From contig NZ_CP081878.1 in assembly GCF_022170825.1 (NCBI RefSeq), positions 2,997,001 to 3,061,000 on the forward strand: 64,000 bases of DNA, in the 5' to 3' direction. The notes beneath the pieces are model-generated. The model searched no databases. It had not been told where the DNA came from and worked only from the letters and a program-made list of their open reading frames with translations. Numbering within the stretch: position 1 is the stretch's first letter; each line of letters opens with the position of its first letter. This stretch comes from Exiguobacterium acetylicum (GTDB taxonomy: Bacteria; Bacillota; Bacilli; Exiguobacteriales; Exiguobacteriaceae). Both the position numbers and the translations under genes were made by a program. Below are positions 1 to 64,000 of this stretch, in pieces.

Positions 1-849
1 GCTTTTTATTATTTCTTAATCCTTGGATTTTTCATTGGCATCATTTCCGGCTTTTTCGGAATCGGTGGTGGCATCATCTTAACGCCACTATTACTCATTT
101 TAGGATATGCTCCGAGTGTCGCGATCGCGACGAGTCTCATGCTGACTCTTGGATCTACCGTTTCAGGAACAATCTCTCACTTACGTCTTAAGAATGTCGT
201 CTGGCGCGATAGTCTCGTCGTCGGTGGCGTCGGAATCATCGGTTCGACGATTGCGACACCACTCGTCCTTCGTTTAGAGGAAGTCAACGGTGCCCATCTC
301 GTCATCTCGATCGTTTATATCGGACTCTTACTCTACTTTGCGAATAAGTTCTTACGTCCAAAATCGACGACAGGTGAACAGACCGGTTGGAAAAATCGAT
401 ATCTTGCTCTTGCCTTCACGGGTCTGTTCGCAGGATTCATCTCTTCGTTACTTGGTGTCAGCGGTGGATTCATCATCACACCGTTACTCGTCGGGATCGT
501 TGGCTATGAGTTGAAACGTGCAGTCGGAACGAGTATTGCTTCCGCGTTACTGATCGTCCTATCGGGACTCGTCAACTATACGGTCGCAAGTACGAACATC
601 GATATCTTAGTCGGTATCATGCTAATCGTCGGTGCCTTGCTCGGAGCACCAATCGGAGCGAAGCAGTTGACGCATTTTGAAAGTCCGTTCGTCAAAAAGT
701 ACCTCGGTATCTTCTATTTGACGGTTGCGATCAGTGTCTTATTTGAAGTCCTCGGCTGGAACGTCGCCTCACTCTCTGTCCTCGTTGCCCTTAGTTTAAT
801 TTTCTTACTGACACTCCTCATCTACAGTCGTCGTCGAACGAATGGATGA
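1..849 (+). CDS. Sulfite exporter TauE/SafE family permease (5' end outside window)
   Basis: Multi-pass membrane protein of the TauE/SafE (DUF81) family, which exports or takes up sulfur-containing or other organic anions; the substrate cannot be told from sequence. The frame is open to base 1, so the N-terminus lies outside the window; 282 residues are visible. The first visible residues read FFGIGGGIILTPLL, and a second copy, SSLLGVSGGFIITPLL, lies about 110 residues later, the duplicated half-repeat typical of the family. About seven hydrophobic segments are visible and the C-terminus ends in basic residues. A strong hairpin terminator follows directly. The family call is secure; transported substrate unknown. 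Confidence 0.9.
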   Translation, partial: AFYYFLILGFFIGIISGFFGIGGGIILTPLLLILGYAPSVAIATSLMLTLGSTVSGTISHLRLKNVVWRDSLVVGGVGIIGSTIATPLVLRLEEVNGAHLVISIVYIGLLLYFANKFLRPKSTTGEQTGWKNRYLALAFTGLFAGFISSLLGVSGGFIITPLLVGIVGYELKRAVGTSIASALLIVLSGLVNYTVASTNIDILVGIMLIVGALLGAPIGAKQLTHFESPFVKKYLGIFYLTVAISVLFEVLGWNVASLSVLVALSLIFLLTLLIYSRRRTNG

Positions 850-862
850 ATCGTCTTATCAG

Positions 863-902
863 AAAAGCGGTGATGCCTTCTATCAGGCATCACCGCTTTT
901 TT
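863..902. terminator. Bidirectional intrinsic terminator
   Basis: Stem AAAAGCGGTGATGCC pairs with GGCATCACCGCTTTT, flanked by A and T runs on both sides. It lies between the convergent permease and AGCS symporter genes and can end both transcripts. Confidence 0.9.
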
Positions 903-905
903 CCG

Positions 906-2282
906 TTAAGCCACTCGTTTATGACCCGCCCGTTCGTAGTTCCTCGTTTGTTCAATGACTAAGTGCGACAAGAACAACATTCCAATCAAGTTCGGAATCA
1001 TCATCAACCCATTTGCGATATCTGCGACGAGCCACAACGGTTCTAGTTGAGCAACGGCACCATAACAAGCTGCAAGAGCGAAGAACACACGATAACCTTC
1101 ATTGAAGCGTGTTGTACCGCTCAAGTACTCTAAACATTTTTCTCCGTAGACATACCATCCGATGATCGTCGAATAACCAAAGAAGAAGACGGAGAAAGCA
1201 ACGGTCCATTCTCCAAATGATCCAAGGACACTCGCAAAGGCAGTTGCCGTCAGTGCTGCCCCAGAAAGACTCGCGTCATGCGTCATACCTGAATGTAGCC
1301 CACCTGACGGATCCCAAAAGCCTGTCGTCAGAAGGACGAGTGCAGTCATCGTACAGACGATCAAGGTCACGATGAAGGTACTCGTCATCGAGATCAATCC
1401 TTGCTCGACTGGGCGTTCACTTTTTGCAGATCCAGCAATTAATGCTGCTGTCCCAAGTCCTGCCTCGTTCGTAAAAATCCCGCGTGCTACACCGACTTGC
1501 ATCGCCATCATGATGGACACACCTGTAAAAGCACCTGCTGGCGCAAGCGGCTGGAACGCATATTCAAAGATTAATCCTAAAGCTGGCAAAATCTGATCCG
1601 CCTTCAATACTAAGAGGACACAAGCGGCACCGATATACAGTAAGCTCATGATCGGAACGAAAATTGTCGAGATGGCACTGACACGTTCAAGTCCACCACG
1701 GATCGATACATAGACTGCAATCGCAAGCAATACACCAAACAGTAGCAACGGCACACGGAAAGATTGCTCAAGCACCGTCGCCATCGCATTTGCTTGTACC
1801 GTGTTTCCGACACCAAATGATGCGATTAAACCAAATACCGCAAACAAAATCGCGAGGAATTTGAATTTCGGTCCTAGTCCCTTCTCGATATAATACATCG
1901 GTCCACTAACGGCTTCGCCTCGTTCATTTCGACTTCTAAAGAGAATAGCAAGTAGGCTTTCCGCATATTTCGTTGCCATTCCGATCAAACCAATGATCCA
2001 CATCCAAAAGACCGCACCTGGCCCGCCCATCGTTAAGGCGACCGCGATTCCCGCGATATTACCGTTCCCGATCGTCGCTGCGAGGGATGTCATCAACATC
2101 TGAAAGCTGCTGATCTCACCTTCACCCTGCCCTGATTTTTGAACAGATAACTGAAACGCTTGTTTCAATCGTCGAAACTGAAGACCACGTAAACGGATCG
2201 TAAAGTATACTCCTGTTCCCACAAGCAACATCATACTTGGAATCCCCCAGACCCAAGCTGATATCATACGTAACACATCCAT
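906..2282 (-). CDS. Sodium:alanine symporter, AGCS family
   Basis: A 458-residue membrane transporter of the alanine or glycine:cation symporter family (AlsT/DagA type), taking up alanine or glycine with Na+. The family signature is visible near residues 70-100 (ATIGNGNIAGIAVALTMGGPGAVFWMW), here split by ordinary residues, and GVARGIFTNEAGLGTAALIAGSA near 265-285. About ten hydrophobic segments are present and the length is normal. The ATG is preceded by GAAAGGATG. The gene diverges from a PucR-type regulator whose neighbour is alanine dehydrogenase, and two TTGTG-N6-CACAA-like boxes lie in the shared promoter region. This strongly suggests alanine uptake under control of that regulator (inference). 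Confidence 0.92.
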   Translation of the reverse strand: MDVLRMISAWVWGIPSMMLLVGTGVYFTIRLRGLQFRRLKQAFQLSVQKSGQGEGEISSFQMLMTSLAATIGNGNIAGIAVALTMGGPGAVFWMWIIGLIGMATKYAESLLAILFRSRNERGEAVSGPMYYIEKGLGPKFKFLAILFAVFGLIASFGVGNTVQANAMATVLEQSFRVPLLLFGVLLAIAVYVSIRGGLERVSAISTIFVPIMSLLYIGAACVLLVLKADQILPALGLIFEYAFQPLAPAGAFTGVSIMMAMQVGVARGIFTNEAGLGTAALIAGSAKSERPVEQGLISMTSTFIVTLIVCTMTALVLLTTGFWDPSGGLHSGMTHDASLSGAALTATAFASVLGSFGEWTVAFSVFFFGYSTIIGWYVYGEKCLEYLSGTTRFNEGYRVFFALAACYGAVAQLEPLWLVADIANGLMMIPNLIGMLFLSHLVIEQTRNYERAGHKRVA

Positions 2283-2329
2283 GCCATTTCATCCTTTCTC
2301 TCTTTTCCGAGGCTTACCGTAGCATGGAG

Positions 2330-2345
2330 TTGTGTTTTTATACAA
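2330..2345. promoter_or_regulatory. Candidate AdeR-type operator, box 1 (imperfect)
   Basis: TTGTGTTTTTATACAA, a dyad differing from two further copies (2362-2377 and 3639-3654) at only a few positions. It lies in the divergent region between the AGCS symporter and the PucR-type regulator, 32 bp (about three helical turns) from box 2. Assignment to the regulator is inference. Confidence 0.55.
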
Positions 2346-2361
2346 TACAAAAGAATACTTT

Positions 2362-2377
2362 TTGTGATTTTACACAA
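2362..2377. promoter_or_regulatory. Candidate AdeR-type operator, box 2
   Basis: TTGTGATTTTACACAA, identical over 16 bases to the box at 3639-3654 upstream of ald. It sits 50 bp before the regulator start and 80 bp before the symporter start on the other strand. Confidence 0.65.
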
Positions 2378-2426
2378 CAGGAGATATAATGAAGATATTG
2401 AACGAGAGAGAAAGAAGGGAAAATCT

Positions 2427-3644
2427 ATGTTAGAAGCGTCTTACCATTCCTTAGATGACTTAGCAGAAGCTATTGGTATCGCGTTGAATGCTCCGATTAC
2501 GATTGAAGATCGGAATCATCGCCTCCTTGCCTACAGCACGCATACATCTGATACGGACCCTGCTCGTGTCGCAACGATTATCGGTCGCCGTGTACCGGAA
2601 TCAGTCATCGATCAACTTTGGAAAGACGAGGTTATTCAGAGTCTTGCTACACAAGATGATCCACTGATCATTTCAGCACGTACTGGTGTCGGGCTAAATG
2701 ACCGGGTTGCCATTGCGATCAAGCAAGATTCAGAAATTCTCGGCTATATCTGGTCGATTGCGCGAAGCACTCCGTTTACTTCGTCGGAACTAGCGGACTT
2801 AAAGAAAGGAGCTCTGCTTGCACAACGTCAGTTACTCGCGATTGATATGCAGAAAAAACGGAAGGAAGAGCAGACGGAACAGTTTTTCTTCGAGTTATTA
2901 CATGAAGAATTATCCGAGTCGGAAATCCTGAAGATGTTCTCTAAACTACACGTCGCACCACCTGGCATCAGTCGCTTGACGGTCATTCGGTTTTCAGAAG
3001 CAATCACGCCACGTCTCGCAGATCGCCTGCGCTATTTACTCACGATCCAGCAGACGGTTCGTCCATTACTTTATGCGTATGATGAAACGGATTTCATCTT
3101 GTGGATCAGCACAAACGACCGCGATGCGGAACAAGAGCGTCTGCAGTTCGACGCCTTCATCCAGTCCTTCCGACAATTGCTCGCGGAGCGATTCGATTAT
3201 ACGGACTTCGTTGCGGCAAGTAGTGAAGTCTTCACTGGCGTCCAAGCAATCCCCGAGCGCTATGAAGAAGCGGGCATCGTCTTGCGTTTGAAAGATGCCT
3301 TTCCATTCGAGCTAAAGAACGTCACCCGTTACGAGCGCCTCGGCTTATTCCAGCTCTTACCGATCTTCTCGGAACGTCTGCGCCGGCGAACAGTTCGTCT
3401 CGAAGAAATCGAACGACTGCGTGCTTATGATGTGAAACATGCCTCCTCTCTATGTGAGACGCTAGAATGGTTCCTTCATTATGATGGAAACGTCAAACAA
3501 GTCGCTTCCCATCTCCACGTGCATCCGAATACGATCCTGTATCGGATGCGACGAATCGAGGAGGAAGCCGGCATCCGGATGGAATCACTACCTGAACGCT
3601 CCTTGCTTTATTTGTATCTAAAAGCAGACCGATATCCTTTGTGA
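2427..3644 (+). CDS. adeR: PucR-family transcriptional regulator, probable activator of ald (AdeR-like)
   Basis: A 405-residue regulator of the PucR/CdaR type. The N-terminal third resembles a GAF-like sensor ([15 protein letters not shown]), and the C-terminus carries the PucR helix-turn-helix, with [15 protein letters not shown] followed by [14 protein letters not shown] chose ATG 2427 because AGAAGGGA precedes it; a longer frame starting at GTG 2364 would begin inside operator box 2. In Bacillus subtilis the PucR-type AdeR is encoded beside ald and activates it, and the same arrangement here supports the name. The stop codon lies inside a 36-base perfect inverted repeat. The effector is presumably alanine (inference). 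Confidence 0.85.
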
Positions 3645-3672
3645 TTTTACACAAAGGATATCGGTTATTTTT
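3629..3672. terminator. Palindrome over adeR stop: likely terminator that also contains an operator box
   Basis: CCGATATCCTTTGTG and CACAAAGGATATCGG are perfect 15-base arms around ATTTTA, followed by TTATTTTT. The adeR stop TGA (3642-3644) is in the loop-side part. The centre, TTGTGATTTTACACAA (3639-3654), is the same operator-like box found upstream of adeR. It can act as an RNA terminator and as a DNA site for ald activation; both roles are inferred. Confidence 0.7.
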
Positions 3673-3687
3673 GAAAACGCCGATAAA

Positions 3688-3714
3688 GTAGAACGCTTTC
3701 ATTTCTCGTATACT
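3688..3714 (+). promoter_or_regulatory. Candidate ald promoter with cre-like sequence
   Basis: TATACT (3709-3714) is a good -10, but no good -35 lies 16-18 bases upstream, as expected for an activator-dependent promoter. On the minus strand 3688-3702 reads ATGAAAGCGTTCTAC, matching the catabolite-response consensus except in the last two positions. Both calls are tentative. Confidence 0.4.
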
Positions 3715-3765
3715 GAAGAAGAAGAGAAATTGATTTGTTTATTTGCGAAAGGGGATCGCGTTCAC

Positions 3766-4890
3766 ATGATCATTGGAGTATTAAAGGAAATCAAAAACAA
3801 CGAAAACCGTGTTGCATTAACACCTGCCGGGGTAGCAGCGTTACATGCACAAGGACACCGTGTCATCATCGAATCAATGGCAGGTATGGGAAGTGGCTTC
3901 ACGAACGAAGAGTATGTCAAAGCAGGTGCCGAAATCATCCCAACAGCTGCTGAAGTCTGGGCAACAGCTGAACTTGCTTTAAAAGTTAAAGAGCCGATCG
4001 CTTCTGAGTACCAATATTTCCGTCCGGACCTGACATTGTTCACGTACCTACACTTAGCTGCTGAACCAGAACTGACACGTGCACTCGTTGATTCGAACAT
4101 CACAGCAATCGCTTATGAAACAGTTGAGAAGAACCGCACGCTTCCATTGCTAACACCAATGAGTGAAGTCGCAGGACGTATGGCATCACAAATCGGTGCA
4201 CAGTTCTTAGAAAAACCACACGGTGGTATGGGCATCCTGCTTGCTGGTGTTCCTGGGGTCCGTCGTGGAAAAGTAACAGTCATCGGCGGTGGTGTCGTCG
4301 GAACGAATGCTGCGAAACTCGCAGTCGGTCTTGGTGCGGATGTCACGATCATCGATGTCAGCCCAGAACGTCTTCGCCAGCTAGATGATATCTTCGGTAA
4401 CTCGATCAACACATTGATCTCAAACCCGTACACGATTGCTGAAGCAGTCGCTGAAAGTGACCTTGTTATCGGTGCTGTCTTGATTCCAGGTGCAAAAGCA
4501 CCGAAACTCGTCACTGCTGACATGGTCAAACGGATGAAGCCAGGTGCTGTCATTGTTGACGTCGCTATCGACCAAGGTGGCATCTTCGAGACAGTCGATC
4601 GTATCTCGACGCACGATGATCCAACGTACGAAAAATTCGGTGTCGTTCATTATGCTGTTGCAAACATGCCTGGTGCCGTTCCGCGTACGTCTACACTTGC
4701 ATTGACGAACGCAACGCTTCCTTATGTTCTTGAACTCGCAAACAAAGGCACTCATCGTGCACTTGCTGAAAACGATGCTCTTGAAAAAGGATTAAATGTT
4801 GCGCAAGGATTCGTCACATATGAAGCAGTCGCACGCGATCTCGGATACACGTATAAATCTGTCGAAGAGGTTCTTCACCTTCACGCATAA
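3766..4890 (+). CDS. ald: Alanine dehydrogenase
   Basis: Cytoplasmic NAD-dependent L-alanine dehydrogenase, interconverting L-alanine and pyruvate plus ammonia. The 374-residue length is standard. It begins [20 protein letters not shown], the typical family start, carries the substrate-site lysine in LKVKEP and histidine in YLHLAAEP, and has the dinucleotide-binding [13 protein letters not shown] near residue 174. ATG 3766 is preceded by GAAAGGGGA; the frame extends upstream but without family similarity. It lies downstream of the PucR-type regulator with an operator-like box 112 bp before the start. With the AGCS symporter it forms an alanine uptake and catabolism module. Confidence 0.96.
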
Positions 4891-4907
4891 TAGAAACAAT
4901 CATTACA

Positions 4908-4943
4908 AACACGGCAGTGGATCGTTTCCACTGCCGTGTTTTG
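4908..4943. terminator. Intrinsic terminator, ald / membrane kinase
   Basis: AACACGGCAGTGG pairs with CCACTGCCGTGTT around ATCGTTT... in a long stem followed by TTG; it lies between convergent genes. Confidence 0.85.
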
Positions 4944-4967
4944 ATGTTATACGATTGGTTTGTAATT

Positions 4968-5615
4968 TTAGAAAGCAAACGCGACAAGCGCCGCAATCGT
5001 CCACGGCAAGATTAAGTTGTCGAGATCCCTGTACGAAATCGCTTCGATCAATGCTGCGATATTCGCAAGTAAAAAGCCATAACTGACTGCGAGCCAAACG
5101 GGTTGTTCGTAAAACAAGAACGTCAGCGTCAAAACGAGAAATGACGCTAAAAATAACGCGATACTTCCTTCAAAGGATCGTTTCGCCTCACCGCGAACGT
5201 AAAACGTCTTCCCGAAGCGTTTTCCGATAAGTGCCGCGAGTCCATCGCCCCAGGCAAGTACCATACTTCCGGCAACGAGTGCCATTGGCTGCCGTTCGAA
5301 GAAGAATAGGACGAGCCCTGCTAAGGCGAGCGGATAGTAGACCGTCCCATAAGAAGGACGGTCGACGTCATGCATCTGTCCGATCCCTTTCCGTAGTGTC
5401 AGTAGGTTAACAGCAGCAAAGAATAACAGCGGTACGATGGCAACGTACCAGTGATCAAGCCATAGAAGCGCAAGAAATACCCAATGACCGACAGCAATAT
5501 GAATCCATTTCCGAACCGTCTCGGGAGAAAAACCGAAGCGACGTCCTATCAATTCGAGGATGACGAGAACGAGCCCGACGATTCCAATCGTACCAATGGC
5601 AGCAATCCATTCCAT
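4968..5615 (-). CDS. Diacylglycerol/polyprenol (dolichol-type) kinase family membrane protein
   Basis: A 215-residue integral membrane protein with about six or seven hydrophobic helices. It carries family features: ETVRKWIHIAVGHW near the N-terminus, DVDRPSYGTVYYPLAL in the middle, and AWGDGLAALIGKRFGK followed by KRSFEGSIALFLASF. These resemble CTP-dependent dolichol or phytol kinases and related cytidylyltransferase-fold enzymes. In bacteria the lipid substrate is mostly unproven. I used ATG 5615 because AAAGGGGG precedes it; the open frame extends to 5750 and would overlap the divergent gene. Function at the level of lipid phosphorylation is inferred. Confidence 0.75.
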   Translation of the reverse strand: MEWIAAIGTIGIVGLVLVILELIGRRFGFSPETVRKWIHIAVGHWVFLALLWLDHWYVAIVPLLFFAAVNLLTLRKGIGQMHDVDRPSYGTVYYPLALAGLVLFFFERQPMALVAGSMVLAWGDGLAALIGKRFGKTFYVRGEAKRSFEGSIALFLASFLVLTLTFLFYEQPVWLAVSYGFLLANIAALIEAISYRDLDNLILPWTIAALVAFAF

Positions 5616-5726
5616 CGTGATTCCCCCTTTCCTATTATTGTACGTTGTTTTAGTTGCCATTTGCCCTATTGAACCTTCATTTGATAACATAAGGTCAAAT
5701 GACGTCCTAGAGAGGAAGTTTTGGAA

Positions 5727-6350
5727 ATGTATGATGCTCAAGCAGTCCAAACATTATCAAGTTGTCTGCAACGCTTGAACGAAGGAAAAGGGATCGAGCC
5801 CCTTGTTCTAGCAGAGGGAACAGAATTGCCAAAGGTCATCAATCGTCTGAAACAATTCGACCCACTTAAGAATGGTCTATCCATCAATGAAATCGTTCAT
5901 TTGGCAAATGCCCTGATCGGAGAACACATGTCGGCGACGACGATTCAGAACTGGACGAAGCGTGAAGTCCGAGACATCATCGGCGTACCGCATCGCGGAA
6001 AGAAATACTCGATCAATCAGGCCTCCATCATCTACCTGCTGGACGATTTAAAACACCTTTTCTCGTTAGAAGAAACACGTGAACTGCTCACGATCGTCTT
6101 CAAGAATCCGAATATCGATGAGGATGATTTAATCAGTCCGCTTAATTTTTATCTCATCTATACGCAACACGCGGAGACGAGTGGACCGATTGAATTGACG
6201 GAGAAGCGTCTCAGACGCTCACTTGAGCGCATTAACGCTTATCGTCCAGAAACCGTCCATGTCTTGCAACTCTGCCTCTATGCCCGTCGTGTGTCGCATC
6301 TGACGCACGAAGCGAAACAACGCCTCCATCATGTTCTCCAAACGACATGA
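5727..6350 (+). CDS. DUF1836 domain protein, probable DNA-binding regulator
   Basis: A 207-residue cytoplasmic protein matching DUF1836 as I recall it: a MerR-like N-terminal helix-turn-helix (SATTIQNWTKREVRD), then HRGKKYSINQASIIYLLDDLKHLFSLEE, which resembles an effector or dimer region. No enzyme motif is visible. RBS AGAGAGGAAG ends at 5718, so ATG 5727 is better spaced than the in-frame TTG at 5721. It is transcribed divergently from the membrane kinase with about 110 bp between and ends in its own terminator, so it is a single-gene unit. Target genes unknown. Confidence 0.7.
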   Translation: MYDAQAVQTLSSCLQRLNEGKGIEPLVLAEGTELPKVINRLKQFDPLKNGLSINEIVHLANALIGEHMSATTIQNWTKREVRDIIGVPHRGKKYSINQASIIYLLDDLKHLFSLEETRELLTIVFKNPNIDEDDLISPLNFYLIYTQHAETSGPIELTEKRLRRSLERINAYRPETVHVLQLCLYARRVSHLTHEAKQRLHHVLQTT

Positions 6351-6352
6351 TG

Positions 6353-6393
6353 AAAAAAAGATGCCTTCCATGACATGGATGGCATCTTTTTTT
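6353..6393. terminator. Intrinsic terminator
   Basis: AAAAAAGATGCC pairs with GGCATCTTTTTT around an inner TCCATG/CATGGA hairpin; it serves the convergent DUF1836 and tubby-like genes. Confidence 0.9.
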
Positions 6394-6395
6394 AT

Positions 6396-6872
6396 TTAGA
6401 CGGCTGTCAGTGATTTATAGTGGACGTTGTTCGTCAGACTTTTCAAGACAGAGAGTAGTTCGTACATCGAGAGTTTGTCAGCATCCTTGACGAGACGGTA
6501 CTCATCACCATCTTGCAACAATTCTGCTACGACTTCTCCAGCTGCACTCCGAACGGAGAACTTCCCTTTTGTCAGGTCGAAGGAAATCGTGTACGTACCA
6601 CGCTCATACACGTTGTACTCACATTTCTTCGAGAAGAGCGAGAACTTCTCACGCATTTGACCTACCTCTTGTCCATCATGGTTCATCACGACCCATTTCT
6701 TACATGTCGGAATAAACTTACCAAACGCTACCCCTCTACCTTCACCATTCATTACTTGAACACGACCATTTTCGTCGTGTTGAACCGCACCAATCATTTG
6801 GTGTGCTTCATCATAAATCGCGGCATGACCTTGCGAAAAAACGCAACCCTGCACATAGACAACTTTGCGCAA
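6396..6872 (-). CDS. Tubby/LURP-one-like small protein of unknown function
   Basis: A 158-residue soluble protein without signal peptide or membrane segment. Short beta-rich blocks with repeated glycine turns (IYDEAHQMIGAVQHDENGR; YNVYERGTYTISFDL; GKFSVRSAAGEVVAEL) recall the tubby C-terminal/LURP-one-like fold (YxjI type), but the similarity is weak by eye. The open frame starts at GTG 6890, but AGAGGAGAA lies inside that extension, so I place the start at TTG 6872 (MRKVVYVQG). A 14-bp perfect palindrome lies about 95 bp upstream. Function not known. Confidence 0.6.
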   Translation of the reverse strand: MRKVVYVQGCVFSQGHAAIYDEAHQMIGAVQHDENGRVQVMNGEGRGVAFGKFIPTCKKWVVMNHDGQEVGQMREKFSLFSKKCEYNVYERGTYTISFDLTKGKFSVRSAAGEVVAELLQDGDEYRLVKDADKLSMYELLSVLKSLTNNVHYKSLTAV

Positions 6873-6967
6873 CAGAAATTCTCCTCTCACTGCTAAAACG
6901 TGCTGGTTTTTCGTCCCCAGTTTATTTAGACATCCTGTATAGTTTAACTTTCTTTATCTGTATGATA

Positions 6968-6981
6968 TTTCGTTAACGAAA
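6968..6981. promoter_or_regulatory. Perfect 14-bp palindrome, candidate operator
   Basis: TTTCGTTAACGAAA lies in the 170-bp gap between the Mrr-like nuclease and the tubby-like gene (both minus strand), about 95 bp upstream of the latter. No matching copy was noticed elsewhere in the window. Regulator unknown. Confidence 0.45.
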
Positions 6982-7043
6982 ATGATTATTGCACCGTTTC
7001 TCCAAATTGACAACCCCCTTTTGTCGACAATCATTCGACATAC

Positions 7044-7571
7044 TTAATGCAGGTTCATCTCCTTTGCAAATGCGAGCAATTCTTCCCGGTCGATGAGGCG
7101 AACCTGATTTGGTTCTGCCAGTTGATATGCGGCTTCCGTAAAGGTCGAATTCGTAACGACCCACCCCTCGTCCATTCCGTAGAATGGAACCGATGCAGCG
7201 ACCTGTTGAACCGCTTCGAGCCCTACAGCCGCACTATATCGCTTTGCCTGGATGGCAATCTTATACCCTCGTTCATCCTCTATCAACAAATCTGCTCCGA
7301 AGTCACGTGAGGCAGGTGTCAGCTCAACCCGATATCCTGCTGTTTCAAACAAATCGGCAAGCCATTCTTCAAATTCTCGTCCTTCCATTCGATCGAGTCG
7401 TTTTTCAAGCGACGGCGTTAAAATGGACAAAAGAAGAAAAAGGATACACCCTACTATACTGATGATTAAGATTAAAGGTTCCCAAGAACTCGAAAAAAAA
7501 TAAGTTCCGAAAATTCCTATCATTGCAAACAAAGATGCCAGTAATAAACGTTTTCGTTTCAATCGTTTCAT
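7044..7571 (-). CDS. Membrane-anchored Mrr-like restriction endonuclease family protein
   Basis: A 175-residue protein. Two hydrophobic helices occupy roughly residues 9-26 and 30-52; a cytoplasmic Mrr_cat-type nuclease domain follows. Catalytic PD-(D/E)XK elements are visible: EFEEWLADLF (helix with Glu), FGADLLIE (the Asp) and IAIQAKRY (the QxK). Such stand-alone Mrr-like proteins with N-terminal membrane anchors occur widely in Bacillota, and their role (DNA cleavage, repair or defence) is not settled. No methyltransferase lies nearby, so it is not part of a classical restriction-modification system. The start ATG is preceded by GAGGGGAAAAG. Confidence 0.8.
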   Translation of the reverse strand: MKRLKRKRLLLASLFAMIGIFGTYFFSSSWEPLILIISIVGCILFLLLSILTPSLEKRLDRMEGREFEEWLADLFETAGYRVELTPASRDFGADLLIEDERGYKIAIQAKRYSAAVGLEAVQQVAASVPFYGMDEGWVVTNSTFTEAAYQLAEPNQVRLIDREELLAFAKEMNLH

Positions 7572-7733
7572 CGTACTTTTCCCCTCTGCTTTATCGTGAC
7601 CTTTTTTTCACTATACTAAAATTCCTCGTTCGTTGCTTCCTTCGACAGGAAACACAACTCGTCTTGCAGAAGTAAACTAACGAGGAAAGACTGTCTTAAA
7701 ATCCATGGTCGAAGACCAGTCAGGAGGTAGCTC

Positions 7734-9869
7734 ATGGCAGAACATTCATCCCCTTCATCCTTACGAATGATCCATGCGACGTTACGTGCTATGAAAGACC
7801 CCGTTCTTCTTATCGACGCAAATGGAATGATTCAATTTCATAATGACGCTTTTCAACACCAGTTCATGACCACTCCGAACATAGAAACAATCCAGGAACT
7901 TTTTCCGATTACAGATGACTTCTTTCCACTTCAGAAGGAAGCTGTCATTTCAACGACACATCAATTAACGATCACAGCGATTGAAGCGACTAACTATTTT
8001 CTTGTCCATGTTGCATCTCTGAAAATCACGGACTTGTTCGGTTCATCACTTGATGCTGCTTTATTCATCACTGATACGGAATTTCGGATCCAAGCATGTA
8101 ACGAGGTAGCAAGTGCCTTGTTTCAATTTGATCACGTCGAAGATATCATCGGTCTTCAACCGACGATTTTACATGATGCAAAAGAAATGGCTACCCGCCG
8201 TCACCATCTCGAACAACTGAACTTAAAGGATTTATCCGATGCTCAACTCCTTCTGCTTCATGGACGAGAAGCTGAAAATGAATGGACGTACCATCGTTTG
8301 GATGGATCAACGTTTCATGGACGGCTTTATATGACACGTTTACCGAATGATACGTATTTTTTACTCATTCAGGACATTACGACGCAAAAACAAATCGAAT
8401 GGCACCTGACGAAAAGTGAACGCCGATTCCGACTCTTCTCGGAATCCGTCGTTGAAGCTGTCATCTTTCATGATCATGGCATCATCATCGATGCCAATCG
8501 CGCAGCAGAAGTCATCTTCCGCACAAAACTCGAGAAGATGAAAGGAAAAACGACACTTGAGTTGATCCATCCGGATCATCATGCACGTGTCTTACAGCGC
8601 ATCGAGCAACATCGGGAAGAACCTTACGAAGTGCTCGGTCAGCGTGCCGACGGAACTTCTGTCGAAATCGAAGTCTTTCCACGTGAAATCATCTATAACA
8701 ATACCCGCATGCGTGTCGCCGTCGTTCGCGACATTACGGAACGAAAAAAGATCGAGAAAATGCTCGAGCGCGAAAAAAATGCCATCATGCGTCAACGCGA
8801 CATCACGCAATCGATTCTTCAAGCATCCAATGAAGGCTTCTTACTGACGGAAGAGGATGGAAGTTTTATCTTCATGAACGTCAAAGCACGTAAGTTACTT
8901 GATGTTCCAGGAATTGCGCCAAGTAAGATCCAAGAACGGATCAGCTTGATTCCAAATCTCGATTTGAATACTCGATTCGATATGCTCCGACAAGTCGAGG
9001 AACTGCTTGCCGGAAAACATTCTGAACTATCGTTTCGTTTTACGTTACAGCGACCGAATGAGTCCAGTCCGCTCTACTTCGAATTTTATGCGACTGCGAT
9101 CAAAAAGGAGAAGAGCCGTATTTCCCGTCATGGTTTCTTATTCGTTTTCCGCGACCGGACGGAGGAAGCGAAGATGGATCAAGTCAAGGATGAACTCGTT
9201 AGTACAGTATCGCATGAGTTGCGGACGCCATTGTCTTCCATCCTTGGCTATATGGAATTACTTCGATATAAAGAACAGCCGCCTGCTAGGATCGAACGTT
9301 ATGTTGAAATCGTTCACGAAGAAACGAAACGGCTGACGACTCTGTTAAATGAGTTTTTAGATATTCAGCGATTAGAGAGCGGAAAGCAAGAATATGCTTT
9401 CTCATCGTTCTCATTGCGTGAGCTTCTAGTAGCGACCGTTGATGCTTATGGCGAGACCGTCGATTCACATCGCATTGATCTGAAACTACCAGAGGATCCT
9501 GTCCTGATTTTTGCGGACGAGCATAAAATCAAGCAAGTCATTTTGAACTTACTGTCTAACGCCATTAAATACTCTCCACAAGCGGATCATATTGAAGTAA
9601 ATCTTTCAGCAAACTCAGAACAAGCGACGTTGTCTGTAACGGATCACGGACTAGGCATTCCACAAAATGCTTTTGAAAAGCTCTTTACGAAATTTTACCG
9701 AGTCGATAACTCAGACATCCGAAAAATTGGAGGTACCGGACTTGGGCTTGCCATTTGTAAAGAAATCATCGAATCACATGGAGGAGCGATTTCAGTCGAA
9801 TCAGAAATCAATGATGGTTCGACATTCACTGTCGTGCTCGAACGTGACCCAAGAAAGGAATGGAATTGA
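7734..9869 (+). CDS. Cytoplasmic multi-PAS sensor histidine kinase
   Basis: A 711-residue hybrid of sensory PAS domains and a kinase core, with no clear membrane segment. Four PAS-like units can be traced at about residues 15-80, 95-215, 225-340 and 355-475 (for example PVLLIDANGMIQFHNDAF and EAVIFHDHGIIIDANRAAE). The phosphoacceptor is His494 in VSTVSHELRTPLSS, followed by an ATPase domain with NLLSNAIKYSP, DHGLGIP and GGTGLGLAICKEI boxes. No response regulator is adjacent, so it is an orphan kinase here. Its stop codon overlaps the start of a thioester-reductase-like SDR gene (TGATG), implying coupled translation. RBS AGGAGG precedes ATG 7734. Confidence 0.92.
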   Translation: MAEHSSPSSLRMIHATLRAMKDPVLLIDANGMIQFHNDAFQHQFMTTPNIETIQELFPITDDFFPLQKEAVISTTHQLTITAIEATNYFLVHVASLKITDLFGSSLDAALFITDTEFRIQACNEVASALFQFDHVEDIIGLQPTILHDAKEMATRRHHLEQLNLKDLSDAQLLLLHGREAENEWTYHRLDGSTFHGRLYMTRLPNDTYFLLIQDITTQKQIEWHLTKSERRFRLFSESVVEAVIFHDHGIIIDANRAAEVIFRTKLEKMKGKTTLELIHPDHHARVLQRIEQHREEPYEVLGQRADGTSVEIEVFPREIIYNNTRMRVAVVRDITERKKIEKMLEREKNAIMRQRDITQSILQASNEGFLLTEEDGSFIFMNVKARKLLDVPGIAPSKIQERISLIPNLDLNTRFDMLRQVEELLAGKHSELSFRFTLQRPNESSPLYFEFYATAIKKEKSRISRHGFLFVFRDRTEEAKMDQVKDELVSTVSHELRTPLSSILGYMELLRYKEQPPARIERYVEIVHEETKRLTTLLNEFLDIQRLESGKQEYAFSSFSLRELLVATVDAYGETVDSHRIDLKLPEDPVLIFADEHKIKQVILNLLSNAIKYSPQADHIEVNLSANSEQATLSVTDHGLGIPQNAFEKLFTKFYRVDNSDIRKIGGTGLGLAICKEIIESHGGAISVESEINDGSTFTVVLERDPRKEWN

Positions 9870-10933
9870 TGCGGACCTATTTTATGACCGGTTTTCCCGG
9901 TTTTTTAGCAACAAAACTGATTGAACAACTAGCACGTGTCCCGGATCAAATCGCTTGTTTTCATTTGTTGCATGTAGCATCAGAGCGGGATACTGCTTCT
10001 AAGCGACGCGATGATCTTCTCAAACATACGTCCTTACGAGCGGATCAACTCGTGTTACATGAGGGTGATATTACCGTCGAACAGCTTGGCTTAGCACCCG
10101 ATACGCGGATAATCCTGCAACAAGACGTCACACACATTTTCCATCTTGCTGCGCTATATGATTTAGCAACGGCATATGAACCTGCCTTTCGGATCAATGT
10201 CATCGGTACCGCGAACGTGACACAGTTCGCCCACACGTTCCTCTCTTTAGAGCGCTATATCTACTTCAGTACAGCATATGTCTCTGGTCTACGCTCAGGA
10301 ACGGTTCTTGAGGATGATTTACAGGCTAGCACTTTTAAAAATGCTTACGAAGAAACGAAATATCTAGCAGAAGTTCGCTTGCGTAAAGAAATCGGCACGA
10401 TCCCCTATACGATCATTCGTCCTGGAATCGTTGTCGGACATTCCGAAACAGGCGAAACACCGAAGTGGGACGGCGTCTACTTCGTATTGAATGCAATGCG
10501 TCTTTTGCAATCCTTTGCCCCTCTGCCTTATCCCGGTCGGGCAAACGCACTCGTCAACCTCGTGCCATATGATTATGTGATCGAAGCAACTGCTTATCTG
10601 AGTCACGCACCCGTCGGAAAAAATAAGACCTATCACCTGACCGATCCATTCCCACATGGGGCACGCGCGATTTTCGAGATGTTACATGTCGCCTATTACG
10701 GTCGGTATCCGCGTGGCATCGTGCCCTTCCGTCTTGTCAGCACAGCATTGACTCCCGCTGTCGCAAAACGACTCCAGATGCAGCGTCAAACGCTCGATTA
10801 CTTCATTCATTCCGTTCAATATGATACGACACATACTTTACGTGACTTACGCAATACCGGTATCATTTGTCCAGATCTTGCGGAGACGATGCCGCGTCTC
10901 GTCACCTATTACCAAACACATGCATCACACTAA
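9869..10933 (+). CDS. SDR-family NAD(P)-dependent oxidoreductase, thioester-reductase-like
   Basis: A 354-residue extended short-chain dehydrogenase/reductase. The N-terminal TGFPGFLATKLIEQL corresponds to the nucleotide-binding TGxxGFLG motif, with the last Gly replaced by Ala. HIFHLAALYDL follows, then the catalytic FSTAYVSG and Tyr-x-x-x-Lys in YEETKYLAEV, and RPGIVVG. This pattern matches thioester-reductase/male-sterility-type SDRs that act on acyl thioesters, but no carrier domain is present and the substrate is unknown. ATG 9869 is used because AAAGGA is nine bases upstream; ATG 9860 abuts it. It overlaps the kinase stop by one base. A terminator follows. Confidence 0.82.
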   Translation: MRTYFMTGFPGFLATKLIEQLARVPDQIACFHLLHVASERDTASKRRDDLLKHTSLRADQLVLHEGDITVEQLGLAPDTRIILQQDVTHIFHLAALYDLATAYEPAFRINVIGTANVTQFAHTFLSLERYIYFSTAYVSGLRSGTVLEDDLQASTFKNAYEETKYLAEVRLRKEIGTIPYTIIRPGIVVGHSETGETPKWDGVYFVLNAMRLLQSFAPLPYPGRANALVNLVPYDYVIEATAYLSHAPVGKNKTYHLTDPFPHGARAIFEMLHVAYYGRYPRGIVPFRLVSTALTPAVAKRLQMQRQTLDYFIHSVQYDTTHTLRDLRNTGIICPDLAETMPRLVTYYQTHASH

Positions 10934-10982
10934 AAAAAAGTCCAGATCTCCTTTTCTTAAGAAAGGGGCTCTGGACTTTTTA
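10932..10982. terminator. Intrinsic terminator
   Basis: AAAAAGTCCAGA pairs with TCTGGACTTTTT around an inner TCTTAAGA hairpin, between convergent genes. Confidence 0.88.
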
Positions 10983-10987
10983 ATGAA

Positions 10988-12379
10988 TTAGCCAATCAAC
11001 ATGTTTTCTTTCGGATAACGAATCGTCCGATCTCGTTGCGCAGCAAATGTGAATAGGATTGTTAAGGATCCGACGCGTCCTAGTAACATCATGAACATGA
11101 TTAAAAACTTACCGAAGCTATTGAGCTCAGCTGTCACATTCAAAGAAAGACCAACCGTACCAAACGCCGACACCGTCTCAAAGAATAAACCAATGAATGA
11201 GATATTCGGTTGTGTCAATGCAAGGAACGTCGTGATCAGAGCAATGAACAACAAACTGAAGACCGCAATCGCATATGCTTTTTGGATCGCTTGTGTTTGA
11301 ACCGTTCGACGCATTAATACCGTTTCTCGTTGACCACGTATATACGTCCAAACGTTCTTCAAGATGACCGCTGCCGTCGTGACCTTAATCCCGGAACCTG
11401 TTGATGCGGAACCCGCTCCGATATACATCAAGACCATCATTAAGCCGATCGAGAGCGGCACCATCGTCGTTAAATCGATCGTCTGGAAACCAGCCGTTCG
11501 TGTCGTGACGACTTGGAAGAACACGATATGGAGCGCACTGAAAAACGATTCATCTTTTAATGAACCTAAGTTCGATACCCATTCGTAGAGCATCATCGCT
11601 AAAACACCGAGTCCATTGATGACAAGTAATGAAAGCACCATCAATTTAGAATGAAGCGAAATTTTCTTGAAGTTTCGTTTACCAGCGATATCCGCGATGA
11701 CCGTAAAACCAAGACCCCCAATCATCAAGAGCGCTGCAATCGTCAGAATGAATGTTGTATCTTGTTGGAAACCGATTAAATTATCACCCCAAAGTGCGAA
11801 TCCCGCATTGTTGAAGGCGGATACGGCATGAAATAGACCGTAATAGAGTGCTTTCCCAAAGGTATACTTATATTGAATGAATAAATCAAGCGCAATCAAA
11901 AACATACCAACGATTTCAACGAGGATCGTCGTGACGATGATATTACGGACGAGACGAATAGTTCCGCCCGGACTATCGAGATTAAACATCTCTTGGATAA
12001 TGATTCGCTGACGAATCCCAATTTTTCGTCCCGTCACGCTCAGCAAGACGAGCGCAATCGTCATGAATCCAAGCCCACCGACCTGGATTAAGAGCATCAT
12101 GATGATCTGACCGAGTAAATTATAGGATTCGGCAATATTGATCGGTGACAGTCCTGTGACGGTTCCTGCCGATGTCGCGACGAATAGACAATCGATGAAA
12201 GACACATCTTGCCCCTCTTGTTGTGAGATCGGAAGCCACAATAAAAAACCACCTAGTAAAATCGTCAATGTAAAGCCCGTTGCGATGAAACGCGCTGGTT
12301 TATCGAATAGCTGATGATACATCAATTCACCGAAACGCCCGAAGCGCGCCAGTGGTGAACGTCTTTTATGCGAGAACAT
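10988..12379 (-). CDS. Trk/Ktr potassium uptake membrane subunit (KtrB/KtrD type)
   Basis: A 463-residue channel-like K+ transporter of the TrkH/Ktr superfamily, working with a cytoplasmic KtrA/C ring that is not encoded here. The four M1-P-M2 repeats are visible through their selectivity-loop sequences: SAGTVTGLSP, SAFNNAGFALWGDN, TTRTAGFQTID and SAFGTVGLSLN. The N-terminus is short and basic and the length fits KtrB/KtrD rather than the longer TrkH. The ATG is preceded by a GGGGGAGTA ribosome site. The 150-bp upstream gap is too short and lacks features for a c-di-AMP riboswitch. B versus D cannot be assigned. Confidence 0.92.
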   Translation of the reverse strand: MFSHKRRSPLARFGRFGELMYHQLFDKPARFIATGFTLTILLGGFLLWLPISQQEGQDVSFIDCLFVATSAGTVTGLSPINIAESYNLLGQIIMMLLIQVGGLGFMTIALVLLSVTGRKIGIRQRIIIQEMFNLDSPGGTIRLVRNIIVTTILVEIVGMFLIALDLFIQYKYTFGKALYYGLFHAVSAFNNAGFALWGDNLIGFQQDTTFILTIAALLMIGGLGFTVIADIAGKRNFKKISLHSKLMVLSLLVINGLGVLAMMLYEWVSNLGSLKDESFFSALHIVFFQVVTTRTAGFQTIDLTTMVPLSIGLMMVLMYIGAGSASTGSGIKVTTAAVILKNVWTYIRGQRETVLMRRTVQTQAIQKAYAIAVFSLLFIALITTFLALTQPNISFIGLFFETVSAFGTVGLSLNVTAELNSFGKFLIMFMMLLGRVGSLTILFTFAAQRDRTIRYPKENMLIG

Positions 12380-12539
12380 CTTACTCCCCCTAGATTGTTT
12401 TCAGACAGAATTGTCTTTATCATACTCCCTCGAATTAAGAAGTTCTATCGAAATATGCAATCGACTAAACGTTTTCGTATTTTTTTGGTAAACTAGATAA
12501 AAGTGGACGTGTAATCATTAAAGGAGGTTGAGGGAAACA

Positions 12540-12779
12540 GTGGACCCTAAGACGGCTGATCATTCGATTGAGGATGTCTGGCGAAGGCTGGAACGACAAT
12601 CACAATGGATGCCTGCGCAATTGTATTATCAATTCGAGGAACTCTTATCATTACATTTGGAGCAACCGATTCTAAATGAATTGTATCAAGTGTTAAAAAA
12701 ATACGACGTACTGACCGATATAGAGCGTGACGAACGAAACGAAAGCATTCAAATGCTAATCGACGAAAACGGCGCTTGA
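12540..12779 (+). CDS. Small acidic protein of unknown function
   Basis: A 79-residue helical protein, begins MDPKTADHSIEDVWRRLE, rich in Glu, Leu and Gln, no membrane segment. AAGGAGG at 12521-12527 is too close to the in-frame TTG at 12528, so GTG 12540 is chosen (12-base spacing). It lies about 100 bp upstream of motA on the same strand, and could be co-transcribed. I do not recognise a family. Confidence 0.55.
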   Translation: MDPKTADHSIEDVWRRLERQSQWMPAQLYYQFEELLSLHLEQPILNELYQVLKKYDVLTDIERDERNESIQMLIDENGA

Positions 12780-12877
12780 TTCTCGGTTTTTGGATTTCCG
12801 AGCAGAAGAAGTGTCTTCTGCTCTTTTATTTTTCGTTCATATACGGATTACATACAGAAAGGTGGCACACATCAATC

Positions 12878-13663
12878 ATGGATATCGTGTCGATCATCGG
12901 GATCATTCTTGGTCTCATCACACTAGTCGGAGGTATGATCTTAAAAGGTGCGCCTCCAGTCGCTCTACTTAACCCTGCAGCACTCGTCATCATCTTCGTC
13001 GGGACAGCAGCTGCCATCATGATTTCCTTCCCGAAGGAACGATTGAAAGTCTTACCTGCCTTGTTTAAAGTCATCTTATTCGAACAAAAGTTGATGACGA
13101 AACAAGTGTTGCTCGGACAATTTCTGACACTCTCAACGCAAGCACGTAAAGAAGGTCTACTATCTCTCGAATCAGCACTTGAAGAGGTCGATAATGCTTT
13201 CATGAAGCGCGGCGTCATGATGGTCATCGATGGACAACCATCCGAATATGTCGAGGACGTCATGACACGCGACCTCGAAAATATGACGGAACGCCATCAT
13301 GCAAATGCGAACATCTTCACGCAAGCTGGAACCTACGCTCCAACGCTCGGGGTTCTCGGTGCCGTCGTTGGTCTGGTCGCTGCCTTATCGGATTTATCGG
13401 ATATCGAAAAATTAGGTCACGCGATTTCGGGTGCCTTCATTGCGACGCTATTCGGGATATTCACCGGGTACGTTCTGTGGTTCCCGTTCGCAACGAAACT
13501 GAAGCAAAAATCAGCGAGCGAGATTCAGTTGTACGAGATGATGATCGAAGGCATTCTCTCGATTCAAAACGGCGAATCGCCAAAAAACTTAGAGGATAAG
13601 CTACTTGTGTACCTGACACCGAAGGAGCGTGCAAACTATGAAGCGGAAAAAGAAGCCGCATGA
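12878..13663 (+). CDS. motA: Flagellar motor stator protein MotA
   Basis: A 261-residue stator subunit; with MotB it forms the ion channel that powers flagellar rotation. It follows the Bacillus MotA plan closely: two N-terminal helices (IIGIILGLITLVGGMILKG and AALVIIFVGTAAAIMI), a charged cytoplasmic loop with ARKEGLLSLESALEEVDNAF that contacts FliG, then GTYAPTLGVLGAVVGLVAAL and helix 4 (GAFIATLFGIFTGYVLWFPF). ATG 12878 is preceded by GAAAGGTGG. It overlaps motB by 26 bp. No other flagellar genes are in the window. Confidence 0.95.
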   Translation: MDIVSIIGIILGLITLVGGMILKGAPPVALLNPAALVIIFVGTAAAIMISFPKERLKVLPALFKVILFEQKLMTKQVLLGQFLTLSTQARKEGLLSLESALEEVDNAFMKRGVMMVIDGQPSEYVEDVMTRDLENMTERHHANANIFTQAGTYAPTLGVLGAVVGLVAALSDLSDIEKLGHAISGAFIATLFGIFTGYVLWFPFATKLKQKSASEIQLYEMMIEGILSIQNGESPKNLEDKLLVYLTPKERANYEAEKEAA

Positions 13664-14405
13664 CGAACATATCTCCGAAGGCTGGTTGATTCCGTACGCC
13701 GACTTATTGACCTTGCTTCTGGCTCTCTTTATCGTTCTCTTCGCTTCGAGTAATGTTGACGCTGTAAAATTAAAAGCAATGTCACAGTCGTTTAGCTCCG
13801 TCTTCAATGGTGGCTCGGGAATGATCACGAACAGTTCTCTTTCTTCACAAGAAGAAGAGGATTCAAAAAAACTCGATGCCCGGACAAAAGCACAAAGCTA
13901 TGAAATCGCCGAACTCGAGAAAATCAAAGAAGAAGCCAATCAATACATTAAAAATGAAAAGCTTGAGAAAGACATCAAGGTCGAGATCACAAATGAAGGA
14001 CTCGTCTTTACGATTCGTGACCGGGCACTATTCTCGCCAGCTCAGGCAGAAGTAAGAGGACGCTCGCTTCAAATTGCAGAGGGGATGAGCGCCCTTCTCG
14101 TCAAGGCAGGACAACGTCAAATTCAAGTGTCTGGGCATACGGATAACATTCCAATCAACACAGCACAGTACCCATCGAACTGGGAACTTAGTGCGGACCG
14201 GGCGATCAGTTTCATGCGCGCCTTACAAAGAAACCCAAAGCTTGAACCAAAACGTTTTACCGTCAGCGGTTACGGAGAATTCCAACCCATCGCTTCCAAT
14301 CAAACAGAGGCGGGGCGTAGCCAGAATCGACGTGTTGAAGTATTGATTCGACCATTAATCGACTTGAAAGCGAACGTACTCGACGAAACAAAAGTCGAGT
14401 CCTAA
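13638..14405 (+). CDS. motB: Flagellar motor stator protein MotB
   Basis: A 255-residue partner of MotA. A basic N-terminus precedes one membrane helix with the ion-binding Asp in WLIPYADLLTLLLALFIVLFA (PYAD), a plug/linker, a coiled stretch (residues about 75-115), and an OmpA-like peptidoglycan-binding domain (VSGHTDNIPI, NWELSADRAISFM, GYGEFQPIASN, RSQNRRVEVLI). ATG 13638 is inside motA, with GAAGGAG upstream. Whether it uses protons or sodium is not decided by eye. Confidence 0.95.
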   Translation: MKRKKKPHDEHISEGWLIPYADLLTLLLALFIVLFASSNVDAVKLKAMSQSFSSVFNGGSGMITNSSLSSQEEEDSKKLDARTKAQSYEIAELEKIKEEANQYIKNEKLEKDIKVEITNEGLVFTIRDRALFSPAQAEVRGRSLQIAEGMSALLVKAGQRQIQVSGHTDNIPINTAQYPSNWELSADRAISFMRALQRNPKLEPKRFTVSGYGEFQPIASNQTEAGRSQNRRVEVLIRPLIDLKANVLDETKVES

Positions 14406-14407
14406 CC

Positions 14408-14450
14408 AAAAAAGATCCTTCGTGGTAATTACCACGAAGGATCTTTTTTA
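14408..14450. terminator. Intrinsic terminator motAB / ctaM-like
   Basis: AAAAAAGATCCTTCGTGGTAA pairs (first 20 of these) with its complement across TTACCACGAAGGATC and ends in T6; convergent genes. Confidence 0.9.
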
Positions 14451-14981
14451 ATAATATGGACGAATCATGATATAGACGATAACACCGGTCAAACTGACGT
14501 ATAACCAAAGCGGCATCGTAAAGCGTGTCCATTTCTTATGCTTCTCGAAATTTTGATTCACGGCATGCGCGAGCGACATCAAGACGAGTGGAACAATGAC
14601 TGCCGCTAGAATGATGTGCGAAATCAAGATAAAGAAATAGATCGGACGCACAAAACCTTCGCCCCCGAACTTCGTCGATTCACTGACGGCATGATACGTG
14701 ACGTACGAAATCAAGAACAATGTCGTCGTCGTCATCGCACCACCAATGAAGCGACGATGATTCACACGGTTGCCGCGACGAATGGAAATCCAAGCGCCGA
14801 GCAACAACATGAAGGTAAAACTATTGAAGATGGCGTTCAAAAAAGGAAGTAACGTCCAGTCGAATCCTGAATCAACTTGTACGGGTGGTGCAAAAAATAA
14901 GAGCGCCACGAGCAAGTTGATGACAAGCGTCAACAGAATGACGAGCGGGACGAAATTCCGTTTAGTAGCAGGTTGTTGCAT
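14448..14981 (-). CDS. DUF420 membrane protein, CtaM/YozB-like
   Basis: A 177-residue protein with five hydrophobic helices and conserved histidines at helix ends (HRRF, YHAVSE, SHIILA). It matches DUF420 (YozB; CtaM in Staphylococcus aureus, where it is needed for a functional aa3-type oxidase). The C-terminus reads WLYVSLTGVIVYIMIRPYY. It is three bases downstream of a flavoprotein oxidoreductase gene and is probably the last gene of a minus-strand operon. No cytochrome oxidase genes are in the window. Role in oxidase maturation is inferred from family. Confidence 0.85.
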   Translation of the reverse strand: MQQPATKRNFVPLVILLTLVINLLVALLFFAPPVQVDSGFDWTLLPFLNAIFNSFTFMLLLGAWISIRRGNRVNHRRFIGGAMTTTTLFLISYVTYHAVSESTKFGGEGFVRPIYFFILISHIILAAVIVPLVLMSLAHAVNQNFEKHKKWTRFTMPLWLYVSLTGVIVYIMIRPYY

Positions 14982-14984
14982 GAA

Positions 14985-16412
14985 TCATTCTCCTTGTTTC
15001 CAGTCGAAATAACGTTTCAACCATTTTGGGATCGGACCGGCGAATAAACGTTCACGCCAGTAAATATCAGCAGCGCGCTGAACCGCAGCACCACGAATCG
15101 GATACGGGTGGACGACACGCGACAATTGACCGACCTTATCTTTACGTGCCATCGCGTAGACGACTTCTTGCATCCACTCTCCGGCTTGTTCCCCAATCGC
15201 ATGCGCTCCGATTAGTTTACCCCGTTTATCAGCGATGAGCTTGACGCGTCCTTCTGTCTGACCGTTGATGACAAAACGATCGACTTCATCAAGACCTGTC
15301 TGATAGACTTTGATCTCGCCATGTTTCTTGCGTGCCTCTTCTTCCGTCAAACCGAGGTGGAATAATTCAGGCGTCGTGAATGTGACCCAAGGGACCGCTC
15401 GATAATCAGGCTTCGTCCGTAGACCGAATAAAGCATTCGTGACGACGGTTTTTCCTTCGAGTCCTGCGACGTGTGTAAATGGAAGAGAGTTGATCGTATC
15501 CCCGACCGCAAAGATGTGTCGCTGGCTTGTCCGAAGTGAACTGTCGACTTGGACGAATCCTTTTTCGACATGCACGCCAGCTCGGTCAAGACGTAGCGCC
15601 TCGATGCGCGGCTTCCGACCGACCGCTACAAGTACGGCATCCGTTTCGATGACACGTGATTCACCGTTTGCTTCGACCGTGACCTCAATGCCTCCCGCTG
15701 ACTTCCGGACATGCGTGACCTTCGTATCGAGATGTAACGTCAATTCTTGTTCGAGCTGGCGTTGAATGACTTCGACCATGTCACGATCTTCTTTTCCGAG
15801 CAATGTCTTCATGCCTTCGATGACGGTGACTTCTGTTCCAAGATGCGCGTAAGCTTGTGACAACTCAAGACCAATCGCACCACCACCGATAACGAGGAGA
15901 CGTTCTGGACGTTCCGTCAATTCAAAGATCGTCTCGTTCGTTAAATATTCAATCGTATCAAGTCCGTCAATCGGTGGAATGATTGGTTGGGATCCAGTCG
16001 AGATCGCAAACTTCTCACCAACGACAAGTTGCCCCGCCACTTCGACTTCGTGTGCGCTGAGGAAGGTCGCTTCTCCGATGTAGACATCAACACCCAAGTC
16101 CTCGAACCGTTTCGTTCCATCATGTGATTGAATGATGTTGCGTGCCCGATCGACGCTTGCTTTCGTTTTTGAATAGACAGCGTCTCCGTTCAACGTCACG
16201 TTGTACTTCTCTGCCGTCCGCTTCATGACATGAACATCGTGCGCTGCTTCAATCAACGCTTTTGAAGGAACACAACCGTAATGGAGACAATCCCCACCTA
16301 GATGCGTATGGCGTTCAATCAGGGCAACGTGTGCGCCAAGACTCGCTGCACCGGCAGCGATCGTCATTCCTGCTGCACCGCCACCAATGACGACTAATTG
16401 ATAGTTCTTCAT
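14985..16412 (-). CDS. FAD-dependent pyridine nucleotide-disulfide oxidoreductase (mercuric-reductase/LPD-like)
   Basis: A 475-residue class I flavoprotein disulfide reductase. It has the FAD-binding VVIGGGAAGMTIAAGAA, the redox-active pair in GGDCLHYGCVPSKAL, the NAD(P)-binding LLVIGGGAIGLELSQAYAHLG, and the second FAD motif HIFAVGDTIN. The dimer-interface end carries VVHPYPIRGAAVQRAAD instead of the usual HxHPTxxE of lipoamide dehydrogenase, and there is no N-terminal metal-binding domain, so it is a lipoamide-dehydrogenase relative of unknown substrate rather than true LPD or MerA. Its start overlaps the DUF1499 stop by four bases (ATGA). Confidence 0.87.
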   Translation of the reverse strand: MKNYQLVVIGGGAAGMTIAAGAASLGAHVALIERHTHLGGDCLHYGCVPSKALIEAAHDVHVMKRTAEKYNVTLNGDAVYSKTKASVDRARNIIQSHDGTKRFEDLGVDVYIGEATFLSAHEVEVAGQLVVGEKFAISTGSQPIIPPIDGLDTIEYLTNETIFELTERPERLLVIGGGAIGLELSQAYAHLGTEVTVIEGMKTLLGKEDRDMVEVIQRQLEQELTLHLDTKVTHVRKSAGGIEVTVEANGESRVIETDAVLVAVGRKPRIEALRLDRAGVHVEKGFVQVDSSLRTSQRHIFAVGDTINSLPFTHVAGLEGKTVVTNALFGLRTKPDYRAVPWVTFTTPELFHLGLTEEEARKKHGEIKVYQTGLDEVDRFVINGQTEGRVKLIADKRGKLIGAHAIGEQAGEWMQEVVYAMARKDKVGQLSRVVHPYPIRGAAVQRAADIYWRERLFAGPIPKWLKRYFDWKQGE

Positions 16413-16786
16413 CGTGATTCCTCCTCGTAACGGCGTGTAATGTCTTCCATGCGTTTGCGGTTGACACCCCAGTCAGAGTACCCGACACGTGACGCCGAAC
16501 GGAAATGAATCACTTGTGCTGCTTCATCGAAGTAAAATTCGACGTCATCCTTGAAGCGAAAGATTTTACTTGTGAAGATGGCATGGATGTATGTTCCTTC
16601 TTCCTTGACGACTTTAACGCGGTCGAGGCTTTGAAGGATACGTAACAGTTGAAACTTCGAATCTGCAAGCGTTCCTTTGAATGGGAGCGGTCGCATTTTC
16701 ATTTCTTGTAGATCGGTTTGAGTAGATACCGCGTTCGGTTTTCCGGAGAGCGGTTGAAGCGTACCATTTGAAACACCAAGTGCCAT
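16409..16786 (-). CDS. DUF1499 family protein
   Basis: A 125-residue cytoplasmic protein with the DUF1499 pattern: an early PNAVSTQ (compare the family PNCVSSQ), a middle IHAIFTSKIFRFKDDVEFYFDE, and a late HFRSASRVGYSDWGVNRKRMEDI. GGAGGAATC precedes the ATG. It overlaps the downstream oxidoreductase, so the two are translated together. The family's molecular function is unknown. Confidence 0.82.
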   Translation of the reverse strand: MALGVSNGTLQPLSGKPNAVSTQTDLQEMKMRPLPFKGTLADSKFQLLRILQSLDRVKVVKEEGTYIHAIFTSKIFRFKDDVEFYFDEAAQVIHFRSASRVGYSDWGVNRKRMEDITRRYEEESR

Positions 16787-16879
16787 GACTGATTCCTCCG
16801 TTTCCTATCATCTGATCCATTTCGTACTATAATCCACTTAACTTTACCAGTTTCTGTTTCACTCTGCCCGTCTCAGTGT

Positions 16880-18265
16880 TTACGCTTTCGTGACAGGTAG
16901 TAGAATCGTTGCGATGACGCCACCTTCCGGCTGATTATCAATGAATAGCTTGCCTTCATGTGCTTCGACGAGTTCTCGACAAATCGATAGACCGAGTCCT
17001 GTTCCGCCCTTTCCTTTTTGCACTTGATAGAACTTTTCCGTGACATGACGTAAGTGCTCTTTCGGAATACCGGGACCTTCATCACTGAATGAGAGGAACA
17101 ACACGCGCTCCGAACGAACAAGTCGAATCGTGATTGTCCCGTCGATCGGTGAAAAGCGAATCGCATTATCAAGCAGGTTCAAAAAGACTTGCTTCAGTCG
17201 ATTTTCATCGTACAGACCGACGACTTGTGCCGGTAACTTCTGCACGATCTGGACATTTTTTTCTTCTAACTTTTGACGAAGTTGCGCCGTTACGGTCTCG
17301 ATGATTTCCGTCAAGTTGACTTCCTGACGGTATAAGACGAGACGACTTGTCTCAAGTTTTGAGAAGTCCAGTAACTGCTCGACGAGCGAAATCAAACGCT
17401 CTGTCTCCGAGTGAATGATGCCCATCCCAAGCGATGCCTCTTCCGGCAACTGATCCTGTTCGACGAGTAACGTCTCGCTCCAGCCCTTGATCGATGTCAA
17501 CGGCGTCCGCAATTCATGGGAGATACCAGAAATGAATTCATCTTTCAGCGTTTCCTGTTGCTTGATCTGTTGCCCCATATAATTGATCGTCCGCGCTAGT
17601 TCTCCAAGTTCGAACGAATACTCCTCGTTCACCTTGACGTCATAATGCTGTTTCGCGATTTGGTCCGATGCACCGATGACTTCCTGAATCGGTCGAACGA
17701 TTGACGAAACAAGACGCGAGGAATAAATGAAGGCAAGTCCCCAGATTACTGTACCCAGGAGGACGATCGCTAAACAAATTTCGATGACACGTCGATCAAT
17801 CCGCTCAAGGGAAGTCGTATAACGAAGTGCTCCCGTCGTCTGACCGAATGAAACGACAGGCTCCGTCACTTCAAGCAGATGTTCTCCAGTCGCCTCATCA
17901 TCGTAGCGTTTCGTAACGGTCTGTCCTCCCCGCACTTGATTGAGCGCCTCGCGTGTCAATTTACGTTCCGAGATGAACCCTGTCGAGGAGTAGCGTGGAA
18001 TACCTGTTGCATCCAAGACTTCGATTTCCGCATCCGGATAAGCATAGGAATCCAGTACATCGTGAATCGTTGTTTCAGAATCCGTATAGTCGTAAGCAAG
18101 ACCGCTATTCGCAAACAAGACGGCACTCGCATTTGCATGACGTTTTAAGACATCTGTCGCTGTCACGTAGTAATAGTTATAGGTCACGAACGAAAGAATC
18201 CCGATGACGAGTAGGACCGTCACCGTGATGATCGTCATAAACCGCATCAATATCTGGCGTTTCAT
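16880..18265 (-). CDS. Membrane sensor histidine kinase (PhoR/WalK-like layout)
   Basis: A 461-residue kinase with TM1 at about residues 9-29, an extracytoplasmic sensor of about 130 residues, TM2 at about 161-182, a HAMP domain, the phosphoacceptor His250 in ISGISHELRTPLTS, and an ATPase domain (NLLDNAIRFSP, DEGPGIP, GGTGLGLSICRELVE). The ATG overlaps the response-regulator stop by four bases. No PAS domain is visible. The signal is unknown; an FG-GAP lipoprotein encoded upstream in the same unit could be its extracellular partner. Confidence 0.92.
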   Translation of the reverse strand: MKRQILMRFMTIITVTVLLVIGILSFVTYNYYYVTATDVLKRHANASAVLFANSGLAYDYTDSETTIHDVLDSYAYPDAEIEVLDATGIPRYSSTGFISERKLTREALNQVRGGQTVTKRYDDEATGEHLLEVTEPVVSFGQTTGALRYTTSLERIDRRVIEICLAIVLLGTVIWGLAFIYSSRLVSSIVRPIQEVIGASDQIAKQHYDVKVNEEYSFELGELARTINYMGQQIKQQETLKDEFISGISHELRTPLTSIKGWSETLLVEQDQLPEEASLGMGIIHSETERLISLVEQLLDFSKLETSRLVLYRQEVNLTEIIETVTAQLRQKLEEKNVQIVQKLPAQVVGLYDENRLKQVFLNLLDNAIRFSPIDGTITIRLVRSERVLFLSFSDEGPGIPKEHLRHVTEKFYQVQKGKGGTGLGLSICRELVEAHEGKLFIDNQPEGGVIATILLPVTKA

Positions 18266-18954
18266 TCTTCGTTACGCCACTTGTATCCATGTCCCCACAA
18301 TGTCTCGATGAACTTCGGTTCCGCTGGATTCTCTTCGATTTTTTGACGTAGACGGCGAATGTTGACATCGACTGTCTTCCGGTCGCCAAAGTAGTTCTCG
18401 CCCCATACCGCATCGAGTAATTCATCGCGCGACATGACTTGGTCTTCATTCTTAATGAAGTGGCAAAGTAAATCATATTCAGTCGGTGTCACTTCGACGT
18501 CGATTCCTTCTTTTTGGACACGCTTCGCCCCTAAATCGATCCGGAACGGTCCAGAAACGAGTTCACGCGGCTGTTTCCGACGACGTAACGTCTCTACTCG
18601 TCGTAAGAGCGACTGGATGCGCGCGAGTAACTCTGCTGGACTAAACGGCTTCGCGATGTAGTCGTCCGCCCCAACACTTAGTCCCATGACTTTATCCTCT
18701 TCTCGCGTACGAGCTGTCAGCATGATGATCCCGACGACTTCATCTTTTGCCCGTGCCTGTTCACAGACGGCAAAACCATCGACTTCTGGCATCATGATAT
18801 CCAATAGCAAAATATCGAAGGTTTGTTGATTGAATTGTGCAAGTGCTTCTTTTCCATTTTCCGCCTCGATGACATCATAGCCTGCCCGTTTCAAATTGAT
18901 GACGATGAAACTGCGAATCGCATGTTCATCCTCGGCTACTAGTATTTTGGTCAT
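18262..18954 (-). CDS. OmpR/PhoB-family response regulator
   Basis: A 230-residue regulator. Receiver residues are the acidic pair in VAEDEHA, phosphoacceptor Asp52 in LLLDIMMPE, Thr in MLTART, and Lys in YIAKPFSP. A winged-helix DNA-binding domain follows (TPTEYDLLCHFIKN, VMSRDELLDAVWG, RKTVDVNIRRLRQKIE, WGHGYKW). It overlaps its kinase gene and begins 20 bp after the stop of the lipoprotein gene, so the three form one likely operon. Confidence 0.93.
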   Translation of the reverse strand: MTKILVAEDEHAIRSFIVINLKRAGYDVIEAENGKEALAQFNQQTFDILLLDIMMPEVDGFAVCEQARAKDEVVGIIMLTARTREEDKVMGLSVGADDYIAKPFSPAELLARIQSLLRRVETLRRRKQPRELVSGPFRIDLGAKRVQKEGIDVEVTPTEYDLLCHFIKNEDQVMSRDELLDAVWGENYFGDRKTVDVNIRRLRQKIEENPAEPKFIETLWGHGYKWRNEE

Positions 18955-18974
18955 TCTCTTCTCCCCCTGATTCT

Positions 18975-20234
18975 TTATTCCACGAGTGTGACACGATTGA
19001 CGAACACTTCATAATCCTTCGTCGCATCAATCACATAGACATAATCGATACCTTCTTTGATTTTTCTTTTTTGATCACTAGCAATGTATTGCTTTTTCGG
19101 AATGATCTCTAATTCGAAATCGACCTGCTTCGTTTCCTGATTAATGAAACGGACACGATTTTCGCGTTTTTCGATTGTTTCACGTGTCGCCCAGTTGGCA
19201 GGGAAACGCATCACAAAATTGTATTCTTGATCGATATATTGTTCTTCCCGCAATTCGAATCCACTCTCAAGAAACGGCGGATTGTCGGATCCATTCCATG
19301 TGTAGTATGCCGTGATGCGTGGTTTTGGTTCACCCTCACGTCCTTTACTACCTTCGGGTGTGTATTGATGACCGAACTCAACGATTCCGTCTTGGTCCAC
19401 ATCTTTTGGGAACGTATACATCGGTTCAACGATCTCATCCACTTGACCGAAGCGCACCTGTTCTAACGTTTCGTTCGCCAAACGGAATAGTGCGATGTGC
19501 ATTTTAGCGTCTCGTGTATACGAAACGATCAAACCTTTATTTCGAGCAGCATTGATCGTATCGACTTCAAATAAATCATGTTCTGCAAATAAATCACCAT
19601 CTTGCGTCGAAAGCGTCGTCTCTTGGTGCTCTTTCGACAAAATGTCATTATAATAGATCAAACGAGACGGACTTCCCTTTTGGAGGAGCACCATATCCCG
19701 CTCTCGATCTTGATTCAAATCTGCCACTGACAAGCGATCATACTGATCGACTTTTGTGACGTTTCGTTGCTTCGACAGCAACCGTTCAATGATGTACAAC
19801 GTATTTTCGCCATAACTGGTAATCCCGATGACCAGATGGTTTTGTTTATGTCGTGGGTCAGCTACGACTTCGAGTCGATCAATGGCACGACCATCTGCCA
19901 CTGTCTGTCGCGTCATGAGTCGCCATGTTTCGCCTTGCCGTTCATGAACGAGAAGGTGGATCGTGAATCGTCCCTCTTGCTCGCTACGATAGAAAGTGAT
20001 CGCTTCGTCTTTACCATTTCGATCTAAATCAATGAGTTCATATAAACGTGACACTGCTTGATTGCGTGGCGCCACGATTTCTGCCTGTTTCGGTAAATCA
20101 AGCTCAATCCGTTCTTTCAACGACTGCTCCCATGCCGGAAGAGACGGATGTTCGAGTAGAGAGGCTGGGTGCGGAAACATTGTATTACATCCCGCTAATA
20201 ATAGACTTGATATGATGATGAAGAGATATTTCAT
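18975..20234 (-). CDS. Lipoprotein with FG-GAP/VCBS-like calcium-type repeats
   Basis: A 419-residue predicted lipoprotein: MKYLFIIISSLLLAGCNTM contains a clear lipobox (LLAGC). Three Asp-rich loops resembling FG-GAP/VCBS repeats are visible: DLDRNGKDEAITFY, VADLNQDRERDMVLLQ and DVDQDGIVEFGHQ. The C-terminal part has a separate beta-rich region (YNFVMRFPANWATRE). It should sit on the outer face of the membrane and may bind ligand or wall material. The open frame extends to 20432 without a plausible start; ATG 20234 with GAAAGGA upstream is chosen. It is followed after 20 bp by a two-component system, suggesting a sensing role (inference). Confidence 0.8.
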   Translation of the reverse strand: MKYLFIIISSLLLAGCNTMFPHPASLLEHPSLPAWEQSLKERIELDLPKQAEIVAPRNQAVSRLYELIDLDRNGKDEAITFYRSEQEGRFTIHLLVHERQGETWRLMTRQTVADGRAIDRLEVVADPRHKQNHLVIGITSYGENTLYIIERLLSKQRNVTKVDQYDRLSVADLNQDRERDMVLLQKGSPSRLIYYNDILSKEHQETTLSTQDGDLFAEHDLFEVDTINAARNKGLIVSYTRDAKMHIALFRLANETLEQVRFGQVDEIVEPMYTFPKDVDQDGIVEFGHQYTPEGSKGREGEPKPRITAYYTWNGSDNPPFLESGFELREEQYIDQEYNFVMRFPANWATRETIEKRENRVRFINQETKQVDFELEIIPKKQYIASDQKRKIKEGIDYVYVIDATKDYEVFVNRVTLVE

Positions 20235-20358
20235 AAAGTTGGAATCCTTTCCGTACGGGCTCTGTTTCCACTTTATCACACTCTCTTCGAGTAGAGTATA
20301 TTGTCGAACGGGAGACAAGTTGTTACGATATACAGATAATTGAAAGGGGTTTGAATGT

Positions 20359-21189
20359 ATGACGTACAAAATGATTGTTCTCGATTTAGATGATACCTTG
20401 TTGACAAGTGACCATACGATTTCACCACGCACGAAAGAAGCATTGCTCGCTGCTCAGCGCCGAGGCAAGAAGGTTGTCCTCGCTAGCGGTCGTCCGACTT
20501 TCGCGATGCTCGACCTTGCAAAAGAACTAGAACTCGCACGATACGGAAGCTACATTCTGAGCTTCAACGGAGCCTCGATCATCGATTGCCAAACGAACGA
20601 ATCGCTCTTCCTCAGTACCCTATCCCCGGAGACGGTCCATCGTCTTGATGATTTAAGTAAACGAGAAGGAGTCTATATCCACACGTATGTCGGACATGAG
20701 ATTCTGACAGAGCAACCGAATGAGTATACGACGCTCGAAGGACAACTGACTGGTATGAACGTCGTTCCCGTCGCTGATTTTAAAGCAGCAATCCAAACAC
20801 CTGTCGTCAAGTGTTTGATGATGGCTGAAGAGACGAAACTTGCACGTGTCGAGCAGACGCTTCAACAGGAGCTTGCTGGTGAACTTGCAGTCGCTCGTTC
20901 GAAACCGTTCTTCCTCGAATTCACGGAAGACGGTGTCACAAAAGGAACAAGTCTTGCCTTACTGTCTGAGAAACTAGGGATTGCTCAAGAAGAAGTCATC
21001 GCTTGCGGTGATGGGAACAACGACTTGTCGATGATTGAATGGGCGGGTCTTGGTGTCGCAATGGCGAACGCAGCCGATACCGTCAAAGAAAAAGCACAGT
21101 ATATGACAGCTTCGAACGATGAAGATGGTGTTGCTCTCGTCGTCGAAAAGTTCATGATGGATGAGGAACCGGCTATCTCAAGCCGCTAA
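20359..21189 (+). CDS. Cof-type HAD-IIB phosphatase
   Basis: A 276-residue sugar-phosphate or nucleotide phosphatase of the Cof/YwpJ group. HAD motif I is VLDLDDTLLTSD, motif II VLASGRP, motif III Lys in DGVTKG, and motif IV CGDGNNDLSMIEWAGLGVAM. A type IIB cap domain lies between. AAAGGGG precedes the ATG. Substrate not deducible. The sequence downstream is a dense set of inverted repeats. Confidence 0.92.
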   Translation: MTYKMIVLDLDDTLLTSDHTISPRTKEALLAAQRRGKKVVLASGRPTFAMLDLAKELELARYGSYILSFNGASIIDCQTNESLFLSTLSPETVHRLDDLSKREGVYIHTYVGHEILTEQPNEYTTLEGQLTGMNVVPVADFKAAIQTPVVKCLMMAEETKLARVEQTLQQELAGELAVARSKPFFLEFTEDGVTKGTSLALLSEKLGIAQEEVIACGDGNNDLSMIEWAGLGVAMANAADTVKEKAQYMTASNDEDGVALVVEKFMMDEEPAISSR

Positions 21190-21196
21190 GTAACTC

Positions 21197-21351
21197 AAAA
21201 AAAGAATGACGCGTCTTTTCACGCCCTTTCCTCAGGCGAGACACAAGTCAGTTTTCCTGCTTCATTCAAGCAGGAAAACTGGCTTGTTTGTCTCTGACAG
21301 CGCAAAATTGCGCTTTTTCCTTTAGGAGTTTCGTGTGACGCGTCATTTTTT
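21197..21351 (+). ncRNA. Candidate multibranched structured RNA or inverted-repeat element
   Basis: Outer stem: the A-run plus GAATGACGCGTC (to 21215) pairs with GACGCGTCATTTTTT (21337-21351), one G-U pair; CACG (21220-21223) and CGTG (21332-21335) continue it. Inside are a 23-base arm at 21238-21260 pairing with 21270-21295 (AGTTTTCCTGC with GCAGGAAAACT at the core) and the small hairpin AGCGCA-AAAT-TGCGCT (21299-21314) followed by T5. It could be a complex terminator of the HAD gene, a mobile repeat or a small RNA. Confidence 0.45.
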
Positions 21352-21478
21352 AGATCCGGAAGAAGGATTAGAGAAGCATTTTGTTCACTCGACATCGCTT
21401 CCTAGGGAAAAACAAGCAAGAGCGACCCTGCAGCGAAGCGGCGCGATGCTTGTCTCTGGAAAACGATTCGAGACGAAC

Positions 21479-21520
21479 AAAAAAGCGCAATCCTTCTCGT
21501 TAAGAGAAAAACTGCGCTTT
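21479..21520 (-). terminator. ung intrinsic terminator
   Basis: On the minus strand AAAGCGCA and TGCGCTTT pair around an inner TTCTC/GAGAA stem, followed by TTTTTTG; about 45 bases past the ung stop. Confidence 0.7.
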
Positions 21521-21534
21521 ATCTTCAGTCTCAT

Positions 21535-21558
21535 GCTGACTTTTGAGTCAGCCTTTTT
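21535..21558 (+). terminator. Plus-strand intrinsic terminator
   Basis: GCTGAC-TTTTGA-GTCAGC followed by CTTTTTTG. No coding gene on the plus strand ends just before it, so it ends either HAD read-through or a small RNA. Confidence 0.7.
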
Positions 21559-21562
21559 TGAT

Positions 21563-22222
21563 TTACGACAAACACCAGTCAATCGGCTCTCTTCCCTGCT
21601 CTTTCAGCCAAGCATTCGTTTGAGAATACGGTTTACTACCGAAAAATCCACGACTCGCGGATAAGGGACTCGGATGGACGGCTTCAAGAACAAGATGACG
21701 ATCCGTATCGATCAGCGCTTTTTTACTCTTCGCATGATTCCCCCATAAGATGAACACGATCGGTTGTGTCTGTGTTCCTAATACTTCGATGACCCGATCC
21801 GTGAACGATGCCCAGCCTTTTTTAGCATGGGATCCCGCTTTCCCCTCCTCAACCGTTAGCGACGTATTGAGCAAGAATACTCCTTGCTGGGACCATGCTT
21901 CGAGATTGCCGGATGTCGGTGCCGGACAACCGATGTCCGCGACAAGTTCCTTATACATATTTCGAAGGGATGGAGGAATCGGAACTCCGTCGTGGACGGA
22001 AAAGCTGAGTCCATTCGCCTGACGCGGACCATGGTAGGGGTCTTGCCCTAAGATGACGCACCGGACGTCTTCTGGCGCGACTGCATCAAACGCATGAAAG
22101 ATCCGCTCTTTCGGAGGATAGACGGTCGTCGTTTGATAGGCTTCCTTCAAAAAAGCCCACAGTTCTTGAAAATAGGGTTTTTCCTTTTCTTCTTTTAACA
22201 CGGTTTGCCAAGATGGATGCAC
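21563..22222 (-). CDS. ung: Uracil-DNA glycosylase, family 1
   Basis: A 219-residue base-excision repair enzyme that removes uracil from DNA. Family 1 motifs are all present: the water-activating loop VILGQDPYHGPRQANGLSFS, LLLNTSLTV, and the minor-groove intercalation loop HPSPLSASRGFF. The open frame begins at TTG 22249, but AAAGGAG lies inside that extension, so GTG 22222 (MHPSWQTVLKEEKEKPY) is the better start and gives the usual length and N-terminus. Confidence 0.96.
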   Translation of the reverse strand: MHPSWQTVLKEEKEKPYFQELWAFLKEAYQTTTVYPPKERIFHAFDAVAPEDVRCVILGQDPYHGPRQANGLSFSVHDGVPIPPSLRNMYKELVADIGCPAPTSGNLEAWSQQGVFLLNTSLTVEEGKAGSHAKKGWASFTDRVIEVLGTQTQPIVFILWGNHAKSKKALIDTDRHLVLEAVHPSPLSASRGFFGSKPYSQTNAWLKEQGREPIDWCLS

Positions 22223-22302
22223 GTGAATCCGCTCCTTTTTCAGTCTCAAGTCGCTGTTCGTCCGTCTTGATTCTGCTATGATGGATGATGAGGTGGAAAA
22301 TT

Positions 22303-23028
22303 ATGATTCAGACAAAACAATTATTCGGACTACCATTCGTCGATGCGACACCTTCGCAATGGTATACCCATATTAAAACAATCTTACACGACCGCGGAAA
22401 AGCCTTTCTTGTCACGGCGAATCCCGAGCTCGTGTTGCGTGCATTGCGTGAACCTTCTTACGATGCCATCTTACGACGGGCGACGTTCATTACACCAGAC
22501 GGGATCGGTGTAACGGCTGCCAGTAAACGGATGGGAGCACCGCTCACTGCGACATTGCCGGGAATCGAGACCGCACGTGAACTATTGCGGACGGCAGACG
22601 CACTCGAGAAGCGCGTCTTTTTACTTGGTGGACGCCCGGAAGTCATGAAATCGTTGATCCGTCAGTTATCGATTCGTTTTCCGAATATCCACTTCGTTGG
22701 AACATTTCATGGTTTTGGAAAGACAGAAGAAGCAACGCAAGCAATTACAGAAGCAGACGCTGATCTTGTTCTCGTCGCACTCGGTGCGCCAAAACAGGAA
22801 GAATGGATTGCTTCCATCTATGATCAAGTCGATCACGGCATCTTCATCGGTGTTGGTGGTGCGTTCGACGTCTGGTCCGGACACAGTAAGCGCGCGCCCA
22901 AATTATTCCGCCGCTTCAAGCTAGAGTGGCTCTATCGTATCTCGACGCATCCTCGTGGATTCGAGAAACTCAAGGACTTGTTACTTTTCCTGACGCTTGT
23001 GCTTCGTAAAAAATCAACGCTCTCTTGA
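22303..23028 (+). CDS. WecG/TagA/CpsF-family glycosyltransferase
   Basis: A 241-residue membrane-associated transferase, probably adding N-acetylmannosamine (or a similar sugar) to undecaprenyl-PP-GlcNAc in wall polymer synthesis, as TagA/TarA does. Family features: the active-site Asp and Gly in TFITPDGIGVTAASK, VFLLGGRPEV, LVALGAPKQEEWI, and GVGGAFDVWSGHSKRAPKLFRR with a basic C-terminal membrane-contact region. AGGTGG precedes ATG 22303. It stands alone, not in a teichoic acid operon, so acceptor and product are uncertain. Confidence 0.88.
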   Translation: MIQTKQLFGLPFVDATPSQWYTHIKTILHDRGKAFLVTANPELVLRALREPSYDAILRRATFITPDGIGVTAASKRMGAPLTATLPGIETARELLRTADALEKRVFLLGGRPEVMKSLIRQLSIRFPNIHFVGTFHGFGKTEEATQAITEADADLVLVALGAPKQEEWIASIYDQVDHGIFIGVGGAFDVWSGHSKRAPKLFRRFKLEWLYRISTHPRGFEKLKDLLLFLTLVLRKKSTLS

Positions 23029-23035
23029 GCGCACA

Positions 23036-23070
23036 CAAAAAGGCTCCCGACACGGCGGGAGCCTTTTTTA
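23036..23070. terminator. Intrinsic terminator
   Basis: AAAAAGGCTCCCG pairs with CGGGAGCCTTTTTT; between convergent glycosyltransferase and azoR genes. Confidence 0.92.
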
Positions 23071-23078
23071 CGCTTATC

Positions 23079-23711
23079 TTATGCGTTGACAGTCGAGAAT
23101 GAACGACCGAGTTCTTTCGCTTTAGCGATTGCTGCTTCTTTGATTTCTTCTGCTTTTTCTGGGTTCATTGCCATACCTTCGATGAAGAGTGCATCGTAGT
23201 CTGTTACGCCAGTGAAAGCAAGTGCTTGACGGAGATAGTCATCACCGAAGTTAAGACCAGATCCTGTGTAAACGCCACCTGTTGCTTGGATGTGGAGTGC
23301 TTTTTTGCCTTCCATCAAACCTTTTGGACCTTCTGCAGTGTAAGCGAATGTTTTACCTGCAAGAAGTACGCTGTCGATGTACATTTTAAGACGTGCTGGG
23401 AAAGAGAAGTTCCACATTGGTGTAACGAAGACATACTCATCTGCTTCCATGTATTGCTCGAGATGTTTTGTCATCGTACCGACTTTTGCAATCTCCACTT
23501 CTGTTAATTCTTCGCCAGTCGCGAATTTGCCCCATGCGCTAAGGACATCTGTATCGATTTCTTGGACTGTTTCGTTGTATAGGTCAAGAACTTCTACTTC
23601 AGCTGAAGGATTCGCTGCTTTATAGCTTTCGAGGAATGCTTCACCGACTTGAAGGCTGAAAGAGTGTTCTGTAGCTTTCGGGTTAACAGTTACATAAAGT
23701 AATTTAGTCAT
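23079..23711 (-). CDS. azoR: FMN-dependent NADH-azoreductase
   Basis: A 210-residue flavodoxin-fold quinone/azo reductase that lowers quinone and diamide-type electrophile stress. It begins with the FMN phosphate-binding region (NPKATEHSFSLQVGEAFL), has the flavin-contacting VTPMWNFSFPARLKMYID, and the C-terminal loop HIQATGGVYTGSG. GGGAGAAATAATAATG precedes the start. A MarR-family regulator gene lies just upstream on the same strand, and a good sigma-A promoter with a dyad over the -35 lies between. Unusually strong codon bias compared with neighbours suggests high expression. Confidence 0.93.
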   Translation of the reverse strand: MTKLLYVTVNPKATEHSFSLQVGEAFLESYKAANPSAEVEVLDLYNETVQEIDTDVLSAWGKFATGEELTEVEIAKVGTMTKHLEQYMEADEYVFVTPMWNFSFPARLKMYIDSVLLAGKTFAYTAEGPKGLMEGKKALHIQATGGVYTGSGLNFGDDYLRQALAFTGVTDYDALFIEGMAMNPEKAEEIKEAAIAKAKELGRSFSTVNA

Positions 23712-23751
23712 TATTATTTCTCCCTTTTATTTAAAGTAAATTCTGTAACTA

Positions 23752-23790
23752 AACATACCAACCACTTTTTCGTTTGTCAATTAGTTTGAC
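23752..23790 (-). promoter_or_regulatory. azoR promoter with dyad over the -35
   Basis: On the minus strand TTGACA (23775-23780), 17-bp spacer, TATGTT (23752-23757). GTCAA-N5-TTGAC (23776-23790) overlaps the -35 and could bind a repressor. Confidence 0.65.
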
Positions 23791-23802
23791 TTCTAAACGA
23801 AT

Positions 23803-23834
23803 AAAAAAGCTCAAGTCCATGACTCGAGCTTTCT
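23803..23834 (-). terminator. marR intrinsic terminator
   Basis: On the minus strand AAAGCTCGAGTC-ATG-GACTTGAGC followed by TTTTTTA; separates marR from azoR. Confidence 0.82.
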
Positions 23835-23855
23835 TGATCTTATGAGTGCTAATCC

Positions 23856-24314
23856 TTATACATTTTCGAGCGGCGTATAATGTTCGGCTCGCAAACCGAT
23901 TCGTTTTAACTGATCAATCAACTGTTCCTTTTCTGAAACCGATAAATCCTTGAATAAGTCTGCTAAAAAGGCTTCGTGTTTCGGGAATGTTTCTTCCATC
24001 AGTTCGCGTCCAGCTTCCGTTAGGGTTCCAAACGTGACACGCCGATCCGTCGCACATGATTTTCGCGCAATCAACCCACGCTTTTCAAGTTTATCGACGA
24101 CATACGTCACACTTCCGCTCGTTAACAGAATTTTATCACCGATCTGTTGTAAAGGCGTATCCCCTTTGTGGTAGAGCAATTCAAGAACTCCGAATTCCGA
24201 TAAATTCAATTGATGTGTTTTGATGTCTGCCTTCACTTGCTCCGTCACCGCATGCATCGTCCGAGATAGAACAACGAGCATTTTCAATGCCAGCTTCGAG
24301 TCTGTCGATTCCAT
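23856..24314 (-). CDS. MarR-family transcriptional regulator
   Basis: A 152-residue winged-helix repressor: HQLNLSEFGVLELLYHKGDTPLQQIGDKILLTSGSVTYVVDKLEKRGLIARKSCATDRR is spread over the standard MarR core with the wing Asp-Arg-Arg (DRR). One cysteine lies in the wing (SCATDRR). Bacillus MarR-type quinone sensors (MhqR, YodB families) control azoreductases, and the position next to azoR suggests the same. Its own promoter carries a dyad between -35 and -10, suggesting autoregulation. Which known subgroup it belongs to cannot be settled by eye. Confidence 0.88.
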   Translation of the reverse strand: MESTDSKLALKMLVVLSRTMHAVTEQVKADIKTHQLNLSEFGVLELLYHKGDTPLQQIGDKILLTSGSVTYVVDKLEKRGLIARKSCATDRRVTFGTLTEAGRELMEETFPKHEAFLADLFKDLSVSEKEQLIDQLKRIGLRAEHYTPLENV

Positions 24315-24349
24315 TTTACGTTCGCCCCTCTTTGTGTTGTATCGTCACA

Positions 24350-24378
24350 ATCATAGACTTCTTTGTCTACCCGGTCAA
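24350..24378 (-). promoter_or_regulatory. marR promoter with operator-like dyad in the spacer
   Basis: On the minus strand TTGACC (24373-24378), a 17-bp spacer, TATGAT (24350-24355). TAGAC-N6-GTCTA (24354-24369) fills the spacer, an ideal place for autorepression. Confidence 0.65.
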
Positions 24379-24430
24379 TTCTTGTTGAATTTTTCCAATC
24401 GATTTATATCTCAAAAAATAGTTCTTGCCG

Positions 24431-24444
24431 TGAAACGCGTTTCA
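24431..24444. promoter_or_regulatory. Perfect 14-bp palindrome, candidate LacI-family operator
   Basis: TGAAACGCGTTTCA, 43 bp upstream of the small-protein gene that heads the LacI-regulator unit. It resembles LacI/GalR-type operators and is a candidate autoregulatory site. Confidence 0.55.
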
Positions 24445-24486
24445 TAGCCTATCGTCTTGATATACACTAAAAAGGAGGTAATCATC

Positions 24487-24747
24487 ATGTCGATCCATAC
24501 ACGGTTAACCCAGCTATTTAAGCGAAATGTAGCGTTTGAGTGGGCCATCGAACAATTGCATACACCAGCAGGTTATTATTTGTGTCAGCATACGTTGGTT
24601 GATCAATATCCTGATCTGTCTTCTCAAGAAAAAATACGACTACTTTCAAAGATTAATGAATTGGCTGAACAGACACCTTCATTCTCGACTCCTGTCACAC
24701 GACAGGATTGGCGCCGACTTGAACGACGGTTATCTCGTAAGATGTAA
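24487..24747 (+). CDS. Small protein of unknown function, upstream of LacI-type regulator
   Basis: An 86-residue basic protein (MSIHTRLTQLFKRNVAFEW...), mostly helical, no membrane segment. AAAAAGGAGG precedes ATG 24487. It ends 17 bp before the LacI-family gene and is probably co-transcribed. I do not recognise it. Confidence 0.6.
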   Translation: MSIHTRLTQLFKRNVAFEWAIEQLHTPAGYYLCQHTLVDQYPDLSSQEKIRLLSKINELAEQTPSFSTPVTRQDWRRLERRLSRKM

Positions 24748-24764
24748 TGAAGGAGAGATGCGCG

Positions 24765-25718
24765 ATGACAAATATCCGAGACTTGGCACGCGAAGCCAAC
24801 GTGTCCGTTACGACAGTCTCACGTGTATTAAATGATCACCCTTACGTAGCAAACGAGAAGCGACGAGCTGTCCGAGAAGCGATTGAAAAACTCGGATACA
24901 TCCGAAATCAAACTGCCGTCCATCTATCGACGGGTATGACGAAAACGGTCGGTGTCATGCTTCCGTTTGTTGATCATCCGTATCATGCTGCTATTCTTCA
25001 GGGGATCGCACAAGCTGCTTTTGACGCCAGTTATCGATTCTTAACGTGGCAAACGAACTATATAGAAACGCATGAGCAACTGGCGCTGGATGCACTCGCG
25101 CAACAGGAGATCGATGCACTCATCATCGTTTCGCACAGTCTCCCTTTATCGGCGATCCTGCCATATGAACGCTATGGACCAATCGTCTTTTGTGAACACC
25201 ACGAAGACGTCGCTGCCGTTTATATCGATCACTATACGGCTTTTCAACAAGGACTCGTACATCTGCGACAACAAGGACATACAAGTATCGGGATTTGTCT
25301 CGGGCGCCCTGACAGTACGAATAGCTTAGCACGCAAGCATGCGTATGAAGAAGTTGTCAGTGACGCGTTCGTCTATGAACAGACATTGACGATTGAAGAT
25401 GGTGCGAACGTCGCAAGGCGTTGGATGCAACAAAAGCAACGACCGACCGCCATCTTGACTGCAAGCGACCACGTGGCAGCGGGACTCATTTTAGAACTAC
25501 GAAAACAAGGTTACCAGGTCCCCGGAGATCTCTCAGTAATCGGCTTTGACGGAAGCGAACTTGCTGAAGTCTTATCGATGACGACGATTGCGATTCCATA
25601 TGCTACGATTGGACGACATGCTTTTCAGCTAACAGTTCGAAAAGATACGAGTGCTCGTCCACAAATTGAAGTACCGTCAGCGTTTATTTCTGGAACGACC
25701 GTCCTGCCTCACACATGA
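24765..25718 (+). CDS. LacI/GalR-family transcriptional regulator
   Basis: A 317-residue regulator: N-terminal helix-turn-helix and hinge (MTNIRDLAREANVSVTTVSR, NDHPYVANEKRRAVREAIEKLGY), then a periplasmic-binding-protein-like sugar domain (VGVMLPFVDHPYHAAILQGI; AILTASDHVAAGLILELRKQG; PGDLSVIGFDGSELAEVL). ATG 24765 is preceded by AGGAGAG. No transport or catabolic genes are adjacent, so effector and regulon are unknown. A 14-bp palindrome upstream of the unit may be its operator. Confidence 0.9.
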   Translation: MTNIRDLAREANVSVTTVSRVLNDHPYVANEKRRAVREAIEKLGYIRNQTAVHLSTGMTKTVGVMLPFVDHPYHAAILQGIAQAAFDASYRFLTWQTNYIETHEQLALDALAQQEIDALIIVSHSLPLSAILPYERYGPIVFCEHHEDVAAVYIDHYTAFQQGLVHLRQQGHTSIGICLGRPDSTNSLARKHAYEEVVSDAFVYEQTLTIEDGANVARRWMQQKQRPTAILTASDHVAAGLILELRKQGYQVPGDLSVIGFDGSELAEVLSMTTIAIPYATIGRHAFQLTVRKDTSARPQIEVPSAFISGTTVLPHT

Positions 25719-25726
25719 ATCCATAT

Positions 25727-25767
25727 AAAAAAGCGACGAGTTCATCGATTTGAATTCGCCGCTTTAT
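25727..25767. terminator. Imperfect intrinsic terminator
   Basis: AAAAAAGCGACGAGTTCA pairs imperfectly with TGAATTCGCCGCTTTATTT; convergent lacI-type and NlpC/P60 genes. Confidence 0.7.
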
Positions 25768-25772
25768 TTCGT

Positions 25773-26426
25773 TTAAAGTGTTCCTGCCGCTACATAACGT
25801 GATCCCCAGTAGCCACCGCGGAACGATTCTTTGACGACTCTTCCATAGTACGAGTTCGCATTAATCATCTTACTGCCATCGACAGCGATTCCAACGTGCT
25901 GAACGCCACTACCGTGTGTGAAGAAGACGAGATCTCCTGCGCCAGGAGCTGTTCGTTTCGTTGATGAATACTGAGCAGCTGCCGTGCGCGGAAGTGATTT
26001 TCCAAGCGCTTGATAGACGTAACGCGTAAATCCTGAACAATCAAAGCTAACTGGTCCTGTCGCACCAAAAACATAAGGACGTCCTTTAAGGCCCTCGGCT
26101 ACTGAAACAATCGTTGCCCCTGTTTTGCTCAGTCCTTTTGTCGTTTTTGCGTTGTATGCTTTCGTATACATCGAAGCGATATATGCTGTTTTGCCTTGAT
26201 GGCGAATTTGGTACCACTCTTTCACTTTTCCGCTCACTGTCACGGACTGTCCAAGTTTCAATTGACCGACTCGCTTGCTCGATGCTGTTGCTTTCGCTCG
26301 GATGTTTAACACATCGACGGAGACAATGACTTTCTTATTCGTTGCGGCTTGTGTTGATGACGGAACGATTGTCCAGCTACTGATCAGTAACGTTAAAGTT
26401 AGCAAAACACGAGTGACAGTTTTCAT
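25773..26426 (-). CDS. Secreted NlpC/P60 (C40) peptidoglycan hydrolase with SH3 domain
   Basis: A 217-residue exported cell-wall endopeptidase. A signal peptide (about 1-29, ending SSTQA-ATN) precedes one bacterial SH3 domain (VDVLNIRAKATASSKRVGQL) at about 33-90 and a C40 domain at about 105-215. Catalytic Cys is in FDCSGFTRYVY, His in VQHVGIAVDG, and a third polar residue in MINANSYYG. It should cleave the D-Glu to diamino acid bond in stem peptides. ATG 26426 is preferred over the in-frame TTG directly before it. Confidence 0.93.
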   Translation of the reverse strand: MKTVTRVLLTLTLLISSWTIVPSSTQAATNKKVIVSVDVLNIRAKATASSKRVGQLKLGQSVTVSGKVKEWYQIRHQGKTAYIASMYTKAYNAKTTKGLSKTGATIVSVAEGLKGRPYVFGATGPVSFDCSGFTRYVYQALGKSLPRTAAAQYSSTKRTAPGAGDLVFFTHGSGVQHVGIAVDGSKMINANSYYGRVVKESFRGGYWGSRYVAAGTL

Positions 26427-26571
26427 CAATTCATTCTCCTCTTATGTATGAGTATAATATGCCTTTAAATTGTCAGATAATTTCTGTTTTTATCCTATCA
26501 CGTTCCAGATTTTCATCATGTTACAGTTATTTAACGCAGATTCTTTCTTGTAATACTTTTGTAACAAAACA

Positions 26572-26621
26572 AAAAAACAGATATGTAGAATGGCTTATCA
26601 TCGCCATTTCTACATATCTGC
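26572..26621 (-). terminator. RND pump intrinsic terminator
   Basis: On the minus strand GCAGATATGTAGAAATGGC pairs with GCCATTCTACATATCTG, followed by TTTTTTTG; 25 bases past the pump stop. Confidence 0.85.
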
Positions 26622-26646
26622 CCGTTTTAGTCATTTAATCATTTTT

Positions 26647-29600
26647 TCAAGAATCCATTGACTTCTTTTTCCGGAAGCGTGCTAAGAATTCATAGACGAT
26701 CGGAACGATAAGGAGTGTCAACAACGTCGAACTTGTCAGTCCACCGATGACCGTCACGCCTAATCCTTTTGAAATCAATGCGCCGCCTTCAAGGCCAAGG
26801 GCAAGTGGTGCAAGGGCACCAATCGTCGCGAGAGCTGTCATCAAGATTGGACGTAAACGTGTACCTGCCGCATCGAGTAACGCTTCACGCGTCGATAAAC
26901 CTTCCGCTTCTTTATGAATGACACGGTCGATTAGGACGATCGCATTCGTCACGACGATCCCGATCAGCATCAAGGCACCAATCAAGGACGATACAGAAAT
27001 CGTCTCTCCTGTAATCAGAAGTGCAACGAGCCCTCCGATGATTGCGAACGGAAGCGAGAACAAGATGACGAGTGGTGTCAATGCTCCTCCGAACGTAATG
27101 ACAAGGACGAGATAGACGATGGCTACAGCTGCAGCCATTGCTAGACCGAGTTGTGTGAACGATTCCTGAATCTGTTCTGTGACCCCACCTTGCTCATATG
27201 AGACACCTGTCGGACGATCGATATTCTTGACAGATTTTTCAATCGCTTGGGAAGCTTCTGTCGCTTTATCCGTTTTCAATTCTGCTGTCACAGTAGCGAC
27301 GAGTTTTCCGTCACGTTCATTGAGCGAATCTGGTGTCGTTCCTTTTTTCACTTCAACGAAATCGGACAGCTTACGAACGCCAAGTGGTGTCACGACGTCT
27401 GTCTCCTCCAAGTCTCGGATCGAATCATATGTCGTCTGTTCGTTTGGAACGATGACATCAAGTTCTTTCCCATCTACCTTAATAGTAGAAAGTGGTTTTT
27501 CCTCTCCCTGGACATTCGCAATACCCTGCGCAAGCTGTGCTGTTGATACACCGAATTCAGCCGCTTTTTGCTGATCGACTTCGAACGTGTACTGCGTATA
27601 GGCTTCTTTTAGATCTGTCGTTACTTTTCGAACATATTTCGTTTCGCCTTCGATCGCATCGACGAATTTCGGTGTGACTTTTTCTAAATCTTCGATATTG
27701 TTCGCGAAGATCGAATACGAGACGCCTGACGACGCAGCTCCACCACTAAAGTCTTGCTCTTTCCATTCACCTGTCGGAATATCAGCATTCAACTGCTTGA
27801 TCGCTGTCTGCTTAACATCTGCGAAATCTTCTGTGTCTGGATCATACTGGACGATGAAGACACCTTGTTTCGTATTCCCTGGGTTCAATGGGTTTTCTCC
27901 ACCGACTGTGAATTGAAGATTATCGATATTTTTTTGTTTGTTGAAATAATCTTCTGCTTGGTCAGCTGCTTTTAATGAATCATCAAGTGTTTGACCTGGT
28001 TTTGGATTGTACGTGACGTAGAGTGTTTTTTCTCCTTCTTGATTCAAGAAGTTGACACCAATCGTTGGTACAAGTGCAAAACTTCCGATCAACAGTAGGA
28101 CGGAAAGACCAAAGACGATGAGTTTATGGTTTAACGACCAATTCAGCATACGACGATATCCGTTCGCTAGCTTTCCGCCTTCTTCTTTTTCTGGTTTTGG
28201 TGCTTTACCACGCTTAAAGAGCGAGTCCGCAAACATCGGAACGACCGTGACCGCTACGATCAAGGACGCGAACAGTGCAAAGACGACTGTCAATGCGAAC
28301 GGTAAGAAGAGTTCTCCGACGAATCCCGTAACGAATCCGAGTGGTAAGAATACAGCAATCGTAACGACCGTTGACGATGCGATTGGAATGAATACCTCTC
28401 GTGTTGCACTGATGATCAGTTCTTTTCCTTTTAGCTTTTCCGTCGGATCTGTTAAACGACGATAAATATTTTCGATGACGACGATCGAATCATCAACAAC
28501 GCGACCAATCGCGACCGTCATTGCCCCAAGCGTCATGATATTTAAGGAAATATCCATCTGCTTCAGTACAAGAATCGCCATCAGAAGTGATAGTGGAATC
28601 GAAATGACTGCGATGATCGTTGACTTGATATTTCGAAGGAACAGCAAGATGATGACGATCGCGAATAATGCACCAATCAGCGCCTTACTAATCATCGTTG
28701 AAACGGATTCCTCGATTGGTTTCCCTTGATCAAGTGTTACAGATGCATTGACTGATCCATTTTCTTTTTCAAAGTCTTTAATCGTCTGCTTCACTGCGTT
28801 GACGACATCAACCGTATTTGCGTCCTGCGACTTTGTGACTTGAACACCAATCGATCGTTCACCGTTCGAACGAGAAATCGATTCTTCAATCCCTTTGTCT
28901 TCAATCGTTGCGACTTGCGACAGCGTGACAGTTGGTACTTCTGTTGGTGCTTGTGTTGCTTGTCCTGACGTAGCACCTGTCGATGGTGTCGTTTGGGATG
29001 CAGCACCTCCTGTCGCTGCTGGTGCTTGTCCTGCTTGTCCTGCTTGTCCTGCTTGTCCTGCTTGTCCTGCTTGTCCTGCTTCAGGAGTATTCGCTGCTGG
29101 CGGTGTATAGGGAAGACGAAGATCTTTTAATTCCTTGACCGTCGTTGCTTTACCATCTAGTACGACCGCCTGTTCTTTATCTCCTAGCTCGTACAAACCA
29201 AGCGCTAAACGTGAATCATTAGCTTGAATTAATTGTTTTGCATTCTCTTCTGTTAAACCGTAACGTTCGAGTTTTTTCTCATCAAATCGAATCTCAATTC
29301 GACGAATTTCTTGACCTGCGACTTGAACCGTTTGAGCACCTTCGATTCCCTCAAGTTTTGGTTGGAGTTCATTTTCAACGAGTTTCGTTAACTCGGACAG
29401 GGAACGTTCCTTGTCTGAGACAGCAAAACCGATGACTGGGAATGCATCAAAAGAAATCCGTGATACTTGTGGCTCCTGGACACCTTCTGGTAATTCGACG
29501 TTTGAAAGAGCTTCTTTTACCTTTTGCTCTGCTTCTTCCATGTCCGTACTGAAGTTATAGTCGATTTGTAAGTTCGATGCATTTTGGAAGGACGTCGAAC

Positions 29601-29844
29601 GTACAGTATCGACCCCTGGTAAATTTTCGACCTTACTTTCAAGTTCTCGACTGACTTCATCTAGTACCTGTTCTGGTGTAGCACCTGGATAAATCGTCGT
29701 CACGGACACGGTTGGTGTCGTGATGTCTGGCAACGTCTCAAGCTTCATCGATGTTCCCGCATAAATGCCGGCAACCGTGATGATGATCGTCATGAGCCAG
29801 AGGGCAAACTTATTGTTTACCGAAAACTGGATGATCTTTTTCAT
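26647..29844 (-). CDS. RND-family efflux permease (AcrB/SwrC-like)
   Basis: A 1065-residue inner-membrane pump with 12 helices in two halves and two large extracytoplasmic domains. Visible features: start MKKIIQFSVNNKFALWLM, IYPGATPEQVLDEVSRELE, the proton-relay acidic residues in GRVVDDSIVVIENIYRR, and GIVVTNAIVLIDRVIHKEAEG with LRPILMTALATI in the second half. It resembles SwrC/YerP of Bacillus, which exports surfactin-like lipopeptides and other amphiphiles. A (Gly-Gln-Ala) repeat and Thr/Ala/Gln-rich linker is inserted near residues 250-310. GAGGGAGAA precedes ATG 29844. A TetR gene lies 14 bp upstream. Confidence 0.92.
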   Translation of the reverse strand: MKKIIQFSVNNKFALWLMTIIITVAGIYAGTSMKLETLPDITTPTVSVTTIYPGATPEQVLDEVSRELESKVENLPGVDTVRSTSFQNASNLQIDYNFSTDMEEAEQKVKEALSNVELPEGVQEPQVSRISFDAFPVIGFAVSDKERSLSELTKLVENELQPKLEGIEGAQTVQVAGQEIRRIEIRFDEKKLERYGLTEENAKQLIQANDSRLALGLYELGDKEQAVVLDGKATTVKELKDLRLPYTPPAANTPEAGQAGQAGQAGQAGQAGQAPAATGGAASQTTPSTGATSGQATQAPTEVPTVTLSQVATIEDKGIEESISRSNGERSIGVQVTKSQDANTVDVVNAVKQTIKDFEKENGSVNASVTLDQGKPIEESVSTMISKALIGALFAIVIILLFLRNIKSTIIAVISIPLSLLMAILVLKQMDISLNIMTLGAMTVAIGRVVDDSIVVIENIYRRLTDPTEKLKGKELIISATREVFIPIASSTVVTIAVFLPLGFVTGFVGELFLPFALTVVFALFASLIVAVTVVPMFADSLFKRGKAPKPEKEEGGKLANGYRRMLNWSLNHKLIVFGLSVLLLIGSFALVPTIGVNFLNQEGEKTLYVTYNPKPGQTLDDSLKAADQAEDYFNKQKNIDNLQFTVGGENPLNPGNTKQGVFIVQYDPDTEDFADVKQTAIKQLNADIPTGEWKEQDFSGGAASSGVSYSIFANNIEDLEKVTPKFVDAIEGETKYVRKVTTDLKEAYTQYTFEVDQQKAAEFGVSTAQLAQGIANVQGEEKPLSTIKVDGKELDVIVPNEQTTYDSIRDLEETDVVTPLGVRKLSDFVEVKKGTTPDSLNERDGKLVATVTAELKTDKATEASQAIEKSVKNIDRPTGVSYEQGGVTEQIQESFTQLGLAMAAAVAIVYLVLVITFGGALTPLVILFSLPFAIIGGLVALLITGETISVSSLIGALMLIGIVVTNAIVLIDRVIHKEAEGLSTREALLDAAGTRLRPILMTALATIGALAPLALGLEGGALISKGLGVTVIGGLTSSTLLTLLIVPIVYEFLARFRKKKSMDS
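29023..29076. repeat. Six perfect copies of a 9-bp tandem repeat in the RND pump gene
   Basis: TGCTTGTCC repeats six times in frame and encodes a Gly-Gln-Ala tract in a low-complexity extracytoplasmic linker. Because the unit is nine bases, copy-number change keeps the frame. Confidence 0.92.
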
Positions 29845-29858
29845 CGTATGGTTCTCCC

Positions 29859-30416
29859 TCACTCTTCAATTTGTTTGTCTAATCGTCGTGCACGTTCTAT
29901 CAATTGCTGAATCAATCGTTGTCGAACAGTCGGAGAAGGAGCGCCGAACTGAAAATGCTCAGACAACTTCAAACCGTCTAACGTAAAGCGAATCGACAAT
30001 ACCTCAACCGGATCCATCTGTTCGGTCAGTTGGCGGAAGAAATGCTCCGCTTGTCGTTTTCGTTCCTCGACGAACGTCGCATGGTCCTTTAACAAGGACA
30101 ACAAGTAAAGAAGCGCATCCATGTCGAGATGGAACTCCTCTTGCTGCTGAATTTGCAACGTCACAAACGCTTCCATCGGTCCCATCGTCAACTGATGTTG
30201 TTCGTATAGTTCGAATTGACGTGCTTCTTGCGCCTCGATGACACCCATTAGCAACGCTTCTTTCGAAGAAAAATGATACAACAGTCCACCCTTTGAGACA
30301 TTCGCTTGTTTCGCGACTTCATCGAGCGTTAGCTGCGTAAAGCCTTGTTGCAATATAATCGCCGTCGTTGCCTCAAGAATCCGGCGACGGGTCTCTTGTG
30401 CTTTTGCACTAGCCAA
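29859..30416 (-). CDS. TetR/AcrR-family regulator of the RND pump
   Basis: A 185-residue repressor with the TetR N-terminal domain (ETRRRILEATTAIILQQGFTQLTLDEVAKQANVSKG, then GLLYHFSSKEALL) and a helical ligand-binding C-terminus. It starts at TTG 30416 after GGGGGAGG. It is the first gene of a two-gene unit with the RND pump, and an ACCGTC/GACGGT dyad just downstream of its promoter -10 suggests autorepression. Confidence 0.9.
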   Translation of the reverse strand: MASAKAQETRRRILEATTAIILQQGFTQLTLDEVAKQANVSKGGLLYHFSSKEALLMGVIEAQEARQFELYEQHQLTMGPMEAFVTLQIQQQEEFHLDMDALLYLLSLLKDHATFVEERKRQAEHFFRQLTEQMDPVEVLSIRFTLDGLKLSEHFQFGAPSPTVRQRLIQQLIERARRLDKQIEE

Positions 30417-30448
30417 AAGCCTCCCCCTTTTCCTGTTTATTTTACTGT

Positions 30449-30500
30449 ACCGTCTGGACGGTTTCTTTTTATAGTGTACGGATTCTCATTTCGAGATGCA
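30449..30500 (-). promoter_or_regulatory. tetR-RND promoter and TetR operator candidate
   Basis: On the minus strand TTGCAT, 17-bp spacer, TACACT, followed by the 14-bp dyad ACCGTCCAGACGGT (30449-30462). The arrangement fits a repressor sitting at the transcription start. Confidence 0.62.
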
Positions 30501-30513
30501 ATCGCTTTGCTTA

Positions 30514-30529
30514 TGTTTCACGTGAAACT
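30514..30529. promoter_or_regulatory. parS: parS-like ParB/Spo0J binding site
   Basis: TGTTTCACGTGAAACT matches the well known chromosomal parS consensus TGTTNCACGTGAAACA at all but the last position. It lies in the gap between the tetR promoter and the ProC-like gene's terminator. Confidence 0.75.
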
Positions 30530-30539
30530 TTCGTGAACG

Positions 30540-30576
30540 AAAAAACGCTTACGCATTTCATTGTACGTAAGCGTTC
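30540..30576 (-). terminator. Intrinsic terminator of the ProC-like gene
   Basis: On the minus strand AACGCTTACG and CGTAAGCGTT pair, followed by TTTTCG; ten bases past the stop. Confidence 0.8.
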
Positions 30577-30585
30577 TCCAATAGA

Positions 30586-31356
30586 TTATTCGTCCGCTTC
30601 ACGCGCGCTCTCTCGCAACGCCGCTTGCATCGTTTCGAACAGATGACGCTCCCGTAGTACTTGAACACCACGATCCGTCGGTCCACCAGGTGCTGCAACG
30701 TCAGCAATGAGACGATCCGTACTCGCTTCAGAATGCATAAGAATCTCAGCCGAACCTTTCATCGCTTGAGCAACAATCCGGCGTGCGTCTCCTGAGTCAA
30801 AACCAGCATCCGTTAAAACGGGTATCATACCAGCTATGATTTCATAAAAGAAAGCAGGACTACATCCGGCCGCCGCCATGAACGCTGGCATCGTCGATTC
30901 ATTCGCTTCTGCGATTTCGCCGACCCGTTCAAATAATGCCTCGACTACACTTCGCTTCTCTTCGTTCACACGTGAGCCGAACCATAGTCCAGTCATTCCT
31001 AAACGGTGTGCGACTGGTGTATTCGGCATGGCAGCGACTGTCGGACATTTTGCCAACTGTTCGATTTCATGCGGAGTAATGTGAGCAGCAATCGAAACAA
31101 TCATTTGATTCGTCCACTGTTGATTTGCTACATAGTCGAGTACACCATCGGGCTGCATGCCTAGCATGACGATATCGTATAAGGAGACATCTTCCTGTTC
31201 AACAGTCTGAACACCGTGTCTTGCTGCGACTTCCGTCAATCGTGTCCCGCCACTTCGGTTCGTCATCGTAACATCCTCTCGCGCAAATCCAGAAGCGACC
31301 CATCCTTGAACGAGCGCCTCACTCATTGCACCGGCTCCTACTATTAATAGTTTCAT
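30586..31356 (-). CDS. Pyrroline-5-carboxylate reductase family protein (ProC/ComER-like)
   Basis: A 256-residue NADP-binding reductase. N-terminal Rossmann motif LLIVGAGAMSEALVQGW, the family VVAAMPNTPV-type segment (here TVAAMPNTPVAHRLG), GCSPAFFYEII and the C-terminal VAAPGGPTDRGVQVL, which corresponds to the P5C reductase signature. It could make proline, or be a ProC paralogue such as ComER whose role is not metabolic. The second of two adjacent ATGs (31356) is better spaced from AAGGAAGG. Confidence 0.85.
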   Translation of the reverse strand: MKLLIVGAGAMSEALVQGWVASGFAREDVTMTNRSGGTRLTEVAARHGVQTVEQEDVSLYDIVMLGMQPDGVLDYVANQQWTNQMIVSIAAHITPHEIEQLAKCPTVAAMPNTPVAHRLGMTGLWFGSRVNEEKRSVVEALFERVGEIAEANESTMPAFMAAAGCSPAFFYEIIAGMIPVLTDAGFDSGDARRIVAQAMKGSAEILMHSEASTDRLIADVAAPGGPTDRGVQVLRERHLFETMQAALRESAREADE

Positions 31357-31377
31357 CATATATCCTTCCTTTCCCTC

Positions 31378-31406
31378 AAAAAAAAGACCAGTCATGAACT
31401 GGTCTT
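31378..31406 (-). terminator. Intrinsic terminator of the CBS-ACT gene
   Basis: On the minus strand AAGACCAGTTCATGACTGG then TCTTTTTTTT, within the leader of the next gene. Confidence 0.85.
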
Positions 31407-31417
31407 GTGCGGGTCCA

Positions 31418-32056
31418 TTATACACGAACGGCTAAATCTTCGACAGCAACGACACGAAGTCCCTTGTCGTCAAGTTTCTTGACGATTTTTTTCTTCGTCT
31501 TCTCGTCACAATCCGTCGGTAGCGTAATCAACACTCGACGCATGACACTACTTTTTGCATCAAGCGTCATCAGACTCGCGACTGTTGAATACTTGTTGAC
31601 GATTTTCGAGATCTTCTCGAGTGCCCCTTTTTGTTCGCTCAACGCTACTGTCAGAACGTAACTCCCAGAATCACGATTCCACGCTTCTTCGAGCATTCCA
31701 AGCATCTTTCCGTGCGGTAAAATACCGAAGAAATGACCATCATCATTTAAGACTGCAATATACGGTAGTTCTTTGATTGAAAAGAAGACTTCAAAGAAAT
31801 TGCTTCCTGTATAGATGTATTTGGATGTATTCTTAATCAGCGACATGACATTATCGTCTAGACTGCCACCATTCATCCCGTGCCGATAGATATGCATCTT
31901 ATAGATGTTCCCCTTGAAGTCCTGTCCTGTCTGATCAAGAACGGGAACACAACGGTATCCGGTCTTTTCAAGTGTGTCGAGTGCTTCACGGATCGTTGCT
32001 GTTTCGGAAATCGTGACACATTGATGTTTCGGGATACATAAACTTTGAACGAGCAT
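31418..32056 (-). CDS. CBS-pair plus ACT domain protein, possible c-di-AMP-binding (CbpA-like)
   Basis: A 212-residue cytoplasmic protein. Two CBS motifs occupy about residues 1-130 (ATIREALDTLEKTGYRCVPVLD and IKELPYIAVLNDDGHFFGILPHG), and an ACT-like domain follows (SYVLTVALSEQKGALEKISKIVNKYST...). Proteins of this build in Listeria and relatives bind cyclic di-AMP (CbpA), and AcuB has a similar arrangement. Ligand is not proven. A GAGGAGGG ribosome site precedes the ATG. It is a single-gene unit. Confidence 0.78.
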   Translation of the reverse strand: MLVQSLCIPKHQCVTISETATIREALDTLEKTGYRCVPVLDQTGQDFKGNIYKMHIYRHGMNGGSLDDNVMSLIKNTSKYIYTGSNFFEVFFSIKELPYIAVLNDDGHFFGILPHGKMLGMLEEAWNRDSGSYVLTVALSEQKGALEKISKIVNKYSTVASLMTLDAKSSVMRRVLITLPTDCDEKTKKKIVKKLDDKGLRVVAVEDLAVRV

Positions 32057-32398
32057 AATAAAACCCTCCTCTTTTACCTACTTACGCAGACTTAATCATA
32101 TCATTCGATTTTCGTGCGCTATATCCTCTTTTCCCACTTCTGATGCGCTTCTACTCTTACAATCACAAGACAAATCCTATTCATCGCAACATAATCCAAC
32201 CTATTTCAATCAAGTACACAACAAAATACTCATTGTCAGACAATTTATTAAATCAACAATCCCCTTCATATTAAGATTTATTAAGATTTCGTAAAGACGC
32301 TTCATAAATGTATTCTTTTACAATATCGTCTGCTACAATCGAACTCGTGAAGTTACTTCACTAATTCTATTCTTGTTCTTAATATGGAGGCAGAAGAA
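32057..32398. other. 342-bp divergent intergenic region
   Basis: Separates the CBS-ACT gene and the DUF47-PiT operon. It is AT-rich. Visible: a perfect dyad ATTGTC-A-GACAAT (32232-32244), a direct repeat TTAAGATTT at 32271 and 32281 (10-bp period), and GTGAAGTTACTTCAC (32347-32361) near the presumed DUF47 leader. No coding frame is convincing and no -35/-10 pair is clean. Confidence 0.5.
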
Positions 32399-33016
32399 AT
32401 GTTTAGTAAAAAACAAGATCCATTTGCAGTGAAATTATCAGAAATCGCAGGACACTTAAAAACGACTTCGCAATTCTTCGTTGACTTTAAAATCAACGGC
32501 ATCGCGGATGTAAAAGAATTTGCCCATAAAGTAAAAGACTTCGAAACAGCTGGGGATGAGTTAATGCACCAGTTGATCATCGACTTGAACAATGCGTTCA
32601 TCACACCAATTGACCGTGAAGACTTACTCGCACTTGCTAATGCACTTGATGATGTCTTAGACGGCTTTGAAGAATGTTCAGCAATCTTCGAAATCTACAA
32701 TATCGTTCAAGCAGATGAGCACATGGTTAAATTCGTTGATGAGATCAACATCGCTGTCTCAGAACTTGCTATGTCAATGGATCTTCTCGTTGCCCGTAAA
32801 TTGCAACCGATGCGTGAACACGTCATCAAAATTAAAGAACAAGAAACGATTTGTGATAACTTACGTCGTAAATCAATCAAAGCATTGTTCGCAACAGAAA
32901 CAGATCCGATCAAAATCATTCAATACAAAGAAATCTATGAATCGCTCGAATCAATCGCGGACTACTGCCAAGATGCAGCTAACGTCATTGAAACGATCAT
33001 CATGAAAAACGCTTAA
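32399..33016 (+). CDS. DUF47 family (PhoU-like) phosphate transport accessory protein
   Basis: A 205-residue all-helical cytoplasmic protein (MFSKKQDPFAVKLSEIAGHL) related to PhoU. Conserved acidic motifs ETAGDELMHQLIIDLNNAFITPIDREDLLALANALDDVLDG and LRRKSIKALFATETDPIKIIQYKEIYE-type segments suit metal binding. DUF47 (Pit accessory) genes are usually paired with pit, as here with 16 bp between. ATG 32399 is chosen over 32384 because GGAGG lies between them. Confidence 0.9.
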   Translation: MFSKKQDPFAVKLSEIAGHLKTTSQFFVDFKINGIADVKEFAHKVKDFETAGDELMHQLIIDLNNAFITPIDREDLLALANALDDVLDGFEECSAIFEIYNIVQADEHMVKFVDEINIAVSELAMSMDLLVARKLQPMREHVIKIKEQETICDNLRRKSIKALFATETDPIKIIQYKEIYESLESIADYCQDAANVIETIIMKNA

Positions 33017-33032
33017 GTGAGGAGCTAACGAG

Positions 33033-34037
33033 ATGGATAGCCTGTTTATCATCACCGCCATAATCGTGATTCTCGCACTTAGCTTCGACTTCATCAACGG
33101 TTTCCACGATACAGCGAACTCGATCGCGACTTCGGTGTCGACTCGTGCTTTGAAACCACGTCATGCCATCATCTTGGCTGCATCGATGAACTTCCTAGGT
33201 GCAATCACGTTCACTGGAGTCGCAAAAACGATTTCTGGTGATATCGTTGACCCGTCAACACTCGAACATGGTAGCTACGTCGTCATCGCTGCCTTGATTT
33301 CAGCGATTGCCTGGAACCTTTTGACTTGGTACTTCGGTATTCCGTCAAGTTCTTCGCATACACTGATTGGTTCGATTGCCGGTGCCGCTGTGGCATCTGT
33401 CGGATTCGGTGGAATCGAAGCAAAAGGATTCTTAAAGATCATTCAAGCTCTATTGATTTCACCTGTTCTCGCATTTACACTCGGTTTCATCGTTTATGCA
33501 ATCTTTAAGGTCATCTTCAAAAAAGGAAACTTGGCGAAGACGAATCGTCGCTTCCGTCATGTCCAAATTGCTACCGCTGCTTTGCAGTCGTATACACACG
33601 GTACGAACGACGCACAAAAAGCGATGGGGATCATTACGCTCGCTTTGATCTCATCTGGTTATCAAACGGACCACGAAGTTGCCACTTGGGTTAAACTCTC
33701 TTGTGCGATCGCAATGGGTCTTGGAACATCTGTCGGTGGATGGCGCATCATCAAAACCGTTGGTGGTCAAATCATGAAAATCCGTCCAGTCAACGGTGTT
33801 GCAGCTGACTTAACATCAGCAGCGATCATCTTTGGTGCAACGGCGATTCATCTTCCGGTTTCGACGACACACGTCATCTCTTCTGCCATCTTGGGTGTAG
33901 GTACATCGCACCGTAAGAAAGGTGTCAAGTGGGGAACAGCACAACGCATGCTTATCACATGGGTCATCACATTGCCGATTTCAATGGCTTTCGCTGCTTT
34001 GATCTACTACATTCTCGACTTCTTATTCATTAAATAA
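33033..34037 (+). CDS. Low-affinity inorganic phosphate transporter, PiT family
   Basis: A 334-residue membrane protein with about ten helices. The two inverted PiT signatures are visible: FDFINGFHDTANSIATSVSTRAL near the N-terminus and QSYTHGTNDAQKAMGIITLAL in the second half. It takes up phosphate as a metal-phosphate complex with protons or sodium. Co-transcribed with the DUF47 accessory gene; terminator follows. Confidence 0.95.
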   Translation: MDSLFIITAIIVILALSFDFINGFHDTANSIATSVSTRALKPRHAIILAASMNFLGAITFTGVAKTISGDIVDPSTLEHGSYVVIAALISAIAWNLLTWYFGIPSSSSHTLIGSIAGAAVASVGFGGIEAKGFLKIIQALLISPVLAFTLGFIVYAIFKVIFKKGNLAKTNRRFRHVQIATAALQSYTHGTNDAQKAMGIITLALISSGYQTDHEVATWVKLSCAIAMGLGTSVGGWRIIKTVGGQIMKIRPVNGVAADLTSAAIIFGATAIHLPVSTTHVISSAILGVGTSHRKKGVKWGTAQRMLITWVITLPISMAFAALIYYILDFLFIK

Positions 34038-34044
34038 GTACTTG

Positions 34045-34073
34045 CCCCACCTATTCAAAAGAGGTGGGGTTTT
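34045..34073 (+). terminator. Intrinsic terminator after pit
   Basis: CCCCACCT pairs with AGGTGGGG, then TTTTGTG. Confidence 0.82.
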
Positions 34074-34168
34074 GTGTACGTTAAAAGCGTCGATAGTTGT
34101 TGTTTTTCCCATAATTCGCTATGATGAAGAACAAGAAGGATTGTCTATTTCTTTAGGAGGAATGCCCC

Positions 34169-34984
34169 ATGACAAAACGTAAAGCCTTAACGATTGCCGG
34201 TTCCGACACGAGTGGTGGAGCTGGTATTCAAGCTGATTTGAAGACGTTCCAAGAACTTGGTGTCTATGGAATGAATGCCTTGACGGTCATCGTCGCACAA
34301 GACCCTGATCATTCTTGGCACCACGCGGTTTACCCAATCGACACAGAACTCGTCCGGACACAAATCCATACGGTCCTTGGAGGTATTGGTGTTGATGCGA
34401 TGAAGACGGGAATGCTCCCGACTGTCGAAATCATTGAAGCCGTTGCTGAAAAAATTAAATCTTCCGGCGTCCAAAACGTCGTCATCGATCCTGTCATGGT
34501 CTGTAAAGGCGAAGACGAGGTGTTGAATCCTGATACAGCGAATGCACTTCGCGATGTCCTGACACCGCTTGCGACTGTCGTCACTCCGAACGTCTTCGAA
34601 GCAGGACAATTGTCCGGTCTCGGCAAAACGCCGTCAACGATCGACGAGATGAAACTTGCAGCAGCGCGGATTCACGAAAAAGGTGCGCAATACGTTCTTG
34701 TCAAAGGTGGCAGTAAGATTGATCATCCACAAGCAGTTGACGTGCTTTATGACGGAAAAGAGTTTATCCTGATTGAGGACGAACGAATCGAGACACCGTA
34801 CACGCACGGTGCTGGCTGCACGTACTCTGCAGCAATCACGGCCGAACTCGCAAAAGGTGCATCGGTAGAAGCCGCTGTCCGTACAGCAAAATCTTTCATC
34901 ACTTCTGCGATTCGTCATTCATTCCGTTTGAATGAATACGTTGGACCAACTGATCACGCTGCACATCGTACAGTCCAGTCTTGA
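34169..34984 (+). CDS. pdxK: Pyridoxine/hydroxymethylpyrimidine kinase (PdxK)
   Basis: A 271-residue ribokinase-fold kinase, closest in layout to Bacillus PdxK (formerly called ThiD), phosphorylating pyridoxine, pyridoxal and HMP. It begins KALTIAGSDTSGGAGIQADLKTFQ, has GVDAMKTGMLPTVEIIE, VVIDPVMVCKGEDEVL and the catalytic anion hole TPYTHGAGCTYSAAITAELAKG. The stand-alone position outside thi genes fits vitamin B6 salvage. RBS TTAGGAGG is strong. Confidence 0.92.
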   Translation: MTKRKALTIAGSDTSGGAGIQADLKTFQELGVYGMNALTVIVAQDPDHSWHHAVYPIDTELVRTQIHTVLGGIGVDAMKTGMLPTVEIIEAVAEKIKSSGVQNVVIDPVMVCKGEDEVLNPDTANALRDVLTPLATVVTPNVFEAGQLSGLGKTPSTIDEMKLAAARIHEKGAQYVLVKGGSKIDHPQAVDVLYDGKEFILIEDERIETPYTHGAGCTYSAAITAELAKGASVEAAVRTAKSFITSAIRHSFRLNEYVGPTDHAAHRTVQS

Positions 34985-35045
34985 TCCGCTCAAGAAGTCC
35001 GCGATATCCGCGGGCTTCTTTCTGTATAGGAGAGGAGAATAATTT

Positions 35046-35414
35046 ATGCAAGCCATTGATTTACAAGAGATTCAACACTATATCGACGCGCATGCGAATA
35101 CACCGTTATATGTACATGTCGAAACGACGAACGGGGCATACGCCACGCACCAGGATCCAACATTCCATAGTGCGGGTATGTTTTTCCGTAATGCGGAAAT
35201 CACTTACGAACGGGGTCTGATCACAGGAAACGGACCTTACCGGATTGGTCTTAAGCTAGCACATGGTTGGTTATACGGAGAAGGCTTGACTGACTTTGAA
35301 TTCGCTGGGGATCAATTATTGATCGCGGGTCACGATGTCGAAGGACGTCTTGCGATTGCTTTTGAACTCAGCCCGACACCATTCGCTCAAGGCGCAGAGG
35401 AGGTAGACGCATGA
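35046..35414 (+). CDS. yojF: YojF family protein (DUF1806)
   Basis: A 122-residue soluble protein. DUF1806 features: LYVHVETTNGAYATH, AGMFFRNAEITYERGLITGNGPYRIGLKL and a beta-rich C-terminus. As in Bacillus it overlaps the start of bshB2 by four bases, a conserved pair. Its biochemical role is unknown; the coupling suggests a link to bacillithiol metabolism. Confidence 0.9.
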   Translation: MQAIDLQEIQHYIDAHANTPLYVHVETTNGAYATHQDPTFHSAGMFFRNAEITYERGLITGNGPYRIGLKLAHGWLYGEGLTDFEFAGDQLLIAGHDVEGRLAIAFELSPTPFAQGAEEVDA

Positions 35415-36061
35415 CACACGAAGATCATTTACTCGTCGTCTTCCCTCATCCGGATGACGAAGCCTTCAGTTCTGCCGGTACAATCATCGAGCACGCTGAA
35501 AATCGTGGTCCTGTCACATACGCTTGTTTGACGCTTGGTGAGATGGGACGTAACATGGGTCGTCCTGTCTTTACGAACCGGGAACAGCTCGCAACGATTC
35601 GTAAACGTGAGTTGATCGATGCTGCTGAAAAAATGAAAATCTCGGATCTCCAAATGTGGGGACTTCGCGATAAGACCGTTGAATTCGAGGATGAAGCAGC
35701 GCTTGCTGATCGTATTCTTGCTTTGATTCAACAAACACGCCCGACTCGTTTGATTTCGTTCTATCCGGGTTACGCAGTCCATCCCGATCATGAAGCGACA
35801 GCCCGTGCCGTCGTTCGTGCACTTCGGATGATGGATGCTGCTGATCGCCCAGAGTTCCTTGCTGTCGCTTTTGCGAACAATACAAAAGAAGAGCTCGGAG
35901 AAGGAACATTCATTCATGATGTCAGTGCCTATACGGATCAAAAAATCAAAGCACTCGAAGCACATGCTTCACAAACCGGTGGTCTGATGAAAGTCATCTC
36001 GGAAGACTCGAACATTCGTGATTTACTTGTCAAAGAACGCTACTATCACTATCCGCTTTAA
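35411..36061 (+). CDS. bshB2: Bacillithiol biosynthesis deacetylase BshB2
   Basis: A 216-residue zinc-dependent LmbE/PIG-L family deacetylase that converts GlcNAc-malate to GlcN-malate for bacillithiol and may also amidate-cleave S-conjugates. Zinc ligands are in PHPDDEAFSSAGTI (His, Asp-Asp) and HPDHEATARAV (His). ATG overlaps the yojF stop. Bacillithiol use is typical of Bacillota and supports the taxonomic reading. Confidence 0.93.
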   Translation: MTHEDHLLVVFPHPDDEAFSSAGTIIEHAENRGPVTYACLTLGEMGRNMGRPVFTNREQLATIRKRELIDAAEKMKISDLQMWGLRDKTVEFEDEAALADRILALIQQTRPTRLISFYPGYAVHPDHEATARAVVRALRMMDAADRPEFLAVAFANNTKEELGEGTFIHDVSAYTDQKIKALEAHASQTGGLMKVISEDSNIRDLLVKERYYHYPL

Positions 36062-36064
36062 TTT

Positions 36065-36113
36065 TTTTGAGAGATGCGCATCGTCAAATCGACGATACGC
36101 ATCTCTTTTTTTG
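36065..36113 (+). terminator. Intrinsic terminator after bshB2
   Basis: GAGATGCG-ATCGTC and GACGAT-CGCATCTC pair with one bulge each side, then T8. Confidence 0.88.
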
Positions 36114-36176
36114 TCTTCATCAGAAAACGTCGACTTTTCGAACGGCTTCTGCTAGTGTGAATAGTTGAGACTACGT

Positions 36177-36214
36177 CTCCGGAGTTCGTAACCTCCTCCG
36201 TTATAAAAACTAGG
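36177..36214 (+). promoter_or_regulatory. preQ1-I riboswitch, translational type
   Basis: CGGAG (36180-36184) pairs with CTCCG (36196-36200) around TTCGTAACCTC; then comes TTATAAAAACTAGG, the A-rich tail and pseudoknot strand of class I preQ1 aptamers. The tail runs into the ribosome-binding region (GGAATGGAAG) of queC, so preQ1 binding should hide it. Confidence 0.82.
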
Positions 36215-36230
36215 AATGGAAGTGTACATT

Positions 36231-36887
36231 ATGAAAAACGAACGTGCTCTTGTCGTCTTTAGTGGCGGCCAAGACTCAACGACTTGTCTGTTTCAGGCAC
36301 TGAAACAGTATGAAGAAGTCGAAGTCGTGACGTTTAATTACGGACAACGTCATGCACAAGAACTCGAAGTCGCACGCGACATCGCCTCAGAGCTTGGTGT
36401 CAAACACCATGAGCTCGACCTCTCTCTTCTCAGTCAATTGACGAGTAATTCCTTGACTGACCACAGCCAAACCATCACAACGAACGAAGATGGTCTTCCT
36501 TCTACTTTTGTAGATGGACGGAACCACCTGTTTCTTTCGTTCGCAGCCGTCCTTGCGAAAGGACGTGGGATTCGTCACATCGTCACTGGCGTATGTGAAA
36601 CAGACTTTTCCGGTTACCCAGACTGCCGTGATGCCTTCATCAAGTCACTCAACGTGACATTGAACCTTGCGATGGACTATCCATTCGTACTTCACACGCC
36701 ACTCATGTGGCTCGACAAAAAGGAAACATGGGCGCTTGCCGACTCACTCGGCGCGTTTGATTTCGTTCGGAATCGGACGTTGACATGCTACAACGGTGTC
36801 ATCGGAGATGGTTGTGGCGAATGCCCAGCCTGTGAATTACGTAAAAATGGATTAGATGCATACATCAAGGAGGTTCAACATACATGA
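36231..36887 (+). CDS. queC: 7-cyano-7-deazaguanine synthase QueC
   Basis: A 218-residue ATP-dependent enzyme converting carboxy-deazaguanine to preQ0 in the queuosine path. The PP-loop is [17 protein letters not shown], and the C-terminal zinc site is [25 protein letters not shown] 36231 sits 17 bases after the preQ1 riboswitch tail. First gene of the queCDEF operon; its stop overlaps queD by four bases. Confidence 0.96.
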
Positions 36888-37339
36888 CATTCAACTACGA
36901 AGCACCTGAAACGGTCGAGCGCCCAACTGGCGACTCGCTTATCTATACGAAATCCCGCGTCATGATCGTCAAAAAACTGACGTTCGACGCAGCACACCAC
37001 CTGTATGACTACGATGGAAAATGTCGTGCTCTTCACGGTCACACATACCACGTCGATATGGGGATCAGTGGCTTTCTTGATCACCGCGGTATGACACTCG
37101 ATTTTGGTGACCTCAAAAAAATCTTTAAAACACATCTCGAACCGCTTCTCGATCACCGCTATCTGAATGAATCGTTGCCGTATATGAATACGACAGCCGA
37201 AAACATGGCGGCGTGGATTTTTGAGACACTCGGACAACACCTTCCAGATGAACGTGGACTTCGTGTCGAGTTCGTCAAACTCTATGAGACACCGACTGCC
37301 TTTGCTGAAGTTCGTCGTGAGTGGATGAACGAAGCATGA
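36884..37339 (+). CDS. queD: 6-carboxytetrahydropterin synthase QueD
   Basis: A 151-residue enzyme making 6-carboxy-tetrahydropterin from dihydroneopterin triphosphate. Zinc histidines lie in [24 protein letters not shown] (split here by ordinary residues), and DFGDLKKIF and LDHRYLNE follow, with Glu near the end (KLYETPTAF). RBS AAGGAGG overlaps the end of queC. Overlaps queE start by four bases. Confidence 0.94.
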
Positions 37340-38052
37340 GTGCCTTAACGAAAACACCAAAAGTTCCGGTTCTCGAGATTTTCGGACCGACGTTCCAAGG
37401 AGAAGGACGATCAATCGGTCAAAAGACGATGTTCGTCCGGACGGGTGGTTGTGATTATTCCTGTTCGTGGTGCGACTCCGCCTTCACATGGGATGGTTCT
37501 GAAAAACCAGAACTGTTAACGGCTGAAACGATCATCGAACGGCTTGATGCACTCGGCTCTTACGGACATGTTACGATTTCAGGTGGAAATCCGTTACTTC
37601 ATGCATCGATCGGTACATTGGTTGCAGCATTAAAAGAACGAAACGTCACGATGTCCGTTGAGACACAAGGTTCTTACTGGCAAAATTGGTTGCTCGATAT
37701 CGATGACGTCACACTCAGTCCAAAACCACCTTCAAGTGGGATGAAGATTGATTTTGATCGCTTGGATGTTTTTTTCAAGCGTCTACCAGAACAACAGCGT
37801 GCGGTTAAAATCGTCATCTTTGATGAAGCAGATCTCGATTTCGCTGCGATGATTTCAGAGCGATATGCCTTAAAAATGCTCTATCTATCACTCGGAAATC
37901 CGGATCCGCAAGAAGAAGGTACGATTGCCCCACGGATGCTACACGATTTAAAAACACTTTGGGAACGCGTTGCTCGTGATGAACGTTTTAATCATGCACG
38001 TGTCCTACCACAACTACACGCCCTCGTTTTCGCGAACGATCGTGGCGTTTAA
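37336..38052 (+). CDS. queE: 7-carboxy-7-deazaguanine synthase QueE (radical SAM)
   Basis: A 238-residue radical SAM enzyme that contracts the pterin ring to 7-carboxy-7-deazaguanine. It starts with the QueE motif VLEIFGPTFQGEGRSIGQ, then carries the 4Fe-4S cluster cysteines in GGCDYSCSWCDS (CxxxCxxC) and SGGNPLLH. ATG 37336 overlaps the queD stop; the frame upstream belongs to queD. Confidence 0.95.
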   Translation: MSALTKTPKVPVLEIFGPTFQGEGRSIGQKTMFVRTGGCDYSCSWCDSAFTWDGSEKPELLTAETIIERLDALGSYGHVTISGGNPLLHASIGTLVAALKERNVTMSVETQGSYWQNWLLDIDDVTLSPKPPSSGMKIDFDRLDVFFKRLPEQQRAVKIVIFDEADLDFAAMISERYALKMLYLSLGNPDPQEEGTIAPRMLHDLKTLWERVARDERFNHARVLPQLHALVFANDRGV

Positions 38053-38065
38053 GGAGAAATGATTT

Positions 38066-38554
38066 ATGCGCCCTGAAGATTTAAACGACTTATCGTTACT
38101 CGGCCAAAAAGCCGTTCCATACATTTTTGAATACCAACCCGAAGTACTCGAAGCATTCCCGAACCGTCATCCGGAAAACGATTACTTCGTTAAATTCAAT
38201 GCACCAGAATTTACGAGTCTTTGCCCGATCACGAATCAACCGGACTTCGCGACGATTTACATCTCGTACATCCCGGACGAAAAACTCGTCGAGTCGAAGT
38301 CACTCAAGTTATATCTATTCAGCTTCCGCAACCACGGTGATTTCCATGAGAACTGTATCAACGTCATCGGAAAAGACCTTGTGAAGTTGATGGAACCACG
38401 TTACCTTGAAGTATGGGGCAAATTTACGCCACGCGGTGGAATCTCGATTGACCCGTACTACAATTACGGGAAGCCTGGTACAAAATATGAGCAGATGGCA
38501 GAGCATCGTCTATTTAATCACGATCTCTATCCTGAAACGATCGATAATCGTTAA
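38066..38554 (+). CDS. queF: NADPH-dependent preQ0 reductase QueF
   Basis: A 162-residue type I nitrile reductase converting preQ0 to preQ1. The nucleophilic Cys is in [16 protein letters not shown], and the QueF motif is [22 protein letters not shown]. It completes the pathway to preQ1, the riboswitch ligand, so the operon is under end-product feedback. TAAGGAG precedes the ATG, terminator follows. Confidence 0.96.
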
Positions 38555-38563
38555 GACGACTAA

Positions 38564-38601
38564 AAAAGGAACCGCGGAAAATTCCACGGTTCCTTTTTTT
38601 G
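38564..38601. terminator. Intrinsic terminator after queF
   Basis: AAAAAAGGAACCG-GGAA pairs with TTCC-CGGTTCCTTTTTT; convergent genes. Confidence 0.9.
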
Positions 38602-38608
38602 ATGCTTA

Positions 38609-38890
38609 TCAACTAGATGGAAGGTCGATCAAGGTCGTACTATTTTGCTGACGGATGACTTCAGATGGCCAGATGTGCCGAAGTAAATGATCCGAAGGGA
38701 CATGCAAGGCACGTGCCAGTCGCTCAATCATTGAAAAGGAGGGATGGGCAATGCTACTTTCGATACGTTGAATCATCTCGGGTGTCGTTTCGGTCAACTC
38801 AGCTAAAGTTTTCTGATCGAACTGGTGACGTTCTCTTAATGTACGAATACGCTGACCGTACTGCCCAATCGGTTGAATCACTTCTTTCAT
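38609..38890 (-). CDS. XRE-family helix-turn-helix regulator
   Basis: A 93-residue protein: GQRIRTLRERHQFDQKTLAELTETTPEMIQRIESSIAHPS is a Cro/CI-type HTH (split by ordinary residues), then SMIERLARALHVPSDHLL. No sensor domain. ATG 38890 with GAAAGGA upstream is preferred; the frame extends to 38968 without family similarity. It diverges from the PTS-mapP operon and could regulate it (inference). Confidence 0.82.
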   Translation of the reverse strand: MKEVIQPIGQYGQRIRTLRERHQFDQKTLAELTETTPEMIQRIESSIAHPSFSMIERLARALHVPSDHLLRHIWPSEVIRQQNSTTLIDLPSS

Positions 38891-39062
38891 CCGCCAAACA
38901 TCCTTTCTTTTTTGAAACCAGACAACGTTCACTGTAGTCTTATTCCCACTTTTTTTAAATCTGAACACCTTTCCGAATCATCAATTTTCTTTAGAAATAA
39001 AATTTCAAATATTTTTCTTGTAAAACACTAGCTTTTTAAAAAGTTATCGCTTACAATTCTAT

Positions 39063-39077
39063 ATGCAAACGGTTGCA
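39063..39077 (+). promoter_or_regulatory. Catabolite-response element (cre)
   Basis: ATGCAAACGGTTGCA matches WTGNAANCGNWNNCW at every position. It lies 73 bp before the PTS start. The decamer ATCGCTTACA flanks it on both sides (about 39046-39055 and 39081-39090), possibly a further regulator site. Confidence 0.72.
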
Positions 39078-39149
39078 TTAATCGCTTACATTATTGCACT
39101 GTTCTTACACACATATTAGAGAAAAAGAGATACAAAGGAGTGAATGATC

Positions 39150-40811
39150 TTGAAAAATGCTATTTCGTTTGATTTTTGGCAAAAACTCGGTAAAGCTTTG
39201 ATGGTCGTCATCGCCGTCATGCCTGCTGCAGGTATCATGATTTCGGTCGGGAAACTGATCGGTATGTACGGAGGCGACATCGCGTTAATGCAAACGATTG
39301 CCCGAATCGTTGAAGATTTAGGTTGGGCCATCATTACGAATCTCCACGTCTTATTCGCGGTTGCGATTGGTGGATCATGGGCAAAAGAACGTGCTGGTGG
39401 TGCGTTCGCGGCGTTACTCGCTTTCATTTTGATCAACCGTGTCACAGGAGCTATCTTCGGTGTCAATGCTGACATGATCGCGGATCCAAAAGCAACAGTC
39501 GATTCATTACTCGGTTCTGAGCTTATCGTAAAAGATTATTTCACTTCAGTTTTAGGCGCACCTGCGCTTAACATGGGCGTATTCGTCGGAATCATCTCTG
39601 GTTTCCTTGGTGCCGTTCTCTTTAATAAATTCTATAACTTCAGCAAGTTGCCAGATGCGCTTGCCTTCTTCAACGGAAAGCGTTTTGTTCCATTCGTCGT
39701 CATCGGTGGATCAGTCGTTGCAGCATTTGCTTTATCACTCGTTTGGCCGTTCGTCCAAGGATTATTGAATGACTTCGGGCGCTGGATTGCCTCTTCACGC
39801 GATTCTGCACCAATCATTGCACCGTTCGTATACGGTACACTCGAGCGTCTATTACTACCGTTTGGTCTGCATCACATGTTGACTGTTCCAATGAACTACA
39901 CGGAGCTCGGTGGAACGTATAAAATCTTGACGGGAGCTGCTCAAGGCTCAACGGTTGCCGGTCAAGATCCACTTTGGTTAGCTTGGATCACTGACCTTGT
40001 CAACTTGAAACAAGCTGGCAACACACAAGGATATAACGACTTGATCAACAGCGTTGTTCCTGCCCGTTTCAAAGAAGGACAAGTCGTCACATCACTTGCT
40101 TCATTGATTGGTATTGCCCTTGCGATGTATATGTCGGTTGATGAAGATAAGAAAAAGGCGTACAAACCCGTCTTCTTATCTGCAGGACTTGCTGTCTTCT
40201 TAACAGGTGTCACAGAGCCAATCGAATTCATGTTCATGTTCATCGCTCCTGTCCTTTACGTCATCTATGCTGTACTAACAGGTGTTGCTTTCGCACTGGC
40301 AGATGTCATGCATCTTCGGATTCACGCCTTCGGTGCCATTGAACTTCTGACACGGATTCCTTTGATTGCAAAAGCAGGATTGATTGGTGATTTGATTCGC
40401 TTTATCGGTGTCTGTGTGTTCTTCTTCTTCTTAAACTTCTTTACGTTCCGCTTCGTCATCAAAAAGTTCAACTATGCGACACCAGGTCGTAACGGGAACT
40501 ATCTTGATGACATCAACGTATCTACAACTGAAGCTTCAGGTGAGGCTGCTGCGACATCAGCTCCTGCCGACGGTTCACAAGCTTCACAAATCATCGATTT
40601 GCTTGGTGGACAGCAAAACATCGAAGACGTCGATGCTTGTATGACACGTCTCCGTGTCACTGTCAAAGATCCAGCGCTTGTCGCAAAAGAAGCAGACTGG
40701 AAAGCAAACGGTGCACTCGGTCTGATCCTTAAGAACAATGGCGTGCAAGCCATTTACGGTCCAAAAGCCGATATCTTAAAATCAGATATCCAAGACCGGA
40801 TTGGCGCATAA
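39150..40811 (+). CDS. PTS EIICB permease, maltose/glucose type (MalT/PtsG-like)
   Basis: A 553-residue sugar permease that phosphorylates its sugar during uptake. The EIIC domain fills residues 1-440 (FWQKLGKALMVVIAVMPAAG at the start, GLHHMLTVPMNY, LTGVTEPIEFMFMFIAPVLY), a Thr/Ala-rich linker follows, and the EIIB domain near 470-553 carries the phosphocysteine in DVDACMTRLRV. There is no EIIA domain, so EIIA-Glc must come from elsewhere. AAAGGAG fits TTG 39150 better than ATG 39144. The next gene resembles maltose-6'-phosphate phosphatase, so maltose is the likely substrate (inference). Confidence 0.85.
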   Translation: MKNAISFDFWQKLGKALMVVIAVMPAAGIMISVGKLIGMYGGDIALMQTIARIVEDLGWAIITNLHVLFAVAIGGSWAKERAGGAFAALLAFILINRVTGAIFGVNADMIADPKATVDSLLGSELIVKDYFTSVLGAPALNMGVFVGIISGFLGAVLFNKFYNFSKLPDALAFFNGKRFVPFVVIGGSVVAAFALSLVWPFVQGLLNDFGRWIASSRDSAPIIAPFVYGTLERLLLPFGLHHMLTVPMNYTELGGTYKILTGAAQGSTVAGQDPLWLAWITDLVNLKQAGNTQGYNDLINSVVPARFKEGQVVTSLASLIGIALAMYMSVDEDKKKAYKPVFLSAGLAVFLTGVTEPIEFMFMFIAPVLYVIYAVLTGVAFALADVMHLRIHAFGAIELLTRIPLIAKAGLIGDLIRFIGVCVFFFFLNFFTFRFVIKKFNYATPGRNGNYLDDINVSTTEASGEAAATSAPADGSQASQIIDLLGGQQNIEDVDACMTRLRVTVKDPALVAKEADWKANGALGLILKNNGVQAIYGPKADILKSDIQDRIGA

Positions 40812-40836
40812 ACCTGCGAGATTAGGGAACTACCTA

Positions 40837-40872
40837 AAGGTGAAGCTCTTTCATAAGAGTTTCACCTTTCTT
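40837..40872 (+). terminator. Intergenic hairpin between PTS gene and mapP-like gene
   Basis: AAAGGTGAAGCTCTT pairs with AAGAGTTTCACCTTT with one mismatch, then CTTATTTG. Weak U tract: partial terminator or processing site that would set the ratio of the two genes. Confidence 0.6.
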
Positions 40873-40897
40873 ATTTGAAAAATCAGGAGGATCACTC

Positions 40898-41701
40898 ATG
40901 CGTCTACTCACATTAAACTGTCATTCGTGGCAAGAAGAACAGCCTCTCGAAAAATTAAATCAAATCGTCCAACAGATCCTCGCTCAAGATTACGATGTCA
41001 TCGCGCTGCAGGAAGTCAGTCAATTGATGGATACACCGATCGTCCATGACGATGTGCGCAATGACAATTTTGCTTATTTAATCCAGCAAGCCTTAAAAAA
41101 ACAAGGGCAAACCTACTCTCTCGTTTGGGATTTCGCCCATATCGGATACGATAAATATGAAGAAGGACTCGCTCTTTTGACGAAACATCCGATTCTAAAG
41201 TCGGACAGTTATTATGTCAGCCGGAGTCAAGATACACTTGATTGGAAATCACGGAAAATCGTCCGTGCGACGATTCAAGTCGACGGGACACCGATTACAT
41301 TCAACACCTGCCATCTCGGCTGGTGGGCAGATGAAGCAGAACCCTTCCAAGAACAGTTCAATCATTTGATGGCTAGGATGGATCCACTCGAATGGACGTT
41401 ATTCCTTGGTGATTTCAACAACGATGCCTTAGAACGTGATACTGGTTATGATTATATGATGCAACGTGGATTACACGATGTTTTCCTGCTTGCTAAGGAA
41501 ACAGTCGGGATCGAAACGATCAATGGTAATATCGATGGCTGGGAAGATAATCAACAAGGCTTGCGGATCGACCTCGTTTTATCGAATCGAAAGATTGATG
41601 TTGAACGTGTCGGTGTCGTGTTCGATGGGATTCACGGACCGATTGTTTCCGATCACTATGGCGTTGAAGTCGATATCTTGATTCAAAAAAATGAACATTG
41701 A
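40898..41701 (+). CDS. mapP: EEP-family phosphatase, probable maltose 6'-phosphate phosphatase
   Basis: A 267-residue cytoplasmic endonuclease/exonuclease/phosphatase-fold enzyme. Metal and catalytic residues are in LTLNCHSW (Asn), DVIALQEVSQ (Glu), FNTCHLGWW (His), LFLGDFNNDA (Asp, Asn) and IVSDHYGVEV (Asp-His). MapP enzymes of Enterococcus and Lactobacillus belong to this fold and are encoded with the maltose PTS; the same pairing here supports the name. Alternative: another sugar-phosphate phosphatase. RBS CAGGAGG. Confidence 0.72.
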   Translation: MRLLTLNCHSWQEEQPLEKLNQIVQQILAQDYDVIALQEVSQLMDTPIVHDDVRNDNFAYLIQQALKKQGQTYSLVWDFAHIGYDKYEEGLALLTKHPILKSDSYYVSRSQDTLDWKSRKIVRATIQVDGTPITFNTCHLGWWADEAEPFQEQFNHLMARMDPLEWTLFLGDFNNDALERDTGYDYMMQRGLHDVFLLAKETVGIETINGNIDGWEDNQQGLRIDLVLSNRKIDVERVGVVFDGIHGPIVSDHYGVEVDILIQKNEH

Positions 41702-41704
41702 GTA

Positions 41705-41734
41705 TTGACAACGCTTTCTTTTCTCCTTTATGAT
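41705..41734 (+). promoter_or_regulatory. Promoter of sucrose-type PTS operon with overlapping cre
   Basis: TTGACA (41705-41710), 18-bp spacer, TATGAT (41729-41734). TTGACAACGCTTTCT (41705-41719) matches the cre consensus with one mismatch and overlaps the -35, so CcpA should repress initiation. Confidence 0.7.
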
Positions 41735-41753
41735 GAAATCAAATCAATAGTGC

Positions 41754-41781
41754 GGATTGTGACAGTACGGCTGGCAAGACC
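41754..41781 (+). promoter_or_regulatory. RAT: ribonucleic antiterminator target
   Basis: GGATTGTGACAG ... CTGGCAAGACC around a TACGG apex is the BglG/SacT/LicT RAT sequence. Its last seven bases are the first strand of the following terminator, so protein-bound RAT and terminator exclude each other. Confidence 0.88.
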
Positions 41782-41828
41782 GAAATGACACCTCGTTAGG
41801 AGAGGTGTCTTTCGGTCTTGCTTTTTTT
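41774..41828 (+). terminator. Regulated leader terminator
   Basis: CAAGACCGAAA and GACACCT pair with AGGTGTC and TTTCGGTCTTG, followed by CTTTTTTT. Long, strong stem overlapping the RAT, ahead of the PTS gene. Confidence 0.9.
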
Positions 41829-41869
41829 GTCTCATCTCGCACGTTTCATGAAAAAGGAGGACTTTTCCG

Positions 41870-43282
41870 ATGGATTATCAACAAACTGCTAAACGTGTGC
41901 TCGAACTCGTCGGTGGACGCGAAAACATCATCACTGCCGCTCATTGTGCGACACGCCTACGTCTTGTCCTGCATGATGAATCAAAGGTTGATCAAGCAGC
42001 ACTTGAAGACTTGGATGGTGTCAGTGGTGCATTCTCAAGTTCTGGTCAATACCAGATCATCTTCGGAACCGGTACTGTCAATAAAGTATTTGCTGCTTTT
42101 GCACCGTTAGCTGGTGTACAAGTCGATGGAGAAGAACCACTCGACGTGAAAAAGGCTGCGTCTCAAAAATTAAATCCGTTCGCTCGTCTCGCTCGTTCCC
42201 TTTCGAACGTCTTCGTTCCACTCATTCCGGCAATCGTCGCTGCTGGTCTCTTGATGGGACTACTCGGTATGATCAAAGCATTCGGTTGGGTTGATGGCGA
42301 TTCGCCAATCGTCCAATTGCTCGATATGTTCTCGTCTTCTGCTTTCATCATCTTACCGATTCTAATCGGTTTCTCGGCTGCTCGTGAATTTGGCGCGAAT
42401 CCGTACCTCGGTGCCGTCATCGGGGGAATTATGACACACCCGTCCCTCTTGAATCCATGGACGCTTGGTAACAGTGATCCTGAAGTCATGAAGTTCCTCG
42501 GCATGAATATCGAATTAATCGGTTATCAAGGAACGGTCTTCCCGGTTCTCTTAACTGTTTGGGTTATGGCAAAAATCGAACAACAAGTTCGTAAGCGTAC
42601 GCCAGAGACACTCGATCTACTTGTCACACCATTCGTCACGGTACTTGTCACTGGATTCCTGGCCTTGATCGTCATTGGTCCGATTGGAACATTACTCGGA
42701 AAAGGCATCTCATTCGTACTCGTCTTCTTCTACGAGCAGTTCTCGGTCGTCGCTGGTCTTCTCTTCGGTGGACTTTACTCGACGATCGTCATCACAGGAA
42801 TGCATCACAGTTTCCATGCAATCGAAGCAGGTCTACTTGCCGATAAGAGTATCGGGAAGAACTTCCTCTTACCAATCTGGTCGATGGCGAACGTCGCCCA
42901 AGGTGGTGCTGGACTTGCTGTTTACTTCTTGACGAAGAACGTCAAACTCAAAGCACTTGCCCTACCGTCTGCGTTCTCGGCATTCTTAGGAATTACAGAA
43001 CCAGTCATCTACGGTGTCAACTTACGCCTCGGAAAGCCGTTCATCGGTGGTGCGATCGGTGGCGCAATTGGCGGTGGTTACGTCGTATTGACGCAAGTTG
43101 CTGCGAACGCTTACGGATTGACGGGAATTCCAATGATCGCAATCGTTGCCCCACTTGGTGCGTCAAACTTAATCAACTACCTCGTTGGGTTTGCAATTGC
43201 TGTCGCTACTGCGTTCATCTCGACTGTCGTTCTCATGCGTCTTGATGCACGGAAACAAAAAGAAACAGACGTTGCTGCTTAA
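41870..43282 (+). CDS. PTS EIIBC permease, sucrose type (SacP/ScrA-like)
   Basis: A 470-residue beta-glucoside/sucrose-class permease. EIIB comes first, with phosphocysteine Cys26 in AAHCATRLRLVLHDES, then an EIIC domain of about ten helices (LSNVFVPLIPAIVAAGLLMG, ITGMHHSFHAIEAGLL, LGITEPVIYGVNLRLGKPF). No EIIA. It lies behind a RAT leader and before the antiterminator and a fructokinase, so sucrose is the likely substrate. A sucrose-6-phosphate hydrolase gene is not in the cluster. RBS AAAAAGGAGG. Confidence 0.85.
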   Translation: MDYQQTAKRVLELVGGRENIITAAHCATRLRLVLHDESKVDQAALEDLDGVSGAFSSSGQYQIIFGTGTVNKVFAAFAPLAGVQVDGEEPLDVKKAASQKLNPFARLARSLSNVFVPLIPAIVAAGLLMGLLGMIKAFGWVDGDSPIVQLLDMFSSSAFIILPILIGFSAAREFGANPYLGAVIGGIMTHPSLLNPWTLGNSDPEVMKFLGMNIELIGYQGTVFPVLLTVWVMAKIEQQVRKRTPETLDLLVTPFVTVLVTGFLALIVIGPIGTLLGKGISFVLVFFYEQFSVVAGLLFGGLYSTIVITGMHHSFHAIEAGLLADKSIGKNFLLPIWSMANVAQGGAGLAVYFLTKNVKLKALALPSAFSAFLGITEPVIYGVNLRLGKPFIGGAIGGAIGGGYVVLTQVAANAYGLTGIPMIAIVAPLGASNLINYLVGFAIAVATAFISTVVLMRLDARKQKETDVAA

Positions 43283-43288
43283 TCCTTC

Positions 43289-43326
43289 ATGCGACCAAAC
43301 CGAGTCCACTGACTCGGTGGTCGCAT
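43289..43326 (+). terminator. Hairpin between PTS and antiterminator genes
   Basis: ATGCGACCA-CCGAGTC pairs with GACTCGG-GGTCGCAT; the U tract (TTTGTC) is poor, so read-through is likely. Confidence 0.6.
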
Positions 43327-43393
43327 TTGTCGGTTCGCAAAGGATCAGCATTCGCTTTATAATAAAGAAAAGATCAGAAAGGAGGACGTCAGG

Positions 43394-44251
43394 CTGATTA
43401 TTCATAAGATCCTAAATAACAATGCTGTTGTCGTCAAAGAAAATGGACAGGAACGGATCGTCATGGGACCTGGAATCGCTTTTGGAAAAAAGAAGAAAGA
43501 TCCGATTCAAGCAACGAAGATTGAAAAAATGTTCATCCCTTCTTTTGAAAATGCGGAGCAATTCAAAGAAATTCTGACAACGACACCACTTGAGATCATT
43601 GATTTATCGGAACGTATCATCTCACATGCAGAAGGTGAACTTCAGACACCATTTCATGACTATATTCATGTCAGTCTGACGGATCACCTTGCTCATGCTG
43701 TCCGGTTAGCACGTGAACAACTCGTCGTGCACAATCGACTAGCTGAAGAGATTCGCCTTTTATACGGACCGGAGTATGCGATCGGAGAATGGGCGGTCCT
43801 TGAAATCGAACGTGCCTTACAGGTCACTCTACCAAAAGAAGAAGCAGCGAACATCGCGCTTCACTTATATAATGCACGACAAATCCATCCGAACATGGCA
43901 ACTGCCTTGCAGACGGTCACGTTACTCAATGAACTGCGCGAGCAGATTGAAGTCTTTTTTGGACAAACCATCGAAACCTCATCAATGACGTATTATCGTT
44001 TCTTCACGCATATGAAATTAGTCCTCGCCCGGATCGAACAAGGAGAAACACTACACGACATGGATGATGTGATTTTATCTGCCGTCAAAACCCGTTATGC
44101 TGATGCGTATGCCTGTGCGAGTCAGATGGGGAAGTGGCTGACGCTTGAACTCGATACACGTGTACCTGAATCGGAAATTGGCTATATGGCTTTACACATC
44201 GAACGGATTCGTCCCGATCTTGAAAGGAGTTCTACGTATGAAAATCTTTAG
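43394..44251 (+). CDS. BglG/SacT/LicT-family transcription antiterminator, CTG start
   Basis: A 285-residue RNA-binding antiterminator controlled by PTS phosphorylation. Reading from CTG 43394, the N-terminus is the RNA-binding CAT domain (IIHKILNNNAVVVKENGQER then IVMGPGIAFGKKKKDPI), then two PRD domains (conserved His in SERIISHAEGEL and HDYIHVSLTDHLAHA; HLYNARQ, TYYRFFTHMKLVLAR, HIERIRPD). AAAGGAGG ends eight bases before CTG. The first ATG/GTG/TTG is 43463, which would delete 23 residues of the CAT domain, so a non-canonical start is strongly indicated. Its target is probably the RAT at 41754. Confidence 0.85.
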   Translation: MIIHKILNNNAVVVKENGQERIVMGPGIAFGKKKKDPIQATKIEKMFIPSFENAEQFKEILTTTPLEIIDLSERIISHAEGELQTPFHDYIHVSLTDHLAHAVRLAREQLVVHNRLAEEIRLLYGPEYAIGEWAVLEIERALQVTLPKEEAANIALHLYNARQIHPNMATALQTVTLLNELREQIEVFFGQTIETSSMTYYRFFTHMKLVLARIEQGETLHDMDDVILSAVKTRYADAYACASQMGKWLTLELDTRVPESEIGYMALHIERIRPDLERSSTYENL

Positions 44252-45173
44252 TTTAGGGGAAGCATTGATTGATTTGATTCCTCTTGATGCCGAAAACATG
44301 ACATTTCAAAAAAATCCTGGCGGTGCTCCTGCCAATGTCTCTGTCGGACTCGCTCGATTAGGTGCTGACAGTTATTTTCTTGGAGCCGTCGGAAATGATT
44401 CGATGGGACATTTCTTGAAGGATACGTTACATCATTACGGTGTTCGTACTGATCATCTTGTCCACGATTCGACGCAAAAAACAGGACTAGTACTTGTCAC
44501 GAACGGTCAGGATGGAGAACGATCGTTTGAATTCATTAATGCAGAGCGCGCTGATATGCAATTTCACGAGACACATGTTCCAGAGGACTTCACGTCTGTC
44601 GACTTATTGCATATCGGTTCTATCTCTTTGATCACTGGAGAAGCAGTCAAAGCGACACGTAAAGCCATCGCACGTGCGAAAGCACATCAAGTCCCAGTCT
44701 CATATGATCCGAACTTACGAGAGTCGTTATGGCCAAGTCTTGACGAAGCACGAACGACAATCCGGTCTGTTTTACCGGATGCCCAAATCGTTAAACTCGC
44801 CGAGGAAGAACTGACGTTTTTAACCGGACAAACGAATCTTGATGACGGGGCTGCCGAATTATTAGCCGAATATCCGATTCGCCTTCTTGCCATCACGCGA
44901 GGAAGCGAAGGTTCAATCCTCTATACGGATCGTGCGATGGCTGTCATCGATGCGATTACTGTCGATGCCATCGATACGACAGGAGCTGGAGATGCCTTCA
45001 TGTCCGGCTTACTCTACCAATGTGCGTTACGCGATTTTTCGTTTGATTGGTCTGAAGATGAACTTCGTGATATCGGTCGATTCGCAGCGATTTCCGGTGG
45101 ACTTGCTGCTTCCGTCAAAGGCGCGATGGCTGCTTTGCCAACGCTCGACGAAGTCGCACATCGCTTGAATTAA
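44238..45173 (+). CDS. PfkB-family fructokinase
   Basis: A 311-residue ribokinase-family sugar kinase: FSLGEALIDLIPLD at the start, NPGGAPANVSVGLARLGADSYFLGAVGNDSMGHFL (family signature 1, split by ordinary residues), and the catalytic DAIDTTGAGDAFMSGLLYQ. It should phosphorylate fructose freed from sucrose-6-phosphate. ATG 44238 overlaps the antiterminator end by 14 bp, with AAAGGAG upstream. Third gene of the sucrose-type cluster. Confidence 0.87.
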   Translation: MKIFSLGEALIDLIPLDAENMTFQKNPGGAPANVSVGLARLGADSYFLGAVGNDSMGHFLKDTLHHYGVRTDHLVHDSTQKTGLVLVTNGQDGERSFEFINAERADMQFHETHVPEDFTSVDLLHIGSISLITGEAVKATRKAIARAKAHQVPVSYDPNLRESLWPSLDEARTTIRSVLPDAQIVKLAEEELTFLTGQTNLDDGAAELLAEYPIRLLAITRGSEGSILYTDRAMAVIDAITVDAIDTTGAGDAFMSGLLYQCALRDFSFDWSEDELRDIGRFAAISGGLAASVKGAMAALPTLDEVAHRLN

Positions 45174-45189
45174 GATCGTTTCCATGAAT

Positions 45190-45227
45190 AAAGGAGAGGA
45201 GGTGTCTACACACTTCCTCTCCTTTTT
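45190..45227. terminator. Intrinsic terminator after fructokinase
   Basis: AAAGGAGAGGA pairs with TCCTCTCCTTT, then TT; it ends the sugar cluster. Confidence 0.82.
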
Positions 45228-45274
45228 CGATGGATGAACACCTCTATCCAATCCCTCATGTTCACGCGTGCTAT

Positions 45275-45970
45275 TTACGGTTTTTTAATGAATTGTTTGA
45301 TTTCATCTAACGACTCATCTTGTTGCTCTTTTGGTGTCAATGGACTACTATTATCTCCCTTTTGTGTTCCGTACATACCAAAGTTCGCATGATTTCCTTG
45401 CTTGATTTCATGGAAGATCGCATCTTTTCGAACGTCCTGTTTACTTTTTTCGATATCAGCGACTGGTAAGACACCATCTCGCCCACCATAAATCGTCAAG
45501 GAAGGCGCATCAATCGAATCAATCGGGTAGGACGCAAGGAAAATGATTCCTTTGATTTTTGGATTCTGTTCGACGATCGTTGAAGCCGCACTGCCGCCGA
45601 GTGAATGTCCCATTAGATACCACCGTTTGACTTGAGGATAATCCTCGATGATATCGAGTCCTTCGTTTGCATCGAGCAAGGCAATCCGAAACGGTAGCTT
45701 CGGTATGATGACAAAATATCCGTCTTTCGCTAGTTGATTGCCATAATAACTGTAGGCAGCAGCATCGACTTTTGCCCCTTGATAAAAGATGAATCCGACG
45801 TCACTCGTCTCTTTTCCAAACGTCACTTCGCTTGGTGTTTCCGTCTCCACGTAAGACGTTGCTTGCTGCGAAGCATCATAATCGAACTGTGCCCAAATCA
45901 TGAAAGCAAAAATGAGTAGCGCAAGTACTGCAACAATCGTTCCAAGGATTCGTTTACTCCATTTCTTCAT
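45275..45970 (-). CDS. Membrane-anchored alpha/beta hydrolase
   Basis: A 231-residue protein with an N-terminal helix (about 9-28) that acts as anchor or uncleaved signal, then an alpha/beta hydrolase-5-like domain: GFIFYQGAKVDAAAYSYYGNQLA, nucleophile Ser in MGHSLGGSAAS, Asp in YGGRDGVLP, His in QGNHANFGMYG. The active site should be extracytoplasmic. Substrate unknown; single gene. Confidence 0.88.
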   Translation of the reverse strand: MKKWSKRILGTIVAVLALLIFAFMIWAQFDYDASQQATSYVETETPSEVTFGKETSDVGFIFYQGAKVDAAAYSYYGNQLAKDGYFVIIPKLPFRIALLDANEGLDIIEDYPQVKRWYLMGHSLGGSAASTIVEQNPKIKGIIFLASYPIDSIDAPSLTIYGGRDGVLPVADIEKSKQDVRKDAIFHEIKQGNHANFGMYGTQKGDNSSPLTPKEQQDESLDEIKQFIKKP

Positions 45971-46128
45971 GTCATTCCCTCCCTATAGCGTTATACCCAT
46001 TATTATGTGATCAATCACATATGAAAACAAATGATAGAATTTTCAGTCATTGTAAGCATCCCTATCTCTTTTTCATGAATTGGTTTAAGATAAAATCAAT
46101 ATTGTTTTTTCGAAAGGAGATTCACGTT

Positions 46129-47400
46129 TTGCCGCGTACCCTTGTGTCTACGATCCAATGGTTTTTATTTATCATCTGTACCAACATTGCCCCGCCCCTC
46201 GCCATCGCAGCATCGTTTGAACTCTCGGGTGCCGAGACGCTTTCCTTTTTATCTCGTTGTCTATTCGTATTTGCCATCTTAAGTCTATTTCAAGTCCTGC
46301 TCGGACATCGCCTTCCGATCATGGAAGGTCCTGCCGGAATTTGGTGGGGGGTGTTCGCTCTCTATTCATCAATCGGCGTCACGCTGTATGGTAGTTATTC
46401 GAACACGTTACAGTCGCTCGGTTTCCTACTTCTACTTAGCGGAATCATCTGTATCGTCTTAACGGTAACAGGTGTTTTACGGCGCTTAGTTCCGCTCTTC
46501 ACTCCCCAAGTCATTGGTGTTTATATGTTATTGCTGTCGGCACAGCTTTCGGGATCTGTCATGAAAGGATTGCTCAATATCGAGGATGGACGAATTCAAG
46601 TATTACCTGCCGTCATCTCGATTCTGACCGTCTTGATCTCGCTTTATCTAGAAAGAAGTGATCGTTTACGCCAATACGCTTTATTGATTACCTTACTTGT
46701 TGGGTGGAGTATGTTCGCGCTGATCGGTCGTGCTGAGATGCCAAGCTTCGATGGTCCACTGTTCACTTTACCGAGTCTGTTACCGTTCGGCGGTATTCAT
46801 GTCGACTGGAGTCTGTTGCCGACTGCCCTCATCATCTCGTTACTCTTGATGACGAACGTTTTAGCAAACATTAAAGTCATCGAACGGATCATCAGTGCAA
46901 AACGCGGAGAAACCGTCAAAGGACAAGTCGGGACGGCTGGTATCACGGCTGGTATCGGGCAACTATTCGCTGGGCTATTCGGAACGGTTGGTCCTGTTGC
47001 GATTTCCGGTACAGCCGGATTCATCGCCTCAACCGATAATACGGACCGCAAAGCTTTCGTCTATGCGAATATCACGTGTCTTTTCCTCAGTATCGTGACA
47101 CCGTTCGTCGGATTGATTGCTAAGATTCCCGTCGCGGTCGGTTATGCGATGGTCGCTCCAATCGTTGCCGGTATGGCGATCATCGGTGTCACGGAAGCAG
47201 CCCGTGACTTGAATCGTCAAACGGCGATGATCACGGTCGGTCTTCCAGTTCTCGTCGGAATTGGTGCGCTGTTACTACCGAAAGGTGCAACGGCAGATTT
47301 ACCACCACTCGTAACGACCCTGATGTCGAACGGACTCGTTCTCGGAACACTCGTCGCCTTGCTCGCAGAAGGCTTACGACATGTTCGTACGAACGATTAA
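46129..47400 (+). CDS. NCS2-family purine/xanthine-uracil permease
   Basis: A 423-residue nucleobase:cation symporter with about 12-14 helices. It starts at TTG 46129 (AAAGGAG nine bases upstream), giving LPRTLVSTIQWFLFIICTNIAPPLAIAAS; the longer frame to 46021 has no family similarity. Family features include EGPAGIWWGVFAL, TPQVIGVYMLLLSAQL and GQLFAGLFGTVGPVAISGTAGFIASTDN. The NCS2 substrate-site motif is present but base specificity cannot be told. It stands alone. Confidence 0.82.
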   Translation: MPRTLVSTIQWFLFIICTNIAPPLAIAASFELSGAETLSFLSRCLFVFAILSLFQVLLGHRLPIMEGPAGIWWGVFALYSSIGVTLYGSYSNTLQSLGFLLLLSGIICIVLTVTGVLRRLVPLFTPQVIGVYMLLLSAQLSGSVMKGLLNIEDGRIQVLPAVISILTVLISLYLERSDRLRQYALLITLLVGWSMFALIGRAEMPSFDGPLFTLPSLLPFGGIHVDWSLLPTALIISLLLMTNVLANIKVIERIISAKRGETVKGQVGTAGITAGIGQLFAGLFGTVGPVAISGTAGFIASTDNTDRKAFVYANITCLFLSIVTPFVGLIAKIPVAVGYAMVAPIVAGMAIIGVTEAARDLNRQTAMITVGLPVLVGIGALLLPKGATADLPPLVTTLMSNGLVLGTLVALLAEGLRHVRTND

Positions 47401-47401
47401 T

Positions 47402-47438
47402 AAAAAGACGCTTTCTCGGCTGAGAAAGCGTCTTTTTT
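47402..47438. terminator. Intrinsic terminator
   Basis: AAAAAGACGCTTTCTC pairs with GAGAAAGCGTCTTTTTT; convergent genes. Confidence 0.93.
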
Positions 47439-47444
47439 CATGCA

Positions 47445-48938
47445 TCAGCGAATGCCGCGCATGTATTTCTGTAGTTTTGGTGCGAAAGCAAACAACAGTA
47501 ATCCGAAGATGACGGCTACGATACCTGTAATACCGAAGTAAAGAACTTCCGTATCATTCGTATAGTATTTAACGATTTGTGCGTTGACCGCTTGACCTGT
47601 TGCGTTCGTCAAGAACCATAGACTCATCGTTTGCGCTGAGAAAGCTGCTGGTGCTAGTTTCGTTGTCGCTGATAATCCCACTGGTGACAAGAAGAGCTCA
47701 CCAATGACGACGAGGAAGAAGCTCAGTGCAAGCCAGAGTGGACTAACTGTCGTCTCAACACCAAACAGGATACCTGGTAGTGTCATGACAATGAACGAAA
47801 GACCTGCAAACAGAAGACCAAACGAGAACTTTTGCATCGTCGTTGGTTGACGATCACCTAGTTTGACCCAGAAGCTTGCAAACACCGGTGCCAACACGAT
47901 GATGAAGAGTGGATTCAACGATTGGAAGAATGCCGGTTGAATCTCAAATCCTAAGAACGAAAGATTCGTCCGTTCACTCGCAAAGATCGAGAGGACGTAT
48001 GATCCTTGTTCTTGAATCGCCCAGAAGATCGCTGCTGCGATGAATAGTGGAATATAGGCAATCAATCGTGAACGTTCGTCATCCGTAATTTTCGGACTAC
48101 GGAGCATGACTGTGAAATACGCAATTGGAATCAGAATCCCGAGAATCGTAACCATCAAAGTAAAGCGAGAAATCGTCAACAATCCTGTCATCGATGCAAT
48201 AACACCGAGTACAGCAATGACGACGACAACGATTGATGCAATCGTGATGAATCGTTTTTTCTCGTCCCCTTTTAATGGGTTCAAGACATACGTACCCGCT
48301 TGACCGAGGTTTTTCTTCTTCGTCAGAACGAAAACAACGAGTCCAGCAAACATTCCGATGGCAGCAAGTGCGAAACCTGCATGGTATCCACCACGGTCAG
48401 CCACTTCACCAACGACGAGTGGTGAGAGGAATGCTCCGGCGTTGATCCCCATATAGAAAATACTAAATCCAGCATCACGACGGTTATCCGTCTTGCTGTA
48501 CAGATCACCGACGATATTCGATACGTTCGGTTTCAAGAACCCCGTACCGATGACGATGAGACCCATCGAGATGAAGAGAGCCGTAATACCTGCTGGTAAA
48601 GCAAGGACGATATGTCCAAGCATGATTAAGATACCACCATAGAAGACGGTCCGTGACGTACCGAGTAAGCGGTCAGCCACCCAGCCACCAATGATGCCTG
48701 ACATGTAGACGAGTGAACCATAGACGGCCATGATCGACGCAGCTGTCGTCTTGTCGATACCTAAACCACCGTTAGCAACCGAGTCATACATATAGAAGAT
48801 GAGAATGGCACGCATGCCATAGTAGGAGAAACGCTCCCAAAACTCGGTGAAGAAGAGGGTGAATAACCCTTTCGGATTCCCAAAGAATCCTTTTTGCGGA
48901 ACGGTCTTATAGACCTGATCGCGATCAAACTCTGCCAT
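47445..48938 (-). CDS. POT/PTR-family proton-coupled peptide transporter (DtpT/YclF-like)
   Basis: A 497-residue MFS transporter for di- and tripeptides. The PTR motifs are visible: FTEFWERFSYYGMRAILIFYM (E1xxERFxYY type, split here by ordinary residues), FLKPNVSNIVGDLYSKTDNRRDAGFSIFYMGINAGAF (PTR signature region) and SPVGLSATTKLAP. GAAAGGAG fits ATG 48938. A TGTCTCA-N16-TGAGACA dyad (49057-49086) lies in its upstream gap and may be regulatory. Confidence 0.93.
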   Translation of the reverse strand: MAEFDRDQVYKTVPQKGFFGNPKGLFTLFFTEFWERFSYYGMRAILIFYMYDSVANGGLGIDKTTAASIMAVYGSLVYMSGIIGGWVADRLLGTSRTVFYGGILIMLGHIVLALPAGITALFISMGLIVIGTGFLKPNVSNIVGDLYSKTDNRRDAGFSIFYMGINAGAFLSPLVVGEVADRGGYHAGFALAAIGMFAGLVVFVLTKKKNLGQAGTYVLNPLKGDEKKRFITIASIVVVVIAVLGVIASMTGLLTISRFTLMVTILGILIPIAYFTVMLRSPKITDDERSRLIAYIPLFIAAAIFWAIQEQGSYVLSIFASERTNLSFLGFEIQPAFFQSLNPLFIIVLAPVFASFWVKLGDRQPTTMQKFSFGLLFAGLSFIVMTLPGILFGVETTVSPLWLALSFFLVVIGELFLSPVGLSATTKLAPAAFSAQTMSLWFLTNATGQAVNAQIVKYYTNDTEVLYFGITGIVAVIFGLLLFAFAPKLQKYMRGIR

Positions 48939-49056
48939 ATGATCGGCTCCTTTCATCTACCCTGAATAAGTGCATAATCCATCATCTTTTCCCGCTTTCC
49001 CCAAACGGTAAGCGTGACGAAACAGATAGGATACAAATACACTGTTTTGCCTGAAT

Positions 49057-49086
49057 TGTCTCACTACTTTTTTTATATATGAGACA
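49057..49086. promoter_or_regulatory. Inverted repeat upstream of the peptide transporter
   Basis: TGTCTCA, 16 bp, TGAGACA, in the 239-bp gap between the peptide transporter and the downstream-facing terminator of the NAD-binding gene. The rest of this gap is AT-rich without clear features. Confidence 0.35.
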
Positions 49087-49152
49087 GCACTTTACCATTC
49101 AACCGCAAATCATTTGATGAGTCAAATATTATTTACGTTACAAAAATAACAA

Positions 49153-49180
49153 AAAGAGCAGTCGACGAGTCGGCTGCTCA
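49153..49180 (-). terminator. Intrinsic terminator of the NAD(P)-binding gene
   Basis: On the minus strand GAGCAGCCGACTCGTCGACTGCTC then TTTTTG; begins in the last codons of the gene. Confidence 0.82.
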
Positions 49181-49813
49181 AGATTGCATCTGTTTCGATT
49201 CAATAATCGTAATCCCTGGTGGTGCATGTAACGTTTCGCGGATCATCGCAGTAGCGACTTGACCGGCTTCAATCGGTGCAATCGCGCTCCGCTTCAACAA
49301 GGGGCGTAAGACTGTCGAAATTTTCGCAGCCGCCTGTTCACCGAAACGAAACTCATCACGATCTCCTAACAAGAGAGAAGGTCTGAAAATCAATAACGCA
49401 TCATATCCAAGTACACGCAATCCGTTTTCCGTGTCCCCTTTTACTCGGTTATAAAAGGTTTTGGCATTCGGATGGGCACCGAGTGCCGAAATCAAAGCAA
49501 ATCGTGTCGCCCCGAGATCTAGCAATTCACGACCGAGTTCGACTGGATACGTATAGTCAACAAGACGAAATGCCTCTTGCGATCCTGCTTGTTTGATCGT
49601 CGTACCCAGTGCACAATAGACATGGTCAACGACAGGTAATTCAATTTCTGTCACGCGATCAAAATCAATCACCCATTCTTCCAGTTTTGGATGAAAACGA
49701 CGCATCGGGCGGCGAACGAGAACATGAACCTCGCTATACGCATCTTCTGCCAACAAACGATCCACGAGTTCTTGTCCGACTAGACCGGATGCTCCTAAAA
49801 TTGCTGCTCTCAT
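49178..49813 (-). CDS. NAD(P)H-binding atypical SDR (TIP30/YwnB-like)
   Basis: A 211-residue Rossmann protein: AILGASGLVGQELVDRLLAE at the start, VLVRRPMRRFHPKLEEWVIDFDR, DHVYCALGTTIKQAGS, and FRPSLLLGDRDEFRFGE. This is the layout of NAD(P)H-binding atypical SDRs related to human HTATIP2. No catalytic Tyr-x-x-x-Lys is obvious except FYNRVKGD. ATG 49813 lies 17 bases after the glutathionylspermidine-synthase-like stop, so it is the third gene of a minus-strand unit. Confidence 0.8.
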   Translation of the reverse strand: MRAAILGASGLVGQELVDRLLAEDAYSEVHVLVRRPMRRFHPKLEEWVIDFDRVTEIELPVVDHVYCALGTTIKQAGSQEAFRLVDYTYPVELGRELLDLGATRFALISALGAHPNAKTFYNRVKGDTENGLRVLGYDALLIFRPSLLLGDRDEFRFGEQAAAKISTVLRPLLKRSAIAPIEAGQVATAMIRETLHAPPGITIIESKQMQS

Positions 49814-49829
49814 ACGGTTCTCCCTCCTT

Positions 49830-51032
49830 TTACTGTCGACCGATTGGTACGAAATAAGAACGGTTTCCAGTAATCCGCTCACCGGCACGTACACCGATCG
49901 CACTTGGTCTTCCTCCTAAAATAAAAACACCGTACATATACGCGACTTCTCCTTCTTCCTGAAGCGGATACGTCGGTAATTCTTGATATGCTTGATAGAC
50001 AGCCGGCTGATCACGAAACGTATGTTGTTCGTTTTTCAGCATGATATCTCCGTATCCATCATGGACGGTGACAGTGTCCCCTTCACGTCCGAAGATCGGT
50101 TTTTTAACGAATGGTTGCCGGCTTGCGATGAACGCATCGGCAGATAAGTACGTCGGTAAAAAATAACGAGCAATCATCGTGTGGTCCGTTTCACTCAAGT
50201 ACGGATGATTGGTTTCGTGTAGCATCCAGACCAATGCAAGGACCGACTTAGCTTGCATTAAAAAGGCGGAAGGCGGATTGATGATTTCGAGTCGCCCCGT
50301 CTCGACGAGTTGTAATAATAAGCGTCCTAAATTTCGCCCGTCTTCATCCCGATCAAGTAACGCCATCTCGATCGGAAAGGTTTGACGATACAAAATATCG
50401 ATTCTTCTACCTGCCTCATCGTATAAGCCTTCTTCCGGGCGAATCTCTAGTGCATCAAGCGGACAGTAGGTCGCTTCATTCCAAAACGACTGCAAATATT
50501 CAGCTGTTAACCGGTCCTCGATATGGTCACCATGTGAGGTAAAAACGACATGTGGATTCTGTTTCGTCCGGTACGTCGCAGCTTCAATCGCTCGATGGAC
50601 GGCTGCCTTCAACCATTTGTTTTCCCCATCGTTTACGCTTTTAAAACCTTGCTTCTTCGCTACAGTATCATTGACTTCAAATACTTCTTTGATGAAGGTC
50701 GGCGTATCTGCATTCCACTCCATCAGTGAAATGCGATCATCTGTCGCAATAAAATCAAATCGTCCGATGACGGTCAACGGTCGCATCGTCTCAAGTCTTA
50801 AAAAAGCAAGACTTTCGGATGGGAAGCCAAGCTCGAGCAGTGCCTCATCATCCATCGATCGAAGAATCGGAAGCACTTTTTCGAATATCTGGTAAACTTC
50901 TTGTGCTGCAATATGCAATTGATCAATGCGTTCGTCCGAGATGGGCATGATCTCCGTCACAGCGTACGGTTCCCCGTCTAGCACATCCCAAAAACGATCA
51001 ATGTCTCCATAAAACGTTTCTCGCTTGTTCAT
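49830..51032 (-). CDS. Glutathionylspermidine synthase-like ATP-grasp ligase (YgiC/YjfC type)
   Basis: A 400-residue ATP-grasp enzyme of the GSP_synth family: GRFDFIATDDRISLMEWNADTPTF near residue 90, VFTSHGDHIEDRLTAEYLQ, KSVLALVWMLHE, FVKKPIFGREGDTV (ATP-binding Lys and loop), and a C-terminal YGVFILGGRPSAIGVRAGERITGN. It should ligate an amine to a carboxylate; Bacillota lack glutathionylspermidine, so the real substrate is unknown. ATG overlaps the stop of an upstream lipoprotein gene, mirroring the ygiB-ygiC pair of enterobacteria. Confidence 0.83.
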   Translation of the reverse strand: MNKRETFYGDIDRFWDVLDGEPYAVTEIMPISDERIDQLHIAAQEVYQIFEKVLPILRSMDDEALLELGFPSESLAFLRLETMRPLTVIGRFDFIATDDRISLMEWNADTPTFIKEVFEVNDTVAKKQGFKSVNDGENKWLKAAVHRAIEAATYRTKQNPHVVFTSHGDHIEDRLTAEYLQSFWNEATYCPLDALEIRPEEGLYDEAGRRIDILYRQTFPIEMALLDRDEDGRNLGRLLLQLVETGRLEIINPPSAFLMQAKSVLALVWMLHETNHPYLSETDHTMIARYFLPTYLSADAFIASRQPFVKKPIFGREGDTVTVHDGYGDIMLKNEQHTFRDQPAVYQAYQELPTYPLQEEGEVAYMYGVFILGGRPSAIGVRAGERITGNRSYFVPIGRQ

Positions 51033-51367
51033 CCGCCGAAAAAGCCGGAAGACGAGCCTGTTCCGAATCCTTTTGTCTTCGTGTTATAACTCTTCACTTC
51101 TTTTGATTTTGGCGTATATCCTTTTGTTCGCATCGCACTATGCATCAAGGCACGGGATGCGAAATAACTACCACCCCAGTAAAAGTATCCTGCATGCGTC
51201 GACGAGCTATCATCACAGTACCAAACGCCTTCGTCATTATCATACTCATAGTCATCGCAATCTGGATCGTCTGGTCGTTCTGCTCGTGCATCATCCGATC
51301 CGCAACCACTCAATGTCGTTCCAATCAACAGTGTTGCAGCTAATGTCGCTTGTTTCATCCAATTCAC
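51029..51367 (-). CDS. Small lipoprotein paired with the GSP-synthase-like ligase (YgiB/DUF1190-like position)
   Basis: A 112-residue predicted lipoprotein: MNWMKQATLAATLLIGTTLSGCGSD has a lipobox LSGC. The mature part has an Asp/Tyr-rich region with two Cys (DCDDYEYDNDEGVWYCDDSSS), an aromatic patch (GYFYWGGSYFASRA) and a Gly/Ser/Phe tail GTGSSSGFFGG, much like YgiB-type proteins. GTG 51367, eight bases after AAAGGGGA, is preferred to ATG 51358. It overlaps the ligase by four bases; the free C-terminus could be the ligase's substrate (speculation). Confidence 0.72.
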   Translation of the reverse strand: MNWMKQATLAATLLIGTTLSGCGSDDARAERPDDPDCDDYEYDNDEGVWYCDDSSSTHAGYFYWGGSYFASRALMHSAMRTKGYTPKSKEVKSYNTKTKGFGTGSSSGFFGG

Positions 51368-51505
51368 CGTCTCAGTCCCCTTTCCATTTACTCTCGTTAT
51401 GGATAGTATACGCTTTTTTAGAGAGAAAAGTTTCTTTGTTCTGCCGGAACTTTTTTTCCTCAAACGTGGTAATAGTATCTATAGAACAAAAAGGAGGATT
51501 TACGT

Positions 51506-51949
51506 ATGTCACTTGCCTATTATGTTGAAGAAAATGGTGAATTTCATCCGATTTATCAATATGATCGCTATGCAATCGAGCCGGAAGAAATCATCGCCCA
51601 TCAACTTTGCGAATTTCATATCATCGAAGGACATCAATACGAGCTCCGTTCCAATGAGATGACAGGCGAATACGATCAATTGATCGTCGATCATATCAAA
51701 GCATCGCCACGCGCGACGGAAGAACGTATTTATCCACCTCATCAAATTCATATTGAATTCAGGCAGTATCTATCAGACAGTGCCCAGCCACTCTTAAAAA
51801 CATCTACAGTTCCGAACCACGTCCAAGCAATGCGTTTTTTGATAAAGGACAAGATTGAAGTCGAAGGACATGGCGTTTTCGAACGAGATAGCTGTGAAAT
51901 CGATATCGATCGGAATTGTTACGTTGTCTATCTAGCAGATACACTTTAA
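51506..51949 (+). CDS. Hypothetical protein, 147 residues
   Basis: Soluble, acidic, beta-rich by eye, starting MSLAYYVEENGEFHPIYQYD and ending CEIDIDRNCYVVYLADTL. No signal, membrane segment or recognised motif. AAAAAGGAGG precedes the ATG, and codon use looks like the neighbours, so the gene is real. Monocistronic with its own terminator. Confidence 0.65.
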   Translation: MSLAYYVEENGEFHPIYQYDRYAIEPEEIIAHQLCEFHIIEGHQYELRSNEMTGEYDQLIVDHIKASPRATEERIYPPHQIHIEFRQYLSDSAQPLLKTSTVPNHVQAMRFLIKDKIEVEGHGVFERDSCEIDIDRNCYVVYLADTL

Positions 51950-51960
51950 GAAGTAAAATC

Positions 51961-51993
51961 AAGTCTCTTCATTTCCAAGAGACGTTTTTTTTG
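51961..51993 (+). terminator. Intrinsic terminator
   Basis: AAGTCTCTT-N7-AAGAGAC then GT8. Confidence 0.82.
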
Positions 51994-52035
51994 GCATACT
52001 AGAAGGTAAGAACGAATCAATCGAGGTGAACGAAC

Positions 52036-52209
52036 ATGAGTGAACAACCAAAAAAACTATCATTGCAAGAGGCAATGGTCGAACGCTTGAAAGCAAAAAA
52101 ACAAGCGCAAACGAAACGTCCGACTGGCTTACAAGGGACACAAACGAAACAACTGACAAGCCAACAGACGAAAAAAGCAAACAACCAGAAAAAACGGACA
52201 GGCGTCTAA
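52036..52209 (+). CDS. Small basic protein, 57 residues
   Basis: MSEQPKKLSLQEAMVERLKA continues into a Lys/Gln/Thr-rich low-complexity tail ending KKRTGV. TCGAGGTGAACG precedes the ATG. It lies 31 bp upstream of the ABC-F ATPase on the same strand and may be co-transcribed. No family recognised; the highly basic tail could bind RNA or the ribosome (speculation). Confidence 0.65.
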   Translation: MSEQPKKLSLQEAMVERLKAKKQAQTKRPTGLQGTQTKQLTSQQTKKANNQKKRTGV

Positions 52210-52240
52210 ATCACAGGAATTCATGAAATAAGGAGTAATT

Positions 52241-53797
52241 ATGAGTATTTTAACGGTATCTAACTTAAGTCACGGATTCGGTGACCGCGCCATTTTCGAA
52301 AATGTCTCCTTCCGCCTGTTAAAAGGCGAGCACATCGGGCTCGTCGGTGCAAACGGTGAGGGAAAATCGACGTTCATGAACATCATTACGTCGCAACTTG
52401 AACCGGATGATGGAAAAGTAGAATGGGCGAAACATGTACGTGTTGGTTATTTGGATCAGCATGCTGTCCTTGAAAAAGGATTAACGATTCGGGATGCCCT
52501 TAAAGGTGCATTCCAGTACATGTTCGACATCGAACAGGAAATCAATGATCTATACGGTAAAATGGGCGAAGTCGAGCCAGAAGAACTCGAAAAGATGCTC
52601 GAAGAAGTCGGTGTCTTACAAGACATTTTGACGAACAATGACTTCTATACGATTGATGCAAAAGTCGAAGAAATCGCACGTGGTCTTGGTCTGGATGAAA
52701 TCGGGCTCGACCGAGATGTACAAGAACTTAGTGGTGGACAGCGGACGAAAATCTTGCTCGCAAAACTACTTCTCGAAAAACCAGACATTCTCTTACTCGA
52801 TGAGCCGACCAACTATCTCGATGTCCAGCATATCGAATGGTTAAAACGCTACTTGAATGAATATGAGAATGCGTTCATCTTGATCTCGCACGATATTCCA
52901 TTCCTCAATAGCGTCATCAACTTGATTTATCATATGGAAAATCAAGAATTGAATCGTTATGTCGGCGATTACGACAACTTCGTCACGATCCATGAAGCGA
53001 AGAAAAAACAACTCGAGTCTGCTTTCAAGCGTCAACAGCAGGAAATCTCTGAGTTGAAGGACTTCGTTGCCCGGAACAAGGCACGTGTTTCGACACGGAA
53101 CATGGCGATGTCACGTCAGAAGAAACTCGATAAGATGGATGTCATCGAACTCGCGCAAGAACGTCCAAAACCAGAGTTCCACTTCCTCCAAGCACGGACA
53201 CCAAGTAAATTGATGTTCGAAGCAAAAGGTCTCGTCATCGGATACGATGAGCCACTTTCGCGTCCTCTTGATTTGACAATCGAACGTGGACAGAAGATTG
53301 CCTTGCACGGTGCGAACGGAATCGGGAAATCGACGTTGCTGAAAAGTTTGCTCGGTGAAATCCCTGCTGTTTCAGGTGTTGTTGAGCGAGGAGAAAACCT
53401 GCATATCGGGTACTTCGAACAAGAAGTCAAAGAGAAGAACTCGAATACGTGTATCGAAGAAATCTGGAATACGTTCCCGTCTCTGACACAACAACAAGTA
53501 CGCGCTATGCTCGCGAAGTGTGGTCTGATGACAAAACACATCGAATCGAAAATCGAAGTGCTCAGTGGTGGGGAAAAAGCGAAAGTCCGTCTTTGTAAAT
53601 TGATGAATACGGAATCGAACATTCTCGTACTCGATGAGCCGACGAACCACTTGGACGTCGAAGCCAAAGAAGAGTTAAAACGTGCGTTACAAGAGTACAA
53701 AGGAACAGTCCTATTGATCTCACACGAACCAGAATTCTATGAAGCTGTTGCGACAGACTTATGGAACTGTGAATCGTGGACGACAAAAGTATTCTAA
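52241..53797 (+). CDS. ABC-F family ATPase (YkpA/YbiT-like)
   Basis: A 518-residue soluble protein with two ABC ATPase domains and no membrane part. Walker A motifs: GANGEGKST and GANGIGKST; signatures LSGGQRTK and LSGGEKAK; Walker B LLLDEPTNYLD and LVLDEPTNHLD. The linker between (about 235-310) is helical and charged, as in ribosome-acting ABC-F factors that rescue or tune translation. Layout fits YkpA/YbiT rather than the antibiotic-resistance subgroups. TAAGGAG precedes the ATG. Confidence 0.92.
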   Translation: MSILTVSNLSHGFGDRAIFENVSFRLLKGEHIGLVGANGEGKSTFMNIITSQLEPDDGKVEWAKHVRVGYLDQHAVLEKGLTIRDALKGAFQYMFDIEQEINDLYGKMGEVEPEELEKMLEEVGVLQDILTNNDFYTIDAKVEEIARGLGLDEIGLDRDVQELSGGQRTKILLAKLLLEKPDILLLDEPTNYLDVQHIEWLKRYLNEYENAFILISHDIPFLNSVINLIYHMENQELNRYVGDYDNFVTIHEAKKKQLESAFKRQQQEISELKDFVARNKARVSTRNMAMSRQKKLDKMDVIELAQERPKPEFHFLQARTPSKLMFEAKGLVIGYDEPLSRPLDLTIERGQKIALHGANGIGKSTLLKSLLGEIPAVSGVVERGENLHIGYFEQEVKEKNSNTCIEEIWNTFPSLTQQQVRAMLAKCGLMTKHIESKIEVLSGGEKAKVRLCKLMNTESNILVLDEPTNHLDVEAKEELKRALQEYKGTVLLISHEPEFYEAVATDLWNCESWTTKVF

Positions 53798-53810
53798 GCG
53801 ACACTTTACA

Positions 53811-53848
53811 AAAGATGGGATGCCCAGAAGGGTATCCCATCTTTTTAG
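53811..53848 (+). terminator. Intrinsic terminator after ABC-F
   Basis: AAGATGGGATGCCC pairs with GGGTATCCCATCTT, then TTTA. Confidence 0.85.
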
Positions 53849-53929
53849 TTCATACACTTAATCATTGCATGATTGTTCATCTTCACGCACACTAGGACTT
53901 AGAAAATGGTTATGAAGGAGCGTGTTTTT

Positions 53930-54715
53930 TTGGAAACAATCACGAAAAAAGCAACACTGTCCTATCTACATGTTCCAAGTGGCGGTTCGGAACAGTTGAT
54001 TGCCCGCCTTTATTCACCGGAACATACAGAGGATGCACCGCTGGTTGTCCTCTTCCACGGATTTCCCGGGAAACAGTTGAACATGGACTGGGCAGTACAA
54101 CTGCAAAGCATGGGCTATCATGTGCTCGTCACGTCGTATCGTGGAACGATCGGTAGTCCTGGAACATTCCGATTCCAGCATGTTTTGGAAGACGCGACGG
54201 CGACATTACGTTACGTCTGCTCCGAGTCCTTTACCGTCGAACACCGAATCAAGGCAGATCAGATTACCGTTGTCGGTCATAGCATGGGTGGTTTCGCCGG
54301 TCTGCATGCCTTTGCTGAGACGCCGGAAGCTGCACATTATGTCGGAATTTCTCCGTTTAATTTCGGTCTCGTCGGTCAACTCGTCCTCGAACATCCGGAA
54401 TACGACGCTGCACTTCACGGAGTCCTCGAGCGAGGGGCTGCTTTCCTAAATGGTGCTGATGCTGACGCGTTACTCGACGAGTTAAAGCAACATCATGCGA
54501 CATGGAACTTACTGATGCTAAAAGAACGTCTAGCCGATCGCTCGCTGTTACTCATGACGTCAGAGCGGGACGAAACCTCAATCAAAGCGCTCCATCATGA
54601 TTTATTGCTATCCGACAGCCCGTTTGAGGAAGCGATCGTCGACAGTGATCACAATTACATCGAGAACCGAGACGCTGCCTTTAACGAGTGGACAGCCTGG
54701 CTCGCACGACAATGA
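53930..54715 (+). CDS. Alpha/beta hydrolase
   Basis: A 261-residue cytoplasmic hydrolase: LVVLFHGFPGKQLNMDW (oxyanion HGF), nucleophile Ser in VVGHSMGGFAG, acid in LLMTSERDETS and His in DSDHNYIENRD. It starts at TTG 53930 (AAGGAG nine bases upstream), giving METITKKATLSYLHVPSGG. Substrate unknown; resembles serine aminopeptidase/acyl-peptidase-type small hydrolases. Confidence 0.82.
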   Translation: METITKKATLSYLHVPSGGSEQLIARLYSPEHTEDAPLVVLFHGFPGKQLNMDWAVQLQSMGYHVLVTSYRGTIGSPGTFRFQHVLEDATATLRYVCSESFTVEHRIKADQITVVGHSMGGFAGLHAFAETPEAAHYVGISPFNFGLVGQLVLEHPEYDAALHGVLERGAAFLNGADADALLDELKQHHATWNLLMLKERLADRSLLLMTSERDETSIKALHHDLLLSDSPFEEAIVDSDHNYIENRDAAFNEWTAWLARQ

Positions 54716-54752
54716 AAGGAGGGCTCAGCGTACGGCTGAGCCCTCCTTTGCT
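54714..54752. terminator. Intrinsic terminator embedded in the 3' end of the reductase gene
   Basis: Perfect 15-bp arms AAAGGAGGGCTCAGC and GCTGAGCCCTCCTTT. The stop and last codons of the minus-strand ferric-reductase-like gene lie inside the stem; it also ends the plus-strand hydrolase. Confidence 0.85.
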
Positions 54753-55303
54753 GAAGTCCGAGTCCGTGGAACGGGACGGATTCGCATTCGGTATAGGACG
54801 AGCGTGAACATCGTCAATGTCGAGGCGGCATACCAAATCGTTGTAAACAGTGTGCCGGTATCCGTACCGACGAATAGACCATGTGCCGTCATCAATAGCC
54901 AAGCAGGTAAGACGAGCCAGTGTGTCAATTTCCAAAGTGTCTTACCTAACGTCTCTTTCAAAAAATCCGAAGTCACGAGAACGAACCCAAATAAATAGAG
55001 ACTGATTGTTCCTAGCGCATTCCAAAGCGGCTCATAAGAAGCTTGCCCCGGAATCAAGACTTCAAAGATCGTCAGTGGTGCGTATGAATCCACAATGATG
55101 AGGGTCCCATGGAGGACGATTGCCAGTAATCCTGCCCAGCCACTATATAAGTGCACGTGATGTAATCGGGCTTTTTGTTTTTTGAGTGCCGGGTATGAAC
55201 CGAGCAACCCAGCCAGAACAGAAATCGTCATGAAGAAGTGTCCACTTAATCCACTCAACCGAATCATCGTCCAGGTCGAAAATAACCATTTCATCCAGTC
55301 CAT
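54725..55303 (-). CDS. Ferric reductase-like transmembrane protein
   Basis: A 192-residue protein with about five helices and conserved candidate heme histidines (His22, His48/49, His51, His65, His128, His141), matching the ferric-reductase-like transmembrane domain (MsrQ/YedZ type). It should carry electrons across the membrane through b-type heme. The start overlaps apbE by 13 bp. With apbE and an acidic exported protein it forms an operon controlled from a single divergent promoter region. Electron donor and acceptor unknown. Confidence 0.8.
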   Translation of the reverse strand: MDWMKWLFSTWTMIRLSGLSGHFFMTISVLAGLLGSYPALKKQKARLHHVHLYSGWAGLLAIVLHGTLIIVDSYAPLTIFEVLIPGQASYEPLWNALGTISLYLFGFVLVTSDFLKETLGKTLWKLTHWLVLPAWLLMTAHGLFVGTDTGTLFTTIWYAASTLTMFTLVLYRMRIRPVPRTRTSAKEGSAVR

Positions 55304-56181
55304 ATCTCACTCGCTCCTTTCTGTTCACTTCGCCATTCCCCGGCAGTATCCAAAATCAATAATCGTCCTTTTGGAAACCAACGAAACAGCTTTTCTTGAC
55401 GTTCTGTTTCTGTCATCTGAAAGGCAAGCTTCGTCATGACTTCCGCTTCATAAAGTTGCGGGGCAGATGCCGTTACTTGAAGAATCGGGCTTACTGTCGG
55501 GCGCCCTGTTCGCCCATCTAACAAATGATGATGGGTTTGATCCCTCGTCTTCCACGATCGATAGACACGGTTTGATGTCGCGACAGCACCTTGTCGTAAT
55601 TGCATGTCTGCGACGCGTTGTTCCGTCTCTGGGTGCGTGATCATGATATTCCATGGTTCACCATCAGACCAGACAATAACGTCACCTCCCGCTTCAATCA
55701 ATCCGCGGTTCCAGTTTTTTCGCAATCGTTGCGCCGCAATCATCGCAGCCGCGCCTTTTCCGATTCCACCTAAATCGATAAAACCGCCCCCGACTCTCGT
55801 TACGTCACATCCTTCAATAATGAAAGGAGCAATTTCTGGTGGATCGACTTCTTCATACGCGACGGCTTGTGTAAAAGGAAATGATTGACGATAGCCATTG
55901 GCTTGTTGTTGCGCTAATAGGAATGGTGAAAAATAACGTTCCGTTTGTTCGAAGTATCGTGTGGCACGTGCTAACAAACGTGCTAACGGTAAGGACACCG
56001 ATAACGTGTCTCCGATTCGCAAGCGATTCAAGCGACTGACCTCACTTTGATCATCAAAACGTGACCACTGTCGATCCACATAACTGAAAAAACGGACGAG
56101 TTCCTCCCACTCTGTTTCATCAATTGGCTGATCCGTCACGAATCGTACCTGGTTATGCATCGCATACAATTGTCGCTCCAT
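55291..56181 (-). CDS. FAD:protein FMN transferase, ApbE family
   Basis: A 296-residue flavin transferase that attaches FMN to a Ser/Thr of partner redox proteins. Family features: FSYVDRQWSRFDDQSEVSRLNR, DLGGIGKGAAAMIAAQRLR, GLIEAGGDVIVW, and the flavin/metal site HHLLDGRTGRPTVSPILQVTASAP. No signal peptide or lipobox is visible, unlike many ApbE proteins, so it may act inside the cell or be exported unusually. A classic flavinylation target (FMN-binding domain) is not found in the operon. Confidence 0.88.
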   Translation of the reverse strand: MERQLYAMHNQVRFVTDQPIDETEWEELVRFFSYVDRQWSRFDDQSEVSRLNRLRIGDTLSVSLPLARLLARATRYFEQTERYFSPFLLAQQQANGYRQSFPFTQAVAYEEVDPPEIAPFIIEGCDVTRVGGGFIDLGGIGKGAAAMIAAQRLRKNWNRGLIEAGGDVIVWSDGEPWNIMITHPETEQRVADMQLRQGAVATSNRVYRSWKTRDQTHHHLLDGRTGRPTVSPILQVTASAPQLYEAEVMTKLAFQMTETERQEKLFRWFPKGRLLILDTAGEWRSEQKGASEIWTG

Positions 56182-56192
56182 CTTCCTCCTCC

Positions 56193-56498
56193 TTACCTCG
56201 AATGGCTGGACTGACCGTCACTCGATCCACCGGGTTGACTGAAGCCAGACGATTCATCTCCTTGCCATTGATCATCGTCATCTTCGTAGTATCCATCATC
56301 TTCTCCGTACTCGCTTTCATCATCACTATATTGATCTCCTTGAGATGGTAACGTCGTATCGTCTGAATACGTGTCCCCTGTCGAAACAGGTGTCGTCGAG
56401 GAATCATTCGAGCTGACACTTAATTGACCAATCGCCAGTCCAATGAAGACGGAACTGCTGAGCCCGACGAGCCATTTCGCAAATGGTTTTGGTTTCAT
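56193..56498 (-). CDS. Small membrane-anchored acidic protein
   Basis: A 101-residue protein: basic N-terminus and one helix (FAKWLVGLSSSVFIGLAIGQL), then a Ser/Thr/Asp/Tyr-rich acidic tail with runs such as DDGYYEDDDDQW and a GGSSDGQSSHSR end. First gene of the apbE/ferric-reductase operon. The acidic extracytoplasmic tail could bind metal cations or be flavinylated (speculation). GGGAGAGGAAAC precedes ATG 56498; the open frame to 56549 overlaps the promoter. Confidence 0.7.
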   Translation of the reverse strand: MKPKPFAKWLVGLSSSVFIGLAIGQLSVSSNDSSTTPVSTGDTYSDDTTLPSQGDQYSDDESEYGEDDGYYEDDDDQWQGDESSGFSQPGGSSDGQSSHSR

Positions 56499-56526
56499 CT
56501 GTTTCCTCTCCCTTCTTGTTATGTTT

Positions 56527-56559
56527 ACTGTATCGAAAAAAACTGACAACTAACTGACG
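56527..56559 (-). promoter_or_regulatory. Promoter of apbE operon with direct-repeat operator
   Basis: On the minus strand GTCAGTTAGTTGTCAG (two GTCAG units 11 bp apart; 56543-56558), exactly 10 bp, then TACAGT (56527-56532). The same string and spacing occurs at 58446-58477. Typical of OmpR-family activator sites that replace the -35. Confidence 0.75.
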
Positions 56560-56599
56560 GCAACTATGGGATAATGAGAAAAAAAGAGGAGAGATGTTC

Positions 56600-57277
56600 A
56601 TGCGGGTTTTGGTGGCAGAAGATGATCAGCGTCTTGCGAAGATGTTACGACTCCATTTGGAGCGGGCAGGATATCAGGTCGATGTTGCGCAGGATGGAGC
56701 CGAGGCACTCCTTCAATGTCAGACGTATCGCTATGACTTACTCGTTCTCGATTGGATGATGCCTCGCAAGAGCGGAGTCGAAGTCGCCGCTACCTTACGT
56801 CAAGAACAGTTTGAAGGCGGCATCTTGATGCTGACTGCTCGCGATACGGAAATCGATCTCGTCCATGGTCTCGATAGTGGCGCCGATGACTATCTCGTCA
56901 AACCGTTTCAATCAAATGAACTTTTGGCACGACTGCGCGCGCTCAGTCGTCGTCAGCAAAAAGCGTTTGTTTCGACGGTCACTTTTCACGGGCTGGTTCT
57001 CGACATGTCCTCACAAACGATCTCTTACGAGCGACAGCCAATCGATTTAACACGACGTGAATTCGAATTCCTTTCTTTGCTCTTAAGACGCCCTGAACAG
57101 GTGATGAGTCGTGAATTAATCATCGAGGTCGTATGGGGGATTGGTGCTGATATTACCGATAACGCCCTTGATGCGCTTGTTCGACTCGTTCGAAAAAAAA
57201 TAGATGCTGTCGGAGCACCGAATCTGATTCGGACAGTTCGCGGGTTCGGTTATCGTTTAGGTGATCCGCATGCTTGA
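56600..57277 (+). CDS. OmpR-family response regulator
   Basis: A 225-residue regulator: LVAEDDQRL (acidic pair), phosphoacceptor Asp51 in LLVLDWMMPRKSG, MLTARD and YLVKPFQS, then a winged helix (LTRREFEFLSLLLRRPEQVMSRELIIEVVWG; LVRKKIDAVG; RTVRGFGYRL). ATG 56600 fits the AGAGGAG site better than 56594. Diverges from the apbE operon and overlaps its kinase by eight bases. The flanking direct-repeat promoters are its likely targets. Confidence 0.92.
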   Translation: MRVLVAEDDQRLAKMLRLHLERAGYQVDVAQDGAEALLQCQTYRYDLLVLDWMMPRKSGVEVAATLRQEQFEGGILMLTARDTEIDLVHGLDSGADDYLVKPFQSNELLARLRALSRRQQKAFVSTVTFHGLVLDMSSQTISYERQPIDLTRREFEFLSLLLRRPEQVMSRELIIEVVWGIGADITDNALDALVRLVRKKIDAVGAPNLIRTVRGFGYRLGDPHA

Positions 57278-58439
57278 ATCGATTCGAAAACGACTGACGT
57301 TACTATTCAGTGGTTCATTTTTTCTTGTATTGGTCCTCATCCTAGTCGGTGTGTATGTCACGAACGCTCAATTGCTGAATCGAATGGAATTGAATCAATT
57401 AAAGGGAGTGTCAGATCGAGATATCTTTGAACGGATCGAGCACGGAGAAGATCAATTCATCCGAAATCCGATTTACTTTCAGTTACTCGATGATTCAGGA
57501 AATGAACGCTATGCAAGTCTGCCGCCAGACGTCGAGACGAAAACACTGCGCCGTTTTTTAAGGTCGGATGATACGACGAAACAAGTGGAGTGGGATGATC
57601 GACACTTCTTAGTGTATCAACGGAGTACCGAAGAAGGACGACTACTGCTGATGAAGGACATCTCTCCGACCGAAGATACCTTACAGCGATTGATCGCTGT
57701 TCTTGCGGGGATTGCGGTTCTTGCAACAATCATTCTGACATTAATCGGATACGTCCTTGCTGGTCGAGCCGTGGTTCCGGTGCAACAGGCATTCGATCGA
57801 CAACGTCGTTTTACGTCCGATGCTTCACACGAACTACGAACACCACTGACGATCGTTTATAGCGGGATTGAATTACTGGAAGCAGAACCACTTTCGAGTG
57901 AAGGACGCACGATTCTAGAAGATATCAAAGCGGAGACGGCAGGCATGCAGTATCTAGTATCTGATCTATTATTGCTCGCTCGAGAAGGACAATCTTCACC
58001 GAAACAGGAAGTTGATCTCAGTTCGCTCGTCCAGAAGACCGTTGAACGTTTTCAGCACGCCTACTCGGATCGCGTCATTCATACTTCGATTATGCCAAAC
58101 TTACGCATGACAGGTGATGCTCATCAACTGAATCGCTTATTGACGGTCTTTCTTGAAAATGCACTCGTATACAGCGATGATGCCATCGATGTATCGCTTG
58201 AAGAGACAGCGACAGAGCGTCAATTAACGATCCATGATCGTGGAATCGGAATCGATTCCGACCAACAAACCAAAATATTCGAGCGTTTTTACCGAGGTGA
58301 CCATTCACGTCACGGAACGGGGACTGGCCTCGGCTTATCGATTGCCGAGTCCATCGTCGAGCAACATGGCGGTACGATTTCCATTGATTCGACGCTCGGT
58401 GAAGGTACACGCTTCATCATTCATTTCCCAACTCTTTAA
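57270..58439 (+). CDS. Membrane sensor histidine kinase
   Basis: A 389-residue kinase: TM1 about 10-32, extracytoplasmic sensor of about 105 residues, TM2 about 141-164, phosphoacceptor His187 in FTSDASHELRTPLTI, and an ATPase domain (FLENALVYSDD, DRGIGID, GTGTGLGLSIAESIVE). HAMP is short or degenerate. Partner of the adjacent response regulator. The signal could be a redox or metal condition given the apbE/ferric-reductase targets (inference). Confidence 0.9.
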   Translation: MLESIRKRLTLLFSGSFFLVLVLILVGVYVTNAQLLNRMELNQLKGVSDRDIFERIEHGEDQFIRNPIYFQLLDDSGNERYASLPPDVETKTLRRFLRSDDTTKQVEWDDRHFLVYQRSTEEGRLLLMKDISPTEDTLQRLIAVLAGIAVLATIILTLIGYVLAGRAVVPVQQAFDRQRRFTSDASHELRTPLTIVYSGIELLEAEPLSSEGRTILEDIKAETAGMQYLVSDLLLLAREGQSSPKQEVDLSSLVQKTVERFQHAYSDRVIHTSIMPNLRMTGDAHQLNRLLTVFLENALVYSDDAIDVSLEETATERQLTIHDRGIGIDSDQQTKIFERFYRGDHSRHGTGTGLGLSIAESIVEQHGGTISIDSTLGEGTRFIIHFPTL

Positions 58440-58445
58440 ACCTAT

Positions 58446-58477
58446 GTCAGTTAGCTGTCAGATAAGCAGGGTACAGT
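58446..58477 (+). promoter_or_regulatory. Promoter of the DUF2231 gene with the same direct-repeat operator
   Basis: GTCAGTTAGCTGTCAG (58446-58461), 10 bp, TACAGT (58472-58477): same order, spacing and -10 as the apbE-operon promoter at 56527-56559, differing in one operator base. Confidence 0.75.
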
Positions 58478-58518
58478 GAAATTATCCTTTATCATACTTA
58501 TCTAAGGAGGTCTTTGAT

Positions 58519-58932
58519 ATGTTGGGGAACGTACCGCTTCATCCACTTCTTGTCCATGCACCGATCGCACTTTTATTATTCGCAACGTTATTGTTACTCG
58601 TCAGTCTGAAATGGACGCAATTCAAATTGTTCGCCCTCTTTACGCTAGTCGTTGGTCTGATTTCTGGAGTTGCTGCCTATTTGTCTGGAGACGGAGCAGA
58701 AGAGTATGCGGAAGCGAACTTAAGCAGTGTCACCCATGCCGCCATTGAAAATCATGAGCACTTCGCGTTATTCAGCCTTGTTGCTTTTGGCATCTCGCTG
58801 TTATTCCTTTTATTTGGTTACCGCTCGAATAAAAAAATGTTTCTGTTACTCAGTTTCATCGTTGCAATCGTCGGGAGCGCGCTGCTCGCTTACACTGGGC
58901 ATCTTGGTGGTCAGATGGTGTATGCAAAATAA
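58519..58932 (+). CDS. DUF2231 membrane protein
   Basis: A 137-residue protein with four helices. It opens with PLHPLLVHAPIALLLFATLLLL, the DUF2231 motif with two His and Pro, and has further histidines at helix ends (HAAIENHEHFALF; YTGHLGGQMVY). Family members often accompany redox or cytochrome proteins and the His pattern could bind heme (inference). It has its own promoter after the two-component genes. TAAGGAGG precedes the ATG. Confidence 0.85.
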   Translation: MLGNVPLHPLLVHAPIALLLFATLLLLVSLKWTQFKLFALFTLVVGLISGVAAYLSGDGAEEYAEANLSSVTHAAIENHEHFALFSLVAFGISLLFLLFGYRSNKKMFLLLSFIVAIVGSALLAYTGHLGGQMVYAK

Positions 58933-58935
58933 AAC

Positions 58936-58985
58936 AAGAGCCATTCTATTCCTCTGCTTATCAGAGAAATAGAATGGCTCTTTTA
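58936..58985. terminator. Bidirectional intrinsic terminator
   Basis: AAGAGCCATTCTAT pairs with ATAGAATGGCTCTT around an inner CTCTG/CAGAG stem; convergent genes. Confidence 0.9.
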
Positions 58986-58999
58986 TCTTGCGCTTCTAT

Positions 59000-60232
59000 T
59001 TATTTGCGATGTGCACGTCCCGGGCGACGGTTGTTCGAACGACGTGTGTTTCCACGTCCTTCCGTCACTTTTCGAGTTCCTTTACTTTGATCGTGCTGTG
59101 CGCGAATCGCTTCTTCAGACAATTCGACGACGATCGGTGTGACCGAGATGTTCAATTCCCGCTCCATATCACGGAACGTCCGACCATCTTTTGGTGTCAC
59201 GATCGAAACCGCAATCCCGTCGTTCCCAGCACGTCCTGTCCGACCAATCCGGTGAACGTAGCTTTCCGCATCATCTGGTAAATCGTAGTTAAAGACGTGT
59301 GTCACGCCTGTCACATCAAGTCCACGAGAGGCGACATCTGTTGCGATCAAGAATTGCGTTTTTCCTTGATAGAACTTCGCCATCGCTTTTTCACGTTTCC
59401 CTTGCGTCAGTCCACCATGCAATTCATCCGTCGGATACCCTTGCATTTGCATCTCTTCGTTCAATTTACTGACGCGACGTTGCGTACGGCAGAAAATGAT
59501 AGCTGCGTATGGACGCATCTCGTCGAGCATCGTCCGCAGTGTCGCCTGTTTGCGGCGATCCGTCGTCTCGACGACAAATTGTTCGATTGCTTCAACAGTG
59601 ATGCTTTCCGCTTCCACCTGTACTTCGACTGGATTACGTAAATACGTTTTCGCGAGTTCTTCTACTTTAGGTGGCATCGTTGCGGATAACATGACGAATT
59701 GGCGATCGACTGGCGCTGCCTCGATGATGTCTTCGATTTCTGGTAAGAAACCGATTTGCAGCATTTGATCCGCCTCATCCAAGACGAGTGTCCGTAATTC
59801 ACTTAAGTCTAATGTGCCACGACCAACGTGATCGAGAATCCGCCCTGGTGTCCCAATGATGATTTGCGGCATCCGACCGAGACGCTGAATTTGCTTAAAG
59901 ACGTCTTGTCCACCATATACAGCAAGCGCACGATACTGCTCTGTATTCCGAATCAGTTTATGTGTCTCATCGGCAATTTGACGCGCAAGTTCACGTGTCG
60001 GTGCGACGATCAATGCTTGAACCGTTTGTGATTCGACATCAATTTGCTCAAGGATTGGTAAGAGAAACGCTAACGTCTTCCCTGTTCCCGTTTGCGCCTG
60101 TCCAATCAAATCGCGTCCTTCAAGTAACGATGGAATCGCCTGTTCTTGAATCGGTGTCGGCTCCTTGATGCCTTGTTTTTGTAATTTTTTTATCCACAGG
60201 TCGCTGATGTTTAATGTTTCAAATGTTGACAT
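59000..60232 (-). CDS. DEAD-box RNA helicase
   Basis: A 410-residue ATP-dependent RNA helicase. Motifs in order: Q motif (KEPTPIQEQAIP), AQTGTGKT, PTRELA, GTPGR, DEAD, SAT, IIFCRTQRR, ATDVASRGLDV, HRIGRTGR. A short basic tail (RRSNNRRPGRAHRK) probably binds RNA. Length and tail fit the CshB/YfmL-size group; exact orthology uncertain. AGGAGG lies seven or eight bases before the ATG. Four perfect DnaA boxes overlap its 5' end and leader. Confidence 0.93.
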   Translation of the reverse strand: MSTFETLNISDLWIKKLQKQGIKEPTPIQEQAIPSLLEGRDLIGQAQTGTGKTLAFLLPILEQIDVESQTVQALIVAPTRELARQIADETHKLIRNTEQYRALAVYGGQDVFKQIQRLGRMPQIIIGTPGRILDHVGRGTLDLSELRTLVLDEADQMLQIGFLPEIEDIIEAAPVDRQFVMLSATMPPKVEELAKTYLRNPVEVQVEAESITVEAIEQFVVETTDRRKQATLRTMLDEMRPYAAIIFCRTQRRVSKLNEEMQMQGYPTDELHGGLTQGKREKAMAKFYQGKTQFLIATDVASRGLDVTGVTHVFNYDLPDDAESYVHRIGRTGRAGNDGIAVSIVTPKDGRTFRDMERELNISVTPIVVELSEEAIRAQHDQSKGTRKVTEGRGNTRRSNNRRPGRAHRK

Positions 60233-60310
60233 GATATATCCTCCTAAAAATTATCCACAGAAAAAAGCTGTGGATAACCTGCTTCGCATAGACAAAAACA
60301 GTTATCCACA
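60190..60310. promoter_or_regulatory. DnaA-box cluster (four perfect TTATCCACA boxes)
   Basis: TTATCCACA at 60190-60198 (inside the helicase 5' end), 60251-60259 and 60302-60310, and TGTGGATAA at 60269-60277. Boxes two and three form an inverted repeat that could also fold in the helicase leader RNA. Confidence 0.85.
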
Positions 60311-60336
60311 GCCGTGCTCTATTCAGTATACACAAT

Positions 60337-60636
60337 TTACGCGTTTGTTGCTTCCTGTTTTAGCTTCCAGTCGAGTACGAATGTACCGAACGGGATGAAT
60401 GATGCGATGAATGCAATACCCGCCTTGATGATTGACCAATCGTATTTAAATTTCACGACTGCGAGCCAAAGTGCGTACATGACGAATAAGACACCGTGAA
60501 GTGCACCAACGACAGACACGGCTTGCGGAATATCTGCCATGTATTTCAATGGCATCGCAATCAACAGTAAGACTAAAAACGAGATTCCTTCTAATATCGC
60601 AATCATTCGGAATTGCCCAAGCGTAGTTCTTAACAT
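60337..60636 (-). CDS. DUF3817 membrane protein (YdzA-like)
   Basis: A 99-residue integral membrane protein with three helices: FRMIAILEGISFLVLLLIAMPLKYMADIP, VVGALHGVLFVMYALWLAVV and IIKAGIAFIASFIPFGTFVLDWKLK, each split by ordinary residues. EGxS and the FIPFGTF motif are typical of DUF3817. AAGGAGTGACGG precedes the ATG. Function unknown. Confidence 0.85.
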   Translation of the reverse strand: MLRTTLGQFRMIAILEGISFLVLLLIAMPLKYMADIPQAVSVVGALHGVLFVMYALWLAVVKFKYDWSIIKAGIAFIASFIPFGTFVLDWKLKQEATNA

Positions 60637-60714
60637 CCCGTCACTCCTTTTTCTTGATTCCTGTTCTTAGTATACGGGATGGACGATCCTTCTGTGACCT
60701 GTGTCACAGGATTG

Positions 60715-61689
60715 TCAGATTTCAAGTGGTCGCAACCGTGCTTCGATGGCGGCTCGTTTTGGCTCAAGAAACGGTGGTAATGCAAGTGTCTCCCCTAACG
60801 TTTCAACCGACTCATCTGTCGCGAATCCCGGTGTATCTGTCGAAAGTTCAAATAAAATATGATTCGGTTCCCGGAAGTAAAGGGCTTGGAAATAATGACG
60901 ATCAACTTTTCCAGAGTTCGGTAAGTAATAGGCATTCAGACGTTCAACCCATTTCTCATACTCGTCGCTATTCGGTACACGGAAGGCGACGTGATGCACA
61001 CCACCACGACCTAGACGTTCTCGGTCGAGATCTGGACGTACCTCAATATGAACCTCTGCTCCGATACCTCCTTCTCCCGTTGCATAGACTTCAATCGGTG
61101 CAAACTCACCCGCTAACGATGGATACGTGCCGACTTTTCGGAAGCCCATGACTTCTGTCAGTACACGGACGGTCAGCGTCGGATCGTTGACCGTCAATGT
61201 GACAGCTCCAAGTCCAACGATTGCGTGCTCAGACGGAATCTCTTCTTGCGGCCACGGTACACCACCTGCGACACCCGCCTCACCATCTTCCGCGACGAGA
61301 ATCAGACGTGTTCCTTCCTGATCACGAAAGGCGAGTGTTCGACGTCCTGCTCGCTCGACGATTTCATCGTGATCCACACATTTCGCTTCAAAACGTTGTT
61401 TCCAAAAATGAAGTGCAGCCGTCGTTTTGACACGAAGCGATGTCGAAGAGATACTCGATGCTCCCGGTACGCCCGTTCCAAGATGCGGAATATCGAAGAA
61501 CGTTAAATCGGTTCCAGGATTCCCTTCCGCATCGCCATAAAACAAATGATACGACGTTGTATCATCCTGATTGACGGTCTTTTTGATCAAACGCATCCCG
61601 AGTACTTGCGTATAAAATTGATAATTGCGTTCTGCCATGCCTGTTAAGATCGATACATGATGAATTCCGAGTAGTTCCATCTTCGTCAC
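60715..61689 (-). CDS. VOC-family ring-cleaving dioxygenase (MhqO/MhqA/MhqE-like)
   Basis: A 324-residue two-module vicinal-oxygen-chelate protein. Module 1 starts LLGIHHVSILTGMAERNYQFYTQVLGMRLIKKTVNQDD; module 2 contains GAVTLTVNDPTLTVRVLTEVMGFRK. Metal ligands are His in GIHHV, His in GGVHHVAFRV and Glu in HILFELSTD. Mhq-type enzymes are induced by hydroquinones and catechols. A perfect 18-bp palindrome over its promoter supports membership in such a regulon. The terminator is not obvious. Confidence 0.88.
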   Translation of the reverse strand: MTKMELLGIHHVSILTGMAERNYQFYTQVLGMRLIKKTVNQDDTTSYHLFYGDAEGNPGTDLTFFDIPHLGTGVPGASSISSTSLRVKTTAALHFWKQRFEAKCVDHDEIVERAGRRTLAFRDQEGTRLILVAEDGEAGVAGGVPWPQEEIPSEHAIVGLGAVTLTVNDPTLTVRVLTEVMGFRKVGTYPSLAGEFAPIEVYATGEGGIGAEVHIEVRPDLDRERLGRGGVHHVAFRVPNSDEYEKWVERLNAYYLPNSGKVDRHYFQALYFREPNHILFELSTDTPGFATDESVETLGETLALPPFLEPKRAAIEARLRPLEI

Positions 61690-61713
61690 CCCTGTAAAGG
61701 ATTTGGTAATTGA

Positions 61714-61749
61714 AGTATATCGTACAAATATCTTGAATTCAAGATATTT
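61714..61749 (-). promoter_or_regulatory. Mhq-type operator and promoter
   Basis: TATCTTGAATTCAAGATA (61729-61746) is a perfect palindrome resembling the MhqR box as I recall it (TATCTCGA-TCGAGATA). On the minus strand TTGAAT (61737-61742), 17 bp, TATACT (61714-61719), so the operator overlaps the -35. Confidence 0.78.
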
Positions 61750-61756
61750 AACAAAT

Positions 61757-61786
61757 AAAAAACCGTCCCTCCGAAAAGGGACGATT
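61757..61786 (-). terminator. Cold-shock gene intrinsic terminator
   Basis: On the minus strand CGTCCCT-N6-AGGGACG then GTTTTTTATT. Confidence 0.88.
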
Positions 61787-61798
61787 GAATAGTTGAAA

Positions 61799-61999
61799 TT
61801 AAAGTTTTACGACGTTAGCAGCTTGTGCTCCACGTGCGCCTTCAGTGATTTCGAACTCAACTTCTTGACCTTCGTCAAGAGTTTTGAAGCCTTCACCAGT
61901 GATTGCTGAGAAATGTACGAATACGTCTTCTCCGCCTTCAACTTCGATGAAACCGAAACCTTTTTCTGCGTTAAACCATTTTACTTTACCTGTGTTCAT
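61799..61999 (-). CDS. Cold-shock protein (CspA/B family)
   Basis: A 66-residue single-stranded nucleic-acid-binding OB-fold protein and RNA chaperone. RNP1 [10 protein letters not shown] and RNP2 VFVHFSAI are intact; it begins [19 protein letters not shown] precedes ATG 61999. Its leader is AT-rich and contains CATATGCT-G-AGCATATG (62032-62048), a perfect dyad possibly part of cold regulation. Codon use is highly biased, as expected for abundant Csp. Confidence 0.96.
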
Positions 62000-62031
62000 G
62001 GGAACAACCTCCAAAAATAAATTACTTAATA

Positions 62032-62048
62032 CATATGCTGAGCATATG
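62032..62048. promoter_or_regulatory. Perfect dyad in the csp leader/promoter region
   Basis: Eight-base arms CATATGCT/AGCATATG with one central base, 33 bp upstream of the csp start. Could be an RNA hairpin in the cold-shock leader or a DNA-binding site. Confidence 0.4.
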
Positions 62049-62232
62049 AAAAGAATTCATTATTGTCCCGAAATACATGGAGCAACGAAAAGATTGTTCG
62101 TGACACGATGTGAATCCGTAATGACAATAACAATATTAAGCTAACGTAAGTATAGAATGGATGCGCTTTAAAAGTCAAGTTGTCAGACCAATGTTTTTCC
62201 AATTGATTCCACTTCTTCTACATAACTAAAAT

Positions 62233-62267
62233 AAAAAACAGGTTCAGTCGAAACTGAACCTGTTCTT
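62233..62267 (-). terminator. Metalloprotease gene intrinsic terminator
   Basis: On the minus strand AACAGGTTCAGT-TTCG-ACTGAACCTGTT then TTTTATT. Confidence 0.92.
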
Positions 62268-62273
62268 CTGTTT

Positions 62274-64000
62274 TTAACGGTGGATCCAGACTGCTCCAGC
62301 AGAGTTATCTTTCGCTTCACCGATGACTTGAATCTTCAGCCCATTGTTCGGAAGCAATTTACCTGCGTCCGGAATCAACTGGTTGATGTACGATTTCGAA
62401 TCATCAAACTTCGTCACACCTGGAAGACCTTTATAGTCGTAGAGTCCACGTGATGGCGAATCGATGAGCCATGCAGGTGCTTTATCGTAGCTGAACGCAG
62501 CATCTGCGATCTGGTAACGTGTGCTTCCTGTCGTGACCGGCTTACCGTTAAGTGTTCCAACGATTGCTTCAGGATGTGAGTCTACGACTCCAAGGAATCC
62601 TTCACCTGGGTGTTCGCCAACCCAGTTATCGTTGAAGCTTGAATCGCCATACCAGACGACAAGACCTGTGTTGTATTTGACGCCGCGTGCATGCTCGAGT
62701 GCTTTATCCGAGCCTGCATAGTTACGCCATTCGAGGTAGTACGCGTTATCGGCGTAAGAGAAGCCATCTGAAGCAACGAAACCATCAAGAGTGAACTTAG
62801 GAGTACCCTCTGCATCATCTTCAAAGACGACTTTACCGTCAACTGTCAACTTCGCGTTATCAAGTGCAAATCCGTCTAGTGCAAGTCCACCATCTGTCAC
62901 GTATTCAAATTTCAACGTGACTTTTTTACCAGCAAATTCGCTGAGGTCATATGATTTGTCGACCCATGCTCCTTTTGTCGATTCAGCACGTTGATCGCCA
63001 TCTGTATCTTGATCACCGATTTTATCGATAACTTTTGATTGACCGTCAGCAGTAGCTGTGACCGTCAAATAATCGTAATCGAATTCCACATCATAGTAAG
63101 CTTTGAAGTCGAACTTCGCTTCTTTTGCATTCGTCAAATCAAACTCTGGTGATGTCATCGACGTATGAAGATCGTCACCTTTTGTACTGTAGTAATACTT
63201 TTTACCGTAAGCCGGTGTGATACCTTTTACCGGTTTTTTCGGTAAATTGACTTTAATGATTCCTGGATTTTTTGATTTCGTAACACTTTGGTCGAGGTAC
63301 GATGCCGTTCCTGCCTTAGTGAGTGAATCAAAATCAATCTGTTGGATGTTCGCCCAGTTTCCACCCATCACATTTTGGAAGAACTCTTTGTTTTGTGGCG
63401 AGAAACTTGTCGGCTCTGTTCCGGCGATGTTACCATTCCAGCTACCACCACTCATGATCGACCATGAAGCGACCGGTTCACCTTGACCTGTATACTGTGT
63501 ATCGTACTCATCAGGAAGTCCTAGATCATGACCAAATTCGTGCGCGAAGACACCGACCGCGCCATCTTCTGGTTGAACTGTGTAATCATAAGCAGCCATT
63601 TTTCCGCCCCAGTAGTTGACGCTTGCTGTCGTATCCGCTACAGGATATACGCTACCAAGTGTCCAGCGGTGTGACCAGATTGCATCGTCGCCGAGCGTTC
63701 CGCCGCCTGCTTCTTGTCCTGTACCTGCGTGAATGATCATCAAGTGATCAACGAGACCATCGGGTTCATTTAAGTCGCCGTCGCCATCCATATCGTACTG
63801 GTCGAACTTATCGTAGTCTGCTAAGTTGATACCAGATTTAACAGCTGCATTCAGTGAATCCTTGACGAGACCACGTGGACCTTTTGCTCCAGGAAGGTTA
63901 TCATTCCCACCTGCAGGATTATCCGAACCATAATCTTTTGCTGTTCCAGGAACAGTCAACCAATTGGACACCGTACCATCGACTGAATAACTACCACCTG
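62274..64000 (-). CDS. Immune inhibitor A-type M6 metalloprotease (N-terminal part outside window)
   Basis: Secreted zinc metalloprotease of peptidase family M6; 575 residues are visible and the frame stays open to base 64000, so signal and propeptide are missing. The catalytic motif is [16 protein letters not shown] (HExxH with downstream Glu/Asp), preceded by [31 protein letters not shown]-type calcium-binding text (split here) and followed by WSIMSGGSW, the Met-turn. C-terminal beta domains ([12 protein letters not shown] region; [15 protein letters not shown]-type MAM/VEG fold) complete it. Such enzymes degrade host or environmental proteins and antimicrobial peptides. Confidence 0.92.

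What the first reader, a model, noticed from the sequence alone, without database searches (positions are those of the whole stretch)
56527..58477. Two promoters with identical direct-repeat/-10 architecture define a candidate redox regulon of the enclosed two-component system
GTCAGTTAGYTGTCAG-N10-TACAGT occurs twice in under 2 kb: facing the acidic-protein/apbE/ferric-reductase operon (minus strand) and facing the DUF2231 gene (plus strand). GTCAG units are 11 bp apart, the usual spacing for OmpR-family dimers, and each set sits where a -35 would be. The response regulator and kinase lie between the two sites. This suggests an extracytoplasmic electron-transfer module (heme b reductase-like protein, flavin transferase, acidic exported protein, His-rich DUF2231 protein) under one dedicated sensor; I know of no description of this set as one system.
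Basis: partly seen in the sequence, partly recalled or inferred. Interest (0 to 1): 0.72.

Follow-up and report, generated by a model that had tools for sequence, protein, structure and literature searches.

The report
Flavin-protein operon with its own switch
Two matching DNA switches flank a sensor-regulator pair and appear to turn on a small membrane electron-transfer kit whose acidic tail protein looks like a previously unrecognised carrier of a covalently attached flavin.

Summary
Both sites exist as stated and are the only matches with at most one mismatch in the 3.36-Mb genome. In the genus (Exiguobacterium) they recur as exactly two per genome in 14 of 19 genomes; a 15th, G005, keeps both repeats but diverged; three that lost the module have none. 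The architecture reaches further: TCAG-N7-TCAG-N10-TANNNT precedes the same operon in 28 of 47 loci of other Bacilli, 28 of 35 with the regulator and 0 of 12 without it. Their regulators form one clade with this one. DUF2231 carries the site in 2 of 5 other loci that have it nearby. A dedicated, probably activating regulon is well supported; binding, signal and "redox" remain inferred. Second result: the acidic protein ends D-G-Q-S-S-H-S-R, with the spacing of the ApbE flavinylation motif. C-terminal [ST]xx[ST] (at most two residues after) is in 46 of 47 relatives and 15 of 15 Exiguobacterium, against 18 of 522 control ORFs. The genus has no FMN_bind protein. I read the acidic protein as the ApbE substrate: a new variant of flavinylated electron-transfer system.

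The parts
56543..56558 (-). Site 1: direct repeat GTCAGTTAGTTGTCAG (11-bp period), facing the acidic-protein/apbE/ferric-reductase-like operon; also lies in the divergent regulator promoter region
   Evidence: TCAG-N7-TCAG kept in 15 of 15 genus genomes with the whole module (14 at 2 mismatches or fewer to the full pattern)
56527..56532 (-). -10-like TACAGT, 10 bp downstream of site 1
   Evidence: 10-bp gap preferred across Bacilli
56567..56575 (+). Extended -10 TGGGATAAT of the regulator gene
   Evidence: invariant in 15 of 15 aligned genomes; promoter role inferred
58446..58461 (+). Site 2: direct repeat GTCAGTTAGCTGTCAG in front of the DUF2231 gene
   Evidence: GTCAG-N6-RTCAG in 16 of 16 genus loci aligned, including the part-deleted G014
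58472..58477 (+). -10-like TACAGT (TAAAGT in most relatives), 10 bp downstream of site 2
56193..56498 (-). Small acidic single-anchor protein (101 aa) ending SDGQSSHSR; predicted ApbE substrate, predicted FMN acceptor Ser100
55291..56181 (-). ApbE-family FAD:protein FMN transferase without signal peptide (the only PF02424 match in its genome)
54725..55303 (-). Ferric_reduct/MsrQ-like membrane protein (192 aa), invariant His22, 48, 51, 65, 128, 141; predicted heme-b electron carrier
   Evidence: Pfam E 1.5e-4, below curated cut-off; all-helical model of low confidence, pLDDT 65.5
56600..57277 (+). OmpR/PhoB-type response regulator, recognition helix N-A-L-D-A-L-V-R-L-V-R-K-K
57270..58439 (+). 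Sensor histidine kinase with HisKA and HATPase_c and a variable N-terminal sensor region
58519..58932 (+). DUF2231 membrane protein with invariant His8, 13, 79, 128; predicted member of the regulon
   Evidence: four-helix model, pLDDT 73.4

Best explanation
This is a self-regulated electron-transfer module. The kinase senses an unknown envelope signal and phosphorylates the response regulator. A head-to-tail dimer of the regulator binds the 11-bp direct repeat, which stands where a -35 element would be, and recruits RNA polymerase to the -10 placed 10 bp downstream, as PhoB does. That switches on (i) the small protein-apbE-ferric-reductase-like operon, (ii) DUF2231 and, through the shared divergent site, (iii) the regulator and kinase genes. 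The ApbE attaches FMN to Ser100, the next-to-last residue of the small acidic membrane-anchored protein. The flavin tail then exchanges electrons with the heme-b membrane protein, and perhaps with DUF2231, carrying electrons across or along the membrane. Shown by sequence: the sites, their conservation, their link to this regulator subfamily, the conserved C-terminal motif, and the absence of FMN_bind proteins in the genus. Inferred: binding, activation, flavinylation, heme, electron flow and its direction, and the signal.
For: Sites. The two sites of one genome resemble each other where genomes differ (GTTA or GCTA core; ATCAG second half in G015 and G007). Class-wide architecture: at least 10 of 11 positions in 28 of 47 operon windows and 16 of 35 regulator windows at period 11 and gap 10. 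The highest other cell of the period/gap grid is 3; 40 shuffles average 0.17 and 0.23, maximum 2. Link to the regulator: 28 of 35 loci with it, 0 of 12 without, Fisher p 1e-6 (relatedness not corrected); by genus 14 of 18 against 0 of 9. Genome-wide in 14 chosen relatives, 17 exact consensus matches: 15 at the module and 2 at a second regulator-kinase pair plus stand-alone small protein of the same kind. One regulator clade (98/86, bootstrap rough) with the Exiguobacterium regulators inside and a shared recognition-helix signature. Tail motif; four relatives end in canonical TGAS or SGAS. No FMN_bind in 19 of 19 genomes. ApbE is found only in the module and is gone or reduced where the module is deleted.
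Against: No binding or expression data exist. In the window protein the motif's G-A is S-H and one residue follows the acceptor, so the strict D-x-x-[S/T]-G-A-[S/T] is not met; 43 of 47 relatives also lack [S/T]GA[S/T]. Five of 35 loci with the regulator show no site at 10 of 11 in either window, and one of the 16 regulator-window hits (L129) lies inside the ferric-reductase coding sequence and is probably chance. Hits of 10 or more come from 5 families, 18 of 28 from one. The ApbE lacks a signal peptide, while the small protein's N-terminal lysines suggest its tail lies outside, so the place of modification is unexplained. Other known ApbE substrate families (DUF2271, DUF3570, Flavodoxin_4, FMN_red) were not searched for. 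The Alicyclobacillus plasmid relative has a regulator and kinase but neither the tail nor a site above 9 of 11. Ferric_reduct scores below its cut-off.
Confidence: 0.72

Rival explanations
1. The regulon is real, but the C-terminal motif of the small protein is not a flavin site. It is a docking or sorting tail (for the heme protein, a protease or a translocase), and ApbE modifies another, unidentified protein.
For: G-A is replaced in most members and several tails are strongly basic (KTRRS, RKTKRT), as in interaction tails. The ApbE appears cytosolic while the tail is probably outside.
Against: The motif keeps the S/T-x-x-S/T spacing in 46 of 47 plus 15 of 15 proteins (18 of 522 controls), and D/E at the motif's first position in 23 of 47 plus 15 of 15 (1 of 522 controls). 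Four members have canonical [S/T]GA[S/T]. A small ORF lies just upstream of apbE in all 47 loci (44 by script, 3 by hand), and no FMN_bind protein exists in the genus.
Confidence: 0.25
2. The sites are bound by another regulator, or act as repressor sites of this regulator, so the module is not activated by the enclosed two-component system.
For: No binding data. On the regulator side the repeat points away from the gene, so repression there is possible.
Against: The site is absent (below 10 of 11) in all 12 loci that have the operon but no regulator of at least 150 bits nearby. Exact consensus sites elsewhere in the 14 relatives searched are found only at a second copy of the same kind of regulator. 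The repeat sits in the -35 position with a fixed 10-bp gap, as expected for activation.
Confidence: 0.12
3. The two sites are a duplicated stretch or leftover of a rearrangement without function.
For: The two cores are nearly identical within the window genome.
Against: Only the repeat and the -10 are alike; the 10 bp between and the flanks differ. Both are conserved against a variable background in 15 genomes, and the same layout occurs in front of the operon and the regulator gene in other families with other gene orders.
Confidence: 0.02

Closest known systems
MsrQ-like (PF01794) flavinylation gene clusters, Meheust et al. 2021, PMC8238504 (sections 7 and 10 read; other passages by find)
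   Same: A Ferric_reduct-type membrane protein encoded with an ApbE, proposed to carry electrons across the membrane to a flavinylated protein.
   Different: Described as typically including an FMN-binding-domain gene and mainly in Actinobacteria. Here there is no FMN_bind gene in the genus, the candidate substrate is a small protein with a C-terminal motif, the ApbE lacks a signal peptide, and a dedicated two-component system with a conserved promoter is attached. In that paper's main text 'two-component' occurs only in a reference title and 'transcriptional regulat' and 'DUF2231' not at all.
PhoB/pho-box promoters (passages of PMC10294691; the phoA promoter sequence and its 11-bp/10-bp geometry are recalled)
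   Same: OmpR-family regulator, direct repeats, strict distance from the core promoter (the passages state direct repeats and strict spacing; the rest is recalled).
   Different: The regulator scores far below the PhoB equivalog cut-off (199.6 vs 296.2), and nothing here links it to phosphate.
RppA/RppB (cyanobacterial two-component system; only search listings seen)
   Same: Best NCBIfam matches of both regulator and kinase.
   Different: Both scores lie below the curated cut-offs (220.9 vs 250; 185.6 vs 400).
Cytosolic ApbE of Klebsiella and its fumarate reductase (passage of PMC12052999)
   Same: An ApbE without a signal peptide that modifies a protein from the cytosolic side.
   Different: There the substrate is a soluble fumarate reductase; here it is a membrane-anchored small protein with the motif at the C-terminus.

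Membership tests
ApbE flavin transferase | PF02424 domain above the curated cut-off | tested here: met
   128.6 vs 25.6 bits
ApbE flavin transferase | Alignment with solved ApbEs over the conserved DLGGIxKG, VATS and HHLLDxxTGxP regions | tested here: met
   profile search of PDB sequences: 1vrm E 2e-19, 6nxi E 3e-15, alignments shown
ApbE flavin transferase | Typical lipoprotein/secretion signal | tested here: not met
   No hydrophobic N-terminus in the window protein (by reading) nor in the 44 relatives scored (17-residue hydropathy at most 1.2); the review says cytosolic ApbEs also exist
ApbE substrate | Strict motif D-x-x-[S/T]-G-A-[S/T] | tested here: not met
   Window DGQSSHS; [S/T]GA[S/T] at the C-terminus in 4 of 47 relatives and 0 of 15 Exiguobacterium
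ApbE substrate | Same spacing, [D/E]-x-x-[S/T]-x-x-[S/T] within 2 residues of the C-terminus | tested here: met
   15 of 15 Exiguobacterium, 23 of 47 relatives, 1 of 522 controls
ApbE substrate | Covalent FMN | not testable with these tools
   needs co-expression or mass spectrometry
MsrQ-like flavinylation system | PF01794 protein in an ApbE cluster | tested here: inconclusive
   PF01794 E 1.5e-4, 22.2 bits, below the 28-bit cut-off; apbE adjacent
MsrQ-like flavinylation system | FMN-binding-domain gene, typical of the cluster | tested here: not met
   PF04205 in 0 of 19 genus genomes
OmpR/PhoB-type response regulator | Response_reg plus Trans_reg_C domains | tested here: met
   100.6 and 80.3 bits, above cut-offs
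PhoB | TIGR02154 equivalog cut-off | tested here: not met
   199.6 vs 296.2
RppA | NF041734 equivalog cut-off | tested here: not met
   220.9 vs 250
PhoB-type class of activated promoter | 11-bp direct repeat in the -35 position, fixed gap to the -10 (geometry recalled) | tested here: met
PhoB-type class of activated promoter | Regulator binding and activation | not testable with these tools
   needs footprinting and reporter assays

The most novel reading that the evidence does not exclude
A new class of ApbE substrates: small membrane-anchored proteins, found in many families of Bacilli, that carry covalent FMN on a Ser/Thr at (or one to two residues before) their very C-terminus, in a motif that keeps the D-x-x-[S/T]-x-x-[S/T] spacing but has mostly lost G-A. 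They are modified by an ApbE that works from the cytosolic side, hand electrons to a stripped-down heme-b membrane reductase, and in many lineages are controlled by a dedicated PhoB-like two-component system through a promoter code conserved across several families.
Probability: 0.55. Interest if true: 0.85.

Novelty: new variant of a known kind. Interest (0 to 1): 0.68.

Why it matters
A survey of flavinylation states that orphan ApbE genomes remain and suggests that less prevalent substrates are unidentified (PMC8238504 section 7). This points to a concrete substrate family, names the residue to mutate, and gives it a regulon whose binding site can be read in raw sequence. It would also raise a real puzzle: how a flavin put on a tail by an ApbE without an export signal reaches the outside, or whether the tail faces inward. 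If the tails are flavin tags, their sequences broaden the known recognition motif, which is used for flavin-tagging of proteins (passage of PMC12052999).

Tried and rejected
Chance or duplication of the two sites: rejected. PhoB or RppA identity of the regulator: rejected by cut-offs. A third match in the acidic gene (56413-56428, 3 mismatches) lies inside the coding sequence and is one of 23 three-mismatch hits: dropped. An internal SGFS in the acidic protein as flavin site: rejected, because the last Ser is N, D or E in other species. A wider regulon in the window's genome: at 2 mismatches to the genus pattern only the two sites. Plasmid relatives: the Peribacillus copy is decayed (its one 10-of-11 site-like match, about 290 bp before the stalk gene, was not pursued) and the Alicyclobacillus copy does not fit tail or site.

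Literature. No paper found for DUF2231 with response regulator; for at least two of FMN transferase, ferric reductase-like, stalk domain; for FMN transferase with Exiguobacterium. Flavinylation with response regulator gave 12 papers, ApbE with ferric reductase and histidine kinase one, Exiguobacterium with ApbE and two-component one on Bacteroides, flavinylation motif with ApbE and Bacillus 2, flavinylation with ApbE and extracytosolic 9 listed. I opened parts of PMC8238504, PMC11334425 (passages only; 'ferric reductase' does not occur in its main text), PMC12052999 and PMC10294691; all other papers were seen as listings. Supplements were not available.

Rows dropped and limits. Of 54 class and family loci outside the genus, 7 without apbE next to the ferric-reductase gene (L110, L113, L125, L135, L137, L138, L140) were left out of the 47. 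Of 86 non-genus genomes with a hit, 38 were fetched, mainly by score; family f7 and most of genus g28 were not examined. From, 15 of 20 hit genomes were newly fetched, the other 5 already held; (6 of 11 genomes) added none. 'Without the regulator' means none of at least 150 bits in the fetched stretch; L127 has one of 137 bits. The 11-position score and the tail pattern were written after seeing some of the sequences. The 14 genomes were chosen from those whose module loci had already been read, mostly with TTTTCA-type sites there. Of 32 one-mismatch matches, 4 are at the module; of the other 28, 10 were read with their surroundings and 18 were not. Of 16 other Trans_reg_C genes in the genome, 15 were used in the tree.
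Full report
Observation. The two sites are exactly as described. At up to 3 mismatches nothing else in the window matches, and 100 shuffles give none. In the whole genome the repeat alone gives 27 matches at up to 3 mismatches, fewer than the reversed control (89), but only these two have fewer than 2 mismatches. Site 1 lies between divergent genes, so it is also in the promoter region of the response-regulator gene, whose extended -10 TGGGATAAT (56567-56575) is invariant in 15 of 15 genomes.

Genus. Nine named loci from the genome collection, all Exiguobacterium, identify the genus. The 19 genus genomes held were searched. A full-length orthologous kinase is in 15 and a fragment in G014. The pattern RTCAGYTARYTRTCAG-N10-TAMAGT at up to 2 mismatches occurs exactly twice in 14 genomes, once in G014 and not at all in G002, G005, G010 and G011; the reversed control gives 0 in 19. 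G005, the most distant member with the module, keeps GTCAG-N6-GTCAG at both places, 3 mismatches from the window's repeat, with changed core and -10. The two sites of one genome share features in which genomes differ (GTTA or GCTA; ATCAG second half in G015 and G007), as expected if one protein reads both.

Natural deletions. G014 joins the start of the ferric-reductase gene to the middle of the kinase gene. G002 keeps the last 104 codons of apbE, the ferric-reductase gene and the end of DUF2231. G010 keeps a 30-residue ferric-reductase remnant. G011 has no ferric-reductase, DUF2231 or kinase orthologue; its locus was not read. ApbE is single-copy and lies in the module in the 15 genomes with an intact one; G002 has a remnant and G010, G011 and G014 have none. 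The sister genus g2 has no match to the ferric-reductase profile in the 19 genomes listed.

Beyond the genus. A profile of the ferric-reductase-like protein hits 104 of 398 class genomes, 18 of them of this genus, and 20 of 121 genomes of one further family. I read 54 loci outside the genus. In 47 (14 families) apbE lies next to the ferric-reductase gene; 35 of these also have a regulator of at least 150 bits nearby. A protein like the stalk-domain (Cu_amine_oxidN1) first gene is in 24 of the 47; five of five such first-gene proteins scanned match that family. Upstream of several operons I noticed TTTTCA-N5-TTTTCAG-N10-TATAAT-like sequences with the same 11-bp period and the same 10-bp gap as in Exiguobacterium.

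Test of the architecture. Scoring TCAG-N7-TCAG-N10-TANNNT (11 positions), 28 of 47 operon windows and 16 of 35 regulator windows reach 10. Over all periods from 8 to 14 and gaps from 6 to 14 no other cell exceeds 3. Forty shuffles average 0.17 and 0.23, maximum 2. The score was designed after seeing some of these sequences, so the grid and shuffles are the control, not an independent prediction. One regulator-window hit (L129) lies in a coding sequence and is probably chance. The site is at the operon in 28 of 35 loci with the regulator and 0 of 12 without (14 of 18 against 0 of 9 genera). Five loci with the regulator lack it in both windows. Hits of 10 or more come from 5 families, 18 of 28 from f3.

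Other targets. In 14 chosen relatives the 16-position consensus has 17 exact genome-wide matches. Fifteen are at the module (in L125 the site lies 625 bp before apbE, in front of the small frame). Two are at another locus in G132, in front of a second regulator of this kind and of a stand-alone small protein ending SQAS. At up to one mismatch there are 49 matches in all, against 2 for the reversed control. Among the one-mismatch sites read, a PepSY-domain protein gene follows in the three g27 genomes of that search (in L206 the called frame is short and starts far downstream), another regulator-kinase pair lies beside two of them in G104 (L208), and two similar membrane proteins follow in G111 and G153, one with a very weak cytochrome b561 match (E 0.07). 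L211, L213 and L214 showed nothing related, and 18 one-mismatch sites away from the module were not read. DUF2231 homologues lie near the ferric-reductase gene in five loci: of three in f3, two have a site of 10 or 11 out of 11 and the third was called short; the two in f25 and f16, which lack an adjacent apbE, have none.

Regulator. The 35 module regulators and the 15 Exiguobacterium regulators fall in one clade (52 rows with two extras, 98/86; bootstrap not settled), apart from 15 paralogues of the window's genome and from two regulators of loci without adjacent apbE. The recognition helix around D-A-x-x-[KR]-L-x-R-[KR]-K is shared by nearly all of them. It is neither PhoB nor RppA by cut-off. 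The geometry is that of PhoB-activated promoters: direct repeats and strict spacing are stated in PMC10294691 (passages); the 11-bp and 10-bp numbers for phoA are recalled. I therefore take activation by a head-to-tail dimer as most likely.

The acidic protein. In all 47 loci a small ORF precedes apbE (44 by script, which required a hydrophobic N-terminus, and 3 by hand; 38 of the 44 have a K/R-W within the first 40 residues). Its linker varies in length and sequence, but the C-terminus is fixed: [S/T]xx[S/T] at the very end in 45 of 47 (9 of 522 control ORFs); with up to two trailing residues in 46 of 47 and 15 of 15 Exiguobacterium, against 18 of 522. With D or E at the first motif position it is 23 of 47 and 15 of 15, against 1 of 522 (an earlier count with 44 proteins and 524 controls gave 42 and 11). 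Examples are DRKTKRT, DRETRRT, DNRTRRS and THAS; four end in canonical TGAS or SGAS. The ApbE motif is D-x-x-[S/T]-G-A-[S/T], FMN going to the last residue (PMC12052999 section 8). The window protein ends D94-G-Q-S-S-H-S100-R101. No Pfam or NCBIfam family reached its cut-off for the nine small proteins scanned in one or both libraries. The genus has no FMN_bind protein (0 of 19). The ApbE itself aligns with solved flavin transferases over the conserved regions. I conclude that the small protein is the likely substrate and Ser100 the likely acceptor.

What is not explained. The ApbE has no signal peptide, and the lysines before the small protein's anchor suggest the tail is outside. Either the tail is modified before export, or the topology is the reverse. 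The signal of the kinase is unknown; "redox" is an inference from the targets.

Position against the literature. MsrQ-like flavinylation clusters are known, typically with an FMN-binding gene and mostly in Actinobacteria (PMC8238504 section 10), and the same paper says orphan ApbE genomes remain (section 7). My paper searches found no description of this regulon or of a C-terminal flavin tail family; the searches are listed under tried and rejected. I score it as a new variant of a known kind.

Noticed in passing
L054 (G014), L114 (G002), L115 (G010): The module is deleted in at least three different ways in relatives, with different end points, each removing the apbE start, the small protein gene, site 1 and the regulator together.
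   Followed up: partly
L209:3387-5935 (G132): A second regulator-kinase pair with a stand-alone small protein ending SQAS, no apbE beside it, both with exact sites: suggests the flavin tail protein can be served in trans.
   Followed up: partly
L205:968, L206:1423, L207:1034: One-mismatch sites in front of a PepSY-domain protein gene in the three g27 genomes searched: a likely extra regulon member in that genus (in L206 the called frame is short).
   Followed up: partly
L210:1085, L212:2274: One-mismatch sites in front of two similar membrane proteins, one with a very weak cytochrome b561 match.
   Followed up: no
L208:2298 and 2805 (G104): Two one-mismatch sites beside another regulator-kinase pair of this kind (regulator 44% identical), facing the gene on its other side.
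   Followed up: no
L156 (Peribacillus asahii plasmid NZ_CP085715.1): A decayed copy of the operon (apbE annotated in two pieces, small ORF interrupted and unannotated) amid copper-resistance genes.
   Followed up: partly
L157 (Alicyclobacillus fastidiosus plasmid NZ_CP104068.1): A related set with NAD(P)/FAD oxidoreductase and ferredoxin genes downstream; its first protein does not end in the tail motif and no site above 9 of 11 was found.
   Followed up: partly
L116, L117, L119: DUF2231 paralogues elsewhere in three Exiguobacterium genomes follow a similar-sized gene (VTT domain where scanned, L116) and lack the site.
   Followed up: no
window 51029-51463 (-): Acidic, cysteine-containing probable lipoprotein ending in a Gly/Ser-rich tail, next to a 400-aa gene at 49830-51032 that resembles glutathionylspermidine synthases (family recalled, not searched).
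   Followed up: no
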